Made by a program: the position numbers and the translations under genes. Below the pieces are notes generated by a model. It did not search any database and was not told the DNA's origin. It was given only the letters and a program-made list of their open reading frames with translations. DNA of 25,019 nt from IMG/VR virus record IMGVR_UViG_3300023179_000485, positions 1-25,019 of that record. The stretch is one strand, 5' to 3'. Shown piece after piece: positions 1 to 25,019 of the stretch. The number at the start of each line of letters is the position of its first letter. Within the stretch, counting starts at the first letter, position 1. The DNA is from a virus.

Positions 1-26
1 ATATTCTAATTATCGAGAATTAAAGA

Positions 27-197
27 ATGATCGAAGAATATAAACAGTATGAAACAGTCAAGACTGTACAAGACCTGACAGAAAAACAAAAAAGTAACCT
101 CTTGCGAATTGGTGTAACATCTAAATCCCTAAAACAACTTGGCAAGAACGGTCAGCGTCTGTATTCGGAGTTGTGTAAACAAAAAGGATATCCTTAA
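27..197 (+). CDS. Small hypothetical protein (56 aa)
   Basis: An ATG at 27 opens a 56-codon frame ending in TAA at 195-197, one base before the RNA ligase start. An in-frame stop at 21-23 shows the gene begins inside the window. A GAGAA at 15-19 could be the ribosome binding site. The product is charged and Lys/Gln-rich, with no membrane segment and no family I recognise. Its tight spacing to the ligase suggests one transcript. Too short for certainty; codon use looks like its neighbours. Confidence 0.5.
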   Translation: MIEEYKQYETVKTVQDLTEKQKSNLLRIGVTSKSLKQLGKNGQRLYSELCKQKGYP

Positions 198-198
198 A

Positions 199-1110
199 AT
201 GAACAAAGATGAATTGAAAGATTTTGTATTAGCTAATCCAAAGTTGGTTTCGATGAAATCAGCTGGTGATGGTATCTTTGTGTTGAAGTATTCTAAGCGT
301 GTATTTTATGACAATCTTTGGTGCGATGAACTAGAACATTGCAGAGGTACAATTGTGGATAAAGATTTTAATCTTATCTCATATCCGTTTCAGAAAATCT
401 ACAACTATGGTATCGAAGCTAAGGCTCCGAAGTTGTCCGATGATACCTTAGTGACTGCATACCGAAAAGTAAACGGATTTATGTGTGCCATGACATGGTA
501 TAACGACGACATCCTAGTGAGTACCACGGGTTCGACTCAAAATGATTATGTGGACTATGCTCGGGAAATGATGTTGAAGCATCAGTGCTGGGCTGATTGG
601 CAAATGGAAATTCTTGCAGCTAAAGGCATGACCTTGATGTTTGAATGTGTTCATCCGAGTGACCCTCACATTATTCCCGAAGATGCAGGAATGTATTTCT
701 TGGGCTACCGTGAGAACACTTGGGATTCAAAGATCAATATGTACGGTGTAAGTAAGTCTAACTGGGCTCAAGACTATGCCCTGTCACATTTGAAGTGTCA
801 TTATCCAGAATCCTATGTTTTGCCGTTAGGTGAGTTGGTGGCAAAGTCAAAGCAGGTAAAACATGAGGGGTTTGTGGCGTACACGGAAGATGGGCAGGCT
901 TTTAAAATTAAAAGCCCTTATTATCTAACAAATAAATGGGTCGCCAGAAACCCACGCACTGATAAACTAATGCGTGAAGATTTCAAACAGCAAATTGATG
1001 AAGAATATTATCCCTTGCTGTCGGCGATCCAAGCAGACATTGAAGCATATACTGCAAAGACTGAACAAGAACGATTGGCTTGGGTTCGTAACTATTTGGA
1101 ACTAGTATGA
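199..1110 (+). CDS. rnlA: RNA ligase, T4 Rnl1-like
   Basis: ATP-dependent RNA ligase of the nucleotidyltransferase superfamily, which joins 5'-phosphate and 3'-OH RNA ends; in T4 the enzyme repairs tRNA cut by host anticodon nucleases. Visible motifs: motif I KVNG with the predicted adenylated Lys90, the upstream RGTIVD segment at about 49-54, a motif III-like FECVHP at 148-153, motif IV EGFV at 223-226 and motif V FKIKS at 235-239. At 303 aa it is shorter than T4 Rnl1 (about 370), with a short C-terminal domain. The ATG at 199 is preferred because AAGGA lies 10 nt upstream and it directly follows the preceding gene; an upstream in-frame start at 139 would overlap that gene. It ends in ATGA overlap with the next gene. 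The substrate is inferred from the family. Confidence 0.88.
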   Translation: MNKDELKDFVLANPKLVSMKSAGDGIFVLKYSKRVFYDNLWCDELEHCRGTIVDKDFNLISYPFQKIYNYGIEAKAPKLSDDTLVTAYRKVNGFMCAMTWYNDDILVSTTGSTQNDYVDYAREMMLKHQCWADWQMEILAAKGMTLMFECVHPSDPHIIPEDAGMYFLGYRENTWDSKINMYGVSKSNWAQDYALSHLKCHYPESYVLPLGELVAKSKQVKHEGFVAYTEDGQAFKIKSPYYLTNKWVARNPRTDKLMREDFKQQIDEEYYPLLSAIQADIEAYTAKTEQERLAWVRNYLELV

Positions 1111-1616
1111 CTAAGAAAACCAAGTGGAGTCATTTGCCAAATGCGGCGCATATTGATCATGTGTTGGCATCAGTAAAAGCTCATCCTAATGAGTGGAGTG
1201 CGGCTTGGTATATGGCTCGGGATGCGGCTTATTATGCGGTTTATTATGCGGCTCGGGATGCGGCTCGGGATATGGCTCGGGATATGGCTTGGGATATGGC
1301 TTGGGATATGGCTCGTGGTGCGGCTCGGGATATGGCTCAGTATATGGCTTGGAGCTTGGTTCGGGCTATGGCTCGGGAAGAGGCTTATGATATGGCTTAT
1401 AAGGCGGCGCGGGAAGCGGCCCCTTGGACGGCTTGGGGTTCGATACGGCAGGTCATCTTGGCACTGTTTGCCTATGATGACTGTGCCCACTATCTTGATA
1501 TGCCCAGTGATCAATTATGTGTTTGGGCAATACTCAGCGAAAACCCAGCAGCCAACTTGTTGTTGCCAGCAGTAGTTGCATTTGAGAAGATTAGTCTATT
1601 GGAGGAGTTAGCATGA
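1107..1616 (+). CDS. WSHLP-family Ala-repeat protein, copy 1 (169 aa)
   Basis: First of five related genes. The family has a fixed N-terminus ([11 protein letters not shown], then HPNEW) and a fixed C-terminus ([15 protein letters not shown], then a Leu/Ala-rich end [13 protein letters not shown]), separated by a variable Ala-rich stretch. In this copy the middle (residues about 33-110) is a run of four-residue units such as ARDM, AWDM and ARGA, which would form a long helix with Ala on one face. It overlaps the RNA ligase stop by ATGA, so translation is probably coupled. Function unknown; the pattern suggests a helical binding protein whose length changes by repeat gain and loss. I do not know a named family. 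Confidence 0.8.
1207..1400 (+). repeat. 12-bp tandem coding repeat (GATATGGCTCGG-like)
   Basis: Degenerate 12-bp units close to GATATGGCTCGG or GATGCGGCTTGG are repeated through the middle of copy 1 and give the four-residue A-R/W-D-M period. Shorter, more diverged versions occur at about 2160-2280, 2540-2690 and 11130-11225 in the paralogs. Being a multiple of three, unit gain or loss keeps the frame, so replication slippage or recombination can change protein length without breaking the gene. Confidence 0.75.
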
Positions 1617-2043
1617 GCACTGCTTGGAGTCACTTACCTAATGCAGTACCGTTGATCGTGTCTTGTCATCATTGTCTACACATCCAGAACAATGGACCGA
1701 TGCTTGGGATAAAGCACATACTACAGTAGAGCCAGTGATAAAGAAGCTTGATATGGTTACTTTTCGAGCAAAACATCCTCATATAAACGATCCATTAGTC
1801 GCTATGGCTTGGGATGCAGTTCTGGTGTCGGGCGACTGGCCCCGGGATGATCGTAAACCGGCTCGTAACGCAGCAAGGGATGCAGTTTATGCACTTATTG
1901 CCTGGGATGATAGCACCAAGTATCTAACCATGCCAAGTGATCAATTACGTGTTTGGGCAACACTCAGTGAGGACATCTCAGCAGGTTTATTATTGCCAGC
2001 AGTTATTGCTTTTGAGCAAATCAGTGAATTGGAACTAGTATGA
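1613..2043 (+). pseudogene. WSHLP-family copy 2, broken by a -1 frameshift
   Basis: The ATG at 1613 overlaps the previous stop and encodes [12 protein letters not shown] as in copy 3, but the frame is lost at about 1648-1650. Resuming one frame over gives VDRVLSSLSTHPEQW and the rest of the family through 2043. Copy 3 reads GTACATATTGACCGT where this copy reads GTACCGTTGATCGT, so a single missing base explains it. The downstream part could only restart at a TTG (1663). The middle is the least repetitive of the family (LVAMAWDAV and ARNAARDAV only). No slippery heptamer is present, so programmed frameshifting is unlikely. It may be a decaying gene or a sequencing/assembly error. Confidence 0.75.
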
Positions 2044-2450
2044 GTACTGCCTGGAGTCATTTGCCCAATGCAGTACATATTGACCGTGTGTTGACATCGG
2101 CGACGGCATATCCTGATTATTGGAATGAGGCTTATGAGGCGGCGCTGTTGGTGCAGGGTTATGGCGCGGCTTATGGTATGACTTGGGATGTGGCTCGGAG
2201 TGCGGCTTATTATGTGGCTTATTATGCGGCGCGGGCGGCGGCTGAGCGGGCTTTGGGCGCTCCAGGGTATGTGGCTCGGGGTGCCATCATGGCACTGATC
2301 GTCTATGATGACTGTGCCAAGTATCTTGACATGCCCAGTGATCAATTACGTGTTTGGGCAACACTCAGCGAAAAACCAGCAGCTATCCTAATGTTGCCTG
2401 CTGTGATTGCTTTTGAAAAGATTAGTGAATTAGAGTTAGTTTATGACTAA
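2040..2450 (+). CDS. WSHLP-family Ala-repeat protein, copy 3 (136 aa)
   Basis: Complete family member: [18 protein letters not shown] at the N-terminus, a shorter Ala-rich middle (AARAAAERALGA) and the conserved [15 protein letters not shown] and PAAILMLPAVIAFEKIS C-terminal block. The start overlaps copy 2 by ATGA and is preceded by TTGGAACTAGT, the same sequence that precedes copy 1 at the end of the RNA ligase gene. Function unknown. Confidence 0.8.
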   Translation: MSTAWSHLPNAVHIDRVLTSATAYPDYWNEAYEAALLVQGYGAAYGMTWDVARSAAYYVAYYAARAAAERALGAPGYVARGAIMALIVYDDCAKYLDMPSDQLRVWATLSEKPAAILMLPAVIAFEKISELELVYD

Positions 2451-2844
2451 GAAAACTATGTGGAGCCATTTACCAAATGCCGATCATATTGATCGTGTCA
2501 TTGCCTCGGTGAAAGATCATCCCAAAGTTTGGGCTGCTGCTCCGTATGTGGCAGGGTATATGGTGGCTCGGGCTTCGGCTCGGGATGCGGCTCAGCATGC
2601 GGCTCGGACTGAGGTTTGGGATGCGGTTTGGGTGACGGCAGGGTATATGGCTCAGTATGCGTCTCGGTATGCAGCTAGGAATGCAGTCGTAGCACTCGTT
2701 GCCTATGATGACTGTGCCCATTATCTTGATATGCCCAGTGATCAATTACGTGTTTGGGCAATACTCAGTGAAAAACCAGCAGCTATCCTAATGTTGCCAG
2801 CAGTGACGGCATTTGAGAAAATTAGTCTATTGGAAATGGTATGA
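2443..2844 (+). CDS. WSHLP-family Ala-repeat protein, copy 4 (133 aa)
   Basis: Family member starting MTKKTMWSHLPNADHIDRV, with an Ala/Arg/Val-rich middle (ARASARDAAQHAA) and the standard [16 protein letters not shown]-terminus. It overlaps copy 3 by 8 bp, and its stop overlaps the next small gene by ATGA. Its first codons (ATGACTAAGAAAAC) match copy 1, while copies 2 and 3 share ATGAG[CT]ACTGC, so the four may have arisen by duplication of a pair. Function unknown. Confidence 0.8.
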   Translation: MTKKTMWSHLPNADHIDRVIASVKDHPKVWAAAPYVAGYMVARASARDAAQHAARTEVWDAVWVTAGYMAQYASRYAARNAVVALVAYDDCAHYLDMPSDQLRVWAILSEKPAAILMLPAVTAFEKISLLEMV

Positions 2845-2963
2845 AATTTATCACCAACAAATACCAGTCAGTTTTACTGCCATATAGTCAAGAGCTTCTA
2901 GACTGGCTTCAAAAAACTTATCCATACTCAAAATATACTGTTTTCAATAAAGTATCAGAATGA
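2841..2963 (+). CDS. Very small hypothetical protein (40 aa)
   Basis: The ATG at 2841 overlaps the stop of WSHLP copy 4 by ATGA, with TTGGAAATGGT just upstream as a possible ribosome binding site. The 40-residue product is Tyr/Lys-rich (ELLDWLQKTYPYSKY) and resembles nothing I know. The coupled start is the main support. It could instead be a remnant of a longer gene. Confidence 0.45.
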   Translation: MKFITNKYQSVLLPYSQELLDWLQKTYPYSKYTVFNKVSE

Positions 2964-3003
2964 TATTACACACTTATAGATTACACAACTTTAAAAAACC
3001 ATT

Positions 3004-3426
3004 ATGAAAAACGAAATAGATTTTAAGGAAAAAGTTGACAGGATACTGCAAGATATTGCAGACACCAAGAATGCACTCGTTGAAAAACTGATGCAGGAAG
3101 CACTAATGGATGAGGACGGTTATCCCACTGAAGCTGCACTGCAAATTGTTGAGAATTGGCATTGGGCTGATGTAAAAGGTTGGTTCGATTTTATCAAAAG
3201 TATTTGGCACTTGGAATCCTGGGGCTGGCATGAGGGAGAAGCTGATCACGAATATCGCAATAATGTGAAAGTCTATCGATACAACCTCTCCACTGCTGGT
3301 TGGAGCGGCAATGAGAGCATTATTCAGGCAATGAAAAAATGTGATAACGGCATGATGTGGTATATGTACTGGGTAAGCTCACGCCGGGGTGGACATTATG
3401 TATTTGAGATTGAACTTGGCAATTAA
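3004..3426 (+). CDS. Hypothetical phage protein (140 aa)
   Basis: Charged N-terminal helix (residues 1-40), then a Trp-rich region (NWHWADVKGWFDFI, WHLESWGWHEGE) and a C-terminal basic/aromatic end (MYWVSSRRGGHYVFEIEL). No signal peptide, membrane segment or catalytic motif is evident. The ribosome binding site is weak, so the start is less certain than the frame. No function can be assigned. Confidence 0.7.
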   Translation: MKNEIDFKEKVDRILQDIADTKNALVEKLMQEALMDEDGYPTEAALQIVENWHWADVKGWFDFIKSIWHLESWGWHEGEADHEYRNNVKVYRYNLSTAGWSGNESIIQAMKKCDNGMMWYMYWVSSRRGGHYVFEIELGN

Positions 3427-3446
3427 ACAGAGTTAGGGCATTAACC

Positions 3447-3659
3447 ATGATTGTATTCAGTGTTTGGGATATTATCCTCATGCTACTATTGGCAGTGGTG
3501 GGCGTAATTGGACTTTACCTCTGTTTTCAAACAGTGCGTAGGCAAGCTAAATGTAAACATACTGGCAGAATCAATGAAACCAGTGCATGTCAAGCTATAT
3601 GTGCTGTCTGCGGCAAAAACCTGGGTTTTATTGGTAATTGGCGAAAAAAGATTGATTAG
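3447..3659 (+). CDS. Small membrane protein with Cys/His cluster (70 aa)
   Basis: Residues about 7-28 form one hydrophobic segment (DIILMLLLAVVGVIGLYLCF), followed by a basic stretch (RRQAK) and a cytoplasmic tail with C-x-H and, further on, C-x3-C-x2-C (CKH, then CQAICAVC), ending in GKNLGFIG. The basic residues after the helix predict N-out/C-in topology. The cysteines could bind zinc. Such one-helix proteins are common in phages, but I know no function. Confidence 0.7.
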   Translation: MIVFSVWDIILMLLLAVVGVIGLYLCFQTVRRQAKCKHTGRINETSACQAICAVCGKNLGFIGNWRKKID

Positions 3660-3673
3660 TTGTTGCATATAAT

Positions 3674-3702
3674 TTGCATTATATTACAGCTTTCAGTATA
3701 AT
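3674..3702 (+). promoter_or_regulatory. sigma70-like promoter of nadM-Nudix
   Basis: TTGCAT (3674-3679), a 17-bp spacer and a perfect TATAAT (3697-3702). The 14-nt core TATAATAAATACAT is repeated exactly ahead of nadV at 11865-11878. Confidence 0.75.
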
Positions 3703-3713
3703 AAATACATTGA

Positions 3714-3730
3714 AGAAAGATAGACTTTCT
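3714..3730 (+). promoter_or_regulatory. Leader hairpin with ATAGA loop (nadM)
   Basis: AGAAAG (3714-3719), loop ATAGA, CTTTCT (3725-3730): a perfect 6-bp stem just after the expected transcription start. The nadV leader has the same loop on a different but still paired stem. It could be a protein-binding element or a 5'-end stabiliser; its role is inferred. Confidence 0.5.
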
Positions 3731-3761
3731 AAATATCACAACTAAACATAGGAGTTATGTT

Positions 3762-4793
3762 ATGTCACAAAAAAAGTACGATACATTAGTTTATATTGGT
3801 CGTTTTCAACCAATTCATTCCGCTCACGTTGAAACTATTAGACGTGCGACATTGTTGGCTCGACAAGTAGTTATCATTGTTGGTAGTGCTGATCAGCCCA
3901 GAACTTATAAAAACCCTTTCTCCAGCCAGGAACGTGAAGGAATGATTCGAATGTCATTGAATGGCGTTGGTGACAAAAATTGTGCCATTAGGGTTGAGCA
4001 TAATATTGATACAATTTACAATGACCAAGCCTGGGCAGGAAGAGTTCAGGCAATTGTACAAAAACACAATCATGGTCTGGGCCCAGTGGGTATCATTGGG
4101 CACGACAAGGATGACACAACTTTTTATTTGAAAATGTTTCCACAGTGGGGTCGTGAAGAGGTTGAGCTTATTGAACCATTGAATGCCACTGATATTCGTG
4201 ATTTGTATTTCCGAGCTGATGCCAATTTAAAATTCCTGTCACCGGTGGTGCCTGAAGCTGCATTTACTTTTTTGTCTAATTTCAAAGACACTGCCCCCTA
4301 TGCACAGATCTTGCGTGAGCGAGAGTTTGTGATAAACTATAAAAAGCAATATGCCAGCCTCCCGTATCCCCCGATATTTTCCACATCAGACAGCGTAGTT
4401 ATACAAAGTGGGCACGTTCTTATGATTAAACGCCGCAGCGAACCCGGAAAAAACCTAATGGCTTTACCTGGTGGATACGTCAATGCATCAACTGATAAGA
4501 GCGTGTTGGATGCTGCAATTCGAGAGCTTCGAGAAGAAACTGGCATTAAGGTTCCCGAGCCAGTTCTGCGTGGTAGCATAGTTGACAATCGAGTGTTCGA
4601 TGCTATAGATCGAAGCCCACGTGGTCGTATCATTACTCATTGTTTTAAAATTGTATTGGCAGATGGGCCGCTGCCAAGAGTAAAAGGTGCCGATGATGCC
4701 CTACGCGCTAAATGGATCCCTATTGCAGAAATACGTCGTGATGAGTGTTTTGAGGATCATTACGAAATTATCTCTTGGGCTCTGGGCAGCTAA
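3762..4793 (+). CDS. nadM: Bifunctional NMN adenylyltransferase / Nudix hydrolase
   Basis: Two-domain enzyme of the NadM-Nudix type known from Synechocystis and large phages such as KVP40. The N-terminal domain (about 1-185) is a nucleotidyltransferase that turns NMN plus ATP into NAD+: GRFQPIHSAH at 13-22 is the HxGH-type ATP site and NATDIR at 141-146 matches the ISSTxIR position. The C-terminal domain (about 205-343) is Nudix, with GGYV at 237-240 and RELREETGI at 254-262; the family cleaves ADP-ribose to AMP and ribose-5-phosphate. The loop between GG and REL has two extra residues and a Lys where the first box Glu is usual, but the metal-binding REL-EE core is intact. GGAG lies 7 nt before the ATG. 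It works with nadV (11929) and nadE (18918). Confidence 0.92.
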   Translation: MSQKKYDTLVYIGRFQPIHSAHVETIRRATLLARQVVIIVGSADQPRTYKNPFSSQEREGMIRMSLNGVGDKNCAIRVEHNIDTIYNDQAWAGRVQAIVQKHNHGLGPVGIIGHDKDDTTFYLKMFPQWGREEVELIEPLNATDIRDLYFRADANLKFLSPVVPEAAFTFLSNFKDTAPYAQILREREFVINYKKQYASLPYPPIFSTSDSVVIQSGHVLMIKRRSEPGKNLMALPGGYVNASTDKSVLDAAIRELREETGIKVPEPVLRGSIVDNRVFDAIDRSPRGRIITHCFKIVLADGPLPRVKGADDALRAKWIPIAEIRRDECFEDHYEIISWALGS

Positions 4794-4833
4794 CTATAAC
4801 AATTAATATTACAAAAAACAGTGGTTTTCAAAT

Positions 4834-5121
4834 ATGAACGAACGAGCAATTAAACTGTACCAAGACGCGATAGAATTTGCTTATAAAACTATAGGCAAAG
4901 AGCATAGCGATACTGCTTATTTTCAGGGAGCAATTGCAGGAAAGTTAGCCGAACTTATTGTTAGTGAATGCACAAATCTTTTATTTGATGAGTCCGAACG
5001 ACTTTACGCATATTCTACTGAATGTGATAATATGCGTGAAAGTGACGAGGCTGAATTGGTTGCTGAAAAATGCGTTGACCTCATTACGATGATCGAAGAA
5101 CATTTTGGAGTTGAAGAATGA
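4834..5121 (+). CDS. Small hypothetical phage protein (95 aa)
   Basis: Begins MNERAIKLYQDA, contains KLAELIVSEC (about 33-42) and ends MIEEHFGVEE. This layout (NER start, AELIV-EC in the middle, hFGVEE end) is typical of a small acidic helical protein seen in many tailed phages; no function is known to me. The stop overlaps the next start by ATGA. There is no clear ribosome binding site. Confidence 0.7.
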   Translation: MNERAIKLYQDAIEFAYKTIGKEHSDTAYFQGAIAGKLAELIVSECTNLLFDESERLYAYSTECDNMRESDEAELVAEKCVDLITMIEEHFGVEE

Positions 5122-5219
5122 TACAAGACAAGGATTATAATTGGTGCCGTCATTGCCACAGAAATCCCAACAAGAATGTACATACACCATTCTGTCCAGC
5201 AACAGAAGTAGAACAATGA
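5118..5219 (+). CDS. Tiny Cys/His protein (33 aa)
   Basis: The ATG at 5118 overlaps the previous stop by ATGA, with GGAG 7 nt upstream inside the preceding gene. The 33-residue product has WCRHCH near its N-terminus and FC near its end, so a small zinc-binding knuckle is possible. The overlap and ribosome binding site support translation; function unknown. Confidence 0.5.
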   Translation: MIQDKDYNWCRHCHRNPNKNVHTPFCPATEVEQ

Positions 5220-5308
5220 ACAATATACAGTACGGGGATGTCCATTCTGTGGAATGCTGTCGTGCATTGCTGGTCAATGTAGGATTGAAAAGCCAACTAA
5301 ACTTATAA
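5216..5308 (+). CDS. Possible tiny coupled ORF (30 aa)
   Basis: The ATG at 5216 overlaps the previous stop by ATGA and runs 30 codons to a TAA that overlaps the next candidate start (TAATG at 5306-5310). There is no clear ribosome binding site and no recognisable sequence. It may only serve to carry ribosomes to the following gene, or may not be a gene. Confidence 0.3.
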   Translation: MNNIQYGDVHSVECCRALLVNVGLKSQLNL

Positions 5309-5538
5309 TGAAGCCAACCTCAGCCAATGGCGTCCAAGGTATTTTGTTACGAACATTAAACGGGACGTATAAGTTTCGCGTATACGATGCCGAAAATAAC
5401 TTCATTGATTATGACTTGACACATAGTGATTTGCATGTTACAATAACTGACACAGACGCGTTCCTTTATAGTGACGAGCATCACGATAATATGTATCGGT
5501 TAGATCACAGTCCAGCAACATTAGGGATACCTGAATGA
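5308..5538 (+). CDS. Hypothetical phage protein (76 aa)
   Basis: Predicted mostly beta protein (ILLRTLNGTYKFRVYD, then DLHVTITD). I chose the ATG at 5308 because it overlaps the preceding stop (TAATG) and because the 18 codons upstream, from an alternative ATG at 5254, lack a ribosome binding site and give an atypical Cys-rich start. The stop overlaps the exonuclease start by ATGA. Function unknown. Confidence 0.6.
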   Translation: MKPTSANGVQGILLRTLNGTYKFRVYDAENNFIDYDLTHSDLHVTITDTDAFLYSDEHHDNMYRLDHSPATLGIPE

Positions 5539-5972
5539 AACTATTTTTAGACACTGAATTCAATGGCTTTGGTGGTAAGCTGATGTCCATGGCTCTGGTA
5601 CCAGAGCATGATCTGCTTGAAAATTTCTACTGTGAACTGGAGATGACCGACCAGCTGGATCCATGGGTCCGAGAAAATGTCGTTCCACACATGGTTCTAG
5701 TGCCCTCCACAAGATTGCAGTTTCAGAGAAAACTAGCTTCATACCTTTTGCAGTTTCAGAAAATCACAATCGTTGCTGATTGGCCAGATGACATTAGGTA
5801 CTTTTGTGAATCACTGATTACTGGACCCGGGGAACGGATCAGCCTTCCTGGTAAAATCAAGTTTGAGTTGGATCTTGACATCGAATATGAATCTCGTGTA
5901 CCGCATAATGCGTTATATGATGCAATAGCAATTCGAGATGTCTATCTGTCTAATAAAAACGAAACTCAATGA
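5535..5972 (+). CDS. 3'-5' exonuclease, DEDDh (Rv2179c-like)
   Basis: RNase T/DnaQ-fold exonuclease. The acidic residues expected of a DEDDh site are visible: Asp6 and Glu8 in FLDTEF, Asp82 in VADWPDD, then His124 and Asp129 in VPHNALYDA. At 145 aa it is a minimal single-domain member, like the Rv2179c-type exoribonucleases. Two metal ions held by these residues hydrolyse RNA or DNA from the 3' end; which nucleic acid cannot be told from sequence. AGGGA precedes the ATG, which overlaps the upstream stop. Confidence 0.78.
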   Translation: MKLFLDTEFNGFGGKLMSMALVPEHDLLENFYCELEMTDQLDPWVRENVVPHMVLVPSTRLQFQRKLASYLLQFQKITIVADWPDDIRYFCESLITGPGERISLPGKIKFELDLDIEYESRVPHNALYDAIAIRDVYLSNKNETQ

Positions 5973-6023
5973 TGGCGAAACGTATTAATAATTTAATTAT
6001 ACATAGATCCCGGAGTTAAACAA

Positions 6024-6545
6024 ATGATACATCCTGACTATGAAGAATATGCAAACATGTTAGAATCAAAATTAAAACATACCAAAGGTAATTTGCTCGA
6101 TTTAGCAGAAGCCGGCGAGTTTGATATAGTTGTGCAAGGTTGCAATTGTTTCAACACCATGGGTGGTGGTCTTGCACGAGAAATTCGTGAACGTTATCCC
6201 GAAGTGGCTGCTGTCGATGCTAAGACCAAGAAAGGAGACTACAGCAAGTTAGGTAATTGGACTGTAGGTTATGCTTGGTTTGATGAAACATCGGACCCGT
6301 ATATAATCATCAATGCATACACTCAATACAACATGAGTACTGGTGAAGACGTATTTGAATATACTGCATTTGAACTTATTCTACAAAAATTGGCATTTGC
6401 TTATCCGGGCGAGCGTTTTGGGTTTCCTTTGATTGGTCAAGGTTTAGCCAAGGGAGACCCAGTTCGGATAAATGCGTTATTGGAACACTTTGCTAAATCT
6501 GTTGTAGACAAAGGCGGAAGCGTTACTCTAGTCGAATTCGGGTAA
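6024..6545 (+). CDS. Macro-domain protein (ADP-ribose 1''-phosphatase-like)
   Basis: ADP-ribose-binding macro domain of the Poa1/phage type. GCNCFNTMGGGLA at 39-51 is the ribose/phosphate-binding loop with the catalytic-region Asn, and PLIGQGLAKGD at 135-145 is the second phosphate loop. Family members remove the 1''-phosphate from ADP-ribose 1''-phosphate (a by-product of tRNA ligation by 2'-phosphotransferases) or remove ADP-ribose from proteins or nucleic acids. Here it sits near NAD genes, and the T4-like RNA ligase is in the same window. CGGAGTT precedes the ATG. The LRWS array starts 5 nt after its stop, so it probably heads that operon. Confidence 0.85.
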   Translation: MIHPDYEEYANMLESKLKHTKGNLLDLAEAGEFDIVVQGCNCFNTMGGGLAREIRERYPEVAAVDAKTKKGDYSKLGNWTVGYAWFDETSDPYIIINAYTQYNMSTGEDVFEYTAFELILQKLAFAYPGERFGFPLIGQGLAKGDPVRINALLEHFAKSVVDKGGSVTLVEFG

Positions 6546-6550
6546 CGGCC

Positions 6551-6856
6551 ATGAAAAGTAACATACCTACACTTAAAAATCATAATCCTGTACTTGTTGC
6601 TACTCACATTCCTTCTTATCCAATTAACCCCGGGTCTTGGAAAGAGTATCTACTAACGTTAGAACTATATTACCACAATTCGTTCTATGATACAACTAAA
6701 ATGGATATGAAGAAGGTAAATGATCTGATGCAAGAACGATACCCAGGACCGTATTGTGTTGTAGAAAAGTTATTAACAGATAGAATGGTTATTGGATTTA
6801 GTTTAGAATTTGACGATCTCAACGAAGAAATTTTTTGGTTGTTGAGGTGGTCATGA
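6551..6856 (+). CDS. LRWS-tailed array protein 1 (101 aa)
   Basis: First of fifteen linked genes. The body is unlike the others (LELYYHNSFYDTTKMDMKK), but the end, a short acidic stretch followed by EEIFWLLRWS, is the shared tail. The last 15 bases, TTGAGGTGGTCATGA, encode LRWS-stop, supply GAGG as the next gene's Shine-Dalgarno and contain its ATG. It starts 5 nt after the macro-domain gene. Function unknown. Confidence 0.78.
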   Translation: MKSNIPTLKNHNPVLVATHIPSYPINPGSWKEYLLTLELYYHNSFYDTTKMDMKKVNDLMQERYPGPYCVVEKLLTDRMVIGFSLEFDDLNEEIFWLLRWS

Positions 6857-7056
6857 AACGTTATAAAAACTATGTAACATTGCCATACGATCCTCTGTGG
6901 CAACCGCTTGATTGGGCTAAGACACATTGCCTAAGCTATATCACAAATGATGTTCATTATGACGGTCATTATTCGTTTGATAATCCAGACATTAAAGTTG
7001 ATTATTTTTTCTATGATGAAAAAGAAGCTCTTTTATTTGCATTGAGGTGGGCATGA
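6853..7056 (+). CDS. LRWS-tailed array protein 2 (67 aa)
   Basis: Aromatic-rich short protein ending FFYDEKEALLFALRWA. The pattern seen across the array is visible: helix with LDWAKTHC, a variable loop, an aromatic strand (VDYFFY), an acidic turn (DEK) and a final helix with LRW. The ATG at 6853 overlaps the previous stop, with GAGG 5 nt away; an in-frame ATG at 6835 lies inside the previous gene and is less likely. Function unknown. Confidence 0.75.
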   Translation: MKRYKNYVTLPYDPLWQPLDWAKTHCLSYITNDVHYDGHYSFDNPDIKVDYFFYDEKEALLFALRWA

Positions 7057-7352
7057 ACAACGTTATTCTACCGATGATTAGGCAAGTTATGCCCAATATT
7101 ATTGCTAATCAAATACTAGGTGTTCAGCCGATGGCTGCGGGCACGGGCAGTATTTTTAATATGGCATTTGGCGATAAAAAGTACAATAAGAAATACTGGC
7201 CTTATCAATATACTGTTGATCGTGCTGCATATAAAGAAGCAGAACGTTGGTGTTGGGAACGCTTCAAAGGAAGGTACTGGAGCAGTTCGGGACAACGGTT
7301 TGCATTCAAGCGTAGCGAGGATGCTGCTATATTTGCATTGAGGTGGTCATGA
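7053..7352 (+). CDS. LRWS-tailed array protein 3 with gp23-like N-terminus (99 aa)
   Basis: Residues about 4-40 (with PNIIANQILGVQPM at 14-27 and TGSIF at 31-35) match from memory the conserved segment of T4 gp23-type major capsid proteins, R-x2-P-x-LIA-x2-I-x-GVQPM followed by PTG-x-IFA. Residues about 47-99 are a normal array domain (ERWCWERFKG, then AFKRSEDAAIFALRWS). So this is a chimera of a capsid-protein fragment and the array tail. It is far too short (99 vs about 500 aa) to be a capsid protein. The ATG overlaps the previous stop and has the usual GAGG. Confidence 0.75.
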   Translation: MNNVILPMIRQVMPNIIANQILGVQPMAAGTGSIFNMAFGDKKYNKKYWPYQYTVDRAAYKEAERWCWERFKGRYWSSSGQRFAFKRSEDAAIFALRWS

Positions 7353-7570
7353 TTATTCGAGGTGACCACGAAGCATTAAACAACGCCGCAATCTGGCTCA
7401 GACAAGAACTGGATATTCCTCCTGAACGAACGATATTTAAAGAGTTTGAGAAGTATTTTAATTGCAAGATTACAGTAGCAGATCCAACAGATCCTTGGTA
7501 TATGCCAGATTCGGTTGAGTTTCTATCTGATCACGATGCGGTAATATTCTTGTTGAGGTGGTCATCGTGA
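7349..7570 (+). CDS. LRWS-tailed array protein 4 (73 aa)
   Basis: N-terminal helix (NNAAIWLRQELDI), a middle with DPTDPWYMPD, then a tail FLSDHDAVIFLLRWSS. Its end is TTGAGGTGGTCATCGTGA: three extra bases (TCG) follow the usual TCA, so the next gene starts with GTG instead of ATG. Function unknown. Confidence 0.73.
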   Translation: MIIRGDHEALNNAAIWLRQELDIPPERTIFKEFEKYFNCKITVADPTDPWYMPDSVEFLSDHDAVIFLLRWSS

Positions 7571-7722
7571 ATTATTGGCAATATAATGGTGTTGCGCCGT
7601 TTGATGAAATTTGGAATTGGTGCTTAAAACATATTAAAACTCAGGTCTACACCAACGATTGGGAAACACTTTACTTTACCGATGAAAAGGCGTATATATT
7701 CTTTCTACTGAGGTGGCAATGA
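7567..7722 (+). CDS. LRWS-tailed array protein 5, minimal form, GTG start (51 aa)
   Basis: The shortest member and a good guide to the core domain: helix FDEIWNWCLKHI, strand ETLYFT, acidic turn DEK, final helix ending FFLLRWQ. It fills what would otherwise be a gap in the chain. The start is GTG at 7567, 8 nt after GAGG and overlapping the previous stop (GTGA); its stop overlaps the next ATG. No ATG is available in a suitable position. Confidence 0.72.
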   Translation: MNYWQYNGVAPFDEIWNWCLKHIKTQVYTNDWETLYFTDEKAYIFFLLRWQ

Positions 7723-8021
7723 TATTGTCAAGAACCGAATTTGCTGAAATGTTTAATAGTATTAGATCGGGTCTAGGTGACGACAGTTCTGTTTTATGGG
7801 AAGCAGAATGCGATATACCCCATTGCCAATGGTTTGTACAAGTTAGGCCACTTGACATTTCTGGCAAGAGACATGGATATAAAAACACATACTGGAGTTG
7901 GTGTGATCAAAATCTAACGGGGAAAACACGATGCTTTAGCAGTAACATTGCCGGTTCGGAAGAATGGTGGGGATTCACCAATAAAGACGACATAGTTTTG
8001 TGGATGTTGAGGTGGTCATGA
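7719..8021 (+). CDS. LRWS-tailed array protein 6 (100 aa)
   Basis: Longer body with several Cys and Trp residues (CDIPHCQWFVQVRP, YWSWCDQNLTG), then WGFTNKDDIVLWMLRWS. It starts at 7719 in an ATGA overlap behind GAGGTGGCA. Function unknown. Confidence 0.73.
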   Translation: MILSRTEFAEMFNSIRSGLGDDSSVLWEAECDIPHCQWFVQVRPLDISGKRHGYKNTYWSWCDQNLTGKTRCFSSNIAGSEEWWGFTNKDDIVLWMLRWS

Positions 8022-8272
8022 GCAATTTAACATTGACACGCGAAGATATTTGTCATCATACTCCACCGTGCGAAATAACTGAATGGCTAGAATTTACTGT
8101 AAGTAATTATAGAACATACCATAGAGCATATCATTGGTTGCGAGAAGTACGTAATCAAAGGGTTGTCTTTTCAGATGGTGTTAAAGATGAGAATGAAAAT
8201 TATACAGGGGAATACAAGTTTAAGTTTTTGTGCAAACATGAATTCATATTGTTTGCATTGATGTGGTCATGA
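8018..8272 (+). CDS. LRWS-tailed array protein 7 (84 aa)
   Basis: Contains ITEWLEFTVSNYRTYHRAYHW and ends KHEFILFALMWS. The Arg of the tail is Met here: the codon is ATG instead of AGG, which also weakens the downstream Shine-Dalgarno to GATGTGG. This is one of three junctions where the ribosome-binding half of the motif has drifted while L-x-W-S is kept. Confidence 0.72.
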   Translation: MSNLTLTREDICHHTPPCEITEWLEFTVSNYRTYHRAYHWLREVRNQRVVFSDGVKDENENYTGEYKFKFLCKHEFILFALMWS

Positions 8273-8478
8273 AAACTATATTCGTTAATAGAGATAATTG
8301 GACCAAATGCTTTTCTCATGAATATTCGTTAACAGGACAATGTAGTGGAAAAGCAGTTAAAGAAGCACTTGCTGAAAAATACGGCATAGAACATTGGTTA
8401 AAAATCAACCTAGATGAATATAAGATAACTTTTATGTATGAAAAGAAAATGACTTATTGGGTATTGAGGTGGTTATGA
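8269..8478 (+). CDS. LRWS-tailed array protein 8 (69 aa)
   Basis: Small basic protein (VKEALAEKYGIEHWLKINL) with strand YKITFMYE and tail KKMTYWVLRWL. Lys replaces the usual acidic residues before the final helix. The junction is TTGAGGTGGTTATGA. Function unknown. Confidence 0.72.
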   Translation: MKTIFVNRDNWTKCFSHEYSLTGQCSGKAVKEALAEKYGIEHWLKINLDEYKITFMYEKKMTYWVLRWL

Positions 8479-8897
8479 GCTTTGCTAACATGCCACCCTG
8501 GCTTGATCCTAAGTGGCCAATTAATCATATAGAACAGGAAAAAATAATGGCAAAGTGGGAAATACATAAACGTGCAGGAAATTTGTTTGATTATGTTTGG
8601 TGGCGTTTTATGCCAGGGGTGACCATCAAAGTCAAATGGCCCGTGGGTGAAATTGTAGCAGGTCCAGGACCAAGTGATCCTCGGTGGTATGACTTAGGTG
8701 GTGCTTCATATGTCAAATTTGAATCGGCTGATCCAAACGACCATTATAGGCCAACCCTTGAACAACAGGTTGGTCGGCAAAGATGGGATTGGAATTGGCG
8801 CCTAACAGGTAATGACGCCGAAACTAATACCTTGACAATAAAATTTCGTCGTGGCAAAGAACAATATGCTACTTTGTTTTCTCTTAAATGGTCATGA
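8475..8897 (+). CDS. LRWS-tailed array protein 9 (140 aa)
   Basis: Longest member. It has a Pro/Trp-rich front (MPPWLDPKWPINHIE), a central segment PNDHYRPTLEQQVGRQRWDW that I believe recurs in small proteins of other large phages, a strand TLTIKF and the tail EQYATLFSLKWS. Lys (AAA) replaces Arg (AGG), so the next gene loses the GAGG yet keeps the ATGA overlap, consistent with translation by re-initiation. Function unknown. Confidence 0.75.
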   Translation: MSFANMPPWLDPKWPINHIEQEKIMAKWEIHKRAGNLFDYVWWRFMPGVTIKVKWPVGEIVAGPGPSDPRWYDLGGASYVKFESADPNDHYRPTLEQQVGRQRWDWNWRLTGNDAETNTLTIKFRRGKEQYATLFSLKWS

Positions 8898-9286
8898 TAG
8901 AAAAGTTAAAAGATTGGTATCTAACTTGGCGCACTGGATTATCTGCACAAGAGCGAGAGTGGCAGAAGTGGGAAGCAGAAAATATTGTACACCATGCCCA
9001 CACAATTGAAAATATGTTTATGAACTTTAAGTATATACTTCCAGTGTCTACTGATATATTTGATCTTAGTGAACCGTTTGGCTGGTATCCCAAGAAAGAA
9101 TTCCGTGAGTACCTGTATCCTGCACGGCAGTTAGGGGACAATGCAGTGTATTTCATTGCTCGTGGTTATAGAGATCAGTGGGATGGCAAGTTTCATCTCA
9201 ATGATTTGAGGCATGAGCAAGACCAAGTATTTGTGGCAACTAACAATGAGCAGGATGCATTAATGATAGCATTGAAATGGTCATGA
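8894..9286 (+). CDS. LRWS-tailed array protein 10 (130 aa)
   Basis: N-terminal charged, Trp-rich helix (WYLTWRTGLSAQEREWQKW), a central region with FGWYPKKEFREYLYP and a C-terminus QVFVATNNEQDALMIALKWS. The ATG at 8894 overlaps the previous stop; an ATG two codons earlier is also in frame. The tail uses AAA, so the next gene again has no GAGG. Function unknown. Confidence 0.75.
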   Translation: MIEKLKDWYLTWRTGLSAQEREWQKWEAENIVHHAHTIENMFMNFKYILPVSTDIFDLSEPFGWYPKKEFREYLYPARQLGDNAVYFIARGYRDQWDGKFHLNDLRHEQDQVFVATNNEQDALMIALKWS

Positions 9287-9501
9287 TGCCCGTTTATAAA
9301 AATAAAAGGTGGCAGATTCATCTTAGTCTTACTGACCCTGAGAGCATGTGGAAAACAGTATTTGAATGGTGCTGGGCCACATTTGGGCATCCTGGCACTG
9401 ATCCAGACACTGGTGTAAAAAGCAATTGGGATTATCACGGTGGCTGGATATACTTTTATGACGAAAAGTGTGTTACAATGTACATATTGAGGTGGTCATG
9501 A
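9283..9501 (+). CDS. LRWS-tailed array protein 11 (72 aa)
   Basis: Clear core domain: MWKTVFEWCWATFG helix, a short loop with GTDPDTG, strand GGWIYFYDEK and tail CVTMYILRWS. It starts at an ATGATG in overlap with the previous stop; the junction to the next gene is the consensus TTGAGGTGGTCATGA. Function unknown. Confidence 0.75.
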   Translation: MMPVYKNKRWQIHLSLTDPESMWKTVFEWCWATFGHPGTDPDTGVKSNWDYHGGWIYFYDEKCVTMYILRWS

Positions 9502-9707
9502 TGGATGTAGAATTTGACAAATTACATAAAGGTATTAGTTCTGGAGTTGACATTCAAGAAATAGGTCTTTGGCTAGATGGAAAGATGCCCAATCTTCCTT
9601 TACCAGACGAACAACATTGGACTATTGGCTATAGCACTGACGGTAGAGTTGGAATCAGATTTTCTGATGAAAAAGATGCCACGCACTTTATGTTGAGGTG
9701 GTCATGA
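9498..9707 (+). CDS. LRWS-tailed array protein 12 (69 aa)
   Basis: Body with VDIQEIGLWLDGKMPNLPLP, a strand HWTIGYS, a second strand VGIRFSDEKDA and tail THFMLRWS. Consensus junctions on both sides. Function unknown. Confidence 0.75.
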   Translation: MMDVEFDKLHKGISSGVDIQEIGLWLDGKMPNLPLPDEQHWTIGYSTDGRVGIRFSDEKDATHFMLRWS

Positions 9708-10030
9708 ATACAAAAAATAAGTGTATAGATATACAAGATGCTTGGGAAAGTGCCAAAAATAAATCTACAATAGATGCTAAAATTGCTGATGAAATGTCAG
9801 CGGCAATACAAAGAGCAATTGATTGGGATATACTTAGCGAGATGCTAGAACAAATGGGGTGGACGAAAGTAGAATTTACTAATACTAATAGTTTAAGTAC
9901 TCAAAAAACTGAAGAAATTAAAGAATGGAACGATGTTAACTGCCAAGGAAAAGTTAAATCATACGATGGCGCTATTTGGATGTTTGAACACAGCAAAGAT
10001 GCTGTGTTGTTCACATTAAGGTGGCTATGA
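9704..10030 (+). CDS. LRWS-tailed array protein 13 (108 aa)
   Basis: N-terminal helical half (AKIADEMSAAIQRAIDWDIL, then EMLEQMGWTKVEF) and a C-terminal core domain (EEIKEWNDVNCQGKV, then IWMFEHSKDAVLFTLRWL). The W-x3-NCQGK then aromatic-FE-x2-KDA-x-LF pattern is, from memory, seen in proteins of other T4-like phages, so this is probably the ancestral-type member. The junction is TTAAGGTGGCTATGA. Confidence 0.75.
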   Translation: MNTKNKCIDIQDAWESAKNKSTIDAKIADEMSAAIQRAIDWDILSEMLEQMGWTKVEFTNTNSLSTQKTEEIKEWNDVNCQGKVKSYDGAIWMFEHSKDAVLFTLRWL

Positions 10031-10281
10031 AACCGAAACCCTGTGAATTACAGAAAATGTTGAGCCGAGAATGGCAAGAATTGGGACAGTACACTGGACC
10101 TTGGCCTATTACACCTCAAGCACGATTCATCACAGGAAATGCAACACATGACGCACAACTGCATCGGGTAATGGTTGAATATGGCATAGAGCTGGATATT
10201 GATTCAAGATTCAATGAGATTAAAGATTATCGTATTGTTGATGAACAGAAGTTCATAATGTTTGCATTGAGGTGGTTATGA
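10027..10281 (+). CDS. LRWS-tailed array protein 14 (84 aa)
   Basis: Front CELQKMLSREWQELGQY, middle ATHDAQLHRVMVEYGIELD, tail RIVDEQKFIMFALRWL. The junction to the final member is TTGAGGTGGTTATGA. Function unknown. Confidence 0.73.
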   Translation: MKPKPCELQKMLSREWQELGQYTGPWPITPQARFITGNATHDAQLHRVMVEYGIELDIDSRFNEIKDYRIVDEQKFIMFALRWL

Positions 10282-10502
10282 AGATAGTAAATCTAAGACA
10301 ATATCCAAAATTTTGGAAAGAATTTACTGAATGTTTATCAAAATACGATGAACTAAACATTAGCCACGTATCTTCTTCAAGAGCAACTTATTTACTACAA
10401 GATAAGTTCGATTTATACGTTAAATCGAGAGTTGGGTCCGACTTTACTAGTGTAGAAATGGATGATGAAGAATATGTTCTGTTTTTGCTAAAATTTATGT
10501 AA
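10278..10502 (+). CDS. LRWS-tailed array protein 15, last in chain (74 aa)
   Basis: Ends DDEEYVLFLLKFM, with Lys-Phe-Met instead of Arg-Trp-Ser and codons AAA-TTT-ATG, so no Shine-Dalgarno is encoded. No gene follows in overlap; a new promoter begins 13 nt downstream. This is what one would expect if part of the tail conservation is driven by the next gene's ribosome binding site. Confidence 0.73.
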   Translation: MKIVNLRQYPKFWKEFTECLSKYDELNISHVSSSRATYLLQDKFDLYVKSRVGSDFTSVEMDDEEYVLFLLKFM

Positions 10503-10514
10503 AATCAGAGCAAT

Positions 10515-10543
10515 TTGACAAATAATGGGAGATATATTAAAAT
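10515..10543 (+). promoter_or_regulatory. sigma70-like promoter of the metallopeptidase gene
   Basis: TTGACA (10515-10520), 17-bp spacer, TAAAAT (10538-10543). It marks a new transcription unit after the array. Confidence 0.65.
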
Positions 10544-10568
10544 ACTGATATCACAGCAAGGAACCACC

Positions 10569-11009
10569 ATGGAATACAAATTAGAAGCCAGTAGCAAAAA
10601 AGTGCAAAAGTTTTTGAATTCCATTATGCCATCAATCATTGAGCAGTTGGGGTTGACTCGCAGCCATCGAGCAGTTTTGGTCAAAATTGATGCCGACATC
10701 TATGATGGCATGGAAGGTGCAACCATGAACATGGAATTTGCAAATTGCTATTTGGTGCTTATTAAGTCACCAACCCGTGTTACCAAAACTAGTTTGCTTA
10801 ACTTGGCTTTGACCTTGGTTCATGAAATGGTGCATGTTCGACAATTGGCCAAAGGAATGTTAAAATTTCTGCCCAACAATCGTCGAATTTGGATGGGCAA
10901 GACCTATGGCAAAAATGTCAAATATTTGGACCAACCATGGGAATTGGATGCCTATGCTCGCCAAGAAATCGTATTACGACGAGCCATTGAAAGTTACAAT
11001 GACCAATAA
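10569..11009 (+). CDS. Zinc metallopeptidase-like protein (HExxH)
   Basis: HEMVH at 85-89 is a zinc-binding HExxH active-site helix; Glu125 in PWELDAYAR, about 36 residues on, is a plausible third ligand and is placed as in SprT- or IrrE-like minimal peptidases. 146 aa, single domain, no signal peptide, so cytoplasmic. The ATG at 10569 follows AAGGAACC; the frame is open upstream but that part overlaps the promoter. It overlaps the next gene by 11 bp. The substrate is unknown. Confidence 0.75.
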   Translation: MEYKLEASSKKVQKFLNSIMPSIIEQLGLTRSHRAVLVKIDADIYDGMEGATMNMEFANCYLVLIKSPTRVTKTSLLNLALTLVHEMVHVRQLAKGMLKFLPNNRRIWMGKTYGKNVKYLDQPWELDAYARQEIVLRRAIESYNDQ

Positions 11010-11382
11010 AACTGCATGGAGCCATTTGCCAAACGCGGCGCATATTGAACGTTTATTGGCATCAGTAAAAGCTCACCCTGAACAATGGACTACAGCCACG
11101 GACGCGTCTTGGAATACTGCTCTAGACCTGGCTTGGCATGCGTCTTATGATGCGGCTTGGGATGCGGCTTATGATGCGACTTGCACCGTCGTGGCTCGGG
11201 CTTCGGCTCGGTATGCGGCTTGGGGTGCAATCGCAGCACTCGTTGTCTATGATGATTGTTCCCAATATCTCAGCATGACAAGTGATCAATTACGTGTTTG
11301 GGCAATACTCAGCGAAAAACCAGCAGCAATTTTATTATTGCCTGCTGTGATTGCATTTGAGAAAATTAGTGAATTGAAATAA
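10999..11382 (+). CDS. WSHLP-family Ala-repeat protein, copy 5 (127 aa)
   Basis: Displaced member of the family at 1107-2844: [20 protein letters not shown] at the front, an Ala-rich middle (ASYDAAWDAAYDA), then YDDCSQYLSMTSDQLRVW and PAAILLLPAVIAFEKIS. It is about 8 kb from the others and overlaps the metallopeptidase gene by 11 bp. The ATG at 10999 aligns with copies 1 and 4; the frame extends upstream but only as an antiphase read of the peptidase gene. Function unknown. Confidence 0.8.
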   Translation: MTNKTAWSHLPNAAHIERLLASVKAHPEQWTTATDASWNTALDLAWHASYDAAWDAAYDATCTVVARASARYAAWGAIAALVVYDDCSQYLSMTSDQLRVWAILSEKPAAILLLPAVIAFEKISELK

Positions 11383-11432
11383 ACGCCCTTAAAGTTAGGG
11401 TAATTCAGAGTTTATATGAGAGTTAAGTTCTA

Positions 11433-11639
11433 ATGAAACTTAAAGAAAATTTTATGATAGCCCAAAGGTTTGTGATTTATCAGGATACCATGGTTTTACT
11501 CACTGACTATACTTTTTGGAATGAACACTACGAAGAATTAAAGGAATGGTGCAATCTGAACTACATAGATCTTAGCGGTATGCTGGTCAATTTGAAAACA
11601 GTCAATAATAGGGATTTTTTTATATTAAAATGGAGTTGA
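11433..11639 (+). CDS. LRWS-tailed protein 16 (68 aa)
   Basis: Core-domain features (EELKEWCNLNYI helix, then VNNRDFFILKWS) separated from the main array by 930 bp. The tail codons AAA-TGG-AGT provide GGAG as the Shine-Dalgarno for the GTG start of the next gene, a different solution to the same coupling. Function unknown. Confidence 0.72.
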   Translation: MKLKENFMIAQRFVIYQDTMVLLTDYTFWNEHYEELKEWCNLNYIDLSGMLVNLKTVNNRDFFILKWS

Positions 11640-11640
11640 T

Positions 11641-11823
11641 GTGAATAATACCATTGATCTTAAAAAATTAGATAGTGCAGAAGTCATTAAATGGTGTCGT
11701 GATGTATTTGGTGACAACGACATTATGGTCCCTTATAATCAACGCAGGTGGGTAACTTTTCGTAGTTATCTAGTAATACGAGACGAAAATGATTACTGCA
11801 TGGCCTGTCTAAAATGGCTTTAA
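11641..11823 (+). CDS. LRWS-tailed protein 17, GTG start (60 aa)
   Basis: Minimal member: AEVIKWCRDVFG helix, strand RRWVTF, acidic turn RDEND, tail CMACLKWL. The GTG at 11641 is 5 nt after GGAG. As the last gene of its unit, its tail codons (AAA-TGG-CTT) encode no Shine-Dalgarno, as in member 15. Function unknown. Confidence 0.7.
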   Translation: MNNTIDLKKLDSAEVIKWCRDVFGDNDIMVPYNQRRWVTFRSYLVIRDENDYCMACLKWL

Positions 11824-11864
11824 GAAGTTTAACCAAAATAATTTTTTTTTAATATTATTGGTTG

Positions 11865-11902
11865 TATAATAAATACATCTAGCAAAGAGATAGACTCTGA
11901 GC
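11865..11902 (+). promoter_or_regulatory. nadV promoter core and ATAGA-loop leader hairpin
   Basis: TATAAT at 11865-11870 lies within TATAATAAATACAT, identical to the nadM promoter core; the -35 is poor (T-run). Then AGAG (11886-11889), loop ATAGA, CTCT (11895-11898), extendable across an AA/GA internal loop to GC (11882-11883) with GC (11901-11902). The loop matches the nadM leader while the stem bases differ but still pair. Confidence 0.55.
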
Positions 11903-11928
11903 AGACATTTTATATAAAGGATTTTTAT

Positions 11929-13299
11929 ATGTCAAAACTTAATAGCATTATTACCGATACCGATTCGTACAAGGTATCAATGTGGAAACAGTACCCACTA
12001 AGAACTGAATATGTTTATTCATACATTGAATCGCGTGGTGGCAAATACGACCGCACTGAATTCCTTGGTGTTCAAGCACTTGCTAAGTATCTTGCAACTC
12101 CAATTACACAGGAACAAATCGACCATGCAGAGAAAATTTGGACACTACACGGAGAACCATTCAATCGAGTGGGTTGGCAGTACATTCTCGACAAGCACAA
12201 TGGAAAGTTGCCGCTTAGAATCCGCGCAGCACGTGAAGGACTTATTATCCCAACTAAAAATGTACTTTGCACTATCGAAAATACCGACCCCAATTGTTAC
12301 TGGCTTACCACATGGGTCGAAACGGCTGCACTTCGGGCAATTTGGTATCCAACCACAGTTGGCACGACTTCGTGGCACATCAAGCAAGAAATTCTAAAAT
12401 ATTTGGAGAAATCTGGTGACCCTACTACTATTGGTTTTAAGCTGCACGACTTTGGTGCTCGCGGTGTTAGCTCTTTGGAAAGTGCTGGAATCGGGGGCGC
12501 TGCACACCTTGTCAACTTCATGGGCACTGATACTATGTCTGGCGTTCTGTGGGCTATGGATGTTTACGGCTGCGACGTGTCTGGTTTTTCTATCCCAGCA
12601 GCAGAACACTCAACCATTACAAGCTGGGGTCGAGACAACGAAGTCGAGGCCTACAGAAACATGCTTACAAATTTCGCTGGGCCCGGGTCCGTTGTTGCAG
12701 TCGTTTCCGACAGCTACGATATATTCAATGCCTGTGAACTGTGGGGAACAGAACTAAAAGATGATGTTATTAACTCTGGTGCAACTGTGGTTATCCGTCC
12801 TGATTCTGGTGACCCGGTTGAAGTGTTACCCAAGATGTTTAGGATCCTTGGCGAAAAATTTGGATTCATCAAAAATGCCAAAGGCTATAAGGTACTCAAC
12901 AATGTTCGCATTATCTGGGGCGATGGTATCAATTCCATATCTCTTTCTAGCATCCTTCGAACGGTCGTTGATGTGGGAGGCTGGAGTGCAGATAACCTAG
13001 CATTTGGTATGGGCGGGGGACTGTTACAACAATGTGACCGTGACACCCTGAAGTTTGCTATGAAAGCATCGTCAGCAAGGGTAAATGGCGAATGGCGTGA
13101 TGTGTTCAAAGACCCAGTAACTGATCCAGGCAAGGCTTCTAAGAAAGGCCGTGTTACACTTTTTAAAACGGAGTATACCGGTGAGTACTACACCGGGATC
13201 GAGGACTGGCGCAAGGATGAGTTTGAAACTTACTACGAAGATGGCGAAGTTAAATTCACACAGACGTTTGAACAAGTGAGAGCAAACAGTAATGCGTGA
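11929..13299 (+). CDS. nadV: Nicotinamide phosphoribosyltransferase (NadV/NAMPT)
   Basis: Full-length (456 aa) type II PRTase converting nicotinamide and PRPP to NMN, the first step of the short NAD+ salvage route. Visible motifs: TDSYKVSM at 11-18, the active-site His227 in AEHSTITSWG, SDSYD at 260-264 and the phosphate-binding RPDSGDP at 290-296, followed by the GDGI and GMGGGL segments. AAGGA precedes the ATG. The NMN it makes is the substrate of the NadM domain encoded at 3762. It overlaps the next gene by 8 bp. Similar nadV plus nadM-Nudix pairs are known in large phages such as KVP40. Confidence 0.95.
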   Translation: MSKLNSIITDTDSYKVSMWKQYPLRTEYVYSYIESRGGKYDRTEFLGVQALAKYLATPITQEQIDHAEKIWTLHGEPFNRVGWQYILDKHNGKLPLRIRAAREGLIIPTKNVLCTIENTDPNCYWLTTWVETAALRAIWYPTTVGTTSWHIKQEILKYLEKSGDPTTIGFKLHDFGARGVSSLESAGIGGAAHLVNFMGTDTMSGVLWAMDVYGCDVSGFSIPAAEHSTITSWGRDNEVEAYRNMLTNFAGPGSVVAVVSDSYDIFNACELWGTELKDDVINSGATVVIRPDSGDPVEVLPKMFRILGEKFGFIKNAKGYKVLNNVRIIWGDGINSISLSSILRTVVDVGGWSADNLAFGMGGGLLQQCDRDTLKFAMKASSARVNGEWRDVFKDPVTDPGKASKKGRVTLFKTEYTGEYYTGIEDWRKDEFETYYEDGEVKFTQTFEQVRANSNA

Positions 13300-13771
13300 A
13301 ATCAAATCACCCTGCAAGTTAGAGTGGAGGCCAGATGAGACTGCCATCTTCCTAGGTGGATCCATTGAAATGGGCACTGCGGAAGATTGGCAATCAAAGC
13401 TGGTCAATGAATTAGTGGACAAAAATGTAGTATCGCTCAATCCAAGGCGAGATCAATGGGATTCATCTTGGGAGCAGTCTATTAATAATCCCCTATTCAG
13501 GGAACAAGTCAATTGGGAATTGAATGCCCTAGAAGCTGCCGATTTGGTGGTTTTCTATTTCGACCCTAAAACTCTAGCTCCTATTACATTGTTAGAACTG
13601 GGATTGCATGCCCATCTAGGACAGAGAGTCATTGTTTGTTGTCCATCAGGTTACTGGCGTCGTGGCAATGTCGAAATTGTTTGCGATAGATATAATCTGA
13701 AATTTACCAACACATTTGATGATTTAGTTCAAGAACTTAAACACCGTGTAGACCCAGGGGGTAATCAATGA
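13292..13771 (+). CDS. Nucleoside 2-deoxyribosyltransferase-like protein
   Basis: Matches the nucleoside 2-deoxyribosyltransferase-like family: FLGGSIEMG near the N-terminus (20-28), NPRRDQWDSSW at 50-60, EAADLVVFYFDP at 81-92 and ITLLELGLHA at 98-107, where Glu102 is the likely nucleophile. The fold cleaves N-glycosidic bonds of nucleosides or nucleotides. Its 8-bp overlap with nadV suggests it acts on a nicotinamide- or adenine-containing intermediate, for example freeing nicotinamide or salvaging a base, but this is inference. A deoxynucleotide salvage role is the alternative. Confidence 0.8.
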   Translation: MREIKSPCKLEWRPDETAIFLGGSIEMGTAEDWQSKLVNELVDKNVVSLNPRRDQWDSSWEQSINNPLFREQVNWELNALEAADLVVFYFDPKTLAPITLLELGLHAHLGQRVIVCCPSGYWRRGNVEIVCDRYNLKFTNTFDDLVQELKHRVDPGGNQ

Positions 13772-14313
13772 TTACAGACGAGGAATACTCACTTCTACGC
13801 TTATTTGATGATTCTGCGGCTGAGGTAACTCAGCATATTTTGAATTTAAATTCTTACGATAGATATCTTAGATTTGGGCATAGTGCATCAGAACTTCGAA
13901 TTGAAGAATATGTACATAATACCTTATCTACAGTCAATACCAGGCAACGTGCTGATTTTTGGTTTGGTATCAAGCAAGGCCCACTATTAGTTGCCACTCT
14001 GCATGTAGCTATCATGGATGATGCAGCAGAATTTGCATTCACCACCCTGGAGGCCCATAGAGGTAAAAAGTTAGGGCAATTATTGTTTGCTCGTGGTTAT
14101 CAACTTGTCACTGAATATTCTATACCTAGAGTTTATATGCATTGCCTCACTGAAAACCAAGCAATGCGACATATTGCTAGAAAATTCGGACTGGCAGTAA
14201 TGACTCAGGGCTCTGAAAGTGAAGGGTCAGTAAATATACAATATCCAGTCAGTTTGAAGAAAATTCACCAAGTCAAATATTCAATAGTAGATAAAAGTAT
14301 TTTTCTCAAATAA
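13768..14313 (+). CDS. GNAT-family acetyltransferase
   Basis: GNAT fold: VATLHVAIMDDAAEFAF strands at 75-91, the acetyl-CoA loop RGKKLGQLLF at 98-107, then CLTENQAMRHIARKFG (about 125-140), the usual C-terminal helix. The N-terminal DRYLRFG is shared with GNATs that follow a stress-type architecture. 181 aa. The ATGA overlap with the previous gene makes it the third gene of the nadV operon. The substrate is not evident. Confidence 0.8.
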   Translation: MITDEEYSLLRLFDDSAAEVTQHILNLNSYDRYLRFGHSASELRIEEYVHNTLSTVNTRQRADFWFGIKQGPLLVATLHVAIMDDAAEFAFTTLEAHRGKKLGQLLFARGYQLVTEYSIPRVYMHCLTENQAMRHIARKFGLAVMTQGSESEGSVNIQYPVSLKKIHQVKYSIVDKSIFLK

Positions 14314-14327
14314 ATTCACCAATCGAT

Positions 14328-14356
14328 TTGCAAATATATTTGTAATTAACTATAAT
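14328..14356 (+). promoter_or_regulatory. sigma70-like promoter of the rubrerythrin gene
   Basis: TTGCAA (14328-14333), 17-bp spacer, TATAAT (14351-14356) followed by AAAT, close to the nadM promoter type but without the ATAGA hairpin. Confidence 0.65.
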
Positions 14357-14408
14357 AAATGTCGGGCAAGAATTTTAGTATTGTTTGAATCATTAATAAG
14401 GAACACTG

Positions 14409-14867
14409 ATGACATTGACGAATAACACAATTAAAAACTTAGAAAGTGCTCTTGCTGGTGAAAGCATGGCACATATCAAATATCGTTATTTTGCCAAATT
14501 GGCAAGAGCGGAAGGATTTGAGGAAATTGCCAAACATTTTGAGCATACCGCAGATCAAGAAATCTTACATGCCTGGGGGCATTTGGAATTGCTTATTGGC
14601 AAACCCAGTACCAAAGAATGTTTGGAAAAAGCCATTGAGGGTGAAAACTATGAATGGAAGATCATGTACCCCCTCTTTCAAAGTGAAGCAAAAGCTGAAT
14701 TTGATCCCAGTGCAGAATCTGAATTTCGAGAGCAAGGGCTGGAAAGCCGGGAACATGCTCAGAAATTTGAATATATTTTAAAAATGGCTGAGCGTCGATT
14801 TGCTGCATTGACCAAAATAGAAAAACGGCATGCAGCGGCATATCAACAAGTATTGGAGGCAATGTAA
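14409..14867 (+). CDS. Rubrerythrin-type ferritin-like diiron protein
   Basis: Four-helix diiron protein that reduces hydrogen peroxide. Expected ligands are visible: Glu18 (LAGES), Glu51-x2-His54 (EILH) and Glu78 (EGENYEW), with the MYPLF motif at 86-90. The second ExxH is unusual: aligned by eye, Ser113 stands where Glu is expected before His116 (ESREHA), with Glu112 next to it. The family's rubredoxin domain is missing from this protein (152 aa) but encoded by the next gene. AAGGA precedes the ATG. Probably protects the infected cell, or a metal-dependent phage enzyme, from peroxide. Confidence 0.85.
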   Translation: MTLTNNTIKNLESALAGESMAHIKYRYFAKLARAEGFEEIAKHFEHTADQEILHAWGHLELLIGKPSTKECLEKAIEGENYEWKIMYPLFQSEAKAEFDPSAESEFREQGLESREHAQKFEYILKMAERRFAALTKIEKRHAAAYQQVLEAM

Positions 14868-14995
14868 TGGAACATGTTTGTGTAATTTGTGGCCACGTTC
14901 ACAATGAAGAATTAGAGGGAGTTTGGAAAAATCTGCCAGAAGATTTTCTCTGCCCAGAATGCGGTTGTGGCAAAGAGGACTATGTAGAAATGTAA
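14867..14995 (+). CDS. Rubredoxin-like domain protein (42 aa)
   Basis: Two knuckles, CVICGH (Cys5, Cys8) and CPECG (Cys29, Cys32), give the Cys4 iron site of a short rubredoxin domain like that at the C-terminus of rubrerythrin. The start overlaps the rubrerythrin stop as TAATG, with GGAGG upstream, so the two parts are made together. It would pass electrons to the diiron site. The arrangement could result from a single stop created in a fused ancestor. Confidence 0.82.
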   Translation: MEHVCVICGHVHNEELEGVWKNLPEDFLCPECGCGKEDYVEM

Positions 14996-15010
14996 AAATT
15001 TACTTCAAAA

Positions 15011-15280
15011 ATGATTTCTTTTAATTGTAACCTACGTAATCCGTGGAGTGATCGGTTTGAAAATCTGTGGAGCCATACGTACAAAACTCCATTTAAAACC
15101 AAGTTTCTTGAACTAGAGATTTATAGAGATTTTACGTTAATAACATTTATGTTTAATTGGACGATACGTCAAAGTCATGCTGGGTTAGATCTAGAACTAG
15201 GAATATTTGGATATAACGTTCATTGCAATTTCTATGATAATCGTCATTGGGATAATGTAACTGACTCTTGGCAAATCTAA
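15011..15280 (+). CDS. Conserved hypothetical phage protein (89 aa)
   Basis: Begins ISFNCNLRNPWSDRFENLW and ends YNVHCNFYDNRHWD, with central FNWTIRQSHAGLDLELG. I recognise this as a small beta-rich protein recurring in phage genomes without known function. No strong ribosome binding site is seen; the start follows the rubredoxin stop by 15 nt. Confidence 0.72.
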   Translation: MISFNCNLRNPWSDRFENLWSHTYKTPFKTKFLELEIYRDFTLITFMFNWTIRQSHAGLDLELGIFGYNVHCNFYDNRHWDNVTDSWQI

Positions 15281-15351
15281 CCGAAAGATCTTATGGGATA
15301 TAAAAGACCAGGACTGACAGATTAATATTTAAAAATTTATCTTATAAAGTA

Positions 15352-15380
15352 TTGACAACTAATAAAATTATTGTTATACT
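15352..15380 (+). promoter_or_regulatory. sigma70-like promoter of the TROVE gene
   Basis: TTGACA (15352-15357), 17-bp spacer, TATACT (15375-15380). Together with the sequence up to 15446 this fills the gap before the TROVE gene; nothing else is seen there. Confidence 0.72.
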
Positions 15381-15446
15381 TAATGCTTGCTAAGTTTAGA
15401 TACAGCAAATTTTCAAATAAACCAAACTAAACTGAAAGGAAATAAA

Positions 15447-15929
15447 ATGAATGCATTTGTTGAGGCAGTTAAGACTGTACCCAAAGAAGTCCGCACCGAC
15501 AACGGAATGAAGACTTTTGACTCTAGCAAGAGTGATCTTGTTGACTTGTTCTTCTCTATTGGTGCAAATCGCGGCAAAGACTTGAGTACTCAATTCAATC
15601 GTGCTCTTGCACAAGACGAAACTCTGGCACTACGCATGTTGATGTGGGCCCGCGATATCCGTGGCGGGGCAGGCGAACGAGAAGTTGTTCGCAAAATTCT
15701 GTTGAATCTAGAGCAGACCAACCCCGCTGCATTAGCTCGTGTACTACCACACTTGCCAGAATTTGGTCGGTGGGATGATATGCTGATCTTCCAAACCAAG
15801 CCCGTCAAGGAGCAAGCATTTACCATGATTGGTGATGCAATCCGCGAGGCTCAAATGGCAAAGCAACTTTTAGCCAAAATCGACTCAATGAGCGAAGAAG
15901 AATGTACTAAAATTCTAAGTGATATGTAA
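15447..15929 (+). CDS. TROVE-like (Ro60-type) protein, N-terminal part
   Basis: Corresponds to the N-terminal half of phage TROVE/DUF2828-type RNA-binding proteins: DLFFSIGANRGKDL, MLMWARDIRGGAGEREV and LPEFGRWDDML are family hallmarks. It ends at 160 aa, just after the segment that normally runs into the central domain; the rest resumes at 16857 behind an inserted homing endonuclease. AAAGGA precedes the ATG at 15447. Ro60-type proteins bind misfolded or Y RNAs through this helical-repeat part. Whether the separate halves assemble into a working protein is unknown. Confidence 0.8.
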   Translation: MNAFVEAVKTVPKEVRTDNGMKTFDSSKSDLVDLFFSIGANRGKDLSTQFNRALAQDETLALRMLMWARDIRGGAGEREVVRKILLNLEQTNPAALARVLPHLPEFGRWDDMLIFQTKPVKEQAFTMIGDAIREAQMAKQLLAKIDSMSEEECTKILSDM

Positions 15930-16706
15930 CTTACATTTAGAGAAATGATATCTAGACATGCCGTTGCTTCCCCCGGTTTTATGGCAATAAGGGCATGTTA
16001 ACAAAGATTTTGGTTGACGTAACTTGTTCAGTGTCTCTTCTGAATGCATTTTGCCTCCATTCTTTTTTATAGTTTCTTTTTGTTTCTGGATACTATCAGC
16101 AGACCGTTTATTAGTACCATTCTTGTACTTGGTTATATTTGCTTTTTCAATGCTTTCTTTAGTACTATTAGTCTTACCAAGTGTTCCATTTTTACGTTTA
16201 GTTTCTAAACCGGCTATGATGCTTTCTGGAGTATTGGCGTTCATTGTATTATTTTTACGTTTAGTTTCTAATGATTTTGCAATAACTTCAGCAGTTTGAA
16301 CATTCAGTGTCCCATTTTTCTTTTTAGTCTCAATAGATTTTCTAATACTATCATTAGTGTTTGTGTTTAAGTTCCCTCTTATTTTTCTAGTATTAATTCT
16401 TTTTTGATGACTTTCAGTTGTTAGTAAAAATCCACCGTCTCCTGACTCAGGTTTTAAATTTGCCCACTCATCACTTGCCACTATGTTCCACTCTGTGCTT
16501 AACTGTTCGCCCATTAATTTAATATCACTTTTATTATTTGACTCAAATACTATTGTAGTGGAATAATTAAACCCATGTTTTTTAAGATGTAACAACCAAT
16601 AAGTCCCCGAACCGGTATATTTGTGATAATCTTTTTGTTTTGTGAACCCGAAATATTTGAGTCCGGTGATATTATGTGTCTTAACATAAAGATAATAAAT
16701 ACACAT
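15915..16706 (-). CDS. Homing endonuclease, GIY-YIG-like with NUMOD-type repeats
   Basis: N-terminal YYLYVKTHNITGLKYFG (4-20) and KYTGSGTYWLLHLKKHG (29-45) are the form of GIY-YIG-like catalytic domain found in phage homing enzymes. Residues about 105-215 contain several ETKxKNGT units, resembling NUMOD3-type DNA-binding modules. The C-terminus has a zinc finger (Cys238, Cys241, His254, Cys258). AAGGAG lies upstream of the start on this strand. It is antisense to and between the two TROVE parts, and overlaps the last 15 bp of the first. Family role: it cuts alleles lacking the insertion so that the gene spreads. Confidence 0.82.
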   Translation of the reverse strand: MCIYYLYVKTHNITGLKYFGFTKQKDYHKYTGSGTYWLLHLKKHGFNYSTTIVFESNNKSDIKLMGEQLSTEWNIVASDEWANLKPESGDGGFLLTTESHQKRINTRKIRGNLNTNTNDSIRKSIETKKKNGTLNVQTAEVIAKSLETKRKNNTMNANTPESIIAGLETKRKNGTLGKTNSTKESIEKANITKYKNGTNKRSADSIQKQKETIKKNGGKMHSEETLNKLRQPKSLLTCPYCHKTGGSNGMSRYHFSKCKLHIT

Positions 16707-16788
16707 GCTGATTGCTCCTTGTAAAAATATAGCACTTAGAGTTCTTGGGTACGACCAATACCGCGAAGAACATTTTTACCCAAATCAC

Positions 16789-16817
16789 TTGCGTTTACCG
16801 CAATAATCAAGTATAAT
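16789..16817 (+). promoter_or_regulatory. Promoter within the insertion, driving the vWA part
   Basis: TTGCGT (16789-16794), 17-bp spacer, TATAAT (16812-16817), 40 bp before the downstream part of the split gene, which also has its own AGGA site. The remaining intergenic sequence (16707-16788) shows nothing else I can support. Confidence 0.65.
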
Positions 16818-16856
16818 ATTATTTATACGAAACAATTTTAAATAGGATTTAATAAT

Positions 16857-17912
16857 ATGCAAACAGCCAAAGAACAACTTCGACAAAAACTCAATGAGCA
16901 ATTGATCAACGGACAAACTGCTGCAAAGTGGACTCCGCGTGAAAAGTCTTCTAAAGGAAAAGTAGCACAGGAAATACGTGAGTTCTTTGGTATGAGCCCA
17001 AAGTTTTATCGTCGTAGTCTAGCTGATCTGTCAGAAACAGTAGAAGACTTAATGTGCAGCAAACAATGGGATTCGATCAACTTTGGTAAGGTGCCAAGTG
17101 TTGCTGCTAGTCGTTATCAAAAAGCCTTTGCACGTAACTCTACTACATATGCGAAATATAAAGAAGGTCTTGTGAATGGAACTGAAAAAATTTCAGCAGG
17201 TGCTGTTTATCCCTACGATGTCATCAAGTCTCACAAGCATGGTGGTGATCACACTGTGATTCAAGCCCAATGGGATGCATTGCCTGACTATATCGGTGAT
17301 GAACTGGTGTTGCCAATGTGTGACGTAAGCGGCAGCATGAGCACTGCCGTTGGAGGAAACTCTAACCTGACCTGTATGGATGTTTGCGTCAGCTTGGGGT
17401 TATATCTGGCTGATAAGAACAAAGGTCCGTTCAAGGATATGTTCTTGACCTTCTCTGACAAGAGCAAGATCGAAGTGTTAAGGGGTAACCTGTTGAGCAA
17501 GCTTGCACAGTTGCAAAAGGCAGATTGGGACATGAGTACAAACTTGCATGGAGCATTTGAAGAAGTGTTGCGTGTAGCTGTAGCAGGCAAAGTTGATCAG
17601 AAGGATATGCCACGGTATATTCTAATTATGTCAGACATGCAGTTCAATGCGTGTGTTCGACATGATGACTCTGCCATGCAGATGATCGAACGCAAGTACA
17701 GCTCAGCAGGTTACGAATTGCCAAACATTGTTTTCTGGAATTTGAAAGCTAAGGCAGGTCAAAGCCCAGTTAAGTTTGACAAGAAGGGCACAGCGTTGGT
17801 TAGTGGATTTAGTCCCTCTATCCTTAAGAGTATCCTGGCTGCTGAGGATTTGACACCTGAAGCAGTGATGTTAAAGACTTTGAACGATCCACGTTATGCT
17901 GTAATTGCATAA
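16857..17912 (+). CDS. TROVE-like protein, C-terminal part with vWA domain
   Basis: Residues about 20-125 complete the TROVE-type module (KFYRRSLADLSETVEDLMC, NFGKVPSVAASRYQKAFAR, then AGAVYPYDV). The rest is a von Willebrand A domain with the metal-binding DVSGSMS at 156-162. 351 aa; with the 160-aa first part the sum (about 511) fits an intact family member. AGGA precedes the ATG, and an in-frame stop (16839) separates it from the insertion, so it is a separate translation product. The reading frame is intact, indicating it is maintained after the split. Confidence 0.82.
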   Translation: MQTAKEQLRQKLNEQLINGQTAAKWTPREKSSKGKVAQEIREFFGMSPKFYRRSLADLSETVEDLMCSKQWDSINFGKVPSVAASRYQKAFARNSTTYAKYKEGLVNGTEKISAGAVYPYDVIKSHKHGGDHTVIQAQWDALPDYIGDELVLPMCDVSGSMSTAVGGNSNLTCMDVCVSLGLYLADKNKGPFKDMFLTFSDKSKIEVLRGNLLSKLAQLQKADWDMSTNLHGAFEEVLRVAVAGKVDQKDMPRYILIMSDMQFNACVRHDDSAMQMIERKYSSAGYELPNIVFWNLKAKAGQSPVKFDKKGTALVSGFSPSILKSILAAEDLTPEAVMLKTLNDPRYAVIA

Positions 17913-17931
17913 GTTCTAAAATTGAACAAGA

Positions 17932-17956
17932 AAAAGGGGCCATACTGGTCCCTTTT
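17932..17956. terminator. Bidirectional terminator hairpin
   Basis: AAAAGGGGCCA, loop TAC, TGGTCCCTTTT: an 11-bp stem with one G-T pair, A-rich on the left and T-rich on the right, between convergent genes ending at 17912 and 17976. It fits a rho-independent terminator usable from both sides. Confidence 0.8.
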
Positions 17957-17975
17957 CTTTGTCTTGATTTCTAAA

Positions 17976-18773
17976 TTAGATATGGCATTGTGATTGTTTG
18001 GATTTGGTCAATGCACCAAAATTCACTGGCCATTCTTTACCTATAGGTAATTCTTTAGATCTGGGTGGTAATTTAAACTCAACACCTGATTTTTTTATGA
18101 TTTCCGACACAGGCATTCTTAGTTTAGTTAAGTCTGCCCCCAAATCCTCTCGATGTGGAAACCACCATCCTGCAACTTCCAGAGTTTTATTATTGATAAC
18201 TATCTTATAAAAGGCATGAGGTACTATAACTCCTTTGCCAATTCTAGGATCTTGGTCACTATAGACGTTTCCAACATAAATGGTAAAGGGTTGCCCAAGT
18301 TGTATTGACCAAGCACGAACACTGGTTTCCAATAACTTCCAAGTGCCTCTGTTGAGCCCAGGCAATTGTGGTGACATATTAGTCATCAAGAAACTCTCAA
18401 ATTCCACTTGTTGGTCCCAGGATAAATCACCGTCGGGGCTCATGTGCCCTTTGTCATAGCCTGTGCCAGCATAATCTTCCGGGGTAGCACCGTTGACTAC
18501 TGAACGATCAGTGGCAAACCCATTGGATCTAGCAACACAGCCCAAAGCATGTTGCGTAGTCAATGAATAAGTTACAAATGCCGGTATTTTTGCCTGAGCA
18601 TCATAACCTACAAAATATCCTTGACGACAAATGGTATTTAGTTTTTGTGATGCTTTTGGAAAACCCCAAGGACTATGTATTTGGCATTGTATTTTCGGTA
18701 GTGGATCCCGCTGAGACCAAGCATTGGCTAAACCGCCACAGTGCAACAACAAGACGAATAAAATTAATCTCAT
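17976..18773 (-). CDS. Exported DNA/RNA non-specific endonuclease (NucA-like)
   Basis: beta-beta-alpha-metal nuclease: the catalytic DKGH (a DRGH variant) at 107-110 in YDKGHMSPDGD, then FLMTNMSPQ (128-136) and LNRGTWKLLE with the metal-binding Asn141. The N-terminus is a signal peptide (MRLILFVLLLHCGGLANA), cleaved probably after Ala18. The ATG at 18773 is chosen because GGAG lies just upstream; a TTG ten codons earlier would spoil the signal. 265 aa. Secretion points to the periplasm or outside. It is one of two - strand genes and stands alone between a terminator and nadE. Confidence 0.87.
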   Translation of the reverse strand: MRLILFVLLLHCGGLANAWSQRDPLPKIQCQIHSPWGFPKASQKLNTICRQGYFVGYDAQAKIPAFVTYSLTTQHALGCVARSNGFATDRSVVNGATPEDYAGTGYDKGHMSPDGDLSWDQQVEFESFLMTNMSPQLPGLNRGTWKLLETSVRAWSIQLGQPFTIYVGNVYSDQDPRIGKGVIVPHAFYKIVINNKTLEVAGWWFPHREDLGADLTKLRMPVSEIIKKSGVEFKLPPRSKELPIGKEWPVNFGALTKSKQSQCHI

Positions 18774-18865
18774 AAAAACTCCAATAAGTATTTTATTTAC
18801 CAAAGAAAGTAAATCCCTATGATCTTTAGTTCACAGGTAGTTTACTTAATAACGGCAAAATACAA

Positions 18866-18895
18866 TTAGCGTTTTATCTTTTTATATTGTATAAT
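18866..18895 (+). promoter_or_regulatory. nadE promoter
   Basis: TTAGCG (18866-18871), 18-bp spacer, TATAAT (18890-18895). The -35 is weak. The ribosome binding site AAAGGTGAT follows. Confidence 0.5.
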
Positions 18896-18917
18896 GTTCA
18901 GTAGAAAAGGTGATAAC

Positions 18918-19895
18918 ATGTCAGAGTTCAAGGAACAAATTTTAAAATATAGTAGACAAGAAACCCTGGTGCCACTTAGTATTTGGTTCGACCAAAAATT
19001 GGACCAATTGATGGGGTCGGGTGATTTTATGAAAGAATCCAATTTAGCCTATGCTGGGCATGTATTGGATGCACGGCTTCAACTATACAGCAAAAAATAT
19101 GGTATCAATAAGGTGGTTGTTGGTATGAGTGGTGGAGTGGACAGTGCATTGACCGCAGCTTTATTCAAAGAAGCGGGCTGGGATGTCACTGGTGTCACCA
19201 TGCCCATACATCAAAATCCCAATGAAACCAATCGTGGCATTGACACATGCAAAGTATTGGGTATCAACCATAAGCACATTGATTTAACCAACACTTATGA
19301 AAAAATGTTAGCCAGTATGGCTGAATCAGACCCCAGCATACTAAATGAAGATCAAAAGCTGCGTCGAGGCAATTTAAGAGTCAGGTTGCGTATGATGACT
19401 ATTTATAATCAAGCCAGTGCTGTGGGTGGACTAGTGGCCAGTACAGATAATTTCAGCGAATTGGCAGCAGGTTTTTGGACATTGCATGGTGATGTAGGCG
19501 ATTTAGGTCCTATACAAAGTTTAAATAAAAGTTGGGAAGTCCCCAAGCTAGCTGAGATCTATGGTGTTCCATCGCATACAGTGTTTGCAACTCCTACAGA
19601 TGGTTTAGGAATTTCGGAAAGTGATGAATCCCAATTCGGGTTCAGCTATTTGGAATTTGATATTGTTCTTATGTTAGCTATAAAGGGTATGCCTTTTGAC
19701 AGTGTGTATACTAGACAAAAAATACTGGATTATTTAAAGGTGCCAGAGCAAGAACTTGCTAAAGTAAATAAAATCTTAGACCGAGTCAAGTTTAGTGCAT
19801 TCAAAAGACAAAATCCTTATAACTTATCACATCCTATACTTAACAGATATTCTGGGCTAGCATCAATTGATTCTGGTCTTTGGTTACCTGATTAA
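18918..19895 (+). CDS. nadE: NAD synthetase, ammonia-dependent
   Basis: Adenine-nucleotide alpha-hydrolase fold enzyme that amidates nicotinate adenine dinucleotide to NAD+ with ATP and ammonia. The PP-loop SGGVDSA is at 71-77; RGNLRVRLRMMTIYNQA, STDNFSEL and GDVGDLGPIQSLNKS are family-specific dinucleotide- and ATP-binding segments. No glutaminase domain is present, so ammonia is the donor. 325 aa, somewhat longer than the bacterial NH3-dependent form (about 275) because of the N-terminal extension. The ATG at 18918 has AAAGGTG upstream. It adds the nicotinate branch to the nadV/nadM set. Confidence 0.93.
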   Translation: MSEFKEQILKYSRQETLVPLSIWFDQKLDQLMGSGDFMKESNLAYAGHVLDARLQLYSKKYGINKVVVGMSGGVDSALTAALFKEAGWDVTGVTMPIHQNPNETNRGIDTCKVLGINHKHIDLTNTYEKMLASMAESDPSILNEDQKLRRGNLRVRLRMMTIYNQASAVGGLVASTDNFSELAAGFWTLHGDVGDLGPIQSLNKSWEVPKLAEIYGVPSHTVFATPTDGLGISESDESQFGFSYLEFDIVLMLAIKGMPFDSVYTRQKILDYLKVPEQELAKVNKILDRVKFSAFKRQNPYNLSHPILNRYSGLASIDSGLWLPD

Positions 19896-19948
19896 TTGAA
19901 CTGGCCTTGTGGTAAATCATAAATAGATTGTGTAAACCCAATGCCCTT

Positions 19949-20386
19949 ATGATACACTTAATCAAATCTCTGTCAGATCCCAGGTCTGCATTGCTTAAAG
20001 ATGATCCAGTCAGACCACATATTCATCATGAAATTAGGTTTGGTGATGGTAAATTTGTTTTTGCTCTTATGGATGAATCAATAGTCAAAGCAATTTCTTG
20101 TGCCAAGATCTGCCAAACAGTGCCCAGAGATGAGGCTGAATTATTCGACGCAGAAATTTCAGCTTCTATACTGGTTTTTTACACAATTTGGAGTTATAAA
20201 TTGGGAGCAGGGCAACAGTTAATACGAGATGGGTTGGACTATGCTAGAGAACACCTACCTGAAATCACCAAATTTGTTACACTAAGTCCCCTAACAGAAA
20301 CCGCTAGAAAGTTTCATTTACGCAATGGAGCCACAGTATTCAGAACTAATTTAGATTCTGTAAATTACGAATATCAACTACGATGA
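19949..20386 (+). CDS. GNAT-like protein of the sugar cluster
   Basis: C-terminal half resembles GNAT proteins: YKLGAGQQLIRDGLDYARE is the acetyl-CoA loop plus helix, followed by FVTLSPLTETARKFHLRNGA and a final strand NYEYQL. The N-terminal half lacks a clear match. 145 aa. The ATG at 19949 has no good ribosome binding site; an in-frame TTG at 19928 is an alternative. The stop overlaps the dehydratase start by ATGA, so it may acetylate an amino sugar made by the cluster (inference). Confidence 0.65.
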   Translation: MIHLIKSLSDPRSALLKDDPVRPHIHHEIRFGDGKFVFALMDESIVKAISCAKICQTVPRDEAELFDAEISASILVFYTIWSYKLGAGQQLIRDGLDYAREHLPEITKFVTLSPLTETARKFHLRNGATVFRTNLDSVNYEYQLR

Positions 20387-21423
20387 AGAAAACAATTCTA
20401 TTAACAGGTGGTGCTGGATTTATTGGCCACCATATGATTCGACGGTTGCTTAAACATCAGGAATATAACATTATCAGTCTAGATCGATTGGATTTTGCTG
20501 GTAATTTAAATAGATTGTCTGAATTAAAATCGGAATATAGTTCAGAAACCATGTCCAGGCTAAGAATCATACATCACGACCTAAAAGCAGAAATCAATTC
20601 TCAATTAGCCAAACAAATAGGATCAGTAGATTTTATTATTCACATGGCAGCAGGCAGTCATGTTACTAGGTCCATTGAAAATCCATTATTGTTTGTCATG
20701 GACAATGTTGTGGGCACTTGCAATTTACTGGATTATGCCAGGAATTATCTTCCCAACTTGGAAAAATTTATAAATTTTGGCACAGATGAAGTTTTTGGGG
20801 CAGCACCCATGGGGGTGGACTTTCAGGAATATGACAGATATAATAGCAGAAGTCCATATAGTGCAACCAAAGCCGGGGCCGAGGAACTTTGTGTGGCCTA
20901 TGAAAATACTTTTAAAATGCCAATCTATTGTACACATACTATGAATGTGTTTGGGGAACGTCAGTCCCCTGAAAAGTTTATTGGTATTGCCATGCGTAAG
21001 ATATTAAAAGGTGAAACTGTATTCATACATGGTGACGAAGAAACCGGAACTATATCTGGACTAAGGCATTGGGTACATGCTGCTGATGTAGCTGACGCCA
21101 CCATGTTTATTATGAATTTACCACACAAACAATTTCCACTGGCCAACAATTTTGGTGGGGTGACTTGTCCTAAATTTAACATCGTGGGCCAAACCGAAGT
21201 CAGCAATTTAGTTGTGGCCGAAAAGATAGCAGCAATATTAGATAAACCATTAAACTATAAAATGGTTTCGTTTGATAAACAACGCCCAGGACACGATTTT
21301 CGTTATAGTCTCAGCGGAGACTATATGAAATCCCTAGGTTGGGAACCAAAATATGATTTTGATACTAGATTAGAACAAATGGTAACTTGGACTTTAAATA
21401 ACACTCAATGGTTGGAACTATGA
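20383..21423 (+). CDS. dTDP-glucose 4,6-dehydratase-like SDR enzyme
   Basis: Extended short-chain dehydrogenase: the NAD-binding loop TGGAGFIGHH at 8-17, the dehydratase-type TDE at 134-136 (GTDEVFG), and the catalytic Tyr159-x3-Lys163 (YSATK). The C-terminal RPGHDFRYSL matches RmlB-like enzymes. 346 aa, normal length. It makes 4-keto-6-deoxy sugar nucleotides. The presence of TDE argues against a plain epimerase. It overlaps both neighbours (ATGA), second in a four-gene operon. Confidence 0.87.
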   Translation: MKKTILLTGGAGFIGHHMIRRLLKHQEYNIISLDRLDFAGNLNRLSELKSEYSSETMSRLRIIHHDLKAEINSQLAKQIGSVDFIIHMAAGSHVTRSIENPLLFVMDNVVGTCNLLDYARNYLPNLEKFINFGTDEVFGAAPMGVDFQEYDRYNSRSPYSATKAGAEELCVAYENTFKMPIYCTHTMNVFGERQSPEKFIGIAMRKILKGETVFIHGDEETGTISGLRHWVHAADVADATMFIMNLPHKQFPLANNFGGVTCPKFNIVGQTEVSNLVVAEKIAAILDKPLNYKMVSFDKQRPGHDFRYSLSGDYMKSLGWEPKYDFDTRLEQMVTWTLNNTQWLEL

Positions 21424-22631
21424 AAAACGTCGTTGAAAATACAATTTGCTTGGCCTGCGGGTCACACCATTTAAAAACTGCATTAGATCTTGGCAATCAA
21501 GCCTTGGCCAATAGCTTTTTATCCTCTCCCAAAGATCCGGAACAAACTTATCCACTGGCCGTTCGTTTATGCCATCACTGTTTTCATTTGCAGCTAAGTC
21601 ACAGTGTTTCTCCCGAAATAATTTACAAAAATTATCTTTATGCTACAGGTACAAACACCACAATTCAAAATTTTTCAAAATGGTTTGCAACTTGGGTTGA
21701 TGAATACACTAATAGTAGAAGTGATACGGTCTTAGACATTGGTTGCAATGATGGTACTCAGTTGAATTATTTCAGTGACATGGGATACAATACATTTGGT
21801 ATAGATCCAGCTAAAAATTTATATGCTAGAAGTTCACTAAGGCATCAAGTAATCTGCGATTTTTTCTCTGAAACTTCTGCACAGGAATTGGCAAAAAATA
21901 GCTATGATGTAGTGATTGCCCAAAATGTTTTTGCACATAATCCTGACCCCTTGTCTTTTATGAATTCCTGCAAATTGCTTATGAATGATGATACTTTGCT
22001 TTTCATTCAGACCAGTCAAGCAAACATGGTAATTAATAATGAATTTGACACAATTTATCATGAACACATAAATTTCTTCAATGTTAATTCCATGAACAAA
22101 TTGTCAGAACGTGCAGGTATCAATTTAATAGATGTTGTCAAAACTCCCATACACGGCACCAGTTATATTTTTGTTTTGAGTAAAACTCTAAGCAGGCCCA
22201 GACATATTGCCAACATCATTGCTTTGGAACAAGCTCAGAACTTGTTGACTGAAAAACGATACACGGTCTGGGCAAACACAGTTAGAGAAAATGTCCATGA
22301 ATTAAATTCAACCATCAATGTATATAGAGCACTGGGATATACAATAGTTGGCTATGGTGCTGCCGCCAAAGGTAATACTCTACTAAATTTTGGTAAAATA
22401 GAATTAGATTATATTATTGATGACAGCCCACTTAAACAAGGAAAATACACCCCAGGGCAGCATATACCTGTAACCAATATAGAACGTTTGGAAGATGAAT
22501 CTGAAATTAAGATAATGTTTGTGCCCTTGGCTTGGAACTTTTTCGACGAGATAAAAAATCGTATCCAAACAGTTAGGCATAATACTGAGGACCGATTCCT
22601 GAAATATTTCCCTGAGGTATCGGTAACATGA
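21420..22631 (+). CDS. Sugar C-methyltransferase-like SAM enzyme
   Basis: Three-domain layout of the deoxysugar C-methyltransferases (TylC3/NovU type): a zinc-binding N-terminus with CLAC (10-13) and CHHC (51-54), a SAM-binding core with VLDIGCNDGTQ (104-114), and a C-terminal Rossmann-like domain with VGYGAAAKGNTLLNF. These enzymes methylate 4-keto sugar nucleotides, which fits the dehydratase upstream. The ATG at 21420 overlaps the previous stop (an ATG at 21408 is also in frame). 403 aa. Confidence 0.85.
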   Translation: MKNVVENTICLACGSHHLKTALDLGNQALANSFLSSPKDPEQTYPLAVRLCHHCFHLQLSHSVSPEIIYKNYLYATGTNTTIQNFSKWFATWVDEYTNSRSDTVLDIGCNDGTQLNYFSDMGYNTFGIDPAKNLYARSSLRHQVICDFFSETSAQELAKNSYDVVIAQNVFAHNPDPLSFMNSCKLLMNDDTLLFIQTSQANMVINNEFDTIYHEHINFFNVNSMNKLSERAGINLIDVVKTPIHGTSYIFVLSKTLSRPRHIANIIALEQAQNLLTEKRYTVWANTVRENVHELNSTINVYRALGYTIVGYGAAAKGNTLLNFGKIELDYIIDDSPLKQGKYTPGQHIPVTNIERLEDESEIKIMFVPLAWNFFDEIKNRIQTVRHNTEDRFLKYFPEVSVT

Positions 22632-23329
22632 AAAATTATCTAGTAAAGTCATTGAATCGTATCAAAAGTACAGATTGGTTTTGGACTGATAGAGCCTCAG
22701 AAGGCGATATCTATCCCTTATATAAGCAAATGCACGATTTGTCAAAACTTAGCTTTGATCTAATGCTGGGTGGTGATTGGGAATATATATTTCTTGAAGC
22801 CGTAGTGGAAGATGTAAACCAAACATTTAAAGATCAATTTTATGAGATCTATGACATTTGGCAATCTGAACCCTGTAACATTTTATATACAGGTCCAGAT
22901 ACACAAATGATACAGCCCACAGAAATTTTTGGAAAATACAACAATTTTCTACTTTGGAATTATACAGATCCCAAACAAACTACACGGCATCAACATTATT
23001 TAAATGCCGATATTAGATACTATCCTTCTACCATGACTGATGAATTATGGAGCATAGGATTAGAAAAATTTAGATCTTTTGACTATTGGGGCGGAGATCA
23101 GGATTTATACAATGACATGGTTTGGAGTCAGGGGCTTAGCCCAGAACAAGTGATAAATCCCAAAATGGCTTATCAGGCTTTTATGCTACCAGGCGGCGAA
23201 TCCTGGGCCGATGATTGGAATGGATGTGCCTTTGGTGATGCACATATTGTACATTGGCATGGATCTAGGTCTGCAAGGCAAAAATTAGAGTTAATGCAGC
23301 AAGTTTCGGCTCAAATTGGCATGATTTGA
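22628..23329 (+). CDS. Putative glycosyltransferase
   Basis: 233 aa. ILYTGPDTQMIQPTEIFGKY (85-104) looks like a GT-A-type segment in which D-x-Q/D follows a strand; WGGDQDLYNDMVW and the late FGDAHIVHWHGSR (about 207-219) resemble the acceptor and metal-binding parts of small glycosyltransferases. The match is by pattern only. As the last gene of the sugar operon (ATGA overlap) it would transfer the modified deoxysugar to a phage or host target. Confidence 0.6.
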   Translation: MKNYLVKSLNRIKSTDWFWTDRASEGDIYPLYKQMHDLSKLSFDLMLGGDWEYIFLEAVVEDVNQTFKDQFYEIYDIWQSEPCNILYTGPDTQMIQPTEIFGKYNNFLLWNYTDPKQTTRHQHYLNADIRYYPSTMTDELWSIGLEKFRSFDYWGGDQDLYNDMVWSQGLSPEQVINPKMAYQAFMLPGGESWADDWNGCAFGDAHIVHWHGSRSARQKLELMQQVSAQIGMI

Positions 23330-23335
23330 TGCCAT

Positions 23336-23364
23336 TTAGATAGACTTTTCCTCTGTGATATACT
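23336..23364 (+). promoter_or_regulatory. Promoter with extended -10
   Basis: TTAGAT (23336-23341), 17-bp spacer and TGATATACT, an extended -10 (TATACT at 23359-23364). It starts a run of single-gene units. Confidence 0.55.
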
Positions 23365-23395
23365 AAACTAGTGAACTTCTTTAAAAGGTCTAAAT

Positions 23396-23554
23396 ATGTT
23401 TGAATCAATTGAAATTCGTCGTGTCTTCAATGGTTTTATCTTGACAATTACCACTGATGAGGATATCCAAGAATACGTTTATGATACCAGCCGCAAGGCA
23501 CTTCGTATTATCAAACAGCACTTGGAGACACCTGGCAAAGTTGAAGAAGACTAA
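23396..23554 (+). CDS. Small hypothetical protein (52 aa)
   Basis: The ATG at 23396 has AAAAGG upstream. The 52-residue product has a short beta-hairpin-like front (IEIRRVFNGFILTITT), an acidic turn, a basic helix (SRKALRIIKQHLE) and an acidic end. No family recognised. Promoter, ribosome binding site and regular codons support it as a gene, probably an early host-interaction protein like its neighbours. Confidence 0.65.
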   Translation: MFESIEIRRVFNGFILTITTDEDIQEYVYDTSRKALRIIKQHLETPGKVEED

Positions 23555-23581
23555 GAAATCAGTTAGCACAAGAGTCATTGA

Positions 23582-23610
23582 TTGACTATAAATGTGTTAA
23601 GTATTATAAT
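23582..23610 (+). promoter_or_regulatory. Strong sigma70-like promoter
   Basis: TTGACT (23582-23587), 17-bp spacer, perfect TATAAT (23605-23610). Confidence 0.75.
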
Positions 23611-23637
23611 TTACTTCTTTACAGATAGTAGTTATTT

Positions 23638-23796
23638 ATGACACGAATTGTCTTTTACACCCGTGATGCTCTGGAAATTCTGCGTTATATCAGCTTGGAT
23701 ATCATAAAAGCTGGCACTATTTGGGTGGAGGCTTGGGCTTCTGAATCAGATTTGCAAACCTTCAAGTCGAATGGCTGGTGGTTTGATAAAGCTTGA
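23638..23796 (+). CDS. Small hypothetical protein (52 aa)
   Basis: MTRIVFYTRDALEILRYI front and a Trp-rich end (TIWVEAWAS, NGWWFD). Unknown family. It lies 27 bp after a near-perfect promoter, and its TGA stop is inside the TTGACA of the next promoter. The ribosome binding site is weak. Probably an early small protein. Confidence 0.62.
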   Translation: MTRIVFYTRDALEILRYISLDIIKAGTIWVEAWASESDLQTFKSNGWWFDKA

Positions 23797-23821
23797 CAAT
23801 AAATCGTTTTCTAAGTATAAT
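23793..23821 (+). promoter_or_regulatory. Promoter cassette A
   Basis: TTGACA (23793-23798), 17-bp spacer, TATAAT (23816-23821), then TGATACTTAGACAGTTAAC. CTAAGTAT (23811-23818) and ATACTTAG (23824-23831) form an 8-bp inverted repeat across the -10. Confidence 0.8.
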
Positions 23822-23853
23822 TGATACTTAGACAGTTAACCACTGGAGTGACA

Positions 23854-24126
23854 ATGTTTCTCGTCAAAGCCGGCACAGTTATCCAAATTCAAGCACCCAA
23901 GAGGTCTTGGACTCATTTTAATTGGGTTAGCTGGATTCCTTATCGAACCAAAGAGGACAAAATCTACGACAAGGAAGAAGTCTGGGATATGGTTGGTGTT
24001 CACAATGATCGTGAAGACATTCCTGACTGGGCACGGCGCAACATCACCGAGCATGGCTATACTGTGATCCGTCGTAATAACAAATACGCCATGGTTCCTC
24101 GCGCTCAGGTTGAATACTTAGACTGA
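23854..24126 (+). CDS. Small hypothetical protein (90 aa)
   Basis: The ATG at 23854 follows GGAG by 7 nt. Beta-rich start (MFLVKAGTVIQIQAP), then WTHFNWVSWIPY and a basic C-terminal part (YTVIRRNNKYAMVP). No recognised domain; the front could be a small SH3-like barrel. Own promoter (cassette A). Confidence 0.72.
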   Translation: MFLVKAGTVIQIQAPKRSWTHFNWVSWIPYRTKEDKIYDKEEVWDMVGVHNDREDIPDWARRNITEHGYTVIRRNNKYAMVPRAQVEYLD

Positions 24127-24127
24127 T

Positions 24128-24156
24128 TTGACAATAAATCGGTTTTAGTATATAAT
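24128..24156 (+). promoter_or_regulatory. Promoter cassette B
   Basis: TTGACA (24128-24133), 17-bp spacer, TATAAT (24151-24156), followed by the same TGATACTTAGACAGTTAAC as cassette A. Confidence 0.8.
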
Positions 24157-24189
24157 TGATACTTAGACAGTTAACTAAAGGAGTTGAAC

Positions 24190-24423
24190 ATGGAATTTAT
24201 GATCAAAACATTTTTGGGCAAAGAAGTTAACATTTTCCCGGGAGACACTCAACCAAAATTTGGCATCGTACTGGATATCAATCCTGCAGGTGTTGTGTTC
24301 GAAATTACAGAGCGTTCGGACCAACAGCCTAATCCGTTCCTTCCTAAAACTTTTAAGAAGGGACAAATTGTGTTTATTGCAATGGAAAAACTTACGTTTT
24401 CACTTGTCCCCCTGGAAAAGTAA
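24190..24423 (+). CDS. Small hypothetical protein (77 aa)
   Basis: The ATG at 24190 follows AAAGGAG by about 7 nt. Alternating hydrophobic strands (VNIFPG, FGIVLDI, GVVFEI, GQIVFIAMEKLTF) suggest a small all-beta protein. No family recognised. Own promoter (cassette B). Confidence 0.72.
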   Translation: MEFMIKTFLGKEVNIFPGDTQPKFGIVLDINPAGVVFEITERSDQQPNPFLPKTFKKGQIVFIAMEKLTFSLVPLEK

Positions 24424-24424
24424 T

Positions 24425-24453
24425 TTGACAATAAATTGTTTTGGGCATACAAA
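24425..24453 (+). promoter_or_regulatory. Promoter cassette C
   Basis: TTGACA (24425-24430), 17-bp spacer, TACAAA (24448-24453), weaker -10 than A and B; downstream CTTAGACGGTCGAAACAAGGA. Confidence 0.65.
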
Positions 24454-24486
24454 ATACTCTTAGACGGTCGAAACAAGGAATTGTAA

Positions 24487-24753
24487 ATGGCTAAACAAAT
24501 TTCTATCAAAGTTTTCGCAGATCCGGGTCATGCTTGGGCCCGCTTCCCCAAAGCTAAATTGGTGAAACTTGGTATCGCAGATAAAATCTCTGCATACAGC
24601 TACCAGAATGGTGCTAATGCTTTCTTGGAAGAGGACTGCGATTTGACTGTTTTGGTTAACGCACTACGTCAACGTGGGCATGAAATCAAATTCAACGAAA
24701 GCCACACTGATCGCCAAAGCAAAATTCGTAGCTATTCCAGTTATCGAGTTTGA
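24487..24753 (+). CDS. Small hypothetical protein (88 aa)
   Basis: The ATG at 24487 follows AAGGA. Front KQISIKVFADPGHAWARFP, then KLVKLGIADKIS, an acidic centre (LEEDCDLTVLVNAL) and a basic Ser/Tyr-rich tail. No function known to me. Its TGA stop lies inside the next promoter's TTGACA. Confidence 0.72.
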   Translation: MAKQISIKVFADPGHAWARFPKAKLVKLGIADKISAYSYQNGANAFLEEDCDLTVLVNALRQRGHEIKFNESHTDRQSKIRSYSSYRV

Positions 24754-24778
24754 CAAATAATCGTTTTGGGCATACAAA
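24750..24778 (+). promoter_or_regulatory. Promoter cassette D
   Basis: TTGACA (24750-24755), 17-bp spacer, TACAAA (24773-24778); the GTTTTGGGCATACAAAATACT segment is nearly the same as in cassette C. Confidence 0.65.
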
Positions 24779-24811
24779 ATACTTTTAGACAGTCGAAACA
24801 AGGAGTTGTAA

Positions 24812-25019
24812 ATGGGCTACAAAGTTATCGCAGACAAATTTCAAATGGATGAAATGCGTACTAAGTATGGTCCTCGCAAAGGTCTCGAAGGCCCTTTCAA
24901 TTTCAGTGGTCGTGTTCTGTATTATGATGTCAGTGAAGGTCGGTACTACGATCCGAGGACCGACTTCTATGTTGAACAAAGCGAGATGGACTTGATCCAT
25001 CAGCGTATTGTAGATATCC
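24812..25019 (+). CDS. Small hypothetical protein, cut by window end
   Basis: The ATG at 24812 follows AAGGAG. 69 codons are visible with no stop: MGYKVIADKFQMDEMRTKYG, then RVLYYDVSEGRYYDPRTDFY and an acidic helix. Tyr-rich, no recognised domain. The C-terminus lies beyond the window. Confidence 0.7.
   Translation, partial: MGYKVIADKFQMDEMRTKYGPRKGLEGPFNFSGRVLYYDVSEGRYYDPRTDFYVEQSEMDLIHQRIVDI

Follow-up and report, generated by a model that had tools for sequence, protein, structure and literature searches.

The window, the whole 25,019-nt stretch of DNA analysed here, comes from a large uncultured virus of bacteria. It contains 17 short genes, 15 of them in an unbroken chain (6551-10502) and the remaining two at 11433-11639 and 11641-11823. 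At each junction of the chain, neighbouring genes overlap by 4 nt (ATGA or GTGA). No further ORF of the window has an LRW-type ending, apart from three regular-expression matches that were out of frame and riddled with stops. The array is surrounded by genes of NAD and RNA metabolism, with no head genes among its neighbours. Elsewhere in the window, a homing-endonuclease-like ORF interrupts a DUF2828/DUF7788 gene. The features are as follows; E values refer to a leave-window-out profile, which was built from 53 relatives from other phages with the window rows removed.

6551..6856, + strand: gene 1, 101 aa, ends LLRWS; ORF with the tail, unmatched by the profile
6842..6856, + strand: first of 14 junctions, typical sequence TTGAGGTGGTCATGA
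6853..7056, + strand: gene 2, 67 aa, LRW domain; E 6.5e-9
7053..7352, + strand: gene 3, 99 aa, capsid-protein segment (aa 1-37), NKKYWPYQ body and LRW domain; E 9.9e-15
7053..7163, + strand: gene 3 segment from the N-arm (Gol region) of the capsid protein MCP, aligned with T4 gp23 residues ~91-127
7349..7570, + strand: gene 4, 73 aa, LRW domain; E 2.3e-5
7567..7722, + strand: gene 5, 51 aa, shortest member, GTG start; E 5.3e-10
7719..8021, + strand: gene 6, 100 aa; E 3.8e-5
8018..8272, + strand: gene 7, 84 aa, LMWS tail; E 3.6e-6
8269..8478, + strand: gene 8, 69 aa; E 0.0055
8475..8897, + strand: gene 9, 140 aa, longest front, LKWS tail; E 3.8e-4
8894..9286, + strand: gene 10, 130 aa, LKWS tail; E 0.013
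9283..9501, + strand: gene 11, 72 aa, member with a structure model; E 2.7e-12
9498..9707, + strand: gene 12, 68-69 aa; E 2.7e-8
9704..10030, + strand: gene 13, 108 aa, front with a second capsid-like segment; E 4.5e-10
9770..9874, + strand: second capsid-derived segment, in gene 13, of the IDxxIL...MGWTxVE front type, as judged by its front alignment against MCP
10027..10281, + strand: gene 14, 84 aa; E 0.0092
10278..10502, + strand: gene 15, 74 aa, ends the chain, degenerate tail LLKFM; assigned by tail and position, E 0.69
11433..11639, + strand: gene 16, 68 aa; E 4.3e-5
11641..11823, + strand: gene 17, 60 aa, GTG start, LKWL tail, no gene after it; E 2.3e-6

The profile matched 15 of the 17 genes with E values of 0.013 or lower, and the best other match among the 161 ORFs of the window had an E value of 0.34. 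Gene 15 and gene 1 were included on the basis of their tails and their positions in the chain. An earlier sequence-only reading had proposed that 17 genes share a C-terminal end; this was borne out with a profile from other phages only, which also ruled out chance as the source of the ending. The sharing of the LRWS tail was thus upheld, whereas its extent had been underestimated: instead of a tail of about 20 residues, an entire domain of roughly 50 is conserved. An AlphaFold2 model of gene 11 (pLDDT 87, pTM 0.70) showed a beta-alpha-beta-beta-alpha arrangement with a C-terminal LRW helix, in agreement with the proposed core of a WC helix, an aromatic strand, a DEK turn and an LRW helix. Residues 51-98 of gene 3 have the same secondary-structure elements. 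The domain had no significant match in Pfam, NCBIfam or PHROGs and no fold relative in the PDB, supporting the proposal of a common domain with variable attached pieces that belongs to no described family. The chain encodes small phage proteins that form a new family, organised around a single beta-alpha-beta-beta-alpha domain with [RK]W at the end of its C-terminal helix. In one aligned group of four close relatives, dN was well below dS; judged from these rates, the group is under purifying selection.

Chains of the LRW domain are common in uncultured T4-like phages, where they occur on many contigs with up to about two dozen paralogues in one region of one phage; 541 distinct family members were collected. 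By eye, homologues were recognised for gene 1 (evident, L207 8651-8953), gene 2 (L129 4645-4851, L128 6657-6854), gene 5 (L201 4746, L205 7966, L207 9147), gene 7 (L205 6538-6918), gene 14 (L130 5619-5873, L207 7243-7512) and gene 16 (L205 4130, L207 10113), and the front of gene 6 is kept in L129 4331-4666 and L207 9428-9727. With gene 3 as the query, viral contigs gave no relative, whereas other members as queries did. No homologue was found in deposited phage genomes by blastn or tblastn with single or concatenated members, tblastn being weak for short divergent proteins, nor in 84,980 bacterial and archaeal genomes searched with one body.

Within the LRW codons, GAGGTG matches the Shine-Dalgarno sequence over 6 nt, and the ATG of the following gene overlaps the stop codon; a few junctions have LKW, LMW or TTAAGG variants. 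The junctions share about 15 nt, which are accounted for by coding and Shine-Dalgarno sequence; for comparison with integrons, no integrase was recognised in the ORF list of the window. The arginine of the tail is encoded by AGG in 122 of 157 members with a following gene and in 5 of 26 without one, against 10% at internal positions. Such figures would be expected if the LRW ending were a mere by-product of the Shine-Dalgarno sequence for coupled translation, with no meaning at the protein level. However, members without a following gene retain LKW, or LRW encoded with CGN codons, the whole fold is conserved, and a profile from other phages recognises the genes of the window, so that this explanation has hardly any probability left. 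Conservation limited to the junction had been named beforehand as the outcome that would speak against a common domain, and it fails here, since the tail is kept where no gene follows and dN is well below dS in the four relatives. As the sole explanation the junction effect is refuted, and it holds just for an additional layer at the DNA level. The C-terminal motif doubles as the ribosome-binding site of the next gene, and one sequence plainly carries two messages here.

The N-terminal fronts were compared with known proteins. Gene 3 matched Pfam Gp23 (PF07068) with an E value of 1e-10 and 42.1 bits, above the curated cut-off of 24.4, and covered positions 5-61 of the about 376 of the profile, short of a full HK97-fold protein. 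A capsid protein was ruled out as the identity of gene 3, a 99-aa product with a fraction of the HK97-fold profile. The front was 57% identical to the MCP of a relative over 37 aa (E 2.6e-11) and matched the MCP profile with an E value of 6.5e-16, with a shuffle control. It aligns to residues ~91-127 of T4 gp23, the region that contains the Gol peptide. Confidence in the structure model was low for this front. Gene 3 and MCP use the same codon at 10 of 21 shared residues; codons thus mostly differ where the residues are common, indicating that the protein sequence is what is kept. Fusions with the capsid N-arm were found on at least 17 contigs (that of gene 3 and at least 16 others) and on three different bodies, namely NKxYWPYQ (L128, L205, L215), YxFSRA and a third body (L285/L286), and other members on those bodies have no capsid front or different fronts. 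Among 2793 small ORFs examined, 20 matched the MCP profile, and all 20 were family members, including one that an alignment-end cut-off had labelled a non-member and that was counted as a member since it ends in ILRWL. The Gol stretch of T4 has 29 residues and binds EF-Tu, and no part of gp23 is more strongly conserved (PMC3014915). Defences triggered by capsid proteins include CapRel, Lit and Thoeris (PMC9712102; PMC11312562).

When the alignment of fronts of the gene 13 type (A7) was compared with 372 proteins of a relative, MCP ranked first (hhalign E 1.1e-4; next, 4e-3). With HMMER the match of these "MGW" fronts to MCP was noise-like, whereas profile-profile comparison ranked MCP first. 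The view that they are unrelated to MCP was dropped after this ranking and direct matches of gene 13 sister fronts to the MCP profile. Some member fronts thus derive from phage MCP, and from two different regions of it.

The fronts had been described as unrelated, which does not apply to all of them: many recur as homologues elsewhere in phages and some are pieces of phage proteins. Comparison across phages showed that N-terminal segments are exchanged between bodies, and P-loop, ribonucleotide-reductase-motif and polymerase-motif-like fronts occur on the same body in other phages. An origin of such fronts from a P-loop ATPase, ribonucleotide reductase and DNA polymerase is suggested by motif only, the likenesses being short motifs with weak profile scores. 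Relatives with a GRQTGKS-like motif in the front are proteins of 110-160 aa that reached E values of 0.03-0.06 with DnaB in PHROGs, and no significant ATPase family match (DnaB/RecA/terminase core) was obtained for them. The DNA-polymerase-like fronts (DxNSMY) are only a lead. That all fronts are copies of proteins from their own genome was rejected for most of them: against 1,633 ORFs of a relative, the capsid segments alone were significant, and the other fronts stayed within the shuffle control or matched other family members. A seeming bias of the fronts to functional motifs may be one of ascertainment, because only recognisably conserved pieces can be traced. The front at L235 1378 looks like a hybrid of two front types.

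We read the array as a modular scaffold with exchangeable displayed fronts that probably serves host takeover or counter-defence. In the specific form that we tentatively favour, at somewhat less than an even chance, the domain would be a stable scaffold that shows a variable front and a variable surface and binds host proteins in infection. The front from the capsid Gol region would either attach to EF-Tu or keep a sensor that watches for capsid protein occupied, and the array would provide host-takeover and counter-defence decoys, a role that we infer; new specificities would arise by duplication and capture of new fronts. In E. coli the Gol peptide activates Lit and does not block it, so that the peptide would have to be altered or shielded in a decoy. 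A further reading, which we regard as rather unlikely, is that large T4-like phages keep an evolving mini-protein library whose dedicated scaffold presents copies of conserved segments from the phage's own capsid protein and enzymes. Host factors and immune sensors able to recognise those proteins would then meet decoys first; this would be a phage counterpart of antigen display in defensive use.

The same fronts might also have accumulated with no selection for decoys. Here the array would be a gene nursery: the tandem family would recombine readily, with the nearly identical DNA of the junctions and homing-endonuclease activity allowing conserved-gene pieces to be captured in frame at the N-terminus, most fronts being tolerated and the domain having another job, possibly structural or regulatory. 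The captured pieces do fall on motifs of high conservation (capsid Gol region, NLCxEI, DxNSxY, P-loop), and mobile introns and inteins often insert at several of these. The homing-endonuclease-like ORF inside the DUF2828/DUF7788 gene and the apparent hybrid front point the same way. Against this, the capsid fronts are old and retained at the protein level, as seen from the amino acid identity and codon differences given above, they recur on several bodies and many contigs, and one aligned group is under purifying selection; we consider this explanation doubtful. Distinctly improbable in our estimate is that the proteins are capsid-assembly factors, in which the domain binds a head protein, the N-arm and second MCP segments regulate or cap assembly, and the remaining fronts have partners among the phage's other virion or replication proteins. 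It would fit the origin of both capsid segments in conserved parts of gp23, the contacts that N-arm and spine regions make with neighbours in HK97-fold capsids, and the finding that every MCP fragment in small ORFs belongs to the LRW family. However, it leaves unexplained the P-loop, RNR-like and polymerase-like fronts on the same body and the large number of paralogues, and the array of the window lies away from head genes.

These results provide a fold and an architecture for unannotated genes that occupy kilobases of uncultured T4-like phage DNA. Should the captured fronts be decoys, they would reveal which phage parts are under the watch of bacterial immune sensors (the capsid N-arm and others), and new sensors could be predicted from sequence. 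The closest structures are uncharacterised proteins of uncultured Caudovirales in BFVD (e.g. A0A6J5T1G0, A0A6J5TA99), with a Foldseek probability of 1.00 and TM-scores up to about 0.7; identity is 15-28% for the best ones. They evidently belong to the fold family of the LRW domain, but they are unannotated, and no function, array or captured fronts are described there, unlike here. The array resembles polymorphic toxin cassettes and other modular arrays in joining one constant part to exchangeable parts, whereas the constant part is C-terminal here, the small phage-encoded products lack trafficking domains, and neither an integrase nor immunity genes were observed. Segments of the Gp23 family (PF07068, phrog_138) front several members, and those of gene 3, L128, L205 and L198 score above the curated threshold, but the members hold only about 30-60 residues of it and are not capsid proteins. 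With the T4 Gol-Lit-EF-Tu exclusion system the likeness lies in the alignment of the gene 3 front to the Gol-holding region of gp23. Gol in T4 sets off host defence and is not known to be a tool of the phage, whereas the segment in gene 3 belongs to a small protein of its own, joined to an unrelated domain, and its binding to EF-Tu is putative. With such a natural stand-alone version of Gol, the old question of why this region is conserved more than any other part of gp23 becomes testable.

The 17 small genes of the array, as the sequence-only reading had located them, were borne out as real ORFs at the following positions:

6551-10502: genes 1-15, chained by ATGA or GTGA overlaps
11433-11639 and 11641-11823: two further array genes, outside the 15-gene chain

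The C-terminal ending claimed to be common to these genes was examined non-circularly, using a profile built from 53 relatives in other phages against all 161 window ORFs of at least 40 aa. The claim held for 15 of the 17 genes, which matched at E 1e-14 to 0.013, and the best non-array ORF reached E 0.34. Genes 1 and 15 were missed in this search of the 161 ORFs; they were placed in the family by tail and position, and gene 1 also by an evident homologue, recognised by eye, in L207 (L-numbers denote other phage contigs, followed where needed by the position there).

Conservation in the C-terminal domain was strongest at the W of helix 1, two F, and the terminal L-[RK]-W. The AlphaFold2 model of gene 11 (9283..9501, +; 59 sequences; pLDDT 87, pTM 0.70) contained a strand (10-13), a helix (19-34), two strands (49-52 and 55-58), and a last helix (61-71) inside which LRW falls. 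In the gene 3 model, residues 51-98 repeated these elements with high confidence, and the front was of low confidence and partly helical. Pfam, NCBIfam, and PHROGs contained no family for the domain, and its fold matched none of the solved structures compared; in this sense the domain is undescribed. The fold matches in BFVD were unannotated proteins only, nearly all from uncultured Caudovirales phages.

At most junctions, the LRW codons TTG AGG TGG include GAGGTG, which is complementary over 6 nt to the 16S rRNA 3' end (the anti-Shine-Dalgarno sequence) and stands a few nucleotides 5' of the overlapping start. Family-wide, AGG encoded the tail Arg in 122 of 157 members with a following gene versus 5 of 26 without one (Fisher p 1.4e-8, with members counted as independent despite shared ancestry); AGG made up 10% of internal Arg codons. 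Members without a following gene retained LKW, or LRW encoded by CGN codons. The tail is thus kept for its protein sequence and has, in addition, been recruited as a ribosome-binding site. Terminator-like sites in the array region showed no excess over shuffles.

The N-terminus of gene 3 (7053..7352, +) is a piece of a T4-type major capsid protein (MCP). It matched Pfam Gp23 at E 1e-10, over the curated cut-off, and the MCP of a relative with 57% identity over 37 residues (E 2.6e-11); against the MCP profile, gene 3 reached E 6.5e-16 and the best of 9,300 shuffled family sequences E 0.05. The front aligned with T4 gp23 residues about 91-127, a stretch that includes the Gol peptide (residues 93-121). 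According to PMC3014915, Gol spans 29 residues, binds to domains II and III of EF-Tu, and is better conserved than any other part of gp23. The same segment was fused to three different bodies (the part of a member that follows its front), with MCP matches at E 3e-17 to 4e-3:

NKxYWPYQ body: L128, L205, L215, besides gene 3
YxFSRA body: L129/L255, L198/L264, L232, L233/L234, L243, L244, L245, L246/L247, L250, L257, L259
Third body: L285/L286

In other phages, members with these bodies were without the segment (L130 5431, L018 11059, L128 6439) or had a different front. Protein identity of the segment was kept while its codons diverged, the same codon being used at 10 of 21 shared residues. Among 2793 distinct small ORFs from the fetched member loci, 20 matched the MCP profile and all 20 were family members; one of them, labelled non-member by the alignment-end cut-off, ends in ILRWL and was counted as a member. 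The front of L235 1378-1713 seems to combine the MKxDDLI type with the capsid-segment end (TGTIFKMRYY) and is possibly a recombination intermediate.

A second capsid segment was found in gene 13 (9704..10030, +) and its relatives, which have an IDxEIL...GWTxVE front in common (alignment A7). When A7 was compared by hhalign with 372 proteins of the relative phage G004, the MCP was the best match (E 1.1e-4 per comparison; next, 4e-3), at the helix aligned with T4 gp23 about 283-310. Sister fronts matched the MCP profile directly (L215 5718, L222 2559, L246 2897, L259 1701; E 2e-4 to 4e-3), and two of these four also took in the MCP motif that comes before (from T4 about 247 on). For gene 13 itself, the evidence of a capsid origin comes by way of this group.

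Other fronts resembled enzymes. In other phages, the YxFSRA body carried a P-loop segment similar to GRQTGKS, and in most cases NLCKEI, which resembles a ribonucleotide reductase (RNR) active-site motif, came after it (11 and 12 members); a 773-aa ORF of G004 has SNLCCEILLP. One front on this body started with DLDINSMYA, similar to the MDINSLYPS that G004 has in its DNA-polymerase-like ORF of 901 aa. D[VI]NS[MF]Y starts, which likewise resemble that MDINSLYPS, were seen on three different bodies (L127 2427-2756, L137 1784-2077, L215 4007-4357). Since the profile scores were weak (DnaB, 0.03-0.06; RNR, 0.31), the P-loop, RNR, and polymerase resemblances are regarded as leads.

The upstream macro-like gene has relatives on other contigs, and these contigs led to T4-like phages as large as 354 kb. 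Family members, many of them chained, were present in 16 of 22 records scanned over their whole length, and further scans brought the distinct member sequences to 541, with up to about two dozen per region (24 in L205, 22 in L126). No member was found in 50,697 deposited phage records (blastn or tblastn). A query with one body likewise found none in 84,980 genomes of bacteria and archaea. Four aligned sequences of the DLDVNSFYPH-front group gave dN of 0.04-0.07 versus dS of 0.25-0.62, indicating that they are maintained proteins.

The neighbours of the array are NAD salvage, RNA ligase, and macro-like genes, not head genes. The surroundings include:

1107-2844 and 10999-11382: second paralogous family, about five copies, one between genes 15 and 16
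3762-4793: bifunctional nucleotidyltransferase-Nudix, NadM-type (Pfam)
10515-11009: protein with a HEMVH zinc-protease-like motif, directly after the chain; PHROG matches of unknown function only
11929-13299: nicotinamide phosphoribosyltransferase (Pfam)
15387-17912: DUF2828/DUF7788 gene, apparently split; second half matched in Pfam
15915-16706, opposite strand, between the DUF2828/DUF7788 parts: ORF that resembles a GIY-YIG homing endonuclease, unmatched in Pfam at E 0.01
17976-18803 (-): DNA/RNA non-specific endonuclease (Endonuclease_NS, E 2e-36); apparently carries a signal peptide; among the few long minus-strand genes
18894-19895: NAD synthase (Pfam)

The NadM-type, nicotinamide phosphoribosyltransferase, and NAD synthase genes form an NAD-rebuilding set around the array; such sets serve against NAD-depleting defences. 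In the second family, conserved ends (WSHLPNAxHI ... SDQLRVWAxLSE ... AFEKIS) flank hypervariable repeats rich in Ala (DAAWDAA, YAARDAA).

The anatomy of the array fits a scaffold on which N-terminal segments can be exchanged and the surface varies. A comparable array was not found in the literature searched, which left most subscription papers and bioRxiv outside its scope. Two main rivals are to be weighed: a nursery driven by recombination, the fronts of which would have no decoy function, and a set of capsid-assembly factors. Over both we favour host takeover and counter-defence, in which the capsid segments on the array proteins would compete for EF-Tu or for capsid sensors, on the basis of the scaffold-like anatomy, the non-head neighbours, and the known ability of capsid proteins to set off bacterial immune systems, as with Lit, CapRel, and Thoeris (PMC3014915, PMC9712102, PMC11312562).
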